A stretch of DNA of 64,000 bases from Pseudomonas cavernicola (GTDB taxonomy: Bacteria > Pseudomonadota > Gammaproteobacteria > Pseudomonadales > Pseudomonadaceae), in NCBI RefSeq assembly GCF_003596405.1, contig NZ_QYUR01000008.1, positions 744,001 through 808,000 of the forward strand, read 5' to 3'. A model generated the notes under the pieces. That model had not been told where the DNA came from. It saw only the letters and a list, made by a program, of their open reading frames with translations, and ran no database searches. A program made the position numbers and the translations under genes. Positions 1 through 64,000 of this stretch are shown piece after piece (position 1 is the stretch's first letter; each line of letters starts with the position of its first letter).

Positions 1-2794
1 AGTCGATCATCATGATCGCGTTCTTCTTGACGATGCCGATCAGCAGGATGATGCCGATGATCGCCACGATGCCGATCTCCTCCCCCGCCAGCATCAACGC
101 CAGCAGCGCACCGACCCCGGCCGAGGGCAGCGTGGAAAGGATGGTCACCGGGTGGATGAAGCTCTCGTAGAGAATCCCCAGCACGATGTACATGGTCACC
201 ACCGCCGCCAGGATCAGCAGCAGCGTGCTCGACAGCGACGCCTCGAATGCCTGCGCCGCACCACGGAAACTGGTCTGCAAGCCGACCGGCAGGTCCATCT
301 GCTGCTCCAATGCGCGAATCGCCTGCACCGCCTCGCTCAACGCAACGTTTGGCGCGAGGTTGAAGGAGATGGTCGCCGCCGGAAACTGGGCGATATGGTT
401 GATCGCCAGCAAGGTGTGCCGTTCCTCGATGCTCGCCAATGCCGAGAGCCGCACCTGCTGGCCATCGGTGCCGCTGACGTAGAGGTTCTCCAGCGCCTGC
501 GGGCCGAGTTGGAACTGCGGCGCCACTTCCAGCACCACGCGGTACTGGGTGGCCTGAGTGAAGATGGTGGAAATCAGCCGCTGGCCGAAGGCGTTGTACA
601 GCGCGCTATCGACATCGGCCAGGGACACGCCGAGACGTGACGCGCTATCGCGATCGATGTTGACGAAGGCCTGCAAGCCTTTGTCCTGCCAGTCACTGGC
701 AACATCGGCGAGTTCCGGCAACTGTTGCAGCCGCTCGACCAGAAGCGGCACCCACTTGGCCAGCACCTCGGGGTTGGAGTCCTGCAGGGTGAACTGGTAC
801 TGGGTTCGCGCAACCCGATCCTCGATGGTCAGGTCCTGCACCGGTTGCAGGTACAGGCGAATACCGTCGACAGCATCGAGTTTGGGTTGCAGCCGGCGGA
901 TCACCTCCGTGGCGCTGACATCGCGCTGGCCGTGGGGTTTGAGGTTGATCAGCATGCGGCCGGTGTTCAGCGTGGCGTTGCTGCCATCCACACCGATAAA
1001 GGAAGACAGGCTTTCCACCGCCGGGTCATCCAACAGTACCTTGGACAGATCCTGCTGCCGCGCCGCCATGGCCTGGAAGGAGATCGACTGTGGCGCCTCG
1101 GCAATGCCCTGGATCACCCCGGTGTCCTGCACCGGGAAGAAACCCTTGGGCATAAAGGCGTAGAGCAGCCCGGTCAGCACCAGGGTGCCGATGGCGACCA
1201 TCAGGGTCAGCGGTTGATGGCGCAGAACAATCTTCAAGGCGCGGCCGTAACGCTCGATCATGCCTTCGATGACGCGGCCGGCCGCACGGGCGAAACTCCC
1301 TTGCTTTTGCTCGGGGATGTGACGCAGCAGCTTGGCGCAGAGCATCGGCGTCAAGGTCAGCGAGACGATGCCGGAAATCAGGATCGCCACCGCCAGGGTG
1401 ATGGCGAATTCGCGGAACAGCCGCCCCGCGACGTCACCCATGAACAGCAGCGGAATCAGCACGGCGATCAAGGAAAAGGTCAGCGAGATGATGGTAAAGC
1501 CGATCTGCTTCGAGCCCTTCAACGCGGCCTCCAGCGGGCCGTCACCTTGTTCCAGATAACGGGTGATGTTCTCCACCATGACGATGGCGTCGTCGACCAC
1601 GAAGCCGGTGGCGATGGTCAGCGCCATCAGCGACAGGTTGTTGACCGAGAAACCGGCCAGGTACATCACCCCGAAGGTGCCGATCAGCGACAGCGGCACC
1701 GCCAAGCTGGGAATCAACGTGGCGGAGAAATTGCGCAGAAACAGGAAGGTCACCATCACCACCAGGCAGACGGCCAGCACCAACTCGAACTGCACATCGG
1801 CGACCGACGCTCGGATGGTCGTGGTGCGGTCAGTCAGCACCTTTACTTCAAGGCTACCCGGCAGGCTGGCTTGCAGCTGCGGCAGCATGGCCTTGATGCG
1901 GTCGACCACCTCGATGACATTGGCGCCCGGCTGACGTTGGATGTTCAGCACCACCGCTGGCGTCGTGTTGGCCCAGGCAGCGAGGCGGACATTTTCTGCA
2001 TCGTCCTCGACACTGGCAACATCCCGCATGCGCAGCGGCGCGCCGCTCTTGTACGCCACCACCAGTTCTCGATAAGCCGAGGCGGATTTGAGCTGGTCGT
2101 TGGCATCCAGGGTCGAAGCCCGGGTCGGGCCGTCGAAACTGCCTTTCGGGCCGTTGAGGTTGTTGTTCGACACCGTGCTGCGCAGGTCATCCAGGCTCAA
2201 CCCGGCGGCAGCCAGGGCGATCGGATTGGCGCGAATGCGTACCGCCGGGCGCTGCCCACCGCTGATGCTGACCAAGCCGACGCCGGAAATCTGCGAGATT
2301 TTTTGCGCCAAGCGGGTGTCCACCAGATCCTGTACCTGCGGCAACGTCAGATTTGTCGAGGTCACCGCCAGCGTCAGGATTGGCGCATCGGCCGGGTTCA
2401 CCTTGCTGTACGAGGGCTGGTACGGCAGGTCGTTGGGCAGCAGGTTCTGCGCGGTGTTGATTGCCGCCTGGACCCCCTGCTCGACCACATCCAGGTCGCT
2501 TTCCAGGGTGAATTGCAGGGTGATCACCGAGGCTCCGCCAGAGCTGCTGGACGACATCTCGTTCAGGCCGGGGATCTGCCCGAGTTGGTTTTCAAGCGGT
2601 GCGGTCACCGAGGACGTCATGATCTCCGGGCTGGCGCCGGGATACAGGGTGACCACCTGGATCGTCGGATAATCCACTTCCGGCAAAGCTGAAATCGGCA
2701 AAAAGCGGTATGCAATGATCCCCGCCAGCAGGATCGCGACCATCAACAAGGTGGTCGCGACCGGCCGCAGGATGAACGGGCGCGACGGATTCAT
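1..2794 (-). CDS. muxB: RND multidrug efflux permease, MdtB/MuxB type (3' end outside window)
   Basis: Inner-membrane proton-driven permease of a tripartite RND pump. About 930 residues are visible, starting [18 protein letters not shown], and the frame runs off the left edge. Visible family features are the first transmembrane helix (residues about 10-30), the porter-domain start [13 protein letters not shown], and the TM4 charged pair in the stretch [14 protein letters not shown]. Its start codon overlaps the stop of the upstream adaptor gene (ATGA), which shows translational coupling. The order adaptor then this permease matches MuxA-MuxB of Pseudomonas (MdtA-MdtB of enterobacteria), where a second permease and an outer-membrane channel follow; those would lie outside the window. 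Family assignment is firm; the Mux name rests on gene order and genus. Confidence 0.9.
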
Positions 2795-4119
2795 TGCGCG
2801 GCCCCGGTCTTACCCTCTGTACCTTGCGATGTAGCGCTTTGAGAGGCGCCATCGCCCTGGCCGAACGGCTTCTGCCCGGCTTCTTCGCCCTGGTCTTTCT
2901 GCACTTGCTCAGCCGCGGCGACACGTACCGACATGCCATCGCGCAGGCGGTCGGTACCTTCGATTACGACCTGCTCTGCGACTGCCAGGCCCTTTTCCAC
3001 CACAACTTTTTCGCCTTCGCTGATACCCAGGGTGATCGCGCGCTGGCTGACTTTGTCGCCTTCGCCGAGCACATACACATAGGTGCCGTCATTGCCTCGC
3101 TGCACAGCGTTAGCCGGGATCAGCAGTACGTCATGCAGGGTCTCGGCGAGCAGGCGCACGTTGACGAACTGATTGGGGAAAAGCGAGCGATCGGCGTTGT
3201 CGCCGCTTTTATTAGCAAATTGGGCTTTGAGCTTGACCGTGCCGGTGGTGGTATCGATCTGGTTGTCCACGGCGATGAGCTCACCCCTAGCCAGGGTCAG
3301 GTCCTTATTGCGATCCAGCGCCTCTACCGGCAACGCCTGGTTGGCGTTGAGTTGGCGCACCACGGTTCCGAGTTGCTGTTGCGGCAGATTGAACACCACG
3401 GCAATCGGCCGCACCTGGGTGATGACCACCAGCGGCGTGGTATCGCTGGAGCTGACCAGGTTACCGACGTCGACCTGGCGCAAGCCCAGCCGGCCGCTGA
3501 TCGGCGCGCGAATCTCGGTAAACGCCAAGTTCAGCTTGGCATCATCCACCTGACCCTGATTAGTCTTCAGGGTGCCCTCATATTGACTGAGCAAGGCCGC
3601 CTGAGTGTCCAGCGTCTGTTTGGCGATGGAGTCTTCGGCATACAGGCCACGGTAGCGTTCGAGGTCGATCTCGGCGTTTTTCAACTGCGCCCGGTTTTGC
3701 TGCAACGTGCCCTCGGCTTGTGCCAACGCGGCACGATAGGCTCGCGGGTCGACCACGGCGAGCAAGTCGCCAGCCTTCACTTCCTGGCCCTCGGTGAACA
3801 GCACCTTGACCAATTCGCCACTGACCCGGGGCTTGATATTCACGGTATTGAAGGCGGTCACGGTGCCGAGCGCGTGGTAATGCACGTCAAGATCGGCGCG
3901 TTCTACCTTGCTGACACTCACGGTCATTCCGGCTACGCCACCGGGCAGTCCCATCCCCGGCCGCCCTCGTACCTTGCCCTCGTCGGACGAGGCCGAACCA
4001 GTCGGGGTGGATAGCCAGATGACCAGCAACACCACGCCGGCAAAAGCGGCGGCGGTGATTAACCAGGGGCGAAGTGTGCTGAAGGTGAAAGCTTTACCGG
4101 TATGCGAGCTCATGGTCAT
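2791..4119 (-). CDS. muxA: RND efflux periplasmic adaptor subunit, MdtA/MuxA type
   Basis: Membrane-fusion protein of 442 residues that joins an RND permease to an outer-membrane channel. It has one N-terminal anchor helix (about residues 18-36), then a lipoyl/barrel-sandwich half ([19 protein letters not shown]), a coiled-coil hairpin (about 130-190), the second lipoyl half ([18 protein letters not shown]) and beta-barrel and membrane-proximal domains. The C-terminal 40 residues are a low-complexity Gln/Gly/Ser/Thr tail, usual for MdtA-like adaptors. Translation could start at this ATG or at a second ATG two codons later. It is the first gene of a minus-strand operon with the permease, overlapping it by four bases. 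No regulator gene is adjacent. Confidence 0.9.
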
Positions 4120-4237
4120 CGTCGATTACTAGATTCGAGCCCGAACGATAAGCACTGTGAGGCCCGGCGGAAAGCCTCTTTACCGGCTTTTTACTTAACC
4201 CTGACTTTTACCAATGCCGAGCTGGGCTGCCGCTCGT

Positions 4238-4262
4238 TGTAGGAGCTAGCTCTGCTAGCGAA
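4238..4262. repeat. Single REP-type palindrome
   Basis: TGTAGGAGCTAGCTCTGCTAGC followed by GAATG is a half-element of the same family as the paired elements near 15.9, 30.2 and 30.4 kb. It lies between the muxA promoter region and the tpx terminator. The rest of the 4135-4465 gap holds GC-rich non-coding sequence with no gene seen. Confidence 0.65.
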
Positions 4263-4410
4263 TGCAGGCAACGCAAAGGCTTCGCGAGGCCGCAGCCGTT
4301 CCCTACGGCTTGCGGCATTCCCCACATCCATGTGGGTCACAGGTTCGCTACGGGGGCGGCGTTGCTCTCAGGGTTTTGCGCAGCAGCCAACTCAGGCAGA
4401 GCCAAATGAA

Positions 4411-4433
4411 AACGGCCTGGAAGCCAGGCCGTT
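4411..4433 (-). terminator. Intrinsic terminator of tpx
   Basis: Ten-base stem AACGGCCTGG / CCAGGCCGTT with a 3-nt loop. Read on the minus strand it is followed by TTTTCATTT, downstream of the tpx stop. Confidence 0.7.
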
Positions 4434-4448
4434 CAAAGTGTTGCAGCT

Positions 4449-4477
4449 TGTTACTTGAGAGCGTGTTACTTGAGAGC
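4449..4477. repeat. 15-bp tandem duplication at the 3' end of tpx
   Basis: TGTTACTTGAGAGC occurs at 4449-4462 and again at 4464-4477, a period of 15 bases. The second copy holds the tpx stop codon and last codons, so the first is a duplicate of the gene tail lying just past the stop. Confidence 0.8.
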
Positions 4478-4966
4478 AGCTACAGCAGCCTCATAGTTTG
4501 GCTCGCTGCCGATCTCGGCAACCAGCTCGCTGTGCAGCACCTTGTCGTTCTCGTCCAACACTACCACTGCACGAGCGGCAACGCCGGCCAGCGGGCCGTT
4601 GGCGATAGCGACGCCATAGTTCTTGAGGAATTCGGCGCCGCGCATGGTCGATAGGTTGACCACGTTTGCCAGGCCTTCAGCGCCGCAGAAACGCGCTTGG
4701 GCGAACGGCAGGTCAGCGGAAATGCACAGCACCACGGTATTGGCCAGTTTGCTGGTTTCGGCGTTGAACTTACGCACGGAGGTGGCGCAGGTCGGGGTAT
4801 CGATGCTTGGGAAAATGTTCAGCACCTTGCGCTTGCCGGCCAAGCTGCTCAGGGTTACATCGCTTAGATCGGTACCAACCAGGCTGAATGCCGGGGCTTT
4901 TTGGCCAGCTTGCGGCAGCTCGCCGTTGACTTGTACAGGGGTGCCTCGCAGGGTTACTTGAGCCAT
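4466..4966 (-). CDS. tpx: Thiol peroxidase (Tpx, atypical 2-Cys peroxiredoxin)
   Basis: Thioredoxin-dependent peroxidase of 166 residues that reduces H2O2 and alkyl hydroperoxides, expected in the periplasm or cytoplasm according to species. The peroxiredoxin active site is visible as [17 protein letters not shown], with the peroxidatic Cys in TPTC and the resolving Cys in ARFCGAEG. The start chosen is the ATG at 4966 because AAGGA lies just upstream and the protein then begins [15 protein letters not shown] as in the family; the frame stays open 16 codons further upstream without a ribosome site. It is monocistronic between two hairpin terminators. Its 3' end carries a short tandem duplication. 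Confidence 0.95.
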
Positions 4967-5035
4967 GAACTGAATCCTTCTTATGAGGTTAGTGAGGGGG
5001 CATGAGTTAAACACGAAAGGGCTAACGAGCCTATG

Positions 5036-5060
5036 AAAAGCCTCGCTGAATGAGGCTTTT
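5036..5060 (-). terminator. Intrinsic terminator downstream of the cupin gene
   Basis: Stem AAAAGCCTC / GAGGCTTTT with a 7-nt loop, between the cupin stop and tpx. A second GC-rich stem (GGGGCGC / GCGCCCC, 5073-5100) lies between it and the cupin stop. Confidence 0.65.
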
Positions 5061-5126
5061 ATCAGTGCTTTGGGGGCGCTTCAGACTGATGACGCGCCCC
5101 TCTCGAATCGGCAGTTAGGCCGATGG

Positions 5127-5612
5127 CTATTTCTTTCTGGGGTCCTCCGCCGGATTGAGGTAATTGATGCCCCAGGGGCCGGTGCCGTGAATCTGAATGA
5201 TCGCCCCGTCATCACCAGTGAAGGCGAACATGGGCATGCCTGTGGGCATCATGGTGACACCGCCTGCCGGATAGGCTCTGGCTTTGGCAGGTTCGAACGT
5301 CTCGCCGATGCCCAAATGGAAGGTTCCCGACAGCACGGTGACCCGCTCGAAGATGGGATGGGTGTGGGTTGCAATCTTGGAGTTGGGTGGCAGCTTAATG
5401 CGGAAGGTGAACGGCACGGCTTCCTTCAGATCGCCTTCCAGAACGGCCATCTTGACGCCAGGTCCGATGGCGGGGGCATCGACCCACTTAACTTCGGACG
5501 GAATAATCGAAACGTGGCCTTCCATGACCGGTTCTGCTGCCAATGCCGGAGCCGCGATAAGCGCCCCTAGAGCGAGCACGGTTGAGGCTGTAATAGCTTT
5601 TGCTGCGTTCAT
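5127..5612 (-). CDS. Exported cupin-domain protein
   Basis: Protein of 161 residues with a clear Sec signal peptide (MNAAKAITASTVLALGALIAAP..., cleavage likely at ALA-AEP near residue 27), so the mature protein is periplasmic. The remainder is a single cupin barrel. Motif 1 is visible as HTHPIFERVTVLSG, with two His and a Glu as likely metal ligands, and motif 2 as the segment around YPAGGVTMMPTGMPMFAF. The start is set at 5612 because GAGGTGAAGAAA precedes it and the signal peptide begins there. Substrate and metal cannot be told from sequence. It is a single gene between hairpins and seems unrelated to its neighbours. Confidence 0.85.
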   Translation of the reverse strand: MNAAKAITASTVLALGALIAAPALAAEPVMEGHVSIIPSEVKWVDAPAIGPGVKMAVLEGDLKEAVPFTFRIKLPPNSKIATHTHPIFERVTVLSGTFHLGIGETFEPAKARAYPAGGVTMMPTGMPMFAFTGDDGAIIQIHGTGPWGINYLNPAEDPRKK

Positions 5613-5774
5613 TTTCTTCACCTCTGCGATCGAGCAATTTGCCGCCCCCTCCCAAGGCCGGTAGTGACCCCATGAAAATCCCGGCCCTAACACTCAAGCT
5701 CTAGGCTCTGTTGACGCAAGCGAACGCGCCACGCCTTGTTGGACCGCCTGCCTAGCGCTTCACCCTCACCACCA

Positions 5775-6605
5775 TTAGGAGACCCAAGCGGACTCGGTGC
5801 CGCCCGGCTTGGTGGCCGTGACTATGAGGGTTGGCATCGCGAAAGCGACCGCGCCGTCGGTCGTCACAAACGCTCGGAGCGCCTGCTCAGCTTCCTTCTG
5901 TAGCAGCTCGAACTGCGCGTCGTCGAGCATGCCGCCAAGCGTCCACACGCACGCCCGCTCGGTGGAGATCATGGATTTGATCGAGGCGAAGCGAACCGTT
6001 CCCAAGTGCTGCATGACTTTCGCCTCGGCAACCTCCGCCTCGCGACAAATGGTAAGCAACAGTTCCGGATCACCGAGCACGAAGGGCGCGCGGAACGCGT
6101 CCGCCACGCTATCGCCGAAAAGCCGTTGCAACAGCTCGGCGAGCGCGGCGTAGCCGGGCGAATGCTCGAGCGCATCGCACACGGCGACGGCCAGTCGCCC
6201 GCCCGGCCGCAGTACCCGCAGCATTTCCCGCAGGGCGGCACGCCGATCCTCGAAGAACATGAAGCCGAACTGGCTGACCACCGCATCGAAGCTTTCGTCC
6301 GGGAAAGGCAGCGCCTCGGCCCGCCCGACCTGCCACTCGACCCGCGCGCTCTTGCGCCGGGCCACCGCGAGCATCTCTTCGTTGGGGTCGAGGCCCACGA
6401 CCGCCCCGCCGGGCCCGACGATCTCGGCCGCAGCGCAGGCAAGCACACCAGTGCCACAGGCCACATCAAGCACCCGCTCACCCGGTTCTATGCCCGCCTC
6501 GGCCGCGACCCGCCGCCCCCACTGCTGAAACAGCGCCGGGACGAAAAATTCCTCATACACCTCGGCAGGCGAGCGGGTGACTCGCCCTTTTTCGCTCTTG
6601 CTCAT
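5775..6605 (-). CDS. Class I SAM-dependent methyltransferase (UbiE/type-11 family)
   Basis: Cytoplasmic methyltransferase of 276 residues. The SAM-binding motif I is RVLDVACGTGVLACAAA (about residues 43-60), motif II is GLDPNEEMLAVAR, and motif III is FDAVVSQFGFMFFEDRR, then LRVLRPGGRLAVAV. The acceptor substrate is unknown. A strong ribosome site (AAGGAGGTG) precedes the ATG. It stands alone, and the region upstream (6606-6916) shows no gene. Confidence 0.88.
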   Translation of the reverse strand: MSKSEKGRVTRSPAEVYEEFFVPALFQQWGRRVAAEAGIEPGERVLDVACGTGVLACAAAEIVGPGGAVVGLDPNEEMLAVARRKSARVEWQVGRAEALPFPDESFDAVVSQFGFMFFEDRRAALREMLRVLRPGGRLAVAVCDALEHSPGYAALAELLQRLFGDSVADAFRAPFVLGDPELLLTICREAEVAEAKVMQHLGTVRFASIKSMISTERACVWTLGGMLDDAQFELLQKEAEQALRAFVTTDGAVAFAMPTLIVTATKPGGTESAWVS

Positions 6606-6916
6606 CTGACACCTCCTTCACCACCTGGCCATCGCAGCTAACAAGGGGGCGGCCTGCTCGTCGGTTAGCGCTGGATAAACCGCCATTGCGAGGTAGCCTG
6701 GACACTCGACCTATGGCTAGCGTCCCAACATAGCCACCCCTGAGGGTGGCGCACCTCCGGTTTTCAGGGAACCTCGATAGCGGTATTGCGATATTCAGGA
6801 CGAGTTGACCAGATGATTGAGAAGGAATAGCAGCTCACTGCGCCACACGCATGACCACTGGTCCACCGAGGCCAAAAAACCGGCCCGCTCCTACGGGGTT
6901 TGGCCCAGCCTATGGG
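6606..6916. other. Non-coding interval between methyltransferase and tamB
   Basis: No supported gene. It holds the methyltransferase promoter region and a 7-bp hairpin GCCACCC / GGGTGGC (6733-6750) without a T tract on either side, so not a convincing terminator. Confidence 0.5.
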
Positions 6917-9900
6917 CTAGAAATCGCGCTTATAGAAAATATCGAGAGAACTGGCCACGCCGCTCGCCGCTTCCAAATAAAGCTTTTTGGTCAGTTCGTA
7001 GCGCAGGGCGATGCTACTCGCGGGCTCGAACACGCCAACGCCGTAACGCAGACTCAGACGCTCCGACAGATTGCCGCTGGCCACCACGCTGGTATTGACC
7101 CCAGTGCCGCCGGTGTCCAACTGGAAGTCCTGAATCCCCAGCCGCTGCGCTAACCCGCCGGTAATCGATGAGCTGCCCGCCAGCCCCAAGCCCAGCGCGG
7201 CTCCGGCGAGCATATTGTTATCGCCGCCACCGCTGTTCAGCGGACGACCCAGCACCAGATAGGACAAAGCTTGCTCCTCGCTCATCGCTGGTTCGGAGAA
7301 GACCACGGTTTTCGGTTGCTCGGCATTACCGCTGATGCGCAGCCCGGCCGTCACGGCGTCGACTTTGCGAATCGCCTCGATATCCAGATAAGGCTGATCG
7401 ATGGGGCCCGCGAACAACAGCCGTGCGCGGCGAATGTTCAAGCGCTGGCCGTAAGCCCGGTAGCGGCCATTATTCAGGTTCAGCTCACCGCGGCTATCGA
7501 GGTTGTCGCCGATATGCAGCTCGCCGACCAGATCGGCGTTCAGACCGAAGCCGGCGAAGCTCAGCTTGTCGCGCCCGACGTCCACGTCGATATCCATCGC
7601 CATGCGCAAGCGAGGCTGGCCTTGCTCGGCTTGGCTGCCGACTATCACCGCGTCATCGGAAACCTTGACCGTCGAGGGTGGCAACTCGCGGATCTCAATC
7701 TTGCCGCGTGGCACCAACACCTTGCCGGCCACGGCCAGGCGCTCGCCCTCCATGCGCACGGTCAGATCGGATTCAACCTCCAGATTGGCATAGGGCTCGA
7801 CACTGACCGGCAGGCGACTGCCCGTGATGTGCATCTCGACATCCAATGCATCGCCCCACGCCAGCTGCCCGGTAACCTTGCCCTGCCCGTCTTTACCGCT
7901 ACGCCAAGCACCGTCGAGTTGCAGGCTCTCCCCGGCTATTGACGCTTGTAGTTGGAGCGCGTCAAGACTGATCGGCAATTCGCTGCCAGCGACTACGCCA
8001 TCAGCCAATGCCAGCCGACCGTTGACCTTGGGCGCCAGCAGCCCACCGGAGAGCGTGCCGCTGCCATTCAGGTGACCGGCCAAGCGCTCGACCATCGGTA
8101 CAAAAGGCCGCGCAATCGCCAGATCCAAACCGCTCAGGTGAAACTCGCCAGTTAGCGGCTTGCTAGTTGGTCGTGGGTCGATCTGCGCTTGTAGCAGCAA
8201 CTCGCCCAACTGCGGGCCATGGAAGTCCAGCCGAGTGTCGATACGCTGTGGGCGCAAGGTGCTGTCCATTGTGAGGCGGTCATAGGGGAAATCCAGCCAC
8301 TGGCCCTTATCGCGCAAGCGCAAGGTGCCGCTGCCCGCATCGACCAACACGCGGCCGTTGGGGCCGGTCGCTGGCAAATCGAGCTTTAGGTCGGCGTTGA
8401 GCTGGCCTTGCCAGGCGAAATCATCGGGGAACAACTGAGCCAGGCTGTCCAGCGGGAAATTTCTCAACTGATAACGCAGGCGCGGTTCGGGCAGCAGACG
8501 CTGGTCCTCGCCGCAGAGGCTGGCCTCGCCAGAGTTCCAGCAATGCGCGCCGACGTTCACTCGGCCATCCGCCAGGCGTTCCAGCTTCGCCGGATGCTGC
8601 AATGTCCAGTTCTGGCCGCCACTCTGCAGTTCGCCACTGGCCAGCCGGCCGCGCCAATTCAGGCCTTTAAGCGCGTCACGCTCCAGCTTGCCATTCAGGT
8701 CGAGACTCAGCTGCAGTTGCGGCCCTTGTAGACTCAGATCGAGTTGTTGCTGACGGCTATCACCCCGGCCCGTCGCGCTGAAGCGGCCGAGAGAGGTATC
8801 CCCCGCATGAATACCCGCGCCGTTCAGTTCAACTTCACCACGTTGCTGGCGATCAAGCTTGGCTGCCAGCGTGAGGCTTCGAATGCGTTTATCGGCAAGC
8901 GCCAATTGCTGCCCTTGCAGATTCAACTGGCCCTGCGGAGCCTGCAGGGTGCCGGCCAGATCTAGGCGGCCGCTGAGCCGACCGGACAGCTGCGGCCATA
9001 GTTGGCCAAGCTGCGGCAGTGCCAGGTCGAGTTGACCCGCCAAGTGCTGGTCGAGACTGCCGGCGCCTTTGATCTGGTTATCGCCGAGGCGCACGTTAAG
9101 CCCAGCTACTGTCCACTTCTCAGCGCAGCCCTCGGCTTGTGCCTGAATCAGGGCCGGTTGACCGCGCAGGCGGCCTTTGAGGTTCAGGTCAGCCATCAGG
9201 CGCAGTTGCTGGTTTTTGTACTCGCCTTTGCTACGCAGCGGCCCAGCCAGCTCTCCGGGTAACTCGGCGAGCCAATAGGCCGGATCGAGATCACTGAAAT
9301 CGATGGCGGTATCCCAGCCAAGGCCTTCGGCAAAGCGCAGGGTCAACTGACCGTTGGCCTTACCCTGCCCGGCCAGCAGTTGCAGCTCGGGCAGATGTAC
9401 CTGAGTCAGATTGCCGCTCAACCGGCTGACCAAGGTGAAAGCCCCCGCGGGGCCATCCAGAGCGGCATTGAAATTGCCCAGGTAGTTGCCGCCCTGGTAA
9501 TGCACTTCGCCTTTGAAGGTGCGCAGCGCCACCGGCGCTTCGTCCAGGGCCGGAAAGAGCCGACGCCAGGGGAAGTCCTGCCAGTCGAGCTTGGCATCCA
9601 GGGTAAGACTTTCACGCCAGTCGAGCGCGCCACTAACGCTCAGGTGCTGCTCTGGGCTGGTGCTGAGCTCCAGCGCCGCGATCTCGGCGCCCTCGGCATC
9701 CACCCTGCCCTGCAACGCCAGCGCAACGGCACCACCCTCTCCCGGCAAGCTGGCAGTGCCCTTTACTTGGTAGCCCGCGTTTAGATCGCCGTCGGCGGTC
9801 AGTTCGACCTGCTTGAGCACCAGCGTTTCGGCTAAGTCCGCCGCGACCTTGAACGCATTGACACTAATGCGGGCCTTGGCTGGCAGGTTTTCCGCCAGCG

Positions 9901-10603
9901 GCTGTACCTCACCACGCAGGTTGCCTTGCAGATAGCCGCTGCTGTCAGCGCTCAGGCTGAGGCTTTTCAGCAGGTCGCCATTGACCTGCAAGGCCAACTG
10001 CCACGGCTGATTGTCGGGTGCAGGTAGCGTCAGCGAACCTTCGGCATTCAGTGGCCAGGCGCCTTGCGGTTGTAGTGTGCCGTGCAAATCGACCAGCAAG
10101 CGGCCATGTTGCAAGCGCAGGGAATCGAGTTGCAGGCCGCTGGCCGCCCAATGCGCCGCCAACTGCAGGTCACGCAACTGCTCGCTGCCGTTGAGCAGCA
10201 GGCTGCCGACTTTGACTTCATCCAGTTGCAGCGCCAGCGGCAGCTTCAGGTCTGGCAAGCTCAGTGGCTCGCTGCTTTCTTCGGTACTGGGCGCAAACTC
10301 GAGCAGCACCTGTTCGGCCACAACCTGGTCGAGGCACAGCGTCAGCTTGGCCAGACACAGCGGCGACCACTCGAAGCGCGGCGCTTTCACCTCGACGCGA
10401 TCCGCCTCTTGCTGCCAGATCAGTCGATCGGCGCTCCAGCGCCCGCCCAGATGCCCGGAAAAATTCTCCACCTGCAAGCCTGGCACCAAGCCCAGAACCC
10501 AGCGGCTGCCAGAGGTCGTAGCAAGAACGCTGGTCAGCACCAGTAACAGCAGCGCCAGACCGCCGAGCAGCGCCCAGGCAACGGCTTTCAGCCCAAGCCT
10601 CAT
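6917..10603 (-). CDS. tamB: Translocation and assembly module protein TamB
   Basis: Large inner-membrane-anchored periplasmic protein (1,228 residues) that works with TamA in outer-membrane protein insertion and is proposed to form a lipid-transfer groove between membranes. One N-terminal transmembrane helix (about residues 5-28) is followed by a long repetitive beta-rich region and a conserved C-terminal TamB (DUF490) domain that ends LYLEAASGVASSLDIFYKRDF, with a final Phe typical of proteins that contact the outer-membrane machinery. The start at 10603 is chosen because it begins with the anchor (MRLGLKAVAWALLGG) and lies 10 bases after the tamA stop; a longer frame would run back into tamA. 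It forms a two-gene operon with tamA. Confidence 0.95.
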   Translation of the reverse strand: MRLGLKAVAWALLGGLALLLLVLTSVLATTSGSRWVLGLVPGLQVENFSGHLGGRWSADRLIWQQEADRVEVKAPRFEWSPLCLAKLTLCLDQVVAEQVLLEFAPSTEESSEPLSLPDLKLPLALQLDEVKVGSLLLNGSEQLRDLQLAAHWAASGLQLDSLRLQHGRLLVDLHGTLQPQGAWPLNAEGSLTLPAPDNQPWQLALQVNGDLLKSLSLSADSSGYLQGNLRGEVQPLAENLPAKARISVNAFKVAADLAETLVLKQVELTADGDLNAGYQVKGTASLPGEGGAVALALQGRVDAEGAEIAALELSTSPEQHLSVSGALDWRESLTLDAKLDWQDFPWRRLFPALDEAPVALRTFKGEVHYQGGNYLGNFNAALDGPAGAFTLVSRLSGNLTQVHLPELQLLAGQGKANGQLTLRFAEGLGWDTAIDFSDLDPAYWLAELPGELAGPLRSKGEYKNQQLRLMADLNLKGRLRGQPALIQAQAEGCAEKWTVAGLNVRLGDNQIKGAGSLDQHLAGQLDLALPQLGQLWPQLSGRLSGRLDLAGTLQAPQGQLNLQGQQLALADKRIRSLTLAAKLDRQQRGEVELNGAGIHAGDTSLGRFSATGRGDSRQQQLDLSLQGPQLQLSLDLNGKLERDALKGLNWRGRLASGELQSGGQNWTLQHPAKLERLADGRVNVGAHCWNSGEASLCGEDQRLLPEPRLRYQLRNFPLDSLAQLFPDDFAWQGQLNADLKLDLPATGPNGRVLVDAGSGTLRLRDKGQWLDFPYDRLTMDSTLRPQRIDTRLDFHGPQLGELLLQAQIDPRPTSKPLTGEFHLSGLDLAIARPFVPMVERLAGHLNGSGTLSGGLLAPKVNGRLALADGVVAGSELPISLDALQLQASIAGESLQLDGAWRSGKDGQGKVTGQLAWGDALDVEMHITGSRLPVSVEPYANLEVESDLTVRMEGERLAVAGKVLVPRGKIEIRELPPSTVKVSDDAVIVGSQAEQGQPRLRMAMDIDVDVGRDKLSFAGFGLNADLVGELHIGDNLDSRGELNLNNGRYRAYGQRLNIRRARLLFAGPIDQPYLDIEAIRKVDAVTAGLRISGNAEQPKTVVFSEPAMSEEQALSYLVLGRPLNSGGGDNNMLAGAALGLGLAGSSSITGGLAQRLGIQDFQLDTGGTGVNTSVVASGNLSERLSLRYGVGVFEPASSIALRYELTKKLYLEAASGVASSLDIFYKRDF

Positions 10604-10613
10604 AGCTCTTGTC

Positions 10614-12341
10614 TCATAGCTCTGGCCCCATGGAGAAGTGCAAGCGTATGCCGCCGTCATCATCCAGCGCATGCGCCAGATCGAGGCGCAGCGGCCCGAC
10701 CGGCGAGACCCAGCGGATGCCCAGGCCGACGCCGGTTTTCAAGGTAGGAAACTCCAACGAGCGGAAGGCGTTGCCCTGATCGACGAAAGCGGCCACTCGC
10801 CAGCGTTCGGCAATCGAGTATTGATACTCAAGGCTGCCGGCGAACACATAACGCCCGCCAATGCGGTCACCCTCCGAGTTTTCCGGCGAGAGCGTCTGAT
10901 AGTCATAGCCCCGCACGCTTTGGTCGCCGCCGGCAAAGAAACGCAAAGAGGGTGGAATTGAGCCGTAGTCATCGGTTGCCGTACCGCCCAGTTGCAGGCG
11001 GCCGAGCAAGCGATGGTTCTGCCAAAGGGTGGTCAGGCCCTTGAGCATGGCCGTGCCATACAACAGGTTGGCGTCGGAGAGCAGCCCCTCCTTGGCCGCC
11101 GAGGCGTCGAATTGCAAGCGGTAGCCGTTGTGCGGATCGATCTGATTGTCACTCTGGAGATAGGCGTAGCTGACACCGGGCATCAGCAAGTTGCTCAAGC
11201 CGTTGTCATCGCCTAAACGGTATTCCTCACGCTGAAATTTCAACGAGAGCACCTGCTGCCAGCCGCTGTCGAGTTTGCTGTGCCATTCCGGGCCAACGGT
11301 AAGGAGTCGGCTGAGGCTGTCGGTATCGGCGAACTCTTCATATTGATAGCCGCCGGCGAAGCGCAGCTTGTCAGTCAGCGGCGGATCGAGGGGAATGTCA
11401 TACCACAGGCCGATGCTTTGCCGCGGTGCCGACAGCTCCATTTCCGTACCGTAACTGTGGCCTTGTGGGTTGGCCCAGTGCCGCGTCCAGTTAGCCTTGC
11501 CACGCGGACCGACGTCCGTGGAAAAGCCCAAGCCAAGCCCCATGGTCCACGGCTTGCGCGTGCTTAGTTGCACCTGTACGGGAATTTGCTGGTTGAGCGC
11601 CTGAGCGGGCGCGGCGTCTACCCGCACCGTTTCGAAATAACCGCTGCCTTGCAGGCTCTGATAAAGCTCGGCGATCAACTCGGAGTCGTAGGCGGTATTA
11701 GCTTTGAACGGCACCATGCGCTGCAGCAACTCTTCATCGAAAGGCGCATCACCGGCGAACTTGACCGGGCCCAGCACGTAACGCGGGCCGCTGTCATAGA
11801 TCAGCTCAATGTCCGCCACGCCCCCCTCTGGGTCGATAGCCAGGCGCTGGCTGCTGAAACGACCACTGAAGAAACCGTAGCGCGAGGCCTGATTCTGGAT
11901 CAGCCGTTTGGCATCTTCATAGCTACCGTGGTTGAGCACCGCACCCGGTTTCAGTTGCGTGCTCTTGGGTAGACGAAAAGTCTTGAGCTGAGCCGCCGGC
12001 CCATCAATACGCACGGTGACATTGCGCAGGTGCACGGGCTCACCCGGCGTGATCGAAATGATCAAGCTCAGGTTCCTGCCGGTTTTGACTTCGCTGTCGA
12101 TCTGCGCCTGGTAATAACCCAGCGCCTCTGCGGCCTTACGAGCCTGCACCTCGGCCCCACGTCGAAAACGCTGCAAGGCAGCCTCATCGCGGTCGCCGAC
12201 GCCACCGACATAACCTTCAACGTTGGCTTTAAGCGTCGAATTGGCCGGTTTGATCCGCACGTCCAGCTGGCTTTGCGCCAGGGCTGCCGAGCTGATGGCC
12301 AGGAGCGCAATCGACAGCCAGATCTTTCCTTGAAAATTCAT
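10614..12341 (-). CDS. tamA: Translocation and assembly module outer-membrane protein TamA
   Basis: Omp85-family outer-membrane protein of 575 residues. The signal peptide is MNFQGKIWLSIALLAISSAALA with cleavage before QSQLDVR. Three POTRA domains follow (about residues 25-265), for example VHLRNVTVRIDG and ELYQSLQGSGYFETVRVD. The C-terminal 16-stranded barrel has the conserved RFFAGGDQSVRGYDYQTLSP (VRGY motif on lid loop 6) and a terminal strand ending FSMGPEL. The ATG at 12341 is preferred over one six codons upstream because the signal peptide begins there. A diverged copy of the first 33 codons recurs at 16824-16922 next to a second GNAT gene. Confidence 0.95.
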   Translation of the reverse strand: MNFQGKIWLSIALLAISSAALAQSQLDVRIKPANSTLKANVEGYVGGVGDRDEAALQRFRRGAEVQARKAAEALGYYQAQIDSEVKTGRNLSLIISITPGEPVHLRNVTVRIDGPAAQLKTFRLPKSTQLKPGAVLNHGSYEDAKRLIQNQASRYGFFSGRFSSQRLAIDPEGGVADIELIYDSGPRYVLGPVKFAGDAPFDEELLQRMVPFKANTAYDSELIAELYQSLQGSGYFETVRVDAAPAQALNQQIPVQVQLSTRKPWTMGLGLGFSTDVGPRGKANWTRHWANPQGHSYGTEMELSAPRQSIGLWYDIPLDPPLTDKLRFAGGYQYEEFADTDSLSRLLTVGPEWHSKLDSGWQQVLSLKFQREEYRLGDDNGLSNLLMPGVSYAYLQSDNQIDPHNGYRLQFDASAAKEGLLSDANLLYGTAMLKGLTTLWQNHRLLGRLQLGGTATDDYGSIPPSLRFFAGGDQSVRGYDYQTLSPENSEGDRIGGRYVFAGSLEYQYSIAERWRVAAFVDQGNAFRSLEFPTLKTGVGLGIRWVSPVGPLRLDLAHALDDDGGIRLHFSMGPEL

Positions 12342-12420
12342 AGCCGCGGATGCTAACACGAGCCGAGCCGCATTCCAGGAGCCTGTCTGGCAAGGGACTC
12401 TTCAGCCCCCAGAGGAGCAT

Positions 12421-12928
12421 TCAGGCACCGGCCGGCACGGCTGGTTGCGGGTTGGGATGAAAGAACACGTGCTCGATGATCGGTCCAACCGCCACCTCAC
12501 CGATCTCCTCGTAACCCTGGCGCTTGTAGAACTCCAGGTAGCGCGGATTGCCGGTATCCAGCACCACGCCTTGCGAGCCGGCATCCTCGGCGCACCAGTT
12601 GTGCAGCGCTTCGAGTAACTGCTCGCCAAGGTGTTTACCCTGAAACTCCGGGTGCACCCCCAGCAGTGGCAGCACGTGATACGGCCCCGGCGGCAGGCAG
12701 GCAAGCACCGCGTGGTGATACTCCAGATAGCGCTTGGTGCAGCGCACACCGGTAGTCAGCAGCATGCGCAACCGCCAGCCCCAGCTTTCGGTGATGTCCA
12801 ACCGCCGTTGTGGTGGCGCAATCAGCGCGAGGGCCACCAGACGATCATTAATCAACAGACCGATGGTCGGCAGTTCTTCGGCGAAATGCTGTTGCACCAG
12901 TTCGCGCATGGTGGACCGCACGCGCTGG
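12421..12928 (-). pseudogene. 5'-truncated GNAT acetyltransferase copy (left copy)
   Basis: This 508-base block is nearly identical to the last 508 bases of the intact GNAT gene at 17022-17529, with only a few differences by eye. It keeps the acetyl-CoA-binding part ([22 protein letters not shown]) but lacks the first 50 or so residues. At 12923-12928 it is fused through the shared hexamer CGCTGG to a piece of xthA. The frame stays open to 12981 only because it reads xthA backwards. It is best read as the remnant left by a deletion in one copy of a duplicated locus. Confidence 0.85.
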
Positions 12929-13265
12929 CCGACGTCGAGGCCCTCGGTTACCAGGTGCATTACCACGGACAGAAAGGCCACTACGGCGTCGCCCTACTCT
13001 CGCGCCAAACCCCGCTGGCCTTGCATAAAGGCTTTCCCGGCGATGAGGAAGATGCGCAACGGCGCTTTATCTGGGGCACCGTTTCAGCTGGTTCGACTAC
13101 CGCAGCCGGGGCTTCGAAGACGAGCCCAAGCGCGGCCTGCGTATCGATGTGATCCTGACCTCCAATGCTCTCCAGTCGCGGATCAAAGCCGCCGGCGTGG
13201 ACTACGACCTGCGCGCCATGGAAAAACCTTCCGACCATGCGCCGATCTGGCTGGAGCTGAGCTGA
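12924..13265 (+). pseudogene. xthA remnant (left copy) with internal deletion
   Basis: Two blocks of exodeoxyribonuclease III sequence. Positions 12929-13080 correspond to 17975-18126 and 13081-13265 to 18470-18654 of the intact xthA; block lengths match exactly (152 and 185 bases). The 5' end of the gene and a 343-base internal segment are missing, the latter joined at a short ACC overlap that also breaks the frame. Divergence from the intact copy looks like roughly 10 percent in the 3' block, far more than in the neighbouring GNAT block. Not functional. Confidence 0.9.
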
Positions 13266-13279
13266 AGCCCAGTTCGTAG

Positions 13280-13307
13280 GGCGGGTTAGCCAAAGCCGTA
13301 ACCCGCC
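13280..13307. repeat. GGCGGGTTA / TAACCCGCC palindrome
   Basis: Nine-base inverted repeat with a 10-nt loop just after the xthA remnant. A sister element (GTCGGGTTA / TAACCCGAC) lies at 32852-32877, so this is a dispersed palindromic repeat family. Confidence 0.6.
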
Positions 13308-13578
13308 GCACACCTTTACTGGCCGGATAACCGAGAGCAGTAGTTTTCACCCAGCCTGCTATGCCCGCGATTAGGGCGACCAACGACCATCACCGCTCCG
13401 CCATGATGCAAAAAACCAAGCAAGTGGCGCTGCGGCCTGGGTGGCATCCAGAGAAATAATCAAGATTACATACTTGCTGTAAGTACATGATTTAAAACAT
13501 ACAAAATCCTATTCTAGATTTTACTTCAAATCGGATTCAGTGCCTAAAACTGCAGTCCTGGCCGAGCCCTAGGGCAAC

Positions 13579-13596
13579 TTGGCAAGCCCCTTGCAA
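13579..13596 (+). promoter_or_regulatory. Sigma-54 (RpoN) promoter of the nitrate ABC transporter operon
   Basis: TTGGCAAGCCCCTTGCAA has the invariant GG at 13581-13582 and GC at 13593-13594, separated by exactly ten bases, as in the -24/-12 consensus TGGCAC-N5-TTGC. Transcription would start near 13606, leaving a leader of about 130 bases. AT-rich sequence lies upstream (13450-13540). No clear NtrC site was identified by eye. Confidence 0.8.
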
Positions 13597-13623
13597 TTCC
13601 TTTTTCAAGATTCTTGCGCAGCA

Positions 13624-13714
13624 CACCAACGGCGGTGGGCCGCGGATCACGGACAACGGCGTCCGCTGGATGACTCTCGTTTTGGGAGCTATCTGGCGGC
13701 GCCGTTTTTGTTTT
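13624..13714 (+). promoter_or_regulatory. ANTAR-type antitermination leader: two hexaloop hairpins plus overlapping terminator
   Basis: Hairpin P1 is CACC-AACGGC-GGTG (13624-13637). Hairpin P2 is CGGAC-AACGGC-GTCCG (13650-13665). Both have the same six-base loop with A at position 1 and G at position 4, the signature recognised by ANTAR-domain antiterminators such as NasR and NasT. The loop and 3' strand of P2 (13655-13666) can instead pair with 13696-13706 (one bulged base), with an inner CTCTC / GGGAG hairpin (13674-13688), followed by TTTTTGTTTT. This makes P2 and the terminator mutually exclusive, the known layout for nitrate/nitrite-responsive attenuation. No ANTAR protein gene is in the window. 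Confidence 0.85.
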
Positions 13715-13736
13715 GCACTCTTGAAAGGAAAACACC

Positions 13737-15020
13737 ATGTCTGATCGTGATTCGAATGACCCGCTGAACAACAGCCGTCGCCATTTCTTGAAAAAATCCA
13801 TCGCCGCCGCCGGCACCCTCGGAGGGATTGCCGCCCTGGGCCTGTCCGCGCCCAGCTTTATGCGCAGCGCCGCCTGGGCCGCCGGCTCCGACGCCCCGGA
13901 AAAAGCCGCGCTGAAGGTCGGCTTTATCCCGCTGACCGACTGCGCCTCGCTGATCGTCGCCGCCACCCAGGGTTTTGGCGAAAAATACGGCTTGAGCATC
14001 ACCCCGAGCAAGGAAGCCTCCTGGGCCGGCGTGCGCGACAAGCTCAATACCGGCGAGTTGGATGCTGCCCACGTGCTGTACGGCATGATGTACGGCGCGC
14101 AACTGGGCGTTGCCGGGCCGCAGACCGACATGGCCGTGCTGATGGGCCTGAACCAGAACGGCCAAGCCATCACCCTCTCCAAACAGCTGAAAGAAGCCGG
14201 CGTGACCAACGGCGAGCAGCTGGCCGCCCACGTGAAAAAAGGCGGCGCGCCGCTGACGTTCGCCCAGACCTTCCCTACCGGCACCCACGCCATGTGGTTG
14301 TATTACTGGCTGGCCAGCCAGGGCATCAACCCCCTATCGGACGTGAAAACCATCACCGTGCCGCCACCACAGATGGTCGCCAATATGCGCGTCGGCAATA
14401 TGGACGGCTTTTGCGTGGGCGAGCCCTGGGGCGCACGGGCGATCTTCGACAAGATCGGTTTTACCGCCACCACCACCCAGCAGATCTGGCCGGATCACCC
14501 GGAAAAAGTCCTCGGCGCCACCCGCGCCTTTATCGAGCAAAACCCCAATACCGCACGGGCCCTGATCATGGCCATCCTCGACGCCAGCCGTTTTATCGAA
14601 GCCAGCGCGGAAAACAAGAAAAGCACCGCCAAGCTGATCGCCGGCAAGGCCTACGTCAACGCTCCGGTGGACGTGATCGAGCAACGCTTTCTCGGCAACT
14701 ACGAAGACGGTCTCGGCAACAGCTGGCAGGACAAACACGCCATGGCCTTCTGCAAGGGCGGCACGGTCAACTACCCCTACCACTCCGACGGCATGTGGTT
14801 CATGACCCAGTTCCGCCGCTGGGGCCTGATCAAGGAAGACCCGGACTATGCCGCCATCGCCGGCAAAATCAACCAGACCGCGCTGTTTAGCGAAGCGGCC
14901 AGCGCCCTGCACCTGCCACTGCCGAGCAGCGTCATGCGTTCCAGCACCCTGCTTGACGGCAAGGTCTGGGACGGTTCCAACCCTGCCGCTTATGTCCAGT
15001 CCTTTGCGATAAAAGCCTGA
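13737..15020 (+). CDS. ABC transporter substrate-binding protein, nitrate type (NrtA/NasF family)
   Basis: Periplasmic binding protein of 427 residues from the NrtA/CmpA family (nitrate, nitrite or related anions). The N-terminus carries a Tat signal (SRRHFLKK, Arg14-Arg15, then a hydrophobic stretch and cleavage near AWAAG), so it is exported folded. Family stretches include VGFIPLTDCASLIVAATQGF and DKLNTGELDAAHVLYGMMYG. GAAAGGA precedes the ATG. It heads a three-gene operon with permease and ATPase. The sigma-54 promoter and ANTAR attenuator upstream support nitrate or nitrite over taurine or sulfonates as substrate. The locus lies between two copies of the GNAT-xthA segment. Confidence 0.88.
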   Translation: MSDRDSNDPLNNSRRHFLKKSIAAAGTLGGIAALGLSAPSFMRSAAWAAGSDAPEKAALKVGFIPLTDCASLIVAATQGFGEKYGLSITPSKEASWAGVRDKLNTGELDAAHVLYGMMYGAQLGVAGPQTDMAVLMGLNQNGQAITLSKQLKEAGVTNGEQLAAHVKKGGAPLTFAQTFPTGTHAMWLYYWLASQGINPLSDVKTITVPPPQMVANMRVGNMDGFCVGEPWGARAIFDKIGFTATTTQQIWPDHPEKVLGATRAFIEQNPNTARALIMAILDASRFIEASAENKKSTAKLIAGKAYVNAPVDVIEQRFLGNYEDGLGNSWQDKHAMAFCKGGTVNYPYHSDGMWFMTQFRRWGLIKEDPDYAAIAGKINQTALFSEAASALHLPLPSSVMRSSTLLDGKVWDGSNPAAYVQSFAIKA

Positions 15021-15028
15021 GGCCCGAG

Positions 15029-15880
15029 ATGAACGCATCCCTAAAACCCATGCTGCTGGAAAAAGCCACGCCCCCGGTGGCCGCGCGTCAGGCCTCGCCT
15101 GGCGCGCAGGCCTTCGCCAACGGGATCAAGGCGGTGATCCCGCCGGTGCTCGGCATCGCCCTGTTTATCGGCGTCTGGGCCTTGATCGCGGTGAAAAGCG
15201 AGGGCCTGCCCGGCCCGCTGTCCACCTGGTATTCGGCGCTGGAGCTGTTCGCCGACCCGTTCTACGACAACGGCCCGAACGACATGGGCATCGGCTGGAA
15301 CATCCTCCACTCCCTCGGCCGGGTCGGCATGGGGTTTGGTCTGGCGGCGCTGATCGGTATCCCATTGGGTTTTGCCATCGGCCGCTTCGCCTTCCTGGCC
15401 GGCATGCTCGCGCCGATCATCAGCCTGCTGCGACCGGTGTCGCCGCTGGCCTGGCTGCCGATTGGGCTGCTGGTGTTCGAGGCAGCCGGTCCGGCCTCGA
15501 TCTGGGTGATATTTATCAGCGCCATCTGGCCGATCATCCTCAACACCGCCGCCGGGGTTGCCAGCGTGCCGCAGGACTATCTGAACGTGGCCCGCGTGCT
15601 CAAGCTCAGCGAATGGAAGGTGCTGACGCGCATCCTCTTTCCCGCCGTCCTGCCGCACCTGATGACCGGCATCCGCCTGGCCATGGGCATCGCCTGGCTG
15701 GTGATAGTCGCCGCGGAAATGCTCACCGGCGGCATCGGCCTGGGTTTTTGGGTCTGGGACGAGTGGAACAACCTCAACGTCGAACACATCCTGATCGCCA
15801 TCATCGTCGTCGGCCTGATCGGCCTGCTGCTCGAACAAGCGCTGCTGCTGATCGCCAAACGCTTCGATTACGCCAACTGA
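15029..15880 (+). CDS. ABC transporter permease, nitrate type (NrtB/NasE family)
   Basis: Inner-membrane permease of 283 residues with about six hydrophobic segments after a 35-residue cytoplasmic N-terminus. The ATPase-coupling EAA loop is visible around DYLNVARVLKLSEWKVLTRI-LFPAVLPHLMTGIRLAMGIAW. It begins 8 bases after the binding-protein stop and belongs to the same operon. Family resemblance covers NrtB, SsuC and TauC; the nitrate assignment comes from the partner protein and the leader. Confidence 0.88.
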   Translation: MNASLKPMLLEKATPPVAARQASPGAQAFANGIKAVIPPVLGIALFIGVWALIAVKSEGLPGPLSTWYSALELFADPFYDNGPNDMGIGWNILHSLGRVGMGFGLAALIGIPLGFAIGRFAFLAGMLAPIISLLRPVSPLAWLPIGLLVFEAAGPASIWVIFISAIWPIILNTAAGVASVPQDYLNVARVLKLSEWKVLTRILFPAVLPHLMTGIRLAMGIAWLVIVAAEMLTGGIGLGFWVWDEWNNLNVEHILIAIIVVGLIGLLLEQALLLIAKRFDYAN

Positions 15881-15888
15881 AGCATTTC

Positions 15889-15955
15889 TGTAGGAGCGAG
15901 CTCTGCTCGCGATCATCAACGCGAAAAGCGATCGCCAGCAGAGCTAGCTCCTACA
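15889..15955. repeat. BIME: inverted pair of REP elements inside the transporter operon
   Basis: TGTAGGAGCGAGCTCTGCTC at 15889-15908 faces GAGCTAGCTCCTACA at 15941-15955, separated by about 32 bases. It fills the 90-base gap between permease and ATPase genes, where it could stabilise or attenuate the mRNA. Confidence 0.8.
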
Positions 15956-15970
15956 AACCGGAGAAGGAAC

Positions 15971-16762
15971 ATGGAAAAATTCGTTGAGCTGACCCACGTC
16001 AGCAAAGATTTCGACACCAAAAAAGGCCGCTTCCAGGCCCTGGCGGACGTCAACCTGAGCATCGCCAGCGGCGAATTCGTGACCCTGATCGGCCATTCCG
16101 GCTGCGGCAAATCCACCTTGCTCAACCTGATCGCCGGCCTGCTCGAGGCCAGCGACGGCGGGCTGATCTGCAACGGCCGGGAAATCGACGGCCCCGGTCC
16201 GGAACGCGGCGTGGTGTTCCAGAACCACAGCCTGCTGCCCTGGATGACCTGCTACGGCAACGTCCACCTGGCGGTGGAAAAGGTCTTCGGCGCCAAGGAA
16301 AACAAGGCCCGGCTCAAGGCTCGCAGCGAAGCCGCGCTGAACCTGGTCGGCCTGGGTCACGCCAGCCACAAGCACCCGAACGAAATCTCCGGCGGCATGA
16401 AACAGCGCGTCGGCATCGCCCGCGCCCTGGCCATGGAGCCCAAAGTCCTGCTGATGGACGAACCCTTCGGAGCCCTCGACGCCCTGACCCGTGCCCACCT
16501 GCAGGACGAACTGCTGCGCATCGTCGGCGAAACCCACAGCACGGTGGTGATGGTCACCCACGATGTGGACGAAGCCGTGCTGCTGTCCGATCGCATCGTG
16601 ATGATGACCAACGGCCCGGCGGCGACCATCGGCGATATCGTCAAAGTGGGCCTGGAAAGACCCCGTGATCGCCTGGCCCTGGCCAATGATCCGCGGTATC
16701 ACCACTATCGGACGGCGGTGCTGGAGTTCTTGTATCAACGCCAGCAAAGACCGGCGGCCTAA
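15971..16762 (+). CDS. ABC transporter ATP-binding protein, nitrate type (NrtD/NasD family)
   Basis: Cytoplasmic ATPase of 263 residues. Walker A is GHSGCGKST (about residues 42-50), the Q-loop is VVFQNHSLLPW, the signature is ISGGMKQRVGIARAL, Walker B is VLLMDEPFGALD, and the switch His is in VTHDVDEAV. It has a single nucleotide-binding domain, so it is NrtD/SsuB-like and not a fused NrtC. GGAGAAGGAAC precedes the ATG. It is the last gene of the operon and is separated from the permease by a BIME. Confidence 0.9.
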   Translation: MEKFVELTHVSKDFDTKKGRFQALADVNLSIASGEFVTLIGHSGCGKSTLLNLIAGLLEASDGGLICNGREIDGPGPERGVVFQNHSLLPWMTCYGNVHLAVEKVFGAKENKARLKARSEAALNLVGLGHASHKHPNEISGGMKQRVGIARALAMEPKVLLMDEPFGALDALTRAHLQDELLRIVGETHSTVVMVTHDVDEAVLLSDRIVMMTNGPAATIGDIVKVGLERPRDRLALANDPRYHHYRTAVLEFLYQRQQRPAA

Positions 16763-16823
16763 GTGTGAAAAATAGCCCTAGCGGCCCGTAGGGTTGATTC
16801 GTTGACCTCTGGTGGTAGCTGTA

Positions 16824-16922
16824 GGCTGGCATGGTCCGCACGTCCAGCTGGTCTTGCGCCCGTGCTGCCGAGCAGGTGATCAGCAGCACCAGCGGCAGCC
16901 CGTATCTGCCTTGAACTGTCAT
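16824..16922 (-). pseudogene. Diverged fragment of the tamA 5' end
   Basis: Read on the minus strand from the ATG at 16922 it gives MTVQGRYGLPLVLLITCSAA then RAQDQLDVRTMPA. It aligns without gaps to the tamA start MNFQGKIWLSIALLAISSAA then LAQSQLDVRIKPA, at roughly two-thirds identity. The sequence upstream of the ATG also resembles that of tamA. Similarity stops after about 33 codons. The fragment marks the left end of the right-hand copy of the tamA-GNAT-xthA segment and is too diverged to be a recent duplicate of the local tamA, so it may come from another strain. Confidence 0.75.
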
Positions 16923-17021
16923 GGACCCGATACTAACGCAACCCTAGAGCGGCACGGCAGTCTCGAGGGCTGGCTAGAACGCATTTTTACAGAGGGTGGT
17001 ACCTGTTGACTTAAGCGTGAC

Positions 17022-17678
17022 TCAGGCACTGGCCAACACGGCTGGTTGCGGGTTGGGATGAAAGAACACGTGCTCGATGATCGGTCCAACCGCCACCTCG
17101 CCGATCTCCTCGTAACCCTGGCGCTTGTAGAACTCCAGGTAGCGCGGATTGCCGGTATCCAGCACCACGCCTTGCGAGCCGGCATCCTCGGCGCACCAGT
17201 TGTGCAGCGCTTCGAGTAACTGCTCGCCAAGGTGTTTACCCTGAAACTCCGGGTGCACCCCCAGCAGTGGCAGCACGTGATACGGCCCCGGCGGCAGGCA
17301 GGCAAGCACCGCGTGGTGATACTCCAGATAGCGCTTGGTGCAGCGCACACCGGTAGTCAGCAGCATGCGCAACCGCCAGCCCCAGCTTTCGGTGATGTCC
17401 AACCGCCGTTGTGGTGGCGCAATCAGCGCAAGGGCCACCAGACGATCGTTAATCAACAGACCAATGGTCGGCAGTTCTTCGGCGAAATGCTGTTGCACCA
17501 GTTCGCGCATGGTGGACCGCACGCGCTGGTCGAAGCCGGGGCGTTCAGACTCGAACAGATAGCCAAAGGTAGGTTCGTGACGGTAGGCGTGGTACAGCAA
17601 CGAGCGCGCTTCGTGGATGAAGCTGCTATCGAGCAGTCGAACTTCAGCGGGTGCAACAGCAACAGACGATGCAGGCAT
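17022..17678 (-). CDS. GNAT-family N-acetyltransferase (intact copy)
   Basis: Acetyltransferase of 218 residues. The GNAT fold is supported by the acetyl-CoA loop [20 protein letters not shown] (motif A, Q/R-x-x-G-x-G/A type), and by the following GVVLDTGNPRYLEFYKRQGYEEIGEV. The acetylated substrate is unknown. The start at 17678 is chosen for AAGAGGT just upstream; the longer frame reads through a tandem repeat. It is divergent from xthA (164-base gap), the usual Pseudomonas arrangement beside tamA. A truncated near-identical copy lies at 12421-12928. Confidence 0.85.
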   Translation of the reverse strand: MPASSVAVAPAEVRLLDSSFIHEARSLLYHAYRHEPTFGYLFESERPGFDQRVRSTMRELVQQHFAEELPTIGLLINDRLVALALIAPPQRRLDITESWGWRLRMLLTTGVRCTKRYLEYHHAVLACLPPGPYHVLPLLGVHPEFQGKHLGEQLLEALHNWCAEDAGSQGVVLDTGNPRYLEFYKRQGYEEIGEVAVGPIIEHVFFHPNPQPAVLASA

Positions 17679-17694
17679 GCACAGTGACCTCTTC

Positions 17695-17736
17695 TTGTTA
17701 TGTGGTGCCCACCCCTTGCTATGTGGGGCCCACCCC
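17695..17736. repeat. 21-bp imperfect tandem repeat in the GNAT/xthA promoter region
   Basis: Two adjacent 21-base units (17695-17715 and 17716-17736) of the form TTGYTATGTGGKGCCCACCCC differ at two positions. The repeat lies in the divergent promoter region and was not retained in the left copy of the locus. Confidence 0.75.
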
Positions 17737-17841
17737 CACGTTAGCACCGCCCCGCCAGAGCTGCCAGATGACTGGCCGCGCAGTCGAACAATCGGCTAGC
17801 ATCGCAAGCTCTCAAGGTAGAAAGCCCAGGACCCGCCGCTC

Positions 17842-18654
17842 ATGAAGATCGTCTCCTTCAACATCAACGGCCTGCGTGCCCGCCCACATCAACTGGCGGC
17901 GCTGATCGAGAAGCATCAGCCGGACGTGATCGGTCTACAGGAAACCAAAGTTTCTGACGAGCAGTTCCCGCTGGCCGACGTCGAGGCCCTCGGTTACCAG
18001 GTGCATTACCACGGACAGAAAGGCCACTACGGCGTCGCCCTGCTCTCACGCCAAGCACCACTGGCGCTGCATAAAGGCTTTCCCGGCGATGAGGAAGATG
18101 CGCAACGGCGTTTCATCTGGGGCACCTTCGCCGACGCCAATGGCCAGCCGGTTACCGTAATGAACGGCTACTTCCCGCAGGGCGAAAACCGCGACCACCC
18201 AACCAAGTTCCCGGCCAAGCAACGCTTCTATGCTGACTTGCAGGCCTTGCTGGAAGGCCAGTTCCAACCCAACCAGTCGCTGGTGGTAATGGGCGATATC
18301 AACATTTCCCCGGAAGACTGCGACATTGGTATCGGCGAGGAGAACCGCAAGCGTTGGCTGAAGACCGGCAAATGCAGCTTCCTGCCGGAGGAGCGTGAGT
18401 GGCTGGCCACCCTGAAAAACTGGGGCCTGGTCGACAGTTTTCGGCAGATCTACCCGGACGTGGCCGACCGCTTCAGTTGGTTCGACTACCGCAGCCGGGG
18501 CTTCGAAGACGAGCCCAAGCGCGGCCTGCGCATCGATGTGATCCTGACCTCCAGCGGCCTGCAGCCGCGGATCAAAGCCGCTGGCGTGGACTACGACCTG
18601 CGTGCCATGGAAAAACCCTCCGACCATGCGCCGATCTGGCTGGAGTTGGGTTAG
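17842..18654 (+). CDS. xthA: Exodeoxyribonuclease III
   Basis: DNA repair enzyme of 270 residues with 3'-5' exonuclease and AP-endonuclease activity, cytoplasmic and Mg-dependent. Catalytic residues of the EEP fold are all visible: Asn7 (SFNINGLR), Glu34 (GLQETK), Asp152 and Asn154 (MGDINIS), Asp in LRIDVIL, and His262 (SDHAPIW). Length equals the family norm. It is divergent from the GNAT gene. A remnant copy with two deletions lies 4.9 kb upstream; this copy is complete. Confidence 0.96.
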
Positions 18655-18730
18655 ACAACCCGCACGTCGACTGCAGTCCGCCGACCTGGGCTAACGTTAT
18701 TTGATCAGCCTATCCCCCTGGGGGACCACT

Positions 18731-19303
18731 ATGGAGCCGAAACCCGGCGGACAGCGTTTCTGTCTCTATGCGCCAGAGCAACTCGATAGCGTCATGGAGG
18801 CGATGGCCAGGCAGACAATCGCCCTCCTCTCCCCTCAACGGCAAACGGTACTGATCGGCATTCTAAGGCGCGGCGAACCGCTGGCGCGCATGCTGCAGCA
18901 GCGCCTGGTGCAACAGTTCGGGCTGCCCGAGTTGCCGCTCTACCCGCTCAAACTGAAGCGCTACGCCGATGACCTGACGCTGCTGCATGCCAAAACCGCG
19001 CTGACCGAGAACCCGCTATTGGCGGCACTGGATCTGCCCCGAACCCGCCTGCTGCTGGTCGACGACGTCTTGTATGAGGGCCATTCCCTGTTACGCGCGA
19101 GCAGCTACTTGGCGCAACTGGGCGCCAACGAGATCCGCACTGCGGTTTTAGTGGATCGCTGCGTGTGCAAACTGCCGATACAGGCCGACATCACCGGGGT
19201 GCGCCTGCAGGTGGCGCCTAGCGATATCATCGAATGCAATGTGCCGCCCTACGAGGCGGAGTTTCGCATCGATGTGCTGCGGCGCGGACCTCATTTGGGC
19301 TGA
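18731..19303 (+). CDS. Phosphoribosyltransferase-domain protein
   Basis: Protein of 190 residues with the type I PRTase fold. The PRPP-binding loop is TRLLLVDDVLYEGHSLLRA (about residues 104-122), and the region LIGILRRGEPLARMLQQRL matches the start of a PyrR/uracil-type PRTase. Its substrate cannot be told. The ATG at 18731 is preferred because GGGGGA lies just upstream; a TTG 30 bases earlier also opens the frame. Its 3' end overlaps the convergent hydrolase gene by 13 bases. Confidence 0.82.
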   Translation: MEPKPGGQRFCLYAPEQLDSVMEAMARQTIALLSPQRQTVLIGILRRGEPLARMLQQRLVQQFGLPELPLYPLKLKRYADDLTLLHAKTALTENPLLAALDLPRTRLLLVDDVLYEGHSLLRASSYLAQLGANEIRTAVLVDRCVCKLPIQADITGVRLQVAPSDIIECNVPPYEAEFRIDVLRRGPHLG

Positions 19304-19965
19304 GCTTGCAGGTGGGTCAGCAACCAACTACCGGCCAGTTCCGCAACCACCTCGAGCTTGCCCGGCTCCTCGAACAGATGGCTCGCTCCCGGCACTACCT
19401 CCAAGCGCTGCGGGCCTTGCAGTTGCCGGGCGGACTCGCGGTTCAGCGCCAGCACGGTGTCATCCCACTCGCCCACGATCAGCAGAGTGGGTGCCTTGAC
19501 CTGTTGCAGTGCCGTCCCGGCCAGATCGGTGCGGCCACCGCGTGAAACCACCGCCGCGACATCGCTCGCCCGCTCTGCCGCCGCCTTCAGGGCCGCGGCG
19601 GCGCCGGTACTGGCGCCGAACAGACCGATCGGCAGCTGGCGTAACTCGTCGTCGTGGCGTAGGTGGTCGATCGCGGCTAGCAGCCGCCGCGTCAACAGCG
19701 CGATATCGAACCGAAACTCACGGCTGAGCATATCGATGCGATGCTCGTCCTCGGTCAACAGATCGAGGAGCAGCGTGGCAAGGCCGAGGTGATTGAGGTA
19801 GTCCGCCACCATTCGATTGCGCGGGCTGAACCTGCTGCTCCCGCTGCCATGGGCGAACAGCACGATTCCGCTGGCGCCGGCAGGCAGGGCCAAGTCGGCG
19901 TCCAACTCGGCATCCGCCAGGGGCAAGCTCAGACTCCGGTGTTGCAGCCACGGTTCTTGATTCAT
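19291..19965 (-). CDS. Alpha/beta hydrolase (dienelactone-hydrolase-like)
   Basis: Predicted cytoplasmic hydrolase of 224 residues. The nucleophile elbow is GLFGASTGAAAAL (Ser in G-x-S-x-G), the acid is likely Asp in VGEWDDTVLA, and the catalytic His is in PGASHLFEEP. An oxyanion-type motif FAHGSGSSRFSPRN precedes. The natural substrate is unknown. Similar small hydrolases are often found beside phosphoribosyltransferase genes, as here on both sides, but the functional reason is not clear. Confidence 0.85.
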   Translation of the reverse strand: MNQEPWLQHRSLSLPLADAELDADLALPAGASGIVLFAHGSGSSRFSPRNRMVADYLNHLGLATLLLDLLTEDEHRIDMLSREFRFDIALLTRRLLAAIDHLRHDDELRQLPIGLFGASTGAAAALKAAAERASDVAAVVSRGGRTDLAGTALQQVKAPTLLIVGEWDDTVLALNRESARQLQGPQRLEVVPGASHLFEEPGKLEVVAELAGSWLLTHLQAQPK

Positions 19966-20121
19966 GTCGATAGGCTCCCATTAAGGAAGTTCTGAGCAAG
20001 TCATCCTGTCGTGTTCGGAACGCACCGAGTCCGCTACACGCCCGGACTCGACACACGACAAACCTAAGACTCAGGTCTTCGATTTGTAGGCAAAACATCC
20101 CTGCGGGCTGCGCACTCAGGG

Positions 20122-20796
20122 CTATTGCGCAGCGTCACGCTGTTCCCTCCGCCAAGCCTGGCTCAGCAAGGTCTTCACCTCCTGATCCGTGGTCTGGGCG
20201 AAATCGAGGTACCACTGGCCAATGGCAAAGAAGGGCTCAGGGGAGAGCGGACAGATCAGTTGATCGACCAAAGGACGCAGCATCGCCAGCGTCTCCACAG
20301 GCGCGACCGGTACGGCGACTATGACGCGCGCCGGTGCCTGTTGGCGTACCGCCGCTATCGCCGCACGCATGGTGGCGCCGGTCGCCAGTCCGTCATCGAC
20401 CAGTATCACCCGTTGCCCGGCCAAGGCTGGCGCGGGACGATCGCCCCGATAGGCCAGGTCACGGCGCTGCAGCTCCAGAACTTCATCTTGCACGACCGCT
20501 TCGATGGCCGCTGGGGGTATGTGCAGGTGACGGATGACATCATCGTTCAACACTTGCACGCCGCCGCGGGCAATGGCGCCCATCGCCAACTCCTTATGAC
20601 CGGGCGTACCAAGTTTGCGCACCAGCATCAAATCCAGCCGCAGGGCCAGTGCGCTGGCAATTTCATAGGCGACCGGCACGCCGCCCCGTGGCAAGGCCAG
20701 CACGAGCACATCGGCTTGCTCGCGCCACGCCGCCAACGCAGCGGCAAGAGTCTGACCCGCTTCCACCCGGTCACGAAACGGAATATCCCACTTCAT
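20122..20796 (-). CDS. Phosphoribosyltransferase family protein
   Basis: Protein of 224 residues with a type I PRTase domain. The N-terminal substrate loop is VLALPRGGVPVAYEIASAL and the PRPP loop is RVILVDDGLATGATMRAAI (about residues 122-140). This subfamily is usually annotated only as a phosphoribosyltransferase and is often linked to stress hydrolases. The start at 20796 has AGGAG upstream; the frame extends 58 codons further without a ribosome site. It is divergent from the PstS-OmpA gene. The substrate is not known. Confidence 0.82.
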   Translation of the reverse strand: MKWDIPFRDRVEAGQTLAAALAAWREQADVLVLALPRGGVPVAYEIASALALRLDLMLVRKLGTPGHKELAMGAIARGGVQVLNDDVIRHLHIPPAAIEAVVQDEVLELQRRDLAYRGDRPAPALAGQRVILVDDGLATGATMRAAIAAVRQQAPARVIVAVPVAPVETLAMLRPLVDQLICPLSPEPFFAIGQWYLDFAQTTDQEVKTLLSQAWRREQRDAAQ

Positions 20797-20968
20797 GTCT
20801 TCGGCTCCTGAGCGTCCACACATTTTACTATGCGCCTGATTTTCGCTGTTTGCCTTGCTTCCTATTGATTTCTCAGTGGCAATAAGACCCTGCACTGTCA
20901 CGAAAGCGCCATGGATTCGTCTTATTCTGCGCGGCACTGTCCTCTTATCCATATAAGGTGCTTGTCGC

Positions 20969-22351
20969 ATGCCGCGCGCCCTGGCTGTTCTTGAACGCGA
21001 TACCTGGAGTCGTACTGCAACTTTCTTGCTGCTAGGTTTCCTCTGCTATGCCCTGCCCTGGTCGGTGTTCGCCGCCCTGCCGATTCCGCCGCAGGGCATG
21101 CCGGCGCTGCGCATCCAGGGCTCCAACACCATCGGCGCCAAGCTTGGCCCGGCGCTGGTCAAAGGCTTGCTGGAGCAACAAGGGCTGGGCGCTATCCGCC
21201 AAGAGGCCACGGATACGGAAAACGAGCAGCGGCTGGTCGGCCAAACCAGCGATGGCCGTACCGTGATGATCGATGTCGCCGCGCATGGTTCGGGGACTGG
21301 CTTCGTCGCGTTGAAAGACGGTAGCGCCGAGCTGGCCGCCTCCTCACGGCCGATTAAAGATAGCGAAGCGCAGGAGCTGGTCGCACTCGGCGATCTCAAA
21401 AGCCGCAATGCCGAGCAAGTGATCGCCATCGATGGCCTGGCGATCATCCTCCACCCGAGTAACCCCCTCGCCGCACTTAGCACCGCGCAATTGGCACAGA
21501 TCTTCGCTGGCGAGGTGAAAACCTGGGAAGCGCTGGGTGGACGCGGCGGAGCGATCCATCTATACGCCCGCGATGACAATTCCGGCACCTACGACACCTT
21601 CAAAGAACTGGTGCTGGCGGCCCATGGCAAAAGCCTGGCGGCGGGCGCCAAGCGCTATGAGTCCAGCGAACAGCTGTCCGATGCGGTCAGCCAGGATGCA
21701 CAAGGCATCGGTTTTATCGGCCTGCCCTACATTCGCCAAGCCAAAGCGCTGGCGATTGCCGATGGTGAGTCGCAAGCGATGCCGCCATCCATCAGTCTGA
21801 TCGCCACCGAAGACTATCCGCTGTCGCGCCGGCTGTTCTTCTATAACCAGCCCGACGTGCAAAATCCCTGGGCCCAGGCCCTGGTGCAGTTCGCCCACAG
21901 CCCGCGTGGCCAAGCCATCGTCGCGCAAAGCGGGTTTATCGCGCAGACGGTGCAAGCCATCAAGGTCACGCCGACGCCGGAGATGCCCCAGAGCTACCAG
22001 CAGCTGGCCCGTGAGGCGCAGCGGCTGTCGGTGAACTTCCGCTTCCAGGAAGGCAGCGCCACCCTCGACAACAAGGCCCAGCACGATTTACAGCGGGTAC
22101 TGGACTACCTGAAAAGCCAAGACAAGCTGCATCGACAAGTAGTGCTGATTGGGTTTGGTGATCCTAAAGCCGATGAGGCCCGCGCGGCCTTGCTGTCGAA
22201 ACTGCGCGCGATGACGGTACGCCGTGAACTGGCCAAGCAAGGGGTGATCTTCCGTGACATCACAGGTTTGGGCGACGAGTTGCCGGTGGCCGCGAATAGC
22301 GCGGAGAATGGCCGGCTGAAGAACCGTCGGGTGGAAGTCTGGGTCTACTAG
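20969..22351 (+). CDS. PstS-like phosphate-binding domain fused to an OmpA-like domain
   Basis: Exported protein of 460 residues. An N-terminal hydrophobic segment (about residues 17-36) acts as signal or anchor. The middle (about 45-330) is a PstS-family fold with phosphate-loop-like elements IQGSNTIGAKLGPAL, AAHGSGTGFVAL and ARDDNSGTYDTFK. The C-terminal 110 residues are an OmpA-like peptidoglycan-binding domain (FRFQEGSATLDNKAQHDLQR through ENGRLKNRRVEVWVY). The fusion suggests a phosphate sensor or store tethered to the cell wall and not a soluble transporter subunit, since no pst genes are near. The domain order is clear; the role is inference. Confidence 0.85.
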   Translation: MPRALAVLERDTWSRTATFLLLGFLCYALPWSVFAALPIPPQGMPALRIQGSNTIGAKLGPALVKGLLEQQGLGAIRQEATDTENEQRLVGQTSDGRTVMIDVAAHGSGTGFVALKDGSAELAASSRPIKDSEAQELVALGDLKSRNAEQVIAIDGLAIILHPSNPLAALSTAQLAQIFAGEVKTWEALGGRGGAIHLYARDDNSGTYDTFKELVLAAHGKSLAAGAKRYESSEQLSDAVSQDAQGIGFIGLPYIRQAKALAIADGESQAMPPSISLIATEDYPLSRRLFFYNQPDVQNPWAQALVQFAHSPRGQAIVAQSGFIAQTVQAIKVTPTPEMPQSYQQLAREAQRLSVNFRFQEGSATLDNKAQHDLQRVLDYLKSQDKLHRQVVLIGFGDPKADEARAALLSKLRAMTVRRELAKQGVIFRDITGLGDELPVAANSAENGRLKNRRVEVWVY

Positions 22352-22423
22352 AATAGCTGGGCAGGTGCCGCGCCTTTTGCGGGCGTGTAAAACCTTGTAG
22401 TTCAGCTGTTTTCTGCTCGTGAC

Positions 22424-22484
22424 GGGCGCGCTGCTAAAGTGCGCCCATGTGACGCCGGGCCCCTCTGGCGGTGAGTCTTCACCG
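22424..22484 (+). promoter_or_regulatory. Structured leader upstream of terC
   Basis: Two strong hairpins lie in the 187-base gap before terC. The first is GGGCGCGCT / AGTGCGCCC with loop GCTAA (22424-22446). The second is CGGTGA / TCACCG with loop GTCT (22469-22484). TerC genes are often under a manganese (yybP-ykoY) riboswitch, but its conserved GGGGAGUA element was not seen here, so the class is left open. Confidence 0.45.
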
Positions 22485-22537
22485 TGATGTCGGAGTCACT
22501 GTTGATTCGTCAACTTTCGACATTAAAGGAGGGGCTC

Positions 22538-23512
22538 ATGGAGACTCTGCACGCGTTTTTCAGCGCCGAATTCCTCGGCACCGCCACCTGGTTGTGGTTG
22601 GTATTCCTGACCATTGTCCTGGGCCTGCTGATCCTCGATCTCGGCGTGCTGCACCGCGACCAGCATGAAATCGAGATGCGCGAGAGCCTGCTGCTCTACA
22701 GCGGCTACTTCAGCGTTGGCCTGCTGTTTGGCGGCTGGGTCTGGTGGCAACTCGGCGCGCAAAGCGCCATCGAGTTCTACACCGGCTTTTTGGTCGAGCA
22801 GTCGCTGTCGATGGACAACGTGTTCGTCATGGCGATGATCTTCAGCTTCTTCGCCATTCCCCGTCGCTACCAGCACCGCGTGCTGTTCTGGGGCATTCTC
22901 GGGGTGGTCGTCTTGCGCGCCCTGATGATCGGCCTGGGCACCGTGCTGATCCAGCAGTTCGACTGGGTGCTCTATGTGTTCGGCGCCTTTCTGCTGCTGA
23001 CCGGGGTGAAGATGCTCTACAACCGCGAAGAGCAGCCCCCCGACCTGGAGCGCAGTCCACTGCTGCGTTTTCTCCGGCGCCATCTGCGCGTCACCGACGA
23101 TCTGCATGGGGGGCGTTTCTTCGTCCGCCTGGGCACTGCCGGCAGACGGCTGCCTTACGCCACCCCACTGTTTTTCGCCCTGGTCATGATCGAGCTAGCC
23201 GACCTGGTGTTCGCCGTGGACAGCGTGCCGGCCGTGTTCGCCATCACCCAGGACCCCTTTGTCGTCTACACCTCGAACATCTTCGCGATCCTCGGCCTGC
23301 GCTCGCTGTACTTCACCCTGGCCGCGCTGATGCACCGTTTCGTCTACCTCAAGTACGCCCTGGCACTGGTGCTGATCTTTATCGGCGGGAAGATTTTCCT
23401 GCACGGCTGGATCGGTAAGATTCCCGCCGCGGTGTCTCTTGGCGTAACCTTCGGCCTATTGGCGGGCGGCGTGCTGCTCTCCCTATTGAAGACCCGCGAT
23501 AAGCCGGCTTGA
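22538..23512 (+). CDS. TerC family integral membrane protein
   Basis: Inner-membrane protein of 324 residues with 8-9 hydrophobic helices. TerC/Alx proteins export or adjust metal ions, chiefly Mn2+, some during secretion. Conserved acidic motifs of the family are visible: VEQSLSMDNVFVMAMIFSFF (about residues 83-102) and VMIELADLVFAVDSVPAVFA. The start at 22538 is chosen because AAAGGAGGGGCTC lies directly upstream. A 63-codon gene begins 11 bases after the stop. The long structured leader suggests RNA-level control. Confidence 0.9.
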   Translation: METLHAFFSAEFLGTATWLWLVFLTIVLGLLILDLGVLHRDQHEIEMRESLLLYSGYFSVGLLFGGWVWWQLGAQSAIEFYTGFLVEQSLSMDNVFVMAMIFSFFAIPRRYQHRVLFWGILGVVVLRALMIGLGTVLIQQFDWVLYVFGAFLLLTGVKMLYNREEQPPDLERSPLLRFLRRHLRVTDDLHGGRFFVRLGTAGRRLPYATPLFFALVMIELADLVFAVDSVPAVFAITQDPFVVYTSNIFAILGLRSLYFTLAALMHRFVYLKYALALVLIFIGGKIFLHGWIGKIPAAVSLGVTFGLLAGGVLLSLLKTRDKPA

Positions 23513-23523
23513 GAGAGCAACCG

Positions 23524-23715
23524 ATGGATGTGCAGATCGAAACCCTGGAACAGCGCGGCCGCGCGCTCTGGCAGGTGCGTATGGGCCGACGCGGCGTGAC
23601 CTTTCAAGAGGAGCTCGCCGCCCGCACCTTCGCCGCGCAGCTGCATCAGCGCCTGCATTGGCTGAGCGAGCAGGCTGCCGCCGAGTCAGACGACGGTGAT
23701 CGCCAACCCGTCTGA
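23524..23715 (+). CDS. Small hypothetical protein downstream of terC
   Basis: 63-residue protein, MDVQIETLEQRGRALWQVRM..., with an acidic C-terminus and no signal or membrane segment. It is likely co-transcribed with terC (11-base gap) and ends just before a strong terminator. The family is not recognised; the composition is consistent with a real small protein with a beta-strand start and a central helix. Confidence 0.55.
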   Translation: MDVQIETLEQRGRALWQVRMGRRGVTFQEELAARTFAAQLHQRLHWLSEQAAAESDDGDRQPV

Positions 23716-23762
23716 GCAAATCCCGTAGGCTGCGGTTTACCGCACCGGCAGCAAAAACCACC

Positions 23763-23810
23763 CGCTAAAACGCACAAGGCCCGCATCTGCGGGCCTTGTG
23801 CGTTTTAGCG
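23763..23810. terminator. Long perfect bidirectional terminator
   Basis: A 23-bp perfect stem (arms 23763-23785 and 23788-23810) with a 2-nt centre. The GC core AAGGCCCGCA is flanked by an A run and a T run, so it can stop both the terC operon and the convergent acyl-CoA dehydrogenase gene, whose stop codon lies five bases beyond its right end. Confidence 0.85.
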
Positions 23811-23814
23811 CGTC

Positions 23815-25044
23815 TTAGTGGCTGCTTTTAAGCAGTTCTTTCGGCACGTATTTGCCGATCTCGAACTTACCGATCGCTGCCCGGTGCACTTCGTCCGGGC
23901 CGTCGGCCAGGCGCAGGGTGCGCTGCATGGCGTACATGTAAGCCAGTGGGAAGTCGTTGGAGACGCCAGCGCCACCGTGCATCTGAATAGCGCGGTCGAT
24001 CACGCGCAAGGCCACGTTCGGCGCCACGACTTTGATCTGCGCGATCTCGCTCTTGGCGACCTTGTTGCCGACGGTATCCATCATGTACGCGGCTTTCAGG
24101 GTCAGCAGACGGGCCATGTCGATTTCCATCCGCGAGTCGGCGATCTTGTCGACGTTGCCGCCCAAGCGCGCCAGCGGCTTGCCGAACGCGGTACGGCTGA
24201 CAGAACGTTTGCACATCAATTCCAGTGCGCGCTCGGCCATGCCGATGGAGCGCATGCAGTGGTGGATGCGGCCTGGGCCAAGGCGCCCCTGGGCGATCTC
24301 AAAGCCACGACCCTCGCCTAGCAGCACGCTGTCGTACGGTACGCGAACGTTCTCGAACAGCACTTCGGCGTGGCCATGCGGCGCATCGTCGTAGCCGAAC
24401 ACCGGCAACGGACGGACGATCTTCACGCCGGGCGCATCGGTCGGTACCAGAATCATCGAGTGTTGTTGATGGCGCGGTGCATCCGGGTTGCTCAGCCCCA
24501 TGAAGATCATGATCTTGCAGCGTGGGTCACAGGCACCGGAAGTCCACCATTTGCGGCCATTGATCACCCATTCGTCACCCTCGCGCACCGCGCGGGCTTC
24601 CATGTTGGTGGCGTCGGAAGATGCTACGTCCGGCTCAGTCATGGCGAAGGCGGAACGGATTTCGCCACGCAGCAGCGGCTCCAGCCACTGCTTCTTCTGG
24701 GCCTCGTTGGCATAGCGCACCAACACTTCCATATTGCCGGTGTCCGGCGCCGAGCAGTTGAACGGCTCCGGGCCAAGCAGCGAGCGCCCCATGATTTCCG
24801 CCAGCGGTGCGTATTCCAGGTTAGTCAGGCCAGCACCCAGCTCGGACTCCGGCAGAAACAAGTTCCACAGACCTTCGGCTTTAGCCTTGGCTTTCAGCTC
24901 TTCCATGATTGCGGTGGGCTGCCAGCGGTCACCTTCGGCTACTTGGCGCTCGAACACCGACTCGGCCGGATAGACATACGCATCCATAAACGCAGTGACG
25001 CGTTCACGCAGTTCTTGAACCTTGGGGGAATAGGCGAAATCCAT
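23815..25044 (-). CDS. Acyl-CoA dehydrogenase family protein
   Basis: FAD-dependent acyl-CoA dehydrogenase of 409 residues. FAD and substrate motifs are visible: [20 protein letters not shown] (about residues 130-150), [13 protein letters not shown], and the C-terminal [20 protein letters not shown] followed by [18 protein letters not shown]. It resembles the ACAD10/11-like group often annotated as long-chain acyl-CoA dehydrogenase. Substrate length is not determinable. It is divergent from a LysR-family gene across 161 bases, so that regulator may control it. Confidence 0.9.
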
Positions 25045-25158
25045 GGGGAGTTACCTTCTGAGCGGCTGATTTGATGTATTGGGGTGAGGTTGGAAATGAT
25101 CCTAGAACAGAGACAAAGATTTATCTAACCTATTCTCAGCGTGTATAAACATTCATAA

Positions 25159-25173
25159 CCGATATATGATCGG
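25159..25173. promoter_or_regulatory. Candidate LysR-type operator
   Basis: CCGATATATGATCGG is a 15-base dyad (CCGAT-N5-ATCGG) in the divergent promoter region, 33 bases before the lysR start. The position fits autoregulation and activation of the dehydrogenase gene. Confidence 0.45.
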
Positions 25174-25205
25174 CTGATCTGGATAACCTCAGGAGCGCGT
25201 TCGGA

Positions 25206-26132
25206 ATGAATCTAAACAAGGTCGATCTCAACCTTTTTATCGTCTTTGACGCGATCTACACCGAGGCCAACCTGACCCGCGCGGGGCAGATCGTCGGTAT
25301 TACCCAGCCGGCCGTTTCCAACGCCCTCGCCCGTCTGCGCGAGACCTTCAACGACCCACTGTTCGTGCGAACCGCGCAAGGCATGGTGCCGACGCCAATG
25401 GCGCAGAACATCATCGGCCCGGTGCGCAATGCGCTCTCGCTGCTGCGCGTTTCGGTGCAGGAAAGCCGCACGTTCAACCCGTTACAGGCGAACAAGACCT
25501 ACCGCATCAGCATGACCGACCTCACCGAAGAGGTGATTCTGCCGCCGCTGTTCCAACGTCTACGGCGCCTGGCTCCGGCCATACAAATCGAAAGCTTCCT
25601 TTCCAAACGCCGGGAAACCACCAAGGAGTTGGCAGCTGGCCGCCTCGACTTCGCCGTCGATGCGCCGCTGAACACCGACCCGCAAGTACGCCACGTCAAG
25701 CTACTGGCGGACCGTTATGTCTGCGCCATCCGCAAGGGCCACCCGCTGGCCAAGGATAAGCTCAGCCTGGACGAATACATGTCGCTGACCCACATCCACA
25801 TTTCCAGCCGCCGCAGTGGCCTGGGTTATGTCGACTTGACCCTGGGCAAAATGGGGATTCAACGCAAGATCGCCCTACGCTCGCAGCACTACCTGATGGC
25901 CTCCACCGTGATGCAGAGCACTGATATGGCAATCACCGTGCCTGAGCGCTTCGCTCGCCGCCACGGACTGCACTATGTCGGCCTGCCGGTAGAGGTGCCG
26001 CCGGTGGAAACCCACCTTTATTGGCATGAAAGCACTGACCAAGACCCCGCCAACCGCTGGATGCGCGAGCAGATCATCGAGATTGCGCAGCAGGTAAGCA
26101 TGCAAGAGAAGCAGGCTCAAGTCGCCCTGTGA
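25206..26132 (+). CDS. LysR-family transcriptional regulator
   Basis: Regulator of 308 residues. The N-terminal winged helix-turn-helix is visible in DLNLFIVFDAIYTEANLTRA then AGQIVGITQPAVSNALARLR (residues about 8-47), with the LysR feature PLFVRTAQGMVPTPMA next. The C-terminal co-inducer domain starts near residue 95 (TYRISMTDLTEEVILPPLF), resembling the NodD/LeuO-like branch. It is divergent from an acyl-CoA dehydrogenase, its likely target. The effector is unknown. Confidence 0.92.
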   Translation: MNLNKVDLNLFIVFDAIYTEANLTRAGQIVGITQPAVSNALARLRETFNDPLFVRTAQGMVPTPMAQNIIGPVRNALSLLRVSVQESRTFNPLQANKTYRISMTDLTEEVILPPLFQRLRRLAPAIQIESFLSKRRETTKELAAGRLDFAVDAPLNTDPQVRHVKLLADRYVCAIRKGHPLAKDKLSLDEYMSLTHIHISSRRSGLGYVDLTLGKMGIQRKIALRSQHYLMASTVMQSTDMAITVPERFARRHGLHYVGLPVEVPPVETHLYWHESTDQDPANRWMREQIIEIAQQVSMQEKQAQVAL

Positions 26133-26204
26133 AGGAATGAACTCTGACCCATGGGAATGACGGCAAACTCTATGACGAGAGTTGTCTAGTCCGGGGTAAA
26201 AAAT

Positions 26205-26236
26205 TGCGGAGTGGGCGGTAGAGGCCCCACTCCGCA
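26205..26236 (-). terminator. Intrinsic terminator of the RTX gene
   Basis: Stem TGCGGAGTGGG / CCCACTCCGCA (11 bp, 10-nt loop). On the minus strand it is followed by AATTTTTT, so it serves the RTX gene and not lysR. Confidence 0.75.
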
Positions 26237-26271
26237 GTACAAGGGTGACTCGGTGCTATTGTGCGACCTCC

Positions 26272-29200
26272 TCAGCTCGCCAGGACGAAGTCGGCCTGGC
26301 TAATGGTGTTCGCATTGCTGACACCCACCAGACGGATCGAGTCCGCTCCGATCGTAACCAAGGTGTCAGCACCCACATCCGTGATGGCCACCTTGGCGGC
26401 GAACGTGGCCGAGGTGATCCCTAGCCCCGAGATGTCGAGCAAGTCCTGGCCGAACAGAAGGAGAAACGGCGTGGCCTGGAAGCTCTGGATCGAGTCGCTG
26501 CCGAAGCTCGCCGCGTTGAACACGAAGACATCGTTGCCACTGTTGGCGTTCATCGAGTCGTTGCCGGCGCCGCCTGTGACCCTGTCGTTGCCGTTGCCAC
26601 CATCCAGCACGTCGTTGCCGGCTCCGCCGTTGAGCGTGTCGTTGCCCCCGCCCTGCAGCAGGTTGTTCAGGCCATTACCGGTCACTGCCGTACCGTTCCC
26701 TCCTACCTGCTGGAAGTTCTCGACGCTGGCACCGAGGGTGAACGAACTGCTGGTCGAGAACACCGTGTCGCTGCCGCCGTTGGACGCCTCAGTGATGATA
26801 TCGCCAGAGGTGTTGACGTAGTAGGAGTCGTTCCCGGCGCCACCGATCAGTGTGTCGTTGCCGAGGCCGCCATCGAGGCTGTCGTTGCCGGCGCCCCCGG
26901 TGATGGTGTTGGCCAGCGCGTTGCCGATGCCGGTGAATGCACCGCTGCCGGTGAAGGTGAGGTTCTCGACATTGTTGCCGAGCGTATAGCTCGACAGCGC
27001 GGTCTGAATCAGATCGGTACCAGCCCCTGCCGCCTCGGCCACGACGTCCAGGACGCTCTCGACCACGTAGGTATCGTTGCCCGCGCCACCGGCCATGGTG
27101 TCGGCACCTGTGCCGCCGTTGAGCAGATCGCTACCCTCCCCGCCGTCCAGCGTGTCGTTGCCGTCCCCGCCGTTCAGCGTGTCATTACCGCCTTCGCCAA
27201 AGAGCAGGTCGTTGCCGGCCATGCCGTTGAGCGTGTCGTTACCCTCGCGCCCCTTGCAGGTTGTCGTCGGTCGCCGTGCCGGTGAGGGTGTCGTTAGCGG
27301 CGGTGCCGATGAGCAAATCGCCAACCGCCGCTGTCGCTGCGGAGATGACCTGCTGCAGGGTGCCCCGGTCATCCGTGTAACTGACCACAACCCGCAACTG
27401 CTGGTTGACCTGCGCCTGGGTGGGGGTGAAGGTCGCATTGGTCGCGCCGGCGATGTTGTTGAAAGTCGTACCGCTGCCCATTTGCCAGCGGTAGCTGAAC
27501 ACCACGTTGGTTGTACCGTCGGCATCGGCGATGGTTCCGCGCGAGGCCGTCAGCACCTGCCCCTCGGTCGGCGTGGTGTCGCTGATGGCGGGCAAGCCGG
27601 TGGGGGCGTCGTTGACGTTGCTGACCGCTGCGGTCGCTGCAGAGGTGACAGTCTCGGGATGGCCCAGACCATCAACGAAGGAGGCCACCACGCGAAGGGC
27701 CAGACCGACCTGGGCATCGCCGGGCTGGAAGGTCGAGCCGTTACCTACTGTGGTCCACACGCCGGGCGTGGTCTGGGCCTGCCAGGCATAGCTGATCGAA
27801 GCGTTATTAACGCCATTCGGATCACTGAAGGCCGGTGATGCCGTCAGCAACTGATCTTCCGCGGGTGTCGTGTCGCTGATCTGCACGGTCCCCGTTGCCG
27901 GCAGGTTTACCAGCAGGAATGACTGATCGGCGAATCTCAGTTCCTCGATGTTGCGGACCAGATCTGTGCCGTCGGCCTGGGTGCCAGCTGTATGCGCGAC
28001 TGTCCAGCTCCATCAGCGTTTTTGGTCAGCACATAGTTGGCAAAATTATCGGAATACACCGCCCTGTCAAAGTCGTCTGTGACGGTGGTCGGTGTGAGGA
28101 TCTCGCGGACAATTCGCAATTGCCCGGGGTTGAGGGTGCCCGCGAACATAGCCGCCTGGAGCTCAGCCATGCTGTTGGCGCTAGCGATCTCGAGGTTCGG
28201 GTCGCCCGCGCTACGCACGCTTATCCGCACGTTCAGCCAGGCGTCGCCGTCGATCAGATCGTCGCCGCCGCGACCCTCTATGAGGTCGCTGCCGTCACCG
28301 CCGAGAATGATGTTGCCACCGCTGAAGGACGTAACCCCAGCACCGAGCAGATTCTGCAAGCCATTGATGAGCGCTATCTGCGCTGCGCTGTTGAGCGCAT
28401 TGTTCTGGCCCGAGGTCGGGTCGATCGCCGTCAGCGCCGCGCTATCGAAATCATCGCCGCGCAGGATGTCGTTGTGATTCCATCCCGACAGCCCCTCGAC
28501 CAGGTCGAAGCGGTCGCGGATATTGTCGACATCCGGCGGCAGTAAGCCGGTAAAGAACATATCGGCATCGGCGCCCTGCGTATCGCCCTTGTAGGTGACC
28601 CAATCGAAACCGAGCATGCCCTCATGGCGCTCGATACCCCCGTCGCTGACCATGATGTCGTCGCCTGATTCAGCGTCGTAGTCATCATTGCCGCCGCCGA
28701 AGATGACATCGTTGCCGATCAACGAGCTGTCCTGAAATGGGTTTTGCCGTTGTCGCCCTGAAGCAGGTCGTTGCCACCGTCCCCCCACAGCGTGTCGTCG
28801 CCCTCGCTGGCCCGCATCCTGTCGGCGCCTTCCGTACCCCCCATGACGATGTGTTCTACCCCGGTGTACCTGATGGTGCCGTCGGGCATGCGGACGAGCA
28901 GCTGACTCTCATTCTGAAGTGTGCCGGGGTCGTCCAAAATTGCCCCACTGGTTCCGAGATTGCCGGCCTCGAAGGTGAAGGTCGGTGTCGAGAACACGTC
29001 GAACGGCAGATGCTTTACATCCGGACGGTTGCGCATGATTAGCTCGGAGAACGAGTTCTCTTCGAGCTGGGTGAGGAAGTTGAGACCTGCGGTGCGGGAC
29101 AAGTAGTACAAGCGGTCACCGTCCTGCAGCGCCTCCATCTGCGTCTCGAACACGAAGTTGAAGGTCGAACCCAGCAGCCCGCCGAATACCATCTGCTTCT

Positions 29201-29390
29201 CGGCGAGGCCGCCGATCCAGAAGTCGACCAGATTCAGGCCGGCTTCCACGCCGGCCCAACCCCCGGTGCTAAGGAGTGGGCTACCGATGAGGCTTGCCAG
29301 CGATCCACCTCCACCTAACGCGGTGGATTCTTCCGCCAAGAGGATCTGCCGCAGGATGAAATCTAAATCCGATTTGTTGAGCGTGGCCAT
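26272..29390 (-). pseudogene. Decayed RTX/haem-peroxidase-family exoprotein gene
   Basis: One minus-strand gene read in four frames. It starts MATLNKSDLDFILRQILLAE at 29390 (SD GAGGAAACAG). After about 40 residues it jumps from SLIGSPLLSTG to GGWAGVEAGLNLVDFWIGGL. In bacterial animal-type haem peroxidases with calcium repeats these parts flank the catalytic domain, so that domain appears deleted. Frame changes follow near 28,735, 28,000 and 27,253 (for the last, LQGARG-stop against expected [12 protein letters not shown], one extra base in a homopolymer). The C-terminal half carries Ig-like repeats ([28 protein letters not shown]) and many GGxGxDxLx nonapeptides, such as [20 protein letters not shown], for Ca2+ binding and type I secretion. 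No secretion genes adjoin. Confidence 0.8.
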
Positions 29391-30103
29391 TTCTGTTTCC
29401 TCAATGAGCAAAGCACAGTTGAGAAACCACATGCATAAGTCATGGCTGCAAAGGCGTGGTTAACCCTTGTGAGAAGAGAGTTCAGTTACGGGTAATAGGA
29501 AAGAAGCCGGCACGAAACCCCAGCTGAAGCGCTTGCGCTCATCAGTGTTCGGTTGCGCGTTGTGGTTCTGTCCCGTGACAACACCGTGCCATATGGCCGG
29601 TGCTGCCTCATGCGTGTGGCGGTCCGAGAAGCTGGGGCCAGATGAAGATGCGCTTGCGGAAAGGAGCCACCCGTCTGTGCGCAGGCAGGACGATGTCCAC
29701 CATGCTCTCCTGAGTGCTAGGCGTTTCCATCAGCAGCAGCTGCCCTCGCCGGCTTCGAATGCCTCGTCCACCGTGACATTCGCGTTCGCTAAAGACCTAC
29801 CCAACCATACCTGTCAGATAACCGTCAATTTCCCATTAAAGACCAGGTATGAAATATACGTTATTGAATTAACAAACTATACCTAACGTATTAATTGTGC
29901 GAACAGCGCCACTATGGCAGGCAGTTCCTACATGCCCCAGCGTCCACGTCACCACGCGGGCTAGACATCACAACCCGCGCATCCGTTGCTACGAAGAACA
30001 GGAATGCTCGTACTTGAACGGTGTAGCCTCGAACGTACCCATGCCGCCAAGGACAAGGTGCCCCTAAGCTGAGATCATCAGCCTGGTTAGACATACTGGC
30101 TTT
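29391..30103. other. Non-coding interval upstream of the RTX gene
   Basis: About 710 bases with no gene I can support. An AT-rich patch (29805-29895) includes a GGTAT / TATACC inverted pair. Short open frames here have no recognisable similarity. Confidence 0.5.
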
Positions 30104-30200
30104 TCAAAACGTCGAGCAGCGGTTCAGCTCGGCGATCAGCGCCGAATTGAACACGTTGAAGGTATGCGAGTGGTTCAGGGTGATCTGCCCTACTACCCGG
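30104..30200 (-). pseudogene. Fragment resembling the N-terminus of an enoyl-CoA hydratase
   Basis: On the minus strand this reads VVGQITLNHSHTFNVFNSAL then IAELNRCSTF and a stop. The pattern matches the first strand and helix of crotonase-fold hydratases (typically ITLNRPEVFNAFNSALIAEL). Nothing upstream extends it, since a BIME begins at 30208. It lies 290 bases downstream of an acyl-CoA dehydrogenase in a cluster that otherwise lacks a hydratase, so it is probably the remains of that step. The identification rests on a short stretch. Confidence 0.5.
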
Positions 30201-30207
30201 AAATCAA

Positions 30208-30272
30208 TGTAGGAGCGAGTTTGAACTCGCGATTAGCCATTACCCGGATCGCGAGCAGAGCTCGCTCCTACA
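30208..30272. repeat. BIME (REP pair)
   Basis: TGTAGGAGCGAGTTTGAACTCGCGAT faces ATCGCGAGCAGAGCTCGCTCCTACA around GATTAGCCATTACCCG. Nearly the same unit recurs at 30353-30416. Confidence 0.85.
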
Positions 30273-30352
30273 AAAGCCGAAACCCGGTTTTTCCCTTTCA
30301 TTCAAGTACCAAGCGGCTTAACCACAACAGACCTAGGCGAAAACGCAAATCC

Positions 30353-30416
30353 TGTAGGAGCGAGTTCTACTCGCGATTAGCCATTACCCGGATCGCGAGC
30401 AGAGTTCGCTCCGACA
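30353..30416. repeat. BIME (second copy)
   Basis: Same architecture and central sequence (GATTAGCCATTACCCGGATC) as the element 145 bases to its left, with a few substitutions (TTCTACTCGC for TTGAACTCGC; CTCCGACA for CTCCTACA). Confidence 0.85.
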
Positions 30417-30492
30417 AAGGCCAAAACCCAGTTTCAGCGCACGCGATCAAGAGGACTCGTAGCCCGCTGCGAATCCGCGAAGAGGCGCTGGC

Positions 30493-31620
30493 TCAAAGAT
30501 TGCGCGCAATCACCATCCGCTGAACGTCACTGGTGCCTTCATAGATCTGGCAGACGCGCACATCGCGATAGATACGCTCAACCGGGAAGTCGTTGAGATA
30601 GCCATAACCGCCCAACGTCTGGATCGCTGCGGAGCAGACCCGCTCGGCCATCTCCGAGGCGAACAACTTGGCCATCGACGCCTCGCTCAAACAGGGCAGA
30701 CCAGCATCACGCAGGGCTGCGGTGTGATGCACCATTTGCCGCGCCACGGCGATTTCCGTCGCCATATCCGCCAGGCGGAATGCCACCGCCTGATGCTGCA
30801 TCAACGGCTTGCCAAAGGTCTCGCGCTCGTGGGCGTAATCACGCGCCACCTCGAACGCCGCGCGGGCCATGCCCACCGCTTGCGCGGCGATGCCGATCCG
30901 GCCGCCTTCCAGGTTGGCCAGGGCGATCCGGTAACCTTGCCCTTCCTCGCCTAGCCGCAGCTCGGCCGGGATGCGCAGGTCGTTAAAGACGATCTGGCAG
31001 GTATCCGAAGCGTGCTGCCCCAGTTTGTCCTCGACCCGTGCCACTTCGTAGCCCGGCGTATCGGTCGGCACGATAAAGGCGCTGATGCCGTTTTTACCGG
31101 CCGCAGGGTCAGTCACCGCGAAGGTGATCACCACCCCGGCATGGCTCCCGGAGGTGATGAATTGCTTGGTGCCGTTCAGCACATAGTGATCACCATCGCG
31201 GCGTGCCCGGGTCTTCAGAGCGCTCGCGTCGGAGCCGGCCTGTGGCTCGGTCAGGGCAAAGGCGCCGATGATTTCCCCGCTCGCCAGCCGCGTCAGGTAA
31301 CGCTGTTTTTGCTCGTCGCTGCCAAACTTGTAGATCGGCATGCAGCCCACCGAGTTATGCACGCTCATGATGGTCGAGCAGGCGCCATCGCCGGCGGCGA
31401 TTTCCTCCAGTGCCATGGCATAAGCCAGGTGTCCGGTTTGCGCGCCACCCCACTGCTCCGGCACCAGCATGCCGAGAAAGCCCAACGCGGACATCTCGCG
31501 CAAAGCTTCAGCCGGGTAGCGGTGCTCGCGATCCCAGTCGGCGGCAAAAGGTTTCAAACGTTCCTGAGCGAACTGGCGGGCAACGTCGCGGATTTGCAGG
31601 TCTTGTTCCGAGGGAATCAT
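30493..31620 (-). CDS. Acyl-CoA dehydrogenase, short/branched-chain type
   Basis: FAD enzyme of 375 residues that introduces the alpha-beta double bond in an acyl-CoA. Motifs are [20 protein letters not shown] (FAD/substrate), [13 protein letters not shown], the dimer segment [20 protein letters not shown], and the catalytic-Glu segment [19 protein letters not shown]. It resembles butyryl/isobutyryl/2-methylbutyryl-CoA dehydrogenases. It is the last intact gene of a minus-strand cluster with ligase, SDR and thiolase, 14 bases after the thiolase stop, and lies just before the enoyl-CoA hydratase remnant. Confidence 0.93.
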
Positions 31621-31634
31621 GCTGTTCTCCAGTC

Positions 31635-32828
31635 TCAGCGCAGTCGTTCGACGGCGATTGCGGTGGCTTCGCCGCCACCGATGCAGATGGCCGCCACGCC
31701 GCGATTGAGGTCGTACTGTTTCAGTGCCGACAGCAACGTGACCAAGATTCGCGCCCCAGACGCACCAATCGGATGACCGAGAGCACAGGCACCGCCGTGG
31801 ATATTGACCTTATCGTGCGGCAGGTCGAGATCGCGCATGGCGGCCATGGTGACCACCGCGAAGGCCTCGTTGATCTCGAACAGATCGACCTCACCCATCG
31901 ACCAGCCGGTTTTCTGCATCAGCCGCTGCAGCGCACCAATCGGCGCAGTGGGAAACAGGTTTGGCGCATCGGCGAACGAGGCATGCCCACGAATCGCCGC
32001 CAGTGGCGTAAGGCCGCGTCGTTCGGCTTGCGACAGGCGCATCAGCAGCAGCGCCGCGGCACCGTCGGAAATCGAACTGGAGTTGGCCGCCGTCACCGTG
32101 CCCCCTTCGCGGAACGCCGGTTTCAGGGTTGGAATCTTCTCCGGCAGAGCCTTCGGCGGTTGCTCGTCGCTGCTCACTTCACGGCTAGCCTTGCCGGATT
32201 GGGCCTGCACCGGGGCGATCTCATCGGCAAAGCGGCCGTTGGCCATCGCTTGCTGAGCCCGGCTCAGCGACGCCAGCGCAAACGCATCCTGCGCCTCACG
32301 GCTAAAGCCATAGGCCTGGGCGCACTCTTCGGCAAAAGTGCCCATCAGCCGGCCCTTGTCGTACGCATCTTCCAGGCCATCGAGGAACATGTGATCGAGC
32401 ACCCGACCGTGGCCCATGCGATAACCGCTGCGTGCCCGCTCCAGCAGATATGGCGCGTTGGACATGCTTTCCATGCCGCCGGCCAGCACCACCTCGGCGC
32501 TGCCGGCCAGCAACAGGTCATGCGCCAGCATGCTGGCTTTCATGCCCGAACCGCACATTTTGTTGACCGTCGAACACACGGTGCCGCGTGCCAGCCCGGC
32601 GCCGAGCGCCGCTTGACGTGCGGGCGCCTGGCCCTGTCCGGCTGGCAGCACGCAGCCGAGGATCACTTCATCGATCTCCGTTGCCTGCAGCCCGGCCCGC
32701 GCCACCGCGGCGCGAATCGCCGTGGCGCCTAGTTCGGCGGCGCTGACGTCCTTGAAGTCCCCCAGAAAACCACCCATCGGCGTGCGAGCGGCACTGACGA
32801 TGACGACTGGATCGTGTTGATTACGCAT
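31635..32828 (-). CDS. Acetyl-CoA C-acyltransferase (thiolase)
   Basis: Thiolase of 397 residues that cleaves 3-ketoacyl-CoA with CoA, or condenses acetyl-CoA. The nucleophile Cys is in [13 protein letters not shown], the second active-site motif is [20 protein letters not shown] (His), and the C-terminal acid/base Cys is in [15 protein letters not shown] (from EINEAFAVV) is also present. It sits between the SDR and acyl-CoA dehydrogenase genes of a beta-oxidation cluster, so the degradative role is likely. Confidence 0.94.
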
Positions 32829-32851
32829 GTTTTATCTCCTCAGTCGCGTAG

Positions 32852-32877
32852 GTCGGGTTAGCGCAGCGTAACCCGAC
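32852..32877. repeat. GTCGGGTTA / TAACCCGAC palindrome
   Basis: Nine-base stem with an 8-nt loop between the SDR and thiolase genes. It is a sister of the element at 13280-13307. A further half-copy (GTCGGGTTACG) lies near 32908. Confidence 0.6.
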
Positions 32878-32957
32878 ATCTGCTCCCACCACCGCATACG
32901 TCGCCCGTCGGGTTACGCCTACGGTTTTGCCTTCAACAGGTAATTGGGACATGGCTT

Positions 32958-33725
32958 TTATTTAGCGGCCATGCGAATGGCGCCGTCCAGACGAATCACC
33001 TCGCCGTTGAGCATGCTGTTTTCGATGATGTGGCGCACCAGCGCGGCGTACTCATCCGGGCGGCCGAGGCGCGGCGGGAATGGCACGCTGGCGCCCAGGG
33101 AGTCCTGCACCTCCTGGGGCATGCTGGTCAGCATCGGAGTGGCAAAAATGCCCGGGGCGATGGTCATCACGCGAATACCGAAGCGCGCCAGCTCGCGCGC
33201 AATCGGCAGGGTCATGCCGACCACGCCGCTTTTCGAGGCGGCATAAGCGGCCTGGCCGATCTGCCCGTCGAACGCCGCGACCGAGGCGGTGTTGATGATC
33301 ACCCCGCGCTCACCGCCCTCGTCCGCCGGCCCCTGGGACATAGCCTCGGCAGCCAGGCGCAGCATGTTGAAGGTGCCGATCAGGTTGACGCCGATAACCC
33401 GGGCAAAGCTCTCCAGGCCGTGGACGCCATGCTTGCCGACGACCTTTTCCGCCGGCGCAACGCCCGCGCAGTTGGCCAGGCCATGCAAGGCGCCAAAATA
33501 CTCCAGGGCACAGGCGATCGCCTGACGGCCATCGGCTTCCTGGGTGATATCGGCTTTGACGAAGCGCGCATTGCGGCCCAACTCCGCGGCACGGGCAAGC
33601 CCGGCCTCGGCATTCAGATCGGCCAGCAGCACTTTGCCGCCGTTGGCAATCAACATTTGAGCCGTCGCCAAGCCCAACCCGGAACTGGCGCCGGTCACCA
33701 GGAATACACGGTCTTCGATACGCAA
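32958..33725 (-). CDS. SDR-family 3-hydroxyacyl-CoA dehydrogenase (type 2-like)
   Basis: NAD-dependent short-chain dehydrogenase of 255 residues, similar to 3-hydroxyacyl-CoA dehydrogenase type 2 (HSD17B10), which acts on 3-hydroxy and 2-methyl-3-hydroxyacyl-CoA. The Rossmann motif is [10 protein letters not shown] (near residues 12-21), the NAD-ring motif NCAG, the catalytic Ser in [11 protein letters not shown], and the YAASK pair YxxxK. The start is set at a TTG (33725) because AAGGAG sits six bases before it and the protein then begins (M)[11 protein letters not shown]; the open frame upstream runs over the ribosome site. Part of the beta-oxidation cluster. Confidence 0.9.
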
Positions 33726-33769
33726 AACGTTCTCCTTAATCAATCAGTACTGAGTCGATCGACTCCGAA

Positions 33770-35434
33770 TCACTGCGCAGCCGCGTGCGGTTCGGCTTCA
33801 CGTTGTTTGGCGATTTCCTGATTACGCAGCAGGAACCGCTGGATCTTGCCGCTCGGGGTCTTCGGCAGTTCGAGCACGAACTCGATTTCACGCGGATAGG
33901 CGTGGGCGGACAGGCGCTTGCGCACGTACTGCTGCAGCTCTTCGGCCAACTGCGCTGAGGGCAGGTACTGCACGCCGAGCACCACGAAGGCCTTGATCAG
34001 TTCGGTACGTTCGGGGTCCGGTTTGCCGATCACCGCGGCTTCGATCACTGCCGGATGTTCGATCAGCGCGCTCTCGACATCGAAGGGGCCAATCCGGTAG
34101 CCGGACGTGGTGATCACATCATCTGCCCGGCCGACGAAGCTGATGCTACCGTCGTCATTCAGTTCAACCGTGTCGCCACTCAGGTAGTAGTCACCGACAA
34201 AGGCCTTGGTCGGCTCCCCCAGATAACCGGGAAACCAGAACAGCGGCGAGTGCTTCCGGTCGATGGCGAGGATGCCCGGCTCGCCTGGTGGCAATTCGCG
34301 GTTCTGCTCGTCCAGCACCACCACCCGATGACCGGGCACCGAGAAGCCTGCCGCGCCGATGCGTACCGGATGCTCCAGCGCGTGGTGATTGCACAGCACC
34401 ATGCCCAGCTCGGTCTGCCCGTAGTGGTCGTGGATGGGCACGCCAAGCTGATCGTCGAACCAGCGAATCACCTCAGGAGTAAGCGGCTCGCCGGCGCTAC
34501 TGGCTACGCGCAAGCAGCCCTTGATCGACTGGACGACCTCGGCAGCGTTGGCCAGCAGCAGGCGATACGCCGTCGGTGAACCGGCCAGATTGCTGACGGC
34601 ATATTTGCGGATGATCCGGCAGGTACTTTCGACCGTGAACGGGCCATCGTAGAAAGTGGTCGGATGGCCCAGCGCCAGTGGCCCGGTCACTGCGTAGTAG
34701 AGCCCATAGGCCCAGCCCGGGTCGGCAAGGTTCCAGAACGAATCCTCGGGGCGCAGGTCGATCGCATCGCGCATGTAGCCGATAAACGCGATCAGCGCCT
34801 TGAGCGGCACCGGCAAAGATTTAGCCGGCCCGGTGGTGCCCGAAGTAAACATCATCAGGAACGGATCTTCGGCCGTGCGCATGACCGGCTCGAACTCTGA
34901 GGAATGCCGCTCGATTTCCGCCCAAAAGCTGAAATCGCCACGGGCGATCCCCTGCCCTTTGGCGCCGCCCACGGTGACGATGGTAGGCGGGCTGTCCACC
35001 TCATCGAGTTTCGGCCGATTCGTGCCGTCGGTGACCAACACACGAGGGCCGGCGATCTTCACCCGATGCTCGATGGCTTTCGGGCCAAAGGCGGTGAACA
35101 GCGGTTGATAGACCGCACCGAGGCGCCAGGTACCGAGGATGGTGATGAGCAGTTCCGGAGTGCGCGGCAAGAGGCCCGACACGCAGTCGCCGGGGCGCAC
35201 GCCTTGGCTGTGAAGGAAGTTGGCGAAACGCCCGGAGAGTTCTTTGAGCTGGCTGAAGGTGTAGTTCGCGGTCAAGCCGTCACGGCCCTCCCAGAACAAG
35301 GCGATCCGCCCCGGCAAGGCATGCCGGTCGCAGCATTCGACACAGGCATTGAGGGCATCGAGAGTGCCCGCAAGGTCGGCGTTGGCAGTGCTGGCGTAAT
35401 CGAACCCAGTTGCGGCAGTAACGTAGTCGCGCAT
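33770..35434 (-). CDS. AMP-dependent acyl-CoA synthetase (medium/short-chain type)
   Basis: ANL-superfamily ligase of 554 residues that activates a carboxylic acid to its CoA thioester. The P-loop is MMFTSGTTGPAKSLPV (about residues 195-210), A5 is DHYGQTELGM, A7 includes YYLSGDTVELNDDGSISFVG, A8 is RADDVITTSGYRIGPFDVES, and the catalytic Lys is in TPSGKIQRF. It resembles the medium-chain ACSM group. As the first gene of the minus-strand cluster it would supply the acyl-CoA used by the downstream dehydrogenase, hydroxyacyl-CoA dehydrogenase and thiolase. The acid is unknown; branched short chains are plausible. Confidence 0.92.
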   Translation of the reverse strand: MRDYVTAATGFDYASTANADLAGTLDALNACVECCDRHALPGRIALFWEGRDGLTANYTFSQLKELSGRFANFLHSQGVRPGDCVSGLLPRTPELLITILGTWRLGAVYQPLFTAFGPKAIEHRVKIAGPRVLVTDGTNRPKLDEVDSPPTIVTVGGAKGQGIARGDFSFWAEIERHSSEFEPVMRTAEDPFLMMFTSGTTGPAKSLPVPLKALIAFIGYMRDAIDLRPEDSFWNLADPGWAYGLYYAVTGPLALGHPTTFYDGPFTVESTCRIIRKYAVSNLAGSPTAYRLLLANAAEVVQSIKGCLRVASSAGEPLTPEVIRWFDDQLGVPIHDHYGQTELGMVLCNHHALEHPVRIGAAGFSVPGHRVVVLDEQNRELPPGEPGILAIDRKHSPLFWFPGYLGEPTKAFVGDYYLSGDTVELNDDGSISFVGRADDVITTSGYRIGPFDVESALIEHPAVIEAAVIGKPDPERTELIKAFVVLGVQYLPSAQLAEELQQYVRKRLSAHAYPREIEFVLELPKTPSGKIQRFLLRNQEIAKQREAEPHAAAQ

Positions 35435-35687
35435 CGCTATGACACTCCGGTTTGTTCTTGGGTAGAGCTAGCCGGATATTCGCGCTGCGGGGTGGCGGCG
35501 GCAATGTCGAAAGCCACCATTGTCAGTGAGCGGTTTGGACACGCCGGGAAAACACGCATCTGCGCAAACTGCATGATCCGCAAAGGCTCACGCAGCCCGC
35601 GCAAACGCCGATTGCACGCGGAACGGGTTCATCGAACCCAGCGGGTGGTTGGCCAGGCTGTTCAGCGCCGGCCAGACTGTTCAAGGT

Positions 35688-37373
35688 TTAGCGCACATGC
35701 ACGTAGGTGCCGGGCGCGGCCTCCATCGGCGGGTGGTTCTGGCTGCCCAGCGCCGGCAGGGTTTCCCGTTGCTCGCCGGAGCGCGCCTGAATCCAGCCCA
35801 GCCAATCTGGCCACCAGCTGCCATCGTGCTTCTGCGCGTCGAAGTACCAGGCACGCGGGTCGGACGACAGTGTGTTGTGCTCCAGGTAGTTGGCCTTGGG
35901 GTTACCTGGCGGGTTGAGGATGCTCTGGATATGCCCGCTATTGGATAGCACGAAGCGCCGTTCGCCACCGAGCAGCAGGGTCGAGCGATAGACCGCATCC
36001 CAGGGCGTGATGTGGTCGTTGATGCCGGCGATGCTGAAGCTGTCGACCGTGACCTTCTGCAGGTCGATCGGCGTGCCGCAGACCTCCAAGCCGCCAGGAT
36101 GGGTGAGCGGGTTGTGCTTGAAGAAGTCCAGCAGATCGCCATGCAGGGCGGCTGGCAGACGGGTGTTGTCGTTGTTCCAGTAGAGAATGTCGAAGGCCGG
36201 GGGTTGCTTGCCGAGCAGGTAGTTGTTGACCCAATAGTTCCAGATCAGGTCATTCGGGCGCATCCAGGCGAAGACCTTGGCCATGTCGCGGCCATCCAGC
36301 ACGCCTTGCTGATAGGAGCGGCGCTTGGCGGCTTCCAGGGTTTGCTCATCGACAAACAACATGGCTGAGCTGTCGATCTGACTGTCCAGCAGGCTGACCA
36401 GGTAGGTGGCGCTGGCGACTTTGCGCAGCTGCCGTTTGGCTTGCAAGTGGCCTTGCAGGGCGGCGATGCTCAGGCCGCCGGCGCAGGCGCCCATCAGGTG
36501 GGCCTCCTTGCTGCCGCTGATGGCGCGGGTCACATCGAGGGCTTCTTCGATGGCCTGTACATAACTCGAGAGGCCCCACTCGCGATGGCGGGCGTTCGGG
36601 TTGCGCCAACTGATGATGAACACCTGCAAGCCGTTCTTCAGCGCGTACTGGACGAAGCTCTTCTCCGCGCTGAGGTCGAAGATGTAGTACTTGTTGATTT
36701 GCGGCGGCACGATCAGCAGCGGGCAGGCGTACTGCTTTTCGCTCATCGGCTGGTACTGGATCAGCTCCAGCAGCTCGTTGCGGAACACCACGGCGCCGGG
36801 GGTGGTGGCGATATTTCGGCCGACTTCGAAGGCCTGTTTGCTGACCTGGCTGGGCATGCCGCCGTTGTGCACCAGGTCGTCGAGCAGATGACGAATCCCC
36901 TTGAACAGGCTGGCGCCGCCGGTGTTGAACAGCTCTTTGACCGCCAGCGGATTGAGCGGGCTGTTGGACGGCGACAGCGCATCGCCGAGCTGGGCCAAGA
37001 TGAAGCGCGCGCGCGCTTGGTCGTCGGTCGCCAGGTTGCTCTCGTCGACCCAGGCGTTCAGTTGCTTCTGCCAGGCCAGATAGGCCTGCAGGCTGCGGCG
37101 GTAGAAGGGGTTGAGTCGCCAGGATGGATCCTGGAAGCGCGCATCCTGGGCGTGGGGTTGGTGCGACGTATCGCCGAGCAGCACGCGGCCCAGTTGGCCG
37201 CCGAGGGCCAGAGCATGGCGGGCGCTGTGGATCGGTTGCTTGATGCCCTGCAGCGCCAGGGTACGCAACGTGGGGAACAGATTGCGGCCACGCAGGCCGA
37301 GCATTGCGCTTTGTTCTGCATTCTCAAAGGACGCGGGTACGGGCAAGGCGCCCGCCGCTGGTTTCTCTCGCAT
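35688..37373 (-). CDS. phaC2: Class II poly(3-hydroxyalkanoate) synthase, PhaC2 type
   Basis: Granule-associated polymerase of 561 residues that joins medium-chain (R)-3-hydroxyacyl-CoA units into PHA. The lipase-like box is GACAGG with catalytic Cys297; the Asp and His partners lie in SFSIAGINDHITPWDAVY and NSGHIQSILNPPGNPKANY. The N-terminus MREKPAAGALPVPASFENAE matches PhaC2 better than PhaC1. GGAG precedes the ATG. It follows phaG by 104 bases on the same strand. The usual phaC1-phaZ-phaC2-phaD context is absent, so this is an isolated synthase. Confidence 0.94.
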   Translation of the reverse strand: MREKPAAGALPVPASFENAEQSAMLGLRGRNLFPTLRTLALQGIKQPIHSARHALALGGQLGRVLLGDTSHQPHAQDARFQDPSWRLNPFYRRSLQAYLAWQKQLNAWVDESNLATDDQARARFILAQLGDALSPSNSPLNPLAVKELFNTGGASLFKGIRHLLDDLVHNGGMPSQVSKQAFEVGRNIATTPGAVVFRNELLELIQYQPMSEKQYACPLLIVPPQINKYYIFDLSAEKSFVQYALKNGLQVFIISWRNPNARHREWGLSSYVQAIEEALDVTRAISGSKEAHLMGACAGGLSIAALQGHLQAKRQLRKVASATYLVSLLDSQIDSSAMLFVDEQTLEAAKRRSYQQGVLDGRDMAKVFAWMRPNDLIWNYWVNNYLLGKQPPAFDILYWNNDNTRLPAALHGDLLDFFKHNPLTHPGGLEVCGTPIDLQKVTVDSFSIAGINDHITPWDAVYRSTLLLGGERRFVLSNSGHIQSILNPPGNPKANYLEHNTLSSDPRAWYFDAQKHDGSWWPDWLGWIQARSGEQRETLPALGSQNHPPMEAAPGTYVHVR

Positions 37374-37477
37374 GGATCACACTCCATCTTATTATCGTCA
37401 TAGAGCCAAACAGAAAGGGCTTGTACCAAGGCACGCCAAACTACCGCGCGAGGAATCAACCCAGAGTCACGCCCCCT

Positions 37478-38413
37478 CTAGCGGGTCAAGTGGCTATGTG
37501 CCGCACTGTGGCTATAGAGACGGCCACTGGCTGCGTAGCGGTGTAGGCTGCCCAGCGGCGGCGTGCTCTTCGGCTTGGCCAGGCTGGAAACCGGCTGCAG
37601 AAAGCCGAGCAAGGCCTGCTGGGTGTCGTGCCAGGCCGCCTTGTGTTCCATATCGAGGAAGTGCCCGGTGTTCTTGATGGTGCGGAACTGGCACTGACGG
37701 ACATGGCCGGCAAACAGGCGGGCGTCTTCCGCCGAGGTGTACTCGTCCCATTCGCCGTTGACGAACAGCAGCGGAACCTCGATGGCGTCGGCGCAGGCGA
37801 CGTAGCACTGGGTGTCCTGGGTCAGCACCTCGCGGATATGAAAGTGCAGCTGCATGTATTCGTGCTCAGCCAGGCTGCTGACATGGCGGTAGTTGAAGCG
37901 CTTGAACAGCGACGGCAGGTGCTTGCCGATGGTGGTGTTGACCAAGCGGCCGACGTTGAAGCGGTCGCAGGCCTGGAGAAAGCTCAGGCCGCTCTCCAGG
38001 TAGTCGCGCATCGGCGTATTGATCCGCGCTGCGAATGAATTGATCACCGCCTTCTCGATCCGTCGCGGGCGCTGAGCCAGTGCCAGCAGGGTGGCCGCGC
38101 CGCCCCAGGAGAAGGACAGCACATGGTCGGCACAGAAGTGTTCGATCAACTCCAGCAGTATCTCTGCCTCGTCCTCCTTGCGGATCGGCTGGCCGTGACG
38201 GTTGTGCGGTCGCGATTGGCCGGCGTAGGGCTGGTCGTAGAGAATCACATTGAACCGCGGCTGCAAGTAACGCACCGTTTGAGCGAAGGATGCGGTGGTT
38301 GCCAGCGAGCCGTTGACCAGAATGATGGTCTTGTCGGCGGCGTCGTTGAGATAGCGCTCGGTATAAACCTTGTACTTCTTGTGAATCTCGACGATGGCAG
38401 TTTCTGGCTTCAT
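37478..38413 (-). CDS. phaG: (R)-3-hydroxyacyl-ACP thioesterase/transacylase PhaG
   Basis: Alpha/beta-fold protein of 311 residues that links fatty-acid synthesis to PHA by releasing or transferring (R)-3-hydroxyacyl groups from ACP. Family features are TIILVNGSLATTASFAQTVR, the nucleophile elbow VLSFSWGGAATLLALA, the Asp in NGEWDEYTSAEDARLF and the His in IKNTGHFLDMEHKAA. RhlA is the nearest paralogue, but PhaG fits better on GKHLPSLFKRFNYRHVSSL. The ATG at 38413 has AAGGATAAC upstream; the frame opens earlier without a ribosome site. Adjacent to phaC2, which suggests PHA made from unrelated carbon sources. Confidence 0.88.
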   Translation of the reverse strand: MKPETAIVEIHKKYKVYTERYLNDAADKTIILVNGSLATTASFAQTVRYLQPRFNVILYDQPYAGQSRPHNRHGQPIRKEDEAEILLELIEHFCADHVLSFSWGGAATLLALAQRPRRIEKAVINSFAARINTPMRDYLESGLSFLQACDRFNVGRLVNTTIGKHLPSLFKRFNYRHVSSLAEHEYMQLHFHIREVLTQDTQCYVACADAIEVPLLFVNGEWDEYTSAEDARLFAGHVRQCQFRTIKNTGHFLDMEHKAAWHDTQQALLGFLQPVSSLAKPKSTPPLGSLHRYAASGRLYSHSAAHSHLTR

Positions 38414-38664
38414 GTCGTTATCCTTCTGGCACAAGTTGGGCTCAGCGGACAGCGTGAGCGGCTGTTCGCAGGCCATATGGTAGACAGCAGAACTCCCACA
38501 CCTGACAGTTGGGCGCCAGGCGAATAAATTAACAACTTATTTACTTTCAATTAGTTACGGAGGTTAAGCGGATGATTTCCGTGCATCAAAGCATAGGATT
38601 CCTCCGATTCCAGCAGGGCAGCACAGACAAACAACAACAGCGCGAGGGGTCTTAGATGGTCAGC

Positions 38665-38680
38665 GTGACCAGTCGGTCAC
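38665..38680. promoter_or_regulatory. Candidate dyad operator
   Basis: GTGACCAGTCGGTCAC is a perfect 6-bp inverted repeat around AGTC, 250 bases upstream of phaG. Its form is like TetR-family operators; no regulator gene is adjacent. Confidence 0.35.
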
Positions 38681-39052
38681 TAATCGACCTGGACTTCCGA
38701 GTTAAGCATGCGACTCCCCCGCATGCAAGCGCGCAGACGAACTATTCCGACGAGCCGTGAGCTATGCCGCGCGAGGCTGGACTGTCGGCGATCAAGGCCT
38801 CGGTCACGGCGAAAGAGCTGAGATTGCCCGGGCCGTTTTGCGCCCAATAGGTTGCGAAACGGTCTTTTCATTACTGCCCAGTTCGCTTTGATTTATTAAC
38901 CCATGGTCCTGGTCAGCGATGGCATGCTTGTGCGCCTGCTCACGCTCGCGAAGCACAGGGAAATTACACCAGCATCATGACAATACCGAGTAAGCGCGGT
39001 GCTGCAGGCAAGGTGACTTTCCAGTGGATGGAATGACGACTGAACGGTATGG

Positions 39053-39086
39053 CGTTGCCCCCTGTGCGAGGCAACAGGGGGCAACG
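39053..39086 (-). terminator. Stem-loop downstream of the AraC gene
   Basis: CGTTGCCCCCTGT pairs with ACAGGGGGCAACG (13 bp, 8-nt loop). There is no clear T tract on either side, so it may stabilise the mRNA end or act weakly as a terminator for the qhp transcript. Confidence 0.4.
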
Positions 39087-39176
39087 TTAAACAGCTGACG
39101 CGCAGGCTCCCAAGCCGTTGGCCTGGGGCAAGTGCTCGGAGGGGTTAACAGCAAGAGCTAGCGGCGAGTGGGTTGT

Positions 39177-40196
39177 TCAGGACGAGTCCGAGTGCATGAC
39201 CACGCGGTACTGCCCTGGAGTGGAACCGGTCCATTTCTTGAAAGCCTTGTAGAAGGCGCTGGTATCGGCAAAGCCCAACTCGAAAGCCAGATCGCTGAAG
39301 TTGCCATCGCCATTGGCCAGCCGGGCGATGGCCAGATCACGCCGAACCTGATCCTTCAGCGACTGATAGGACTGCCCCTCCTGCGCCAGCTTGCGCCGCA
39401 GGGTCGAGGCGGCCATGAAGAAGTGCCCGGCCAGCGCCTCGAAATCCGGCCAACGTTCGGGCTTGATGCTGCGCAGATAGGCTTTGATGCGGGCCGCCAG
39501 ACTCTGCGGGTCGCGGTATTTGACCAGGATGTTCGCCGGGGCGCCGGCGAGAAAACCCTGAAGTTCCTGCTGGCTGCGGCGTACCGGCAGATCCAGCCAC
39601 TCGGCCTTGAACAACAGGCGACTCTGCCGGCGGGAGAAGCGCAGGTTGTCGGTGAACATCACTCGGTAGTCTTCGAGGTAGTCAGGCGCCGTGCAGCGTA
39701 GGTCGAGCGCCAGAATCGGGATGCGGCGCCCCACCAGCCAGCAGGCCAGCCCGTGCACGATCATCCACAAGGTGAAGTAGGCGAAGGCCCGGCAGTGCGG
39801 CTCGACCGGCTCGCGCAGGCTGATTTCCGCCAGCCCGCCCTTGCGCGACAGCACCGGTTGCAGATCATCGAACACAAGCGAGAGAAAGCGCAATGCCGCT
39901 TTCAGGGCGCCTTCGAGCGTCGGCTCGTGCAAGGCGGTCCGGCACATGAAGGCGAAGCTGCCGACTTTCATCCGCCGTGCATTCATGCCGAAGAACTCAT
40001 CGTCCATGGCTTTGGCGATCAACAGCCAGAGCCGCGAATACGCCACGGACGAAACCCGCGCATAGGGTTTACTCAACAGCTCGGGAGCAATCCCCGCCTG
40101 CGTCAGCAGGGACAGCTCATCGCCACCCTGCTGACGCAGTTCAAGCAAGGCTTCATTGACTTGTTTGACGGAGATAGTGCCTTTCTCAACGGTCAT
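39177..40196 (-). CDS. qhpR: AraC-family regulator (QhpR-like)
   Basis: Regulator of 339 residues. The N-terminal arabinose-binding-like domain of the OruR/ArgR group covers about residues 20-205. The C-terminal pair of helix-turn-helix motifs is visible as the segment around FEALAGHFFMAASTLRRKLA and GNFSDLAFELGFADTSAFYK then AFKKWTGSTPGQYR. It is the last gene of the minus-strand qhp group, after the ligase, matching the AraC-type QhpR that activates amine dehydrogenase genes in response to amines. The symbol is by context; the family call is firm. Confidence 0.82.
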   Translation of the reverse strand: MTVEKGTISVKQVNEALLELRQQGGDELSLLTQAGIAPELLSKPYARVSSVAYSRLWLLIAKAMDDEFFGMNARRMKVGSFAFMCRTALHEPTLEGALKAALRFLSLVFDDLQPVLSRKGGLAEISLREPVEPHCRAFAYFTLWMIVHGLACWLVGRRIPILALDLRCTAPDYLEDYRVMFTDNLRFSRRQSRLLFKAEWLDLPVRRSQQELQGFLAGAPANILVKYRDPQSLAARIKAYLRSIKPERWPDFEALAGHFFMAASTLRRKLAQEGQSYQSLKDQVRRDLAIARLANGDGNFSDLAFELGFADTSAFYKAFKKWTGSTPGQYRVVMHSDSS

Positions 40197-40305
40197 GGCG
40201 ACGGGCTGCTTAGCGGTTGCGGGCCAGCGAGCAGCCTATAGGGCTGCTGTAAAGCGATAGTCTGCACCGGGTACCCCGCCGCCACCAGTCGTCCTTTCCC
40301 TTCTC

Positions 40306-42009
40306 TTACCGATGATTGCTAGAAAGCCGTTGTGCAGCCGCCTCGCTCAATTCCTCGATGCTGATTTCGCGCATCCGGAACTTCTGGATCTTGCCGGTCA
40401 CGGTCATCGGAAAGGCCTCGACGAACTTGAAGTAGTGCGGCGTCTTGAAATGCGCGATGCGCTCCTTGCACCAGCTGCGCAGCTCCTCTTCGCTGGCACT
40501 GTGGCCAGGGTGGAACTTGATCCAGGCGACGACTTCCTCGCCATATTTCTGATCGGGAATGCCGATCACTTGCACATCGGCTACCGCTGGATGGGTGAAG
40601 AAGAACTCTTCCAGCTCACGCGGGTAAATGTTTTCGCCGCCGCGGATGATCATGTCCTTGCTGCGCCCAACGATGCACACATAACCCTGCTCGTTCATCA
40701 CCGCGAGGTCGCCGGTGTGCATCCAGCCGTCTTGATCAATGGCCTCGGCGGTGGCCTGCGGGTTGCCCCAATAGCCGATCATCACGCTGTAGCCACGGGT
40801 GCAAAGTTCACCAATCTGGCCATGCGCAACCAGGTTGCCCGCCTCGTCGACGACCTTGCTTTGCAGTTGTGGCTGGGTGCGGCCGACTGTGGTCACGCGC
40901 ACTTCCAGCTCGTCATCCGCGCTGGTTTGCAGGGATACCGGGCTGGTTTCGGTCATGCCGTAAGCGATCTGCACTTCCTTCATATGCATGTCGTTGATCA
41001 CTCGCCGCATCACCTCGACCGGGCAGGTAGCGCCGGCCATGATCCCGGTGCGCAGGCTGGACAGGTCGAATGCGCTGCGTTGCGGGTGGTCCAGTTCGGC
41101 AATGAACATGGTCGGCACGCCATACAAGGCGGTGGCCTTCTCCTCCGCCACCGCCGCCAGGGTGGCCAACGGATCGAAAGCATCGCCGGGATAGATCATG
41201 GTGGAACCGTGGGTGAGGCAGCCGAGGTTACCCATTACCATGCCGAAACAGTGATACAGCGGCACTGGAATAACCAAGCGGTCATGCTCGGTCAGCCCCA
41301 GACTCTCGCCGACCATGTAGCCGTTGTTAAGGATGTTGTAGTGGCTGAGCGTGGCACCCTTGGGAAAACCTGTGGTGCCTGAGGTGTACTGGATATTGAT
41401 CGGCTGATCGAATTGCAGCGAGTCCTGCCGCTCGCGCAGCGCCTGCGCCGTCACCGCGGCGGCGATGGCGGACAGCTCGGCCCAGGGCAGGAAACCGGCC
41501 GGCGGCTCGGCCGCCAGGCTGACCACGCCGCGTAGTTCGGGCAGCTTCTCGCTGCGCAGCTCGCCCGGCAGGTACTGCGCCAGCTCCGGCAGCAGTCCGT
41601 TGAGCATGCCGAGGTAGTCGGAGGTCTTGAACGCGCTGGCACAAATCAGCCATTTGCAACCGGACTGTTTGAGGGCGTACTCCAATTCACTGCTGCGGTA
41701 GGCCGGATTGATGTTGACCAGGATGGCGCCGATCTTGGCGCTGGCGAACTGCGTGATGCACCACTCGGCGCAGTTGGGCGCCCAGATGCCCAGACGGTCG
41801 CCGGCTTGCAGGCCGAGGGCAAGCAAGGCGCGGGCATGGCGATCGACCACCTCGGCCAGTTGCGCCCAGCTGTAGCGCAGCGCTTGGTGACGGACTACCA
41901 GCGCTTCGCGTTCGGCAAAGCGCGCAACTGTAAGGTCGAACGCCGCGCCTATGGTCATAGCCAGCAGGGACTTGTCCTGTCGGCCTTGGCTGTAGCTCTG
42001 TGCAGACAT
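40306..42009 (-). CDS. AMP-binding fatty/aryl-acyl-CoA ligase
   Basis: ANL-superfamily ligase of 567 residues. Motifs are [20 protein letters not shown] (P-loop), [56 protein letters not shown], and the catalytic Lys in [13 protein letters not shown]. It is close to the FadD-like/AcsF group of Pseudomonas. Within the qhp cluster it would activate the carboxylic acid produced from an amine by QHNDH and aldehyde dehydrogenase, sending it to beta-oxidation. The gap to qhpB is 111 bases. Confidence 0.9.
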
Positions 42010-42120
42010 ACTGATTCCACTTTTATAGTTGTTCGGGAATAAAGACTGGATTGCAGACCGTGCAATCCAGCCGGAAAACTGACCTCTGGCTCCTCGTCCC
42101 GGCGCAGGAGTTAGAGCCTG

Positions 42121-43236
42121 TCAGCGAATGAATACTTGGGTGGTCGAGATGGCCATGTCGCCCCCCGGCAACTTGATATTGCCGACCTTCTTCAGCGAAT
42201 CTGGATCGAACACCGCGATGTCATTGTAGGTGCCGGCCAGGTACAGCTTGCTGCCCTCGGTATTGAAGGCCACGCAGTAATAGCTGTGCTCCAGTTCGGC
42301 CGCCTGCAACAGCTTCTGCTGCTTGATGTCGTACTTGGCCAGGCGGTTGAGCACGCCGAACATCAGATTCGGGTCCTTGGGCGAGCGCAGGCCGGAGAAG
42401 TACAGCTCGGTCAGCGAAGCGAAGTCCGCCTGTTCAATCTTGTTGGTCTTCAGGTTGATGTTGAAGTAGCCGTATTTGTACTCGGCGGTGGCCAGGTCCT
42501 GTTTTTCATCCTGGAACTTGGCCGCGGTGTAAAGAATGCTGAAGTCGCGGTTCTTGGTCTGGTGCGGCCAGAAATACAGCACGTCGGGAGCACTGTAGTT
42601 CGGCAGTTTCCAGTTGCGCACAGGCAATGCCACGTCGTATTTGCCGGTTCTCACATCGAACTTGTAAATGTCCGCGCCGGCGACGAACAGCGTGCCGTCA
42701 TCGGCCATCTGCATCAGGTAGGTCTGCCGCGGCGCCGGATAACTGCGCAGCGGCTTGGCATCCAGGCCGGCCGCGGTGGAGTACACCTGCAAACGCGGCG
42801 AGCCGACGACGTAATGATCCAGGCCCTTCTGGGTCGGGTTCACTATGCTGTACAGCTCGTTGCCATCCGGACTGATGGCCATCGAGAACATCGCCCGAGC
42901 GCTTTCATCGCCACGCTGCGCCAGCTTGGCGTGGAATACCAGCTTGCAGCTATCCAGCTCGACACCATAGATGTCCGCGTAGTGATTGTTCAGCACATAG
43001 GCCCGGCTCTTGTCCGGGCTGATTTGCAGCATCCCCGGGCCGAAATCGTCGGGCATGTTGCAGGTCTTGAACAGCGTATCGGTGCTGGTGTCGATGATGT
43101 GCAGGTTGTTCGGGTAGTTGGTGACCGCCATGTACTCGTGGTCTTTGTCCAATACCTTGTCGCTGGCCGCCACGGCAGCCATTGAGCAGGCGCTGGCAAG
43201 CACGGCCAGCAGCGCAACGGAACGCTTGAATGACAT
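42121..43236 (-). CDS. qhpB: Quinohemoprotein amine dehydrogenase beta subunit
   Basis: Periplasmic subunit of 371 residues with a signal peptide (MSFKRSVALLAVLASACSMA, cleavage near VAA-SDK). The mature part is a seven-bladed beta-propeller with YVTN-like blades such as EYMAVTNYPNNLHIIDTSTD, SPDKSRAYVLNNHYADIYGV and NTEGSKLYLAGTYNDIAVFD. In QHNDH this subunit contacts the diheme alpha and cofactor-bearing gamma subunits. Gene order alpha-maturase-gamma-beta is the canonical one. It starts 29 bases after the qhpC stop. Confidence 0.92.
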   Translation of the reverse strand: MSFKRSVALLAVLASACSMAAVAASDKVLDKDHEYMAVTNYPNNLHIIDTSTDTLFKTCNMPDDFGPGMLQISPDKSRAYVLNNHYADIYGVELDSCKLVFHAKLAQRGDESARAMFSMAISPDGNELYSIVNPTQKGLDHYVVGSPRLQVYSTAAGLDAKPLRSYPAPRQTYLMQMADDGTLFVAGADIYKFDVRTGKYDVALPVRNWKLPNYSAPDVLYFWPHQTKNRDFSILYTAAKFQDEKQDLATAEYKYGYFNINLKTNKIEQADFASLTELYFSGLRSPKDPNLMFGVLNRLAKYDIKQQKLLQAAELEHSYYCVAFNTEGSKLYLAGTYNDIAVFDPDSLKKVGNIKLPGGDMAISTTQVFIR

Positions 43237-43265
43237 GCTGAATTCCTCTTCTTGTTCTGGGCCGG

Positions 43266-43589
43266 CTACTTGTCTTTCGGGAATACGGTGTCAAGGTTGC
43301 GCCAGCTCTCGTTGGAGCTGATTGCATCCTTGTTCCAGTCCGGGTAGGTGCTCATCATGTCCGGCACCTGGGCTGGCCACCAGCAAGGGTCGGAGCAGCC
43401 ATACAAGTCGGCTTCCATCGGCTGGCAGAGCGAGCTGACGCCACCGAAGGCATCGATTTCCCAACCCGGGTCGGTAGTCGAGGAACACCCGACCACGGTG
43501 CTCATCGCCAGCACCTCCTCGATACGGTCTTCCTGGGCGGCCTGTTCCAATTTTTGTGCTTTGTTATTGATCGGCTTCAGGTGCTTCAT
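43266..43589 (-). CDS. qhpC: Quinohemoprotein amine dehydrogenase gamma subunit (CTQ-bearing)
   Basis: Precursor of 107 residues that becomes the catalytic subunit. A 28-residue leader ([20 protein letters not shown]...VLA) is followed by a 79-residue mature chain. All cross-link partners known from the P. putida enzyme are present at matching spacing (precursor numbering): Cys35-Glu44, Cys55-Asp61 and Cys69-Asp77 for the three thioether rings, and Cys65-Trp71 for cysteine tryptophylquinone. The ligands lie in [20 protein letters not shown]. The rings are made by QhpD, which is encoded one base upstream. The leader is not a Sec signal; export after cleavage uses QhpE and QhpF. Confidence 0.96.
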
Positions 43590-43590
43590 C

Positions 43591-45021
43591 TCATTTCGCC
43601 TTCCGCGGAGTGATGTAACTGCTGATGAAGGCCGGGTTGCCGGCCATGATGCGGCTGTAGACTTCGATGCCGAAGTCCACCCAGTCGCGCATCAGATCGC
43701 AGTAGTGATAGGTCGGGTGGGTTGGGTCGCCGTAGCGCGCGTAGCTCTCGTGGTAGCAACCGCCGGAACACAGATTGCGGATGCGGCAGCTTTCGCAGCC
43801 GGTGCCGGTGCGGTCCAGGCGCTTCGAGAGGAAGTCGCCCAGCTCCACCTGCTTTACCCCCTCATGAACGTTGCCGAAGGTCGGCAGATCCGAACCGGTA
43901 AAACGGTGGCAGAGGTTCAGCTCACCTTTGTGGTCAACCGCCAGCATCTTCAGCCCGGCACCGCACGGCAGCGCCTTCTTGTGGCCTTCATGGATGTCGG
44001 TGATCAGCTGGTGCAGGTTGGAGAAACCGATATTGCGGTGCTCCAGTGCAGCTTCCAGGTAACGCCGGCCGAGCACCTTCATATTGGCGAAGACTTCGAC
44101 CAGCTCTTCGGAGCTGAGGTTGAAGTCGCTCAGGTCACCCGAGGTCACAGGTGCGAAGCCGACTTCGGCGAAACCCAACTCATTGAACAGGTGATCCCAG
44201 ATGTGCTCGACGTCGGTGATGCCGCGCGTCAGGGTCACCCGTGCGCCAACCGGGCGGCTGTTGTAGCGCGCCAGGAGCATCTCGGCCTTTTTTCTGACCA
44301 CCTCATAGGTGCCCTGCCCGCCCACGGTGATGCGGTTGCGGTCGTGCACCGTCTTCGGCCCGTCGATGCTGATGGACAGACCGAAACGGTGACGATTCAG
44401 GTAGTCGGCCACTTCCTCGGTAAGCAAGGTGGCGTTGGTGGTCATGACGAACTCGACGAACTTGCCGAGTTCGGCAAAACGCTTCTCGCAATAATCGACC
44501 ATCTCCTCGATCAGCTTGCGATTGCTCAGCGGCTCTCCACCGAAGAACACCACGGTGTAACGCTGCTCGTCCGGCGACTCCTTGATCAACATCTCCACCG
44601 AGGCGATGGCGGTATCCAGCTGCATCTTCTTGCCGGCAGAAGGCTTGTCCAGGTCTTCCTTGTAGCAATAGGTGCAGCTCAGGTTGCAGCCGGTGTTGAC
44701 GTTCAACACGACGGTATTCAAGGCAATACGTTCGACACGTTTGGCGGTGATATCCGGCGTCAGCGGCGAGCCATCACTGACCACTTCCAGCGCCATCAGG
44801 TCACGCAATGTTTCGTTCACCTCAGCATCGACGAAACGCCCGGCCAGCCGTTGTACCAGCTCATCCGAAGAGCAAGCGTGCTGACGCAACGCATCGATGA
44901 TGCCGGCCGTCAGCTCATCCGTCTGAAACAGCGAACTGCTGGGAATGTGGAACAACATGCGCTCTGCATCGACTTTCACTTCGTGCAGATTGCGTTCAAC
45001 CAAATTCAAAATAGCGCCCAT
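43591..45021 (-). CDS. qhpD: Radical SAM peptide maturase QhpD
   Basis: Cytoplasmic radical SAM/SPASM enzyme of 476 residues that forms the Cys-to-Asp/Glu thioether bonds in QhpC. The 4Fe-4S motif is C112-x3-C116-x2-C119 in [15 protein letters not shown], then [16 protein letters not shown]. The C-terminal SPASM cysteines are in [43 protein letters not shown] and YHYCDLM. An N-terminal RRE-like segment precedes the barrel. The start at 45021 has GGAGG seven bases upstream; the open frame begins eight codons earlier. One base separates its stop from qhpC. Confidence 0.95.
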
Positions 45022-45094
45022 TACAACCTCCGAGAATCTTCTCAATCCAGCCGTTCAGACCTGAGCGAGCGGCGCCCGTCCAGGTGCTGCGCGA

Positions 45095-46672
45095 TCAAGG
45101 GATTGGTGGGTTGTTCCAGCGTTGAATGGTGACGATCATGTGGCCTTCGCCCTTGAGGGACTGCCCGCCCTCCTGCACCGCAGCGATGACCTTGAGATTG
45201 CCGGCGTTGTTGGTGGACATCTTGCGTTCTGGGTTCGGCCCGGCACCGGCCGGCGTGAATACGCCATCTGCGGCGCTCATGACCCCGGCGAACTTGACGT
45301 CCTGATCTTCGGCCGCGCGCTCGTCGAAGGCCTCCACCGTCCACTTAGCCGGCACGAAGCCAATCCGGTAAGCCTTGCCATCGGCACCCTGGCCCCAGGC
45401 CTCGGCCTCGAAACGGCCTTGCACCTTGGGCGTCGAGCCGCCGTTGTCACCGACCCGCGCCACGGCGAAGTCTGGCACCACCTTGACCTCGCTGATCTGC
45501 TGGTACACCGCCAGGCTCGCACCCTTGAGCGCACCCAGGCTGACCACCCGCACGCCGACCGGCGCATTGCTGGCGGCCCTGACCTTGACCCGCACGCGCT
45601 CGGGAGTCTGCTCCAGCACCGAGAGCACCTCGACACCTTCACCGAACCCCGGCTGGCCGCTCAGGCCGCTGCCGACCAGCGTCAGCTCGGCTTCGCTGCC
45701 GGCCTTGAGGTACTCCGGCTGTACCGAGAGCAAGCGCGCCGTGCCTTGCTTGGCGGCGACGAAATCCAGGCCGCGCTCATCGTGCTCGGTCTCGAACATC
45801 CGTCCGCGGATTTCCTCGCCATTGGCGGCGAACACCTGGCGCATGGCGACCCCGTCGACTTTGAGGTTGGCGCGCCATTCGTAGCCGTTGAACAGAACTG
45901 CCGAGCCGCTGCCGTCGAACGGTTTGCCGTCGGCGTACTGACCATTGAGGCTGACCTTGAACTCATCCTTGCCGCTGAGCGTGACGCTCATCAGGCCGCG
46001 AACATCGCCCTTGCTCGGCAGGTGACCACTGAAGCTCCACTCGCCGGCCAACTGCGCCGCGTCCGGGCGCTGTTGCTGCCAGTCGGTCCAGGCCTGGCTG
46101 TCCAGCGGGTATCTTTTGGCCAGCTCAGGAACCATCTCTTTCAGCGCAATATCCAGCCAGTCGCGGTCACGCGCCTGCGCTTGGTATTCCAGCGACGGCC
46201 ACTGGCCGAGGTGGAAGTTGACCAGGTGCTCCCATTCCTTGGCCGGGCGGCGCTGCAGGGCCACCCGCGCACCGGAGTGGCAGCGTGCGCACATCTGGGT
46301 GAATTTCTCGTCGAACTGCTCGACGCTGTTCAGCCGGCGCTCCAAGGCGTAACGCACGCCATCGGTTTCGCTTGGCGCCAGGCCCTGTTTGTCGGCGAGG
46401 TATTTGACCAGGGAGCGGCGATCCTCGTCGCCGATCTGCAGACCATGCATGATCTGCATCCGCGCAATGCTCATCAGCCAGCCCTCGGGCGTTTTACGCT
46501 GATGACTGATGCGGCTCAGGTCCTTGTCGCCTTCCGGGATGTGGCATCCCTGACAGGTCTCTTTGAGGATGGTTGCGCCATCCCTTGCAGCCATAGCCTG
46601 GGGCGATTGCAACGCGGCGCCAACAGCCAGCGCTAGCGTTCCGACGCTCAGGTAATGCCGAAGTAGTGTCAT
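45095..46672 (-). CDS. qhpA: Quinohemoprotein amine dehydrogenase alpha subunit (diheme)
   Basis: Periplasmic subunit of 525 residues with a Sec signal (TLLRHYLSVGTLALAVGAAL...QAMA, cleavage before ARDG). Two c-type haem sites are present, CQGCH (residues 40-44) and CARCH (128-132), followed by three beta-barrel/Ig-like domains, as in the known alpha subunit. It carries electrons from the CTQ of the gamma subunit to a cupredoxin or cytochrome. The ATG at 46672 is 13 bases from GGAGG; a TTG two codons upstream (46678) is spaced seven bases from it and may be the real start. First gene of the qhp operon. Confidence 0.93.
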   Translation of the reverse strand: MTLLRHYLSVGTLALAVGAALQSPQAMAARDGATILKETCQGCHIPEGDKDLSRISHQRKTPEGWLMSIARMQIMHGLQIGDEDRRSLVKYLADKQGLAPSETDGVRYALERRLNSVEQFDEKFTQMCARCHSGARVALQRRPAKEWEHLVNFHLGQWPSLEYQAQARDRDWLDIALKEMVPELAKRYPLDSQAWTDWQQQRPDAAQLAGEWSFSGHLPSKGDVRGLMSVTLSGKDEFKVSLNGQYADGKPFDGSGSAVLFNGYEWRANLKVDGVAMRQVFAANGEEIRGRMFETEHDERGLDFVAAKQGTARLLSVQPEYLKAGSEAELTLVGSGLSGQPGFGEGVEVLSVLEQTPERVRVKVRAASNAPVGVRVVSLGALKGASLAVYQQISEVKVVPDFAVARVGDNGGSTPKVQGRFEAEAWGQGADGKAYRIGFVPAKWTVEAFDERAAEDQDVKFAGVMSAADGVFTPAGAGPNPERKMSTNNAGNLKVIAAVQEGGQSLKGEGHMIVTIQRWNNPPIP

Positions 46673-46862
46673 CTTCAAAATCAGACCTCCACGGTTTTTT
46701 TCTTATGGTTGGCGCCACTGCCCAGCTACTAGGTAGGCGTGCGACTGTCACGGCAAATACACATTGCGTGCCAGCCTTTATAAAGTTCTTATGAATCAGA
46801 TAGATGATCGACTTTTATAACAATATCCAGACTTACGACTCGAGCGTCCGGCGTTTAATTTC

Positions 46863-46900
46863 GCGACAGCTGTATAACTCTGCGACAGACCATCGCAGAG
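46863..46900. promoter_or_regulatory. Repeated motifs in the qhpA/aldehyde dehydrogenase divergent promoter
   Basis: GCGACAG occurs as a direct repeat at 46863-46869 and 46882-46888 (19-base period), close to the spacing of AraC-family half-sites. CTCTGCGA / TCGCAGAG (46878-46885 and 46893-46900) is an 8-bp inverted repeat overlapping the second half-site. These are candidates for QhpR binding. The whole 46673-47093 gap otherwise has no gene. Confidence 0.45.
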
Positions 46901-47093
46901 CACCTGACGGCTGGCATCCCGGCCTGCTCCAGGGCTGTCTCAAGCCGTCTCAAACTGTTACAGGCGAGGTTGCCTCTCGGATCCAAAATGAAGATTAAAG
47001 CCCTTCAATTTCATGCACTTATTGAAATGGTCCCGGCTTGGCATGACGGTTGCGAAAGAGCTGTCACCCAAGAGCAAAACTGAGGCTGATTCC

Positions 47094-48599
47094 ATGAGTT
47101 CTTCCCTGCCACCTAACCTGCCCCTCAACCCGAAGACGCTCGAGTTCATTCAGCGTAGGCATAAAATGCTGATCGGCGAGCAATGGCTCAATGCTGCCAG
47201 TGGCGCGACCATGAGCGTGCGTAACCCGGCCACCGGTGAAGTGCTGAGCGAGGTGCCCCGCGCAGCCAAGGCTGACGTCGACAGTGCTGTGCAGGCCGCC
47301 CGTCAGGCCTTCGACGATTCGCCCTGGAGCCGCATGCGCCCACGCGAACGGCAGAATCTGCTGTGGCGCCTGGCCGATCTGATGGAGCGCGATGCCGAGG
47401 TACTGGCCGAGATCGAATGCCTGAACAACGGCAAAAGCGCGCAAGTGGCACGGCTGATGGACGTGCAACTGTCTATCGACTTTTTGCGCTACATGGCCGG
47501 CTGGGCCACCAAGATCGAAGGCTCTTGCGTCGATGTGTCGATGCCGCTGATGCCGGATGATCAGTTCCATGGCTTTATCCGCCGCGAAGCCATCGGTGTG
47601 GTCGGCGCCATAGTCGCCTGGAACTTCCCGCTGCTGCTGGCCTGCTGGAAGCTCGGCCCGGCGCTGGCGACCGGTTGCACCGTGGTGCTCAAGCCTGCGG
47701 ACGAAACCCCGCTGTCGGCCTTGAAGCTCGGCGAACTGGTACTCGAAGCCGGCTATCCGGCGGGCGTCTTCAACGTAGTCACCGGCACCGGTATCGAGGC
47801 GGGGGCCGCGCTCAGCCACAACCCGGATGTCGACAAGCTGACCTTCACCGGCTCCACCGAAGTCGGCAAGCAGATCGGCAAGGCGGCCATGGACAACATG
47901 ACCCGCGTCACTCTGGAGTTGGGCGGCAAGTCGCCGACCCTGGTGCTGGAAGATGCCGACCTGCAACAAGCGGCCGCCGGTGCGGCCAGCGCCATCTTCT
48001 TCAACCAAGGCCAGGTTTGCTGCGCCGGCTCGCGCCTGTATGTACAGCGCAAGCACTTCGACAACGTGATCGCCGACGTCGCCAACATCGCCAACGGCAT
48101 GAAGCTCGGTAATGGCCTCGATCCGAGCGTGGCCATGGGCCCGCTGATTTCCGCCCGCCAGCAGAAGCGCGTGTTCGGCTACATCGAGCGCAGCCGTGAG
48201 CTGGGCGCCACCATCGCCTGTGGTGGCGAGCAATTCGGCCCCGGCTATTTCGTCAAACCGACGGTGCTTGTCGATGTCGATCAACGCGGCCCGCTGGTAC
48301 AGGAAGAAATCTTCGGCCCAGTGTTGGTGGCGATGCCCTTCGACGATATTGATGAGGCGATCCGCCTGGCCAACGACAACCGCTATGGCCTGGGCGCCAG
48401 CATCTGGTCGAACAACCTCGCGGCGGTACACAAGATGATCCCGCGGATCAAATCCGGCTCGGTCTGGGTCAACTGCCACAGCGCCCTGGACCCGGCCCTG
48501 CCCTTTGGCGGTTACAAGATGTCCGGCGTCGGCCGCGAGATGGGCGCGGCGGCCATCGAGCACTACACCGAGCTGAAGTCGGTGCTGGTCCGCTTGTAA
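47094..48599 (+). CDS. NAD-dependent aldehyde dehydrogenase (phenylacetaldehyde dehydrogenase-like)
   Basis: Aldehyde dehydrogenase of 501 residues. The catalytic Cys309 is in FFNQGQVCCAGSR and the general base Glu275 is in VTLELGGKSP; the NAD motif is FTGSTEVGKQIG and the C-terminal motif is LPFGGYKMSGVGREMG. The ATG at 47094 gives the usual N-terminus before LNPKTLEFIQRRHKMLIGEQ; the frame opens 27 codons earlier. Divergent from qhpA and most likely co-regulated: it would oxidise the aldehyde released by amine dehydrogenase, before activation by the cluster's acyl-CoA ligase. Confidence 0.92.
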   Translation: MSSSLPPNLPLNPKTLEFIQRRHKMLIGEQWLNAASGATMSVRNPATGEVLSEVPRAAKADVDSAVQAARQAFDDSPWSRMRPRERQNLLWRLADLMERDAEVLAEIECLNNGKSAQVARLMDVQLSIDFLRYMAGWATKIEGSCVDVSMPLMPDDQFHGFIRREAIGVVGAIVAWNFPLLLACWKLGPALATGCTVVLKPADETPLSALKLGELVLEAGYPAGVFNVVTGTGIEAGAALSHNPDVDKLTFTGSTEVGKQIGKAAMDNMTRVTLELGGKSPTLVLEDADLQQAAAGAASAIFFNQGQVCCAGSRLYVQRKHFDNVIADVANIANGMKLGNGLDPSVAMGPLISARQQKRVFGYIERSRELGATIACGGEQFGPGYFVKPTVLVDVDQRGPLVQEEIFGPVLVAMPFDDIDEAIRLANDNRYGLGASIWSNNLAAVHKMIPRIKSGSVWVNCHSALDPALPFGGYKMSGVGREMGAAAIEHYTELKSVLVRL

Positions 48600-49063
48600 G
48601 CCAACAGTTTCCCAGGGTGGACATAACGCCTCGGCGATTTGTCCACCCTAGTGGCCTGTACGGTTAGTTCGTTAACTTAAACTCGGATGCCGGAAGTCGC
48701 GTGGCAAGGCGCAATGACGAGTCGTAGCACGGCTACTTTGATCCATTGCAACGCTGGATCGCGGCTTCCGGCGCCGAAGTTGATTAATGGAACCAGCCAC
48801 ACAGGCCGCTAGTGCGGCACTGCCGATGATGGCTGTTTGCATGATCTGATCCCGAAAATAAAAAACCAAGCATCAACTGCGAGCTATACCCCGACGCCCA
48901 CTCGATGTGCTGCTCAACATAGAAAATATAGGCATGGGGCATTCCCTCATCCGACTGGTGCTACGCTGACCAGTGCAATGTAAATTGGTCGATTGACCGG
49001 CAAGACAGGAATAGAAACGGCAAGCCGCCAGTCTGGCCGCCCCCTCTCCTAGGAGATCACTCG
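48600..49063. other. Non-coding interval before the hydroxyproline transporter operon
   Basis: About 460 bases with no supported gene. It must hold the promoter of the transporter operon; the right half (48860-49000) is AT-richer. A 65-codon minus-strand frame (48672-48869) has no recognisable family. Confidence 0.5.
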
Positions 49064-50191
49064 ATGAAAAATAAAAACCAGTCTGTCGCCTGCCTTCTTG
49101 CACTCGCTATCGCCGCCTCTGCCGTCTCTGTTGCCCAGGCAGATCAGGTCGTAAAGATTGGCCTGAGTAGCCCTCTGACTGGCCCGCAAGCCGTCAGTGG
49201 CAAGGACAACGAAAATGGCGTGCGCATGGCTCTCGACGAGCTGAACCAGAAAGGCGTGGTCGTTGGCGGTGAAAAGCTGCAGTTCGAACTGATTTCAGAA
49301 GATGACCAGGGGGACCCGCGTGTTGGGGTGCAGATTGCCCAAAAACTGGTCGATGAGGGGGTTGTGGCGGTCCTTGGCCCCTATAACTCGGGGGTCGCCC
49401 TACCCGCTTCGGCCGTCTACAAGCGTGCGGGGGTGCCGATACTGAGCGTGGCTTCCAACCCGGCGCTCACCACTCAAGGCTTCGCCAACGTCTTCCGGAT
49501 TGGCGCCAGCGATGCGCAGCTTGGCGGCACCATGGCGAATTACGCCGCCAAGAAGCTGAACGCCAAGACTGCCGCGGTGATCGATGACCGTACGGCCTAC
49601 GGCCAGGGTCTGGCCGAGGAGTTCAGCAAAGAAGCGGAGCGCCAGGGGATAAAAATCATCGCTCAGGAATACACCAGCTCGAGCGCGACAGACTTCCTCG
49701 CCATCCTCGGCTCGATCAAGATCAAGAAGCCTGACGTGATCTTCCTCGGTGGCTATGCCGCCCAAGGCGCTCCGCTGGTCAAGCAGATGCGCCAGCGCCA
49801 GCTGCCGGCCAAATTGCTCGGCGGTGACAGCATCTGCACCCCGGATATGGGCCGACTGGCAGGCCCGGATGCCTCGGTAGTCTATTGCGCACAAGGTGGC
49901 ATCGCCCTCGACAGCATGGAAAAAGGCCGGGCCTTCACCAAGACGTACAAGGAGCGCTTCAACAGCGACACCCAGGTGTACGGCGTGAGTTTCTACGACG
50001 GCATGATGCTGCTCGCCGAAGCCATGGTAAAGGCCGACAGCACCGACTCGCAGGATCTGCTGAAGCAACTGCCGAAGACCCAGTACCAAGGCATCGCCGG
50101 CGAATACCGCTTCGATGAAAAAGGCGACCTGACCGGCGCTCCCAGCACGGTCTATACCTTCGAAAACGGTCAGCTCAAGGTAGTCCAGTAA
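49064..50191 (+). CDS. Liv-type ABC transporter substrate-binding protein
   Basis: Periplasmic binding protein of 375 residues (type I fold, LivJ/LivK family). The signal peptide MKNKNQSVACLLALAIAASA ends near AQA-DQV. The family start VVKIGLSSPLTGPQAVSGKD and the hinge region VAVLGPYNSGVALPASAVYK are present. TAGGAG precedes the ATG. It is the first gene of a plus-strand operon with a hydroxyproline dehydratase, a reductase, two permeases and two ATPases, so the ligand is more likely trans-3-hydroxy-L-proline or a related imino acid than leucine. Confidence 0.92.
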   Translation: MKNKNQSVACLLALAIAASAVSVAQADQVVKIGLSSPLTGPQAVSGKDNENGVRMALDELNQKGVVVGGEKLQFELISEDDQGDPRVGVQIAQKLVDEGVVAVLGPYNSGVALPASAVYKRAGVPILSVASNPALTTQGFANVFRIGASDAQLGGTMANYAAKKLNAKTAAVIDDRTAYGQGLAEEFSKEAERQGIKIIAQEYTSSSATDFLAILGSIKIKKPDVIFLGGYAAQGAPLVKQMRQRQLPAKLLGGDSICTPDMGRLAGPDASVVYCAQGGIALDSMEKGRAFTKTYKERFNSDTQVYGVSFYDGMMLLAEAMVKADSTDSQDLLKQLPKTQYQGIAGEYRFDEKGDLTGAPSTVYTFENGQLKVVQ

Positions 50192-50211
50192 CGCGCTGGA
50201 CAGAGGTCGTC

Positions 50212-51219
50212 ATGCAGCTAGGTAGAATGATTGACACGGTGGAAGTGCACACCGGTGGCGAACCCTTCCGGATCGTCACCAGTGGTCTGCCGCGGTTTCC
50301 CGGCAAGACCATCGTCGAACGCCGCCAGTGGATCAAGGACAACATCGATGAACTGCGTAAAGCGGTGATCTTCGAGCCACGTGGGCACGCTGACATGTAT
50401 GCCGGCTATCTCACCGATCCGGTAAGCCGAGGGGCGGACTTCGGCATCATCTTCGTGCATAACGAAGGCTACAGCGACCACTGCGGGCATGGCGTGATCG
50501 CCCTGGCCACCACGGCCGTCGAACTCGGCTGGGTGCAACGCACAGAGCCTGAAACGCGGGTAGGCATCGATGCGCCCTGCGGCTTTATCGAAGCTTACGT
50601 GGAGTGGGATGGTTCGACCTGTGGCAGCGTGCGCTTCGTCAACGTGCCGTCGTTCATCTATCTGCGTGACGTGGCCGTCGATACGCCGAGCTTCGGCCGG
50701 GTGGAAGGCGACATCGCCTTTGGTGGCGCCTTCTACTTCTATACCTCCGGCGCCGCCAAGGGCCTTGAGATCAGCGAGGCCTCGGTCGCCACGCTGATCA
50801 AGTTCGGCGACGAGGTCAAACAGGCCGCCAACGCCGCCTTCCCCGTCGTCCACCCCGATGTGCCGGAACTGAACCACATCTACGGCACCATCATCGATGG
50901 CGCTCCCCGTCATGCGGGTTCGACTCAGGCCAACTGCTGCATCTTCGCCGACCGTCAGGTCGATCGTTCGCCGACCGGCTCAGGGACTGCCGGCCGTGTC
51001 GCCCAACTGTACCAGCGCGGTCGGCTCGCGCTGGGCGATTTGCTCGTCAACGAGTCGGTCATCGGCTCTGTATTCAGTGGCCGCGTGCTCGGCGAAACCA
51101 CGGTCGGCGCTTACCCCGCGGTGATCCCCGAGGTCAGGGGGAATGCGCAGATCTACGGCTTCGCCAGCTGGATCATCAACGAAAAAGATCCTCTGACCTA
51201 CGGCTTTCTGGTTCGGTAA
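50212..51219 (+). CDS. Proline racemase family: probable trans-3-hydroxy-L-proline dehydratase
   Basis: Protein of 335 residues from the proline racemase/4-hydroxyproline epimerase/T3Hyp dehydratase family. Racemases and epimerases have two active-site cysteines. Here the first is kept (Cys91 in YSDHCGHGVIA) but the second position is Thr255 (DRSPTGSGTAG where racemases have DRSPCGTGT). The Cys/Thr pair is the mark of trans-3-hydroxy-L-proline dehydratase (EC 4.2.1.77), which yields pyrroline-2-carboxylate. The next gene encodes a reductase for that product, which supports the call. AGAGGT precedes the ATG. Confidence 0.85.
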   Translation: MQLGRMIDTVEVHTGGEPFRIVTSGLPRFPGKTIVERRQWIKDNIDELRKAVIFEPRGHADMYAGYLTDPVSRGADFGIIFVHNEGYSDHCGHGVIALATTAVELGWVQRTEPETRVGIDAPCGFIEAYVEWDGSTCGSVRFVNVPSFIYLRDVAVDTPSFGRVEGDIAFGGAFYFYTSGAAKGLEISEASVATLIKFGDEVKQAANAAFPVVHPDVPELNHIYGTIIDGAPRHAGSTQANCCIFADRQVDRSPTGSGTAGRVAQLYQRGRLALGDLLVNESVIGSVFSGRVLGETTVGAYPAVIPEVRGNAQIYGFASWIINEKDPLTYGFLVR

Positions 51220-51225
51220 ATTTTG

Positions 51226-52131
51226 ATGAAAACCTTTAATCAAGAAGAAACCGCCAAGCTGTTGCCGATGCGCGAATTGGTCGACACGCTAAGCACAACC
51301 ATTCGTGAATATGCCGCCGGCAAAATCATCAGCCCCGAGCGCCTGGTCGTCCCCCTCAAAGAAGGTGGTGTGATGCTGTCCATGCCGGCCAGCGCAGACG
51401 ACATTGCGATTCACAAACTGGTCAACGTCAATCCGCGTAACGCCAAAGAAGGTCTGCCGACCATCCAGGGCCAGGTACTGGGTTGCGATGCGCTGCGCGG
51501 CACGCTGCTGTTCTCCGTGGACGGCCCCACCGTTACCGGCTGTCGCACCGCCGCCGTGACGATGCTGGCCATTGCTCGCCTGCTGGAGCGGCCGCCGAAG
51601 TCGATCCTGCTGATCGGCACGGGCAAACAAGCTTCAAATCATGTCGAAGCCATTGCCGAAATGTTTCCGCAAGCCCAGGTTCGGGTCAGAGGCCACGAAG
51701 CGGCAAAAACCGCCGCATTCGTTGCGCGCTACCAGCGCGGGGCTCTGGACGTGAAGGTCGATGATGGTTCGGCCCACCAAGATGCCGACGTCGTGATCAC
51801 CCTGACCACCAGTAAAACGCCGGTCTATAGTGAACTAGCCAAGCCCGGTTGCCTGGTGATCGGCGTGGGCGCCTTCACGCCGGATGCCGCCGAGATAGCC
51901 CCCATCACCATCGCCGGCAGCACCCTGTATGTCGATGACCCGCTGGGTGCCCGTCACGAGGCAGGCGACCTGATCCAGGCGGATATCGACTGGTCCAGGG
52001 TCAAGCCTCTAGCCTCTGCTCTCGACAGCAAACCCGACTTCTCCAAGCCGATTCTGTTCAAGAGCGTTGGCTGTGGAGCCTGGGATTTGGCAGCTTGTCG
52101 TGTGATCAAGGCTAAGCTTAATCAGGCATAG
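51226..52131 (+). CDS. Ornithine cyclodeaminase/mu-crystallin family: probable delta-1-pyrroline-2-carboxylate reductase
   Basis: NAD(P)H-dependent enzyme of 301 residues. The Rossmann motif is LIGTGKQASNHVEAI (near residue 125), preceded by GTLLFSVDGPTVTGCRTAAV, where the conserved Arg binds the carboxylate. In this family the bacterial member paired with T3Hyp dehydratase reduces delta-1-pyrroline-2-carboxylate to L-proline, and the gene starts seven bases after the dehydratase stop. Alternatives such as ornithine cyclodeaminase are less likely in this context. A TTG directly precedes the ATG, and the ribosome site is weak, so translational coupling is likely. Confidence 0.82.
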   Translation: MKTFNQEETAKLLPMRELVDTLSTTIREYAAGKIISPERLVVPLKEGGVMLSMPASADDIAIHKLVNVNPRNAKEGLPTIQGQVLGCDALRGTLLFSVDGPTVTGCRTAAVTMLAIARLLERPPKSILLIGTGKQASNHVEAIAEMFPQAQVRVRGHEAAKTAAFVARYQRGALDVKVDDGSAHQDADVVITLTTSKTPVYSELAKPGCLVIGVGAFTPDAAEIAPITIAGSTLYVDDPLGARHEAGDLIQADIDWSRVKPLASALDSKPDFSKPILFKSVGCGAWDLAACRVIKAKLNQA

Positions 52132-52291
52132 ACGTACTGAATCCCCTGGGCGGTCCGAGTCGCTCGGGGAAAGGGCAAAAGCAAAAATGAAGTGGCCTCG
52201 TCAGTTCCTGGTCGACTGTTCTTCGAACAGGTAGCGCCCCTTCTCCAAGAAGCCATTGGCATGCCGCCGTACGGGCGGTCATGGAGTCGGT

Positions 52292-53227
52292 ATGGACCTA
52301 TTCATCCAGCAGGTCGTCAACGGCTTGGTACTGGGCAGCATCTATGCACTGATCGCGCTCGGCTACACGATGGTCTATGGCATTCTCAGAATCATCAACT
52401 TCGCCCATGGCGATGTCTTGATGATCGGCGCTCTTACCGCCTTTTCGGTCTTGAGCCTGTTGCAGGCGTATTTTCCTGGCCTGTCTCCCTGGCTGATGCT
52501 GGGCTTCGCGTCGCTCATCGCCATGCTGACCTGCGCAGTCTTGAGTTATTTACTCGAACGCATTGCCTACCGCCCCCTACGCAAGGCACCGCGACTGGCT
52601 CCGCTGATCACCGCTATTGGTGCTTCGGTCTTGCTGCAGACCATCGCCATGATGATCTGGTCGCGCAACCCCTTGAGCTTCCCCGAGCTATTGCCCACCG
52701 ATCCGATCAGTATCGGCTCCACCGAAGCCACCATAACCCTCAAGGAAATGATCATCATCGGCATGTCGCTGGCGGTAATGGCCGGCCTATTGCTACTGGT
52801 GAACAAGACCAAGCTGGGCCGGGCCATGCGGGCCACGGCGGAGAACCCCAGCATCGCCAGCTTGATGGGGGTGAACCCGAATAAAGTCATCTCCATCACC
52901 TTCATGCTGGGTGGCGCACTGGCGGCGTTGGCCGGTGTGATGACCGCGACGAACTACGGCAATGCACACTTCTACATGGGCTTCCTGCCCGGCCTGAAAG
53001 CCTTCACCGCCGCCGTGCTCGGCGGCATCGGCAACTTGGGCGGGGCCATGTTGGGCGGCCTGCTATTGGGCCTGATCGAGTCCCTCGGGGCGGGGTATAT
53101 CGGCGACCTGACCGGTGGGGTACTCGGCTCCCACTACCAGGATGTATTCGCCTTTATCGTCCTTATCACCGTTCTCGTGTTCCGCCCCTCGGGTTTGTTG
53201 GGCGAGCGCGTATCCGATCGCGCCTAA
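52292..53227 (+). CDS. Branched-chain-amino-acid-type ABC permease (LivH family)
   Basis: Inner-membrane permease of 311 residues with about eight helices. Family stretches are VNGLVLGSIYALIALGYTMV then YGILRIINFAHGD at the N-terminus and PGLKAFTAAVLGGIGNLGGA near the C-terminus. The start at 52292 is chosen because it gives MDLFIQQVVNGL and GGAG lies a few bases upstream; the open frame begins 12 codons earlier. It pairs with the following LivM-like gene. Confidence 0.92.
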   Translation: MDLFIQQVVNGLVLGSIYALIALGYTMVYGILRIINFAHGDVLMIGALTAFSVLSLLQAYFPGLSPWLMLGFASLIAMLTCAVLSYLLERIAYRPLRKAPRLAPLITAIGASVLLQTIAMMIWSRNPLSFPELLPTDPISIGSTEATITLKEMIIIGMSLAVMAGLLLLVNKTKLGRAMRATAENPSIASLMGVNPNKVISITFMLGGALAALAGVMTATNYGNAHFYMGFLPGLKAFTAAVLGGIGNLGGAMLGGLLLGLIESLGAGYIGDLTGGVLGSHYQDVFAFIVLITVLVFRPSGLLGERVSDRA

Positions 53228-53240
53228 GGGGAAACTCATC

Positions 53241-54374
53241 ATGACGAATCAACCGCACACGCAGGGTTCCCGCAGCGATCTTATAAAGCCGATTCTGCTG
53301 GTTGCCCTGGTTCTCGTTGCCCCCCTGGTCATTGGCGCAGTCGGGGGCAACTATTGGGTACGGGTGCTCGATTTCGCCCTGCTCTACATCATGCTCGCCC
53401 TGGGGCTGAATATCGTGGTGGGCATGGCCGGGCTGCTCGATCTGGGCTATATCGCCTTCTATGCCATAGGGGCCTATGCCGCAGCATTGCTGGGCTCCAC
53501 CCACCTCACGAACAATTTCGTTGAGCTGCAGCAGATGTTTCCTGCCGGATTGCATGTGAGCCTGTGGCTGATCCTGCCAGGCGCTGCTTTGTTGGCCGCG
53601 TTCTTCGGCATCTTGCTGGGGACCCCGACTCTCAGGCTGCGCGGTGACTACCTGGCCATCGTCACCTTGGGCTTCGGCGAAATCATCCGTATCTTCATCA
53701 ACAACCTGGATCGCCCGCTGAACTTTACCAATGGGCCGAAGGGTATCTCCGGGATCGATCCCGCCACGTTCTTCGGGTTCGATTTCTCCATGCGCCATAC
53801 GTTTTTCGGCGTTCGCTTCGATTCGGTAGTGCTGTATTACTACCTGTTCGTCGTCGTGGTGGTGCTCGTCGCCTTCGTCTGCCACCGGCTGCAGCACTCG
53901 CGGATTGGTCGTGGCTGGATCGCCATTCGTGAAGACGAAATCGCGGCTAAGGCCATGGGCATCAACACCCGCAATCTGAAGCTGACGGCATTCGCCATGG
54001 GCGCCTCCTTCGGTGGGCTTGCCGGCGCCCTGTTCGGCTCCTTCCAAGGCTTTGTCTCGCCCGAGTCGTTCAGCCTGATGGAGTCCATCACCGTTCTGGT
54101 CATGGTGGTACTCGGCGGGATGGGACACATCCCTGGTGTCATTCTGGGCGGCGTGTTGCTGGCTGTGCTGCCGGAAGTCCTGCGCGCCACAGTCGCGCCT
54201 CTGCAAGTCGCGATCTTCGGCAAAGTGCTGATCGATGCGGAAGTGGTGCGCCAGTTGCTCTATGGCCTGGCCATAATTCTCATCGTGCTGTATCGGCCTG
54301 TTGGCCTCTGGCCTTCGCCCCGTAAGGAAGATCGCCCCATCGTGAGACGGGGCAACGACCTGAGCCAAGTCTAA
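53241..54374 (+). CDS. Branched-chain-amino-acid-type ABC permease (LivM family)
   Basis: Inner-membrane permease of 377 residues. The characteristic LivM segment LGLNIVVGMAGLLDLGYIAF then YAIGAYAAALLG is at about residues 55-85, with TPTLRLRGDYLAIVTLGFGE following, and GMGHIPGVILGGVLLAVLPE near the end. AAGGGG precedes the ATG at 53241; an earlier open frame overlaps livH. It lies in the operon between livH and livG homologues. Confidence 0.93.
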   Translation: MTNQPHTQGSRSDLIKPILLVALVLVAPLVIGAVGGNYWVRVLDFALLYIMLALGLNIVVGMAGLLDLGYIAFYAIGAYAAALLGSTHLTNNFVELQQMFPAGLHVSLWLILPGAALLAAFFGILLGTPTLRLRGDYLAIVTLGFGEIIRIFINNLDRPLNFTNGPKGISGIDPATFFGFDFSMRHTFFGVRFDSVVLYYYLFVVVVVLVAFVCHRLQHSRIGRGWIAIREDEIAAKAMGINTRNLKLTAFAMGASFGGLAGALFGSFQGFVSPESFSLMESITVLVMVVLGGMGHIPGVILGGVLLAVLPEVLRATVAPLQVAIFGKVLIDAEVVRQLLYGLAIILIVLYRPVGLWPSPRKEDRPIVRRGNDLSQV

Positions 54375-54386
54375 GGAGCCGCTGCA

Positions 54387-55163
<777 letters not shown>

Positions 55164-55181
55164 CCCCAGGGGGCTGCGCAC

Positions 55182-55895
55182 ATGACACAGACAATACTGA
55201 AAATCAGCGGACTCAAAGTCGCCTATGGCGGTATCCAGGCGGTTAAAGGCGTGGATATGGAAATCCGAACGGGCGAACTGGTGACCCTGATCGGCTCCAA
55301 CGGCGCCGGCAAATCGACCACCATGAAAGCCATCACCGGCCTGCAAGCTTGGGGCGCAGGCGATATCGAATATCAAGGCACGTCGATCAAGGGCCTGCAA
55401 ACCCACGACCTGCTCGAACGCAAATTGGTCATGGTGCCCGAGGGGCGCGGCGTGTTCGCGCGGATGAGCATCACCGAAAACCTGCAGATGGGCGCCTACA
55501 GCCGCAACGATGCGGATATCGCCAGCGACATCGAGCGCATGTTCAGCCTCTTTCCGCGCCTCAAGGAGCGGGCGAAACAGCTCGCCGGCACCCTGTCCGG
55601 CGGTGAGCAGCAGATGCTGGCGATGGCGCGGGCACTGATGAGTCAGCCCAAACTGCTGCTGCTGGACGAGCCCTCCATGGGCCTCTCGCCGATCATGGTG
55701 GAGAAGATCTTCGAGGTGATCCGTGACATCTCGGCCTCCGGCATGACCGTTCTGCTGGTAGAGCAGAACGCCCGGCTGGCGCTGCAGGCGGCGGATCGTG
55801 CCTATGTGATGGACTCGGGCCTGATCAGCATGAGCGGAGAGGCCCAGCAGATGCTGCAAGACCCGAAGGTTACCGCCGCCTATCTGGGCGAATAA
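55182..55895 (+). CDS. ABC transporter ATP-binding protein (LivF family)
   Basis: ATPase of 237 residues. Walker A is GSNGAGKSTTMKAI, the signature is LSGGEQQMLAMARALMSQPK, Walker B is LLLLDEPSMGLSP, and the LivF feature VMVPEGRGVFARMSITENLQ is present. It ends the transporter operon; putA begins 160 bases further on, in the same direction. Confidence 0.94.
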   Translation: MTQTILKISGLKVAYGGIQAVKGVDMEIRTGELVTLIGSNGAGKSTTMKAITGLQAWGAGDIEYQGTSIKGLQTHDLLERKLVMVPEGRGVFARMSITENLQMGAYSRNDADIASDIERMFSLFPRLKERAKQLAGTLSGGEQQMLAMARALMSQPKLLLLDEPSMGLSPIMVEKIFEVIRDISASGMTVLLVEQNARLALQAADRAYVMDSGLISMSGEAQQMLQDPKVTAAYLGE

Positions 55896-56054
55896 CCACG
55901 GCTCTGCGTAAGGACGAGATCGGCACCGCCATCGGTCTGGGTTATCGCCGATCTCAGCCACCCTGAAAACCAGGGATCGGCTATTCAGAGCCCGCCGGGT
56001 CTGGTGTTCATTTCCTACTATTTGGTAGCTCAACTCATTCAGGCAGGACAGGTC

Positions 56055-59000
56055 ATGGCCAGCACCACCTTTGGGGTCAAACTCGACGAAGCAACCCGCG
56101 AACGCCTGAAAGAGGCCGCGCAAAAGATAGAGCGCACGCCGCACTGGTTGATCAAACAGGCGATCTACAGCTATCTGACCACCCTTGAGAGCGGCATGAG
56201 CATGCCCGAGCTGCAAAGCATTGCCGACCGTTTGGACGAGGGTGATCTGGAATTGAGCGAAGCCCTGGCTGAGCCAGTGCATCAGCCCTTTCTGGAGTTT
56301 GCCGAAAGCATCCTGCCGCAGTCCGTTTTGCGTGCAGCAATCACCGCCGCCTACCGCCGACCCGAGCAGGAAGTCGTGCCGATGCTCCTGGAACAAGCGC
56401 GCCTGCCTGAAGAGACGGCCAAGGCCGCGCACAAGCTGGCCTACGGCATCGCTGAAAAGCTGCGCAACCAGAAGAGCGCCAGCGGCCGCGCGGGAATAGT
56501 TCAGGGGCTCTTGCAGGAGTTCTCCCTCTCCTCTCAGGAAGGTGTGGCACTCATGTGCCTGGCTGAAGCCTTGCTGCGCATACCGGACAAGGGCACTCGC
56601 GACGCCCTGATCCGCGACAAGATCAGCACGGGCAACTGGCATCCGCATCTGGGGCGTAGCTCGTCGATATTCGTCAACGCAGCCACCTGGGGCCTGCTGC
56701 TGACCGGCAAGCTAGTCGCAACCCATAACGAGGCCAGCCTGTCCACCGCCTCAGCCGGGTCATCGGTAAAAGCGGTGAGCCGCTGATCCGCAAAGGCGTG
56801 GACATGGCCATGCGCTTGATGGGGGAGCAGTTCGTCACCGGTGAAACCATCGCCGAAGCGCTGGCCAACGCCCGCAACTGCGAGTCCAAAGGCTCCGCTA
56901 TTCGTATGACATGCTGGCGAGGCGGCTCTGACCAAGCAGGATGCCGAGCGCTATCTGGCTCCTATGAGCAGGCCATCCACGCCATCGGCAAGGCCTCCCA
57001 GGGCCGTGGCATCTATGAAGGACCGGCATTTCCATCAAGCTTTCCGCACTGCACCCGCGCTACAACCGCGCCCAGTACGAGCGCGTGATGGACAGCTTTA
57101 CCCGCAGCTGCTGCAACTGACCCTGCTGCCAAGCAGTACGACATCGGCCTGAACGTCGATGCTGAAGAGGCCGACCGCCTCGAGCTTTCCCTGGACCTGC
57201 TCGAGCGCCTTTGCTTCGAGCCGCGGCTGGCCGGCTGGAATGGCATCGGCTTCGTGATTCAGCCTACCAGAAGCGCTGCCCCTATGTGATCGACTACCTG
57301 ATCGACCTGGCCCGGCGCAGCCGCCACCGTCTGATGATCCGTCTGGTCATCAAGGGCGGCTACTGGGAACAGGCGAGATCAAGCGTGCTAGGTTGAGGCC
57401 TGGAAGGCTAACCGGTCTAGCACCCGCAAGACATGCATAACACCGATGTGTCCTTCATCGCCTGCGCTCGAAAGCTGCTGGCCGGCCAGGAGACATCTAC
57501 ACCGCAGTTCGCACTCACAACGCCCCACCCTGGCCGCATCTACCAGATTGCGGGCAGAACTACTACCTGGGCCAATACGAAGTTCCAGTGCCTGCCACGG
57601 CATGGGTGGAGCGCTCTACGAGCAGAAGGTGGTGGGCAAGCTCGCCGCGGAGAAGCTGAACCGGTCCGTGCGTCATCTACGCACCGAGTGCGCAACCCAT
57701 GAACCTTGCTGGCTTATCTGGTGGCGCACGGCTGCTGGAGAACGGCGCGAACACCTCCTTCCGTCACGCCCGCATTGGGACATCCATCTCCCCTCGACAA
57801 TGGTCGCCGATCCGGTGGATAAGCATCGAGTACCAAGACCGCTGCCAGGAAGGACCCTTTGCCTGTCGCACCCGCCGCCTTCCGCTACCGCGCGTGAGCT
57901 GTATGGCAAGGGCCGGATCAATTCCCAGCGCATCGATCTGTCAATGAGCAGCGTCTCGGCTCGTTGTCCAGTGCCTTGCTTGGCGAGAGCCATGGGGCCT
58001 GCAAGGCGCGCCAATGCTGGGGTTGCCACGGTGCAAGAAGCGGCCAGTTCCCAGCCGCTGCGAACCCGGCGATCAGATCGCGACATGTCGGCCCAGGTAC
58101 AGGCAGCCAGCGAGGCCGACAGTGAAATGCCCTGAATGTGGCGCAGACTAGCGTCGCGCAGAGCATCTGGCCAGGACGCACGCCCTCCCGAGCGCGCCAC
58201 CGCCCTGGAGCGCGCCGCAGATCTGATGGAAAGACGAATGCCCGAGACCTGATGGCCTGTTGGGGTTTCGCGAGCTGGCAAGACTCTTTCGCAACGCCCA
58301 TTCGAAGTGCGCGAAGCGTGACTTACCCTGGTTTCTACGATCCGCCCCAGGCTGCAGTAACGATTTAAAGCCACCGATTACCCCACCGTTCCGCTGGGAC
58401 AGTTTCTGCATCAGCCGTGGAACTTCCCGCTTGGCGCATCTTTAAACCGGGCAGGTGGCTGCCGCTTGGCTTGGCTAGGGTAACGCCTGCCCCTGGCCAA
58501 ACCGGCGCGAGCAGCACCACCCTGGTGGCCGCGCCAGGCCGTGCGCGCCCAATCCACTGCACCCTCGAGGCTGGTATTCGCAGGGCGTTGTACAACTGCC
58601 TGCCGGGACCGCGGGCGAGGACCGTCCGGGTGGCCGTCTGGTAGGCGACAATCGCGTCAAGGGCGTCATGCTTTCAGAGCGGCTCGCCGAAGTGCGCCGC
58701 GCCTCCTCCATTTGCGCAACTCGATGGTCGTTGACGCGTCAGGGCCGCCCGAATCCACTGATTGCCGAGACCGGCGCCAGAACGCGATGAAATCGCGCAC
58801 TCCTCCGCTCGTCGTGGAAGCAGTGTCTCAGCGAATGTGGTCGCCTCTGCCTTCGATAGTGCCGGCCAACGCCTGCTCGGATTGCGCGTGCTCTGGTGTG
58901 CAGGGAAAGACGTGGCCGGAACGGACGTATCTGATAATGCTCAAGGTGCCAATGGGACGAATGCCGCCTGGGCACGCCGGAACTCACTGGCAGTGGCATA

Positions 59001-60151
59001 AGGCCCCGGGTGAATCGCTCGACGCCGAAGCCAGAGGCGGGCTCGAGAAAACACATCCAAGGCCATGCGCGCCAAAGGGTCCGGAAGGTCTACCAGACGG
59101 CTACGCAACGAGGAGAACGTTCAGCCCAGCGCGGCAACGTATGTCCCACCGACTCGATCGAACTAGAGAAAAGCTTCGCCGAGCTGGAGCGCGAGATCTT
59201 CGGCCAGTGCTGCACGTCGTCCGCTACAAGCGCAAGAATCTCAATCACTTGCCTGAGAGCACATCAACAGGCTTTCCGGCTGATGGCCTGACACTAGGCG
59301 TACACACGCGCATGCGACGAACATACGCCAAGGTCATTGACCGTGCCCAGGCGGTCAACTCTCTATGTCAATCGCAACATGGTAGGGGTGCGGTAGTCGG
59401 CGTGCAGCCGTTCGGCGGTGAAGGGCTGTTTCGGCACCGGTCCGAAAGCCGGCGGGCGCCCCTGTACATGTATCGCTTGCTGTACGCGCTCGACAGCGGA
59501 TGCCATCGCCAGCCATCTTGGCGCAAGACGCCGCCACTAACCGGTCGACGCCTCGCCTGCGTGAGGCTCCTGGCCAAGCGTTCATGTCGCTTCAGAAGTG
59601 GGGCTAACAGCCACGGTGAGGAGGCTCTTGCGGCATTACTCGCAAGAAGTTCGCCGAAACGTCCGCAGAGCGGGGCTAAGCAGCGGCGCTGACGGGGCCC
59701 ACGGTGAGCGCAATACCTACAGCGTGGTGCAAGAGCACAGGTGCTCTGGCCTGGCTGACAACAGACGCAGGCCGACCGCCTGATCAAGCTGGCCGCCGTG
59801 CCTTGCAGCGGGGCGCATTGGCGTCATGGCCGAGCAAACGCCGCCGCCTGGCTTGGCCGCTTGCCCATGAGGACGTGCAGCGCGCATCCAGACTGGTTAG
59901 CGCGACTGGAAGCAAAGACGAACGGCCGACTATGACGCAGTCATTTGGCACACCACGGCGCTTCAGAACCAAAATTGCGGTGCGGTCTGCCAACGGTAGC
60001 GCAAGCAGAGCAAGGGCGCAATAGTGGAGTGCTAGGCTTTGTCTGTGAACTCGGTCCCGCTGGAGCGCCTCGTAATCGAACGGGCACTCAGGGTTAAACA
60101 CAACCTAGAGCGGCAGCAGGTGGCAATGCCAGCTTGATGACTATTGGCTGA
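56055..60151 (+). pseudogene. putA: Bifunctional proline dehydrogenase / P5C dehydrogenase and regulator PutA (frame-broken)
   Basis: PutA is a membrane-peripheral flavoenzyme that oxidises L-proline to glutamate and also represses put genes. The first 230 codons are clean: the ribbon-helix-helix domain TTFGVKLDEATRERLKEAAQ then KIERTPHWLIKQAIYSYLTT, then linker helices. From about 56,749 (a base missing in ACCGCC-TCAGCC) the protein can be followed only by changing frame: DMAMRLMGEQFVTGETIAEA, GLNVDAEEADRLELSLDLLE, CPYVIDYLIDLARRSRHRLM, then VGVQPFGGEGL near 59,400 and GGNASLMTIG-stop at 60,151. Length is right for a full PutA (about 1,300 residues). The breaks look like sequencing error, so the true gene may be intact. 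AGGACAGG precedes the start at 56055. Confidence 0.85.
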
Positions 60152-60360
60152 CGCAACATCCTGGGGCCTGAAGTTGCCACATTGGGTCGGAAATTGAGGG
60201 GTGGGTATCCGCGTAACCAAGGAGCAGCCGGTTTCAGAATGCATGAAGGGGGGCGGGGGTCTATGCAAAGGGGTGGTTCGAATGAGCCTGTCATTGCGCA
60301 CCTGCCCTCTCCCTCGCTGGATCGTCTTCCCCGGGAAGGCGGGATCCCAAATAGAAAACC

Positions 60361-60411
60361 TGTGGGCTTTAGCCACCGATCAAAGGCAATCCCGGATGGG
60401 CTAAAGCCACA
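60361..60411. repeat. Palindromic repeat after putA
   Basis: TGTGGGCTTTAGCC (60361-60374) faces GGGCTAAAGCCACA (60398-60411), with one base missing from the right arm. It resembles dispersed pseudomonad palindromes and could serve as the convergent end of putA and qhpG. The rest of 60152-60430 shows no gene. Confidence 0.55.
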
Positions 60412-60429
60412 GTACGAGCATCGACTCTA

Positions 60430-61815
60430 ACGCTGGCGATAGCCTTGGGAAGCACCGCAGCCAGCCCGTACACCAGCCCGCTAGTTTGCTCTCGCTGCCA
60501 GCGGTGCCAGCAACCTCAGTTAGGGTGCAGAGTGCAGCGCGCGCAACGATCGGCGCCAGCATCGATCCCTTGCAGGTGCAGATCCCAGTGGTTGATCTGC
60601 GGTTATCAACCACGGTAGCCTCTCGATCAACATCGCCCCTTGAATCAAGAGCGGCGACCCGCCGCCACCCGCAGACTTCGCGGAATACGGCCGGCGCATG
60701 ACAGCAGGCAGGTTCGTCTGGCCAGTTGCGAACGGCTTGCCAGAACGGCCGCGCGACCCACTGCTGTTCCATGGCGTAAAAGTCGCGGCACGATCCATAG
60801 GCGAAGCGCAGAAACAGTTGTCCACCCGCTGCTGATCAGAAAGTGTCGGGCAGCGCCGCCGTTCGGGGCTTTTTGCAATAAGGTGTTGATCACCGCCGGG
60901 GCTGCAACGGGACGACGACAGCGACTGGGAGATGGCATTGCCCGAGAGCGGGATCGAGCGGCCATCGACGCAATCGCGAAACCGCGCAGCCCAGTTTATC
61001 GCCCGCTGGTCTGCAAGCACAGCGTGGCCAGTGCTACTGCGCAGCATGCAATGAACGCTCGTTGCACAGGCCGGCGGCGCCGAAACATTTCGCCGCACGC
61101 AGGTTCGATTGGCGCGCGCTGGGCTGCGCAAAATTACCGCCAGCTGGGAACTATTCTTCCGGAGGTCGCTAGCTGGCCACATCGCGGGTCAGCTGCAGAA
61201 ACGGCGGCCATCGCCCAGATCGCGGGCCCTCACAGGCCCAACATCGGCCAGGCTTTCCACCGCCGAGCGAGCCGGAGCCGGGCTAGTCTCCTGCCAGTGG
61301 TTGAGGCAGGCTGGTAGGGTTTCCTGGCCGCGCAAGGCCATTTGCCGGGATAGCCGCGCCTGACGCCCGCGGGCTTCCACCAGAAATCGGCGTGACAGGC
61401 TCTTGGCGGGCCGCTTTGCGCTGTCTCAGGTTTGAGGCAATGGCCCTACGGCAGTACGAACGTCGCTACGCGCACGCGTGGGCCTGATCAGCTCGACGCC
61501 TGCCGCCAATAGGTCTGACGATGGCGCATCAGATGCAGGGCCTGTCCAGCAGATGCTCCACATTCGGTAGCATGTGCTTCGGCGCCGTTCCAGCCGCAAC
61601 CTGCCGTGGCGAACCGCGCAGGCACTGGCTAGCCCTGGTGCAGCCCGCTGGCGCAAGCCCTCCAGCACCCGTTGAGAACCCTTCCAAGCGCCGCGAAACG
61701 ACGCCATTCACTGACCACGGACGCACACCTCGTAGCCCAGGCGCTTGAGCGCCCAGGGCACTGCCGCGCCAGCCCGGGCCAGCGCCGAGCACGACGATAC
61801 TGACTTATTCATCAT
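60430..61815 (-). pseudogene. qhpG: FAD-dependent monooxygenase, QhpG-like (frame-broken)
   Basis: Minus-strand gene readable only across frames. It begins MMNKSVS at 61815, and after one frame change continues VVLGAGPG, the FAD-binding GxGxxG start, then LKRLGYEV. Further on SQRVLEGLRQ, SACAVRHGRLR, LLAAGVELIR (in three frames), SRQMALRGQETLPACLNHWQ and ARSAVESLADV are seen, and a C-terminal YYAMEQQW-like segment near 60,770. QhpG is the flavoprotein that hydroxylates the QhpC tryptophan during CTQ formation, and this fits because it follows protease and exporter genes. Identity is by pattern and context; the frame breaks are probably sequence errors. Confidence 0.65.
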
Positions 61816-61849
61816 CGCTGTTTTATCCATCAAGGCACCAGCCCGCCGC

Positions 61850-62560
61850 CAGCCCTCCGGCCAACAACACGCGGCTGCTGCGCAGGTGTTTCGCGCATGC
61901 GGCCACGCGAGCGCGCGGGCGTGCTCCGCAGATAAGACGCGACATGCCCGCTGAGAGCAGCACGGGCGCTGGCAATACTGGCGCCATCCAGACACTGCTG
62001 ACCAGAAGGCCACGAGCGCGCCGAAATCCCGCTTGCGCTGTTCAGACACAGGACCATATGCGCACCCTCACAACGCGCATCGCCCGACACCCGCAGAGCA
62101 ATGGCATAGCTCGCGGAAACACCAGGTTCGCCCCGCGCCAGGGCTTGCCGCGCAGAGCAGGATGCCGGCGCCCTGTGCGGCCTGGCAGGCCTCCCGTCGC
62201 AGCGGACGATCCTGGCGTGCGCCCAGGCTTCAAGGTTTGATCAGCGACCCACGTCCTGCTCCATCAGCCGTAAATTGCCGCGGCGATTTGCAGCGGGCGT
62301 GGTCAGCCATGCGCTCGACCGAACACCTGGGCCAGCAGCAAAATTCAGCCGGCTGCGCCCGGCTCGGCGAGGCGGCCAGCCACGCCGTGCGTGCCGAGGC
62401 AATCCAGTTGCGCCTCCGCCCTCCTGTGACAAGCTTCTCGTCCGCCAAGCCAGAACTGGCGTTGCAGACCAGTACTGGCTGGCCGCGCGGCGTAGGTGGG
62501 CCGCTGTCGAATAATGCCAGATGCGCACTCAGGCGGACATAGCAAGACGGGCTCCTCCGA
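61850..62560 (-). pseudogene. qhpE: Subtilisin-like (S8) protease, QhpE-like (frame-broken)
   Basis: Minus-strand sequence with the S8 triad motifs in the right order across frames. The Asp motif is LALFDSG near 62,520, the His motif LGTHGVAGRLAE (LGHG-type) near 62,360, LMEQDV near 62,260, an LGARQDRPL-type stretch near 62,220, and the Ser motif GASIASARAALSG near 61,970. Length is about 230 codons, matching the small QhpE protease that removes the 28-residue leader from QhpC. It lies between exporter and monooxygenase genes. Boundaries are approximate. Confidence 0.65.
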
Positions 62561-62589
62561 GGGGGCGTCAACACTGCCCATCGCATCTC

Positions 62590-63455
62590 AAACGCAGTTT
62601 CGGCTTGCGCCAGGGTCGAGGTGCGCGGTGCTGATCAAAGAATCCGCGTACACGGCATGAACAGGCTGGTCATGGCGCGATCACTTTCCCGTTCGGTGGC
62701 CTCATCGACCGCCCCGACGGTGGGCCTCGACACAGCACACCAGAATTAAGCGGTCGTTGCAAGCAACGTGCGGCCGAGCATAGCTATGCGTCTGTTTCTG
62801 ACCGCCGGGAAAGTTGCTGCCACGTTCGCCTAAGCTGGTGTCGAGCCCGGGTCGGAATGAACTCGATCAAGCCTTGTCGAGCTGCAGCCCAGTTTGGAGG
62901 CGAAAACTTCTCGATTTCGCGCGACTTGAGCCTGGGCCGCTGTAAGCTGAGGTTTGTCGTGCAGGCTGCCGCGAAACAGACGATGTCCTGGGCTTGACCA
63001 CGGCGATGCGTCTGCCACCACGCAGGGCAAACAAATTCAGCTCACCGTCGATACCTTCCAGAGCGGATCAGCCCTGATCCGGGTCGTAGCAGCGCTCGCA
63101 AGAGGTTCGATCAAGGTCGACTTGCCGCACCCCGCGAGGCCCCGCTTATGGCTACTTTCCAGCCCACCGGGGATGTGCGCGGTCGATCCCGGCCAACAAC
63201 CGGCTAAGCGCGCCGTTTCGTCGTGGCCGAACCAGACATTCTCGAAACGAAAGGTCGCCGACACTCAGCCGGCATCGCCGGGGACTGTTGCGGCTGGCTG
63301 ACCCTGCGCCGGCTCGCCGCTTGAGTCCCTCCCCCCGGCCAGGCTGACGGTCATGCGTTTGCAAGCGCTACGTACAGGCCACAGCAGGCCTCTGCAACAC
63401 GGCCCCACGGCCTGCCCAGGTAGGTGGAACAAGGCGATCAACGCGCCAGTTGCTG
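62590..63455 (-). pseudogene. qhpF: ABC exporter, QhpF-like: C-terminal part (frame-broken, partial)
   Basis: Minus-strand nucleotide-binding domain and the end of a membrane domain, in several frames: FENVWFGHDE (63,255), GCGKSTLIE (Walker A, near 63,120), FRGSLHD (62,960), GERGSN-SGGQKQ (signature, near 62,820), VLDEATSAVDEATE (Walker B, near 62,720 with errors), and ILISHRASTLAQA (62,620). It is a type I exporter half with fused membrane and ATPase domains, as QhpF is. The N-terminal part would lie beyond 63,455, but the sequence there turns back on itself. Confidence 0.65.
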
Positions 63456-64000
63456 AAGTTGCAAGGTGACCGAGTTCTTCACCACGCGGATACCTGGCAC
63501 CCTGACCTCGCTCTCCGTGTGGGGCTTTCTGATCGGCGGCTATTGGGTGATCCAGGGCACCTGGCCACTGGGCGCCGCTAGATCGCTTTTTCCACCTACC
63601 TGGCACTCGGCCGTGGGGCCGGTGCAGAGCCCTGCTGAGGCGCTACGTACGTAGGCCGCTGCAACGCATGACCCGTCAGCTAGGGACGGGGATTGGGACT
63701 CACAAGCGCGAGCCCGGCGCAGGTCAGCCAGCCGCAACAGCCCCGCGAATTGCCGCTGGTGTCAGGCGACCTGCGTTTCGAGAATGGTCTGGCTTGCGGC
63801 CAACGACGCAACGCGCGCAGCCGGCTGTTGGGCGCGGGATCGCCGAGCACACTCCCCACGGTGGGCTGAAAGTAGCCATAAAAAGCGGGGCCTCGGGGGT
63901 CGGCGAAGTTGACCTTGATCGACCTCTTGCAGCAGCTTCTGCGACCCGGATCAGGGCTGTATCACGCCTGGAAGGTCTCGACCTGCGTGAGCTGGATTTG
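63036..64000. repeat. Large noisy inverted repeat (fold-back) at the window end
   Basis: The reverse complement of about 63,036-63,455 matches about 63,570-64,000 along its whole length. Shared tracts include CTGCAACGCATGAC-like, TTTCGAGAATG, GGTGGGCTGAAAGTAGCCATAA and GACCCGGATCAGGGCTG, with different indels and substitutions in each arm. About 115 bases lie between the arms. The right arm runs into the window edge, so the true length is unknown. Confidence 0.85.
63456..64000 (+). pseudogene. Second, plus-strand copy of the QhpF-like exporter segment
   Basis: Starts with clean membrane-domain sequence on the plus strand (TEFFTTRIPGTLTSLSVWGF then LIGGYWVIQGTWPLGA, 63,466-63,573), then repeats in noisy form the region already seen on the minus strand: TYLA, GPVQSL, a QRM-type helix, FENG for FENVW, and a damaged P-loop near 63,920. 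It is an inverted duplicate of the feature at 62590-63455 and probably a read artefact and not a second gene. Confidence 0.7.

Follow-up and report, generated by a model that had tools for sequence, protein, structure and literature searches.

A nitrate-type ABC transporter operon, nrtABC, in the 64,000-nucleotide stretch of Pseudomonas cavernicola DNA that we analysed (hereafter the window) is flanked by two direct, unequal copies of a GNAT-xthA segment (Table 1), and we consider it probable, at about 0.6, that this arrangement was left behind by a single horizontal gain through homologous crossover with DNA of a close relative. The two copies, first noted in a preliminary description of this DNA, are confirmed: left (12421-13265) and right (17022-18654) agree in order and orientation, and chance is excluded by blocks that are hundreds of bases long, 91 to 99% identical and conserved in order.

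Table 1. Features of the transporter locus and its two flanking copies (positions within the window)
Feature	Position	Strand	Basis
tamA, intact, taken as native to the lineage	10614..12341	-	Omp85/TamA-POTRA domains
Left GNAT copy, 3′ 508 bases only	12421..12928	-	501/508 identical to 17022-17529
Left xthA piece 1, gene start lost	12929..13080	+	143/152 identical to right copy
Left xthA piece 2, reaching stop codon	13081..13265	+	168/185 identical to right copy, 177/185 to G114
Dispersed intergenic repeat units, xthA′-transporter junction	13270..13371		short matches elsewhere in the genome
Sigma-54-like promoter element	13579..13594	+	same kind of element in 34/34 related loci
Two short hairpins, AACGGC loops (ANTAR/NasT-type target)	13624..13665	+	leader motif scan
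nrtA, nitrate-type binding protein with Tat signal	13737..15020	+	PF13379 (NMT1_2) E 3e-103; TAT model 21.2 bits, cut-off 16.7
nrtB, permease	15029..15880	+	TIGR01183 238 bits, cut-off 209
nrtC, ATPase	15971..16762	+	TIGR01184 340 bits, cut-off 292
tamA′ start fragment, 33 codons	16824..16922	-	77/106 identical to tamA 5′ end over 16824-16929; translation
Right GNAT copy, intact	17022..17678	-	GNAT domain; 93% to G114
Right xthA copy, intact exonuclease III	17842..18654	+	NF008733 486 bits, cut-off 280; 58/813 differences from G114

The block lengths given earlier (508, 152 and 185 bases) are exact in ungapped comparison, and the losses from the left copy are likewise as described: 445 bases, joined at the 6-base repeat CGCTGG, and 343 bases, joined at the 3-base repeat ACC. 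Both left xthA pieces are still open in the xthA frame. Divergence between the copies is uneven, amounting to 1.4% in GNAT (12421-12928 versus 17022-17529), 5.9% in the first xthA piece (12929-13080 versus 17975-18126) and 9.2% in the second (13081-13265 versus 18470-18654), while the tamA 5′ end (12243-12348 versus 16824-16929) differs at 29 of 106 positions, or 27%, slightly under the one third originally estimated. In GC content the insert does not stand out, which counts against an import. An assembly artefact that merged two strains or two loci could be suspected, since the copies diverge much as alleles of separate species do, but we regard it as highly improbable: the copies are as much as about 10% apart, the left one has been degraded by two clean short-repeat deletions, and it lies, with the whole window, within a contig of 978 kb, the genome having 8 contigs and 1.3% contamination. 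Moreover, the nitrate-assimilation (nas) cluster of the same genome is devoid of nrtABC, so that what we see is no second operon put in the wrong place.

The divergence is also patchy, with sharp edges. A near-identical tract at 12436-12995 (left coordinates) contains 4 differences in 560 bases, compared with 26 in 270 over the rest of xthA (Fisher p = 6e-10). Near-identity had previously been assigned to GNAT; the tract is real, but it does not coincide with that gene, since it starts some 15 bases in from the 3′ end of GNAT and extends 67 bases into xthA, where the first left piece shows no differences from the right copy over 67 bases and then 9 over 85. In right-copy coordinates the homogenised stretch spans about 1 kb. 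Such a sharply bounded tract fits gene conversion, as had been suggested; near-identity ending abruptly within divergent copies is what conversion between direct repeats is known to leave, and we noted nothing unusual in this one.

The check for an empty site proposed in the preliminary description yields a single-copy counterpart in the closest genome that we could identify (G114, 93%), where the locus reads tpx-GNAT-xthA-pst with one GNAT-xthA. There is no type-1 nrtABC in G114, its nrtA matches being 63 and 37% only, and its nas cluster holds only a 70% nrtC relative. Another relative, G250, has nrtA matches of 63% (NasS-like) and 27%, and no nrtC match at E 1e-60. GNAT and xthA are each single in 30/30 related loci compared, G114 included. 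The order tpx-tamB-tamA-GNAT-xthA recurs in relatives; tamAB is absent from this position in 11 of the 30 loci, and G114 lacks it. The intact tamA has TamA as its best NCBIfam match, at 536 bits, below the cut-off of 625. We take the left flank as native because the tamAB tree joins this genome to G250 at 0.999, and on the same ground we set aside an imported tamAB, a candidate raised by the absence from G114; however, raw tamAB identity is slightly higher to G287 (70%) than to G250 (68%), against the tree, so the native status of tamAB is not certain. A search for the donor through the tamA 5′ end of the right copy, also proposed earlier, was unsuccessful, as the only match among the 30 related loci was to G287, 77% over 56 bases. 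The 27% divergence of tamA′ is similar to the distance of the G250 tamA start from its counterpart here and exceeds that of the xthA parts; therefore, either the donor was mosaic or tamA′ is a fast-changing relic.

The 3′ part of xthA was compared between the left copy, the right copy and G114, yielding 16 differences per 270 bases for left versus G114, 23 for right versus G114 and 26 for left versus right. The three sequences, mutually 6 to 10% apart, appear like alleles of three related species. Third codon positions account for 18 of the 26 differences between the copies (p = 2e-4 for an expectation of one third), and this bias, together with the species-like divergence, favors an imported allele over decay in place. 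Lineage-specific changes number 9 on the left and 16 on the right, so there is no excess of change in the left allele, although only 5 of its 9 changes are at third positions, which alone would also fit relaxed constraint. The polarity of the tract edges against G114 is mixed: to the right of the tract, on the xthA side, the left copy equals G114 at 16 sites and the right copy at 9 (p = 0.23), whereas at the last GNAT codons three sites favor the right copy as G114-like.

These comparisons bear on an old tandem duplication, in which an ancestral nrtABC would have resided beside xthA, the block tamA′-GNAT-xthA-nrtABC would have doubled, one nrtABC would have been lost, and the copies would have drifted, with later homogenisation of GNAT and deletion of the tpx-GNAT interval in G114. 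A single deletion in G114 would indeed take tamAB, the left copy, nrtABC and tamA′ together, and deletions are common at this locus, as the frequent absence of tamAB attests. Such a history, however, predicts that the right xthA and G114 should be closest, while the left xthA is at least as close and has accumulated no excess of changes; moreover, G250 is without nrtABC too, and none of the 38 transporter loci in which we read the flanks (some genomes being counted twice) has tamA, GNAT or xthA beside nrtABC. We therefore judge the duplication to be quite improbable.

By its NMT1_2 domain and by family-specific permease and ATPase models above curated cut-offs, the transporter is of the nitrate type (NrtABC), as initially proposed. 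Upstream lies a sigma-54-like promoter element, and an element of the same kind is present in 34/34 related loci scanned. The leader hairpins (CACC-AACGGC-GGTG and CGGAC-AACGGC-GTCCG) are common in their dual layout to the same 34 loci, where the two sides of a stem change together, for example from CACC/GGTG to CGCC/GGCG. A terminator-like stem, predicted at about 13649-13711, encloses the second hairpin, and the leader fold has a z of -4.5, with 1 of 200 shuffles equally good. At gathering thresholds Rfam gave no match to the leader, and terC RNA was the sole RNA found. The ANTAR/NasT leader motif, as defined in PMC3369931, consists of two hexaloop stems with A at position 1 and G at position 4, preceding a terminator, and the present leader, with its two AACGGC loops and its terminator-like stem, conforms to this. 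A NasT-like protein with an ANTAR domain (PF03861, 62 bits) is encoded in this genome (C8, about 46.8-47.4 kb), and nasS-nasT lie on the same contig as the operon, about 709 kb distant. The operon thus shares with known NrtABC/CmpABC-type transporters under NasS-NasT control its protein families, sigma-54-like site, dual-hairpin leader and the presence of nasS-nasT in the genome, but differs in being placed outside the nas cluster, adjoining xthA. With a leader resembling a NasT target and with nasS-nasT on its contig, the operon probably works where it landed; its regulation and function are inferred.

In relatives the transporter usually sits with nas genes (12 of 14 related loci checked), and the nas cluster of this genome lacks it, neither of which was visible to the preliminary description. 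The best NrtA reached 86% among the matches listed (at least 80 loci, on genome contigs); in a protein search, the closest NrtA proteins among the 8000 scored candidates sharing most words were two clusters at 94%, P0001 and P0002. A donor for nrtABC-tamA′-GNAT-xthA was not found in genus samples of 398, 398 (centred on G114) and 313 genomes, which are apparently nested and added no new close relative. The import scenario of the preliminary description is upheld in part, by the single-copy loci, the species-like xthA alleles, the sharply bounded tract and the two short-repeat deletions, with its donor not located. A mobile element, whether transposon or integrative element, was rejected: no tRNA is present in the window, the nine genes profiled at 10.6-22.4 kb include no recombinase, direct repeats of at least 25 bases at 6-24 kb are the tamA, GNAT and xthA copies only, none of the three inverted repeat pairs in that interval marks both ends of the insert, and no place in a plasmid collection covers 80% of the transporter.

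According to our preferred reading, DNA from a Pseudomonas close to this one would have brought in nrtABC, together with the operon's promoter and leader and a stretch tamA′-GNAT-xthA, and would have recombined with the resident tamA-GNAT-xthA locus. Homologous integration, as envisaged earlier, agrees with the architecture of the copies, but is insufficient by itself to place nrtABC between them; for that, the molecule must also have been either circularised and crossed over once, or linear and joined illegitimately at one of its ends. The simplest route would be circularisation of the incoming DNA followed by one homologous crossover, setting the transporter between direct copies, with native tamA and one GNAT-xthA on one side and donor tamA′ and the other GNAT-xthA on the opposite side; in E. 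coli, circularisation of linear DNA and then single crossing-over are reported in PMC3240628. About 1 kb around GNAT and the xthA start would have been homogenised by conversion, either as the DNA integrated or subsequently, from one direct repeat to the other. The left copy, which would have become redundant, lost its two segments at the short repeats. We infer import, circularisation, and conversion with its timing.

The linear route, which we view as unlikely, would have nrtABC-tamA′-GNAT-xthA pair homologously on the right and join non-homologously just after the native xthA, making the left copy native and the right foreign; the segment perhaps included the phosphoribosyltransferase genes at 18731-20970. 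Several observations agree with it. Immediately beyond the right copy, 18655-20916 is a further interval that G114 does not have, and none of its genes is matched in the 30 related loci. In its 3′ part the left xthA resembles G114 slightly more than the right xthA does, and, judged by eye, the left tamA-GNAT gap is likewise the more G114-like. For linear DNA, PMC3240628 describes integration by one homologous and one illegitimate end. The left junction also carries dispersed repeats: a search with 13266-13579 hit 21 other places in this genome, 6 in G114 and 1 in G250, all of the hits being short and confined to the repeat units. Yet two joins are required instead of one crossover, the G114-like last GNAT codons belong to the right copy, and nothing was found tying the phosphoribosyltransferase genes to the transporter.

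Read as a single crossover, the locus resembles a Campbell-type merodiploid, in which an insert lies between direct copies of a shared segment, each possibly mosaic, and one copy is later lost: here the insert is flanked by direct homologous copies, and relatives are single-copy without it, as in G114, which, as noted, also lacks tamAB. It differs in being natural, apparently between related species, partly erased, with a homogenised tract and a putative circular intermediate. Homology-facilitated illegitimate recombination similarly anchors foreign DNA by homology on one side and joins it without homology on the other, but here a duplicated flank remains, and only the rival linear route needs that mechanism. 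Among the papers listed in a search of the open-licence PMC literature, nothing specific on single-crossover scars with conversion appeared, and we make no claim of absence from print.

A bolder interpretation, which we offer as doubtful, is that of a frozen intermediate of operon relocation, whereby the nitrate ABC operon would have been lost from the nas cluster and then reacquired from a sister species at a site about 709 kb away, with NasT control kept in trans through a portable promoter and leader; the scar would still record the crossover, the extent of conversion and the earliest deletions. Overall, the events look like gene acquisition of an ordinary sort that has left an unusually legible record: many acquired genes bear no trace of their arrival, whereas in this case partial duplicates, a homogenised tract and short-repeat deletions are still readable. 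The locus further suggests that distant regulators may still control an operon whose sigma-54-like promoter and NasT-type leader are self-contained.

The nrtABC operon for a nitrate ABC transporter lies between two copies of the GNAT-xthA segment, a left copy in which xthA survives as pieces and a right copy, preceded by a tamA start fragment (tamA'), in which both genes are intact. The losses of 445 and 343 bases from the left copy, joined at CGCTGG and ACC, are as given in the preliminary description. Ungapped comparison showed 501/508 identical positions in GNAT, 143/152 and 168/185 in the two xthA pieces, and 77/106 between the tamA start and tamA'. The uneven divergence reported earlier was borne out; the low divergence attributed to GNAT as a whole was real, but the near-identical tract lacks the final codons of GNAT and extends 67 bases into xthA. 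Within it 4/560 sites differ, versus 26/270 in the rest of xthA (p 6e-10). Elsewhere in the genome (5.63 Mb, 8 contigs) no other match to the left segment was found outside the window among the 40 scored of 54 candidates.

Features of the region and of the nas loci compared with it
Location	Feature	Remarks
5127-6605	cupin and methyltransferase genes	tpx to tamB; unmatched across 30 related loci
12421-13265	left copy, GNAT and xthA pieces
12436-12995	near-identical tract
13270-13371	dispersed intergenic repeat	xthA'-transporter junction; many copies in this genome, few in G114
~13580	sigma-54-like element	similarity to relatives' transporter loci runs from here to nrtC end
13737-16762	nrtABC	NMT1_2 binding protein with Tat signal, TIGR01183 permease, TIGR01184 ATPase
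15881-15970	palindromic repeat	nrtB-nrtC gap; presumably resembles Pseudomonas REP sequences
16824-16922	tamA'
17022-18654	right copy, GNAT-xthA
18655-20916	phosphoribosyltransferase, alpha/beta hydrolase, second phosphoribosyltransferase genes	xthA to pstS-like gene; no match across 30 related loci; flanking genes ~170 bases apart in G114, ~50 bases upstream of pst common to both
22447-22502	terC RNA (Rfam RF03067)	upstream of terC gene
C8, 38-57.5 kb	nas cluster of P. cavernicola	nirB, kinase, narK, lyase, alaC, nasT, nasS, acnB
L219 (G114), 14582-17844	different nitrate-type ABC system	alaC-narK interval, close to type-1 nrtABC position of many relatives; 70 percent for nrtC, 37 percent for the binding protein; G169 similar

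Past the tract, xthA differs from that of G114, the nearest of 398 genus genomes drawn, at 16/270 sites in the left copy and 23/270 in the right, and 18 of the 26 differences between the copies are at third codon positions; together the three resemble alleles from as many related species. Since only 5/9 left-specific changes there are at third positions, some relaxed constraint on the left copy is possible. Inside the tract one change is left-specific and three are right-specific; set against the 39-40/508 differences of either GNAT from that of G114, this would place homogenisation at roughly a tenth of the age of the G114 split. The first deletion in the left copy probably came later, because the tract spans its join.

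Around GNAT-xthA the usual order in 30 related loci is mdtA-tpx-tamB-tamA-GNAT-xthA-pst-terC, and all 30 carry a single GNAT and a single xthA. G114 reads tpx-GNAT-xthA-pst with one copy of each, and its genome yielded no tamA match and no type-1 nrtA (nrtA matches of 63 and 37 percent). The TAM system has evidently been lost patchily among relatives: tamA and tamB are absent from 11/30 loci, and a whole-genome TamA search of 8 genomes gave no match in five, while in one more the match reached just 20 percent. A further relative, G250, carries tamAB at the locus, and searches of it returned only 63 percent NasS-like and 27 percent matches to nrtA, with nothing matching nrtC at E 1e-60. The tamAB tree groups P. 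cavernicola with G250 (support 0.999), and we take tamAB as native here and lost in G114; raw identity is slightly higher to another relative, G287 (70 percent, versus 68 percent to G250), and tamAB may conceivably have been imported instead. The tamA' fragment is about as distant from the resident tamA start as is that of G250. In the 30 loci tamA' has a single match, in G287, at 77 percent over 56 bases.

Transporter matches at E 1e-300 or better occur in 31/398 genus genomes, P. cavernicola included; among the matches listed, identity in the others is 78-84 percent. The named organisms with the nearest relatives of the transporter are Pseudomonas. Neither tamA, GNAT nor xthA occurs in any of 38 related transporter loci (L006, L007, L035-L043, L116-L142, some being one genome fetched twice; flanks ~0.5 to 10 kb). 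Close to it in 12 of 14 loci searched (L035-L043, L174-L176, L181, L221) are nasS, nasT or alaC, or lyase, narK, kinase and nirB; no nas genes were found near it in L043 and L181, and L036 has the complete alaC-nrtABC-lyase arrangement. In the P. cavernicola nas cluster the lyase and alaC frames are 163 bases apart, with no nrt trace besides NasS, and the G114 cluster holds an nrtC relative at 70 percent.

The operon leader has two hairpins with AACGGC loops. Their layout recurs in 34/34 related loci, where changes in the stems are paired, and the leader folds better than shuffled sequences (z -4.5). The hairpins agree with the dual-hairpin ANTAR target described in PMC3369931, and the leader fits the binding of NasT to a nas leader given in PMC3795266. 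This genome also codes for a NasT-like, ANTAR-domain protein, and we infer that it controls the operon.

Import followed by one crossover would yield the order tamA-GNAT-xthA'-nrtABC-tamA'-GNAT-xthA. The account first proposed (import, homologous integration, conversion of GNAT and deletion of redundant copies) is right in outline, its donor and route, by circular or linear DNA, being unproved, and the region is a clear example of an already known process.
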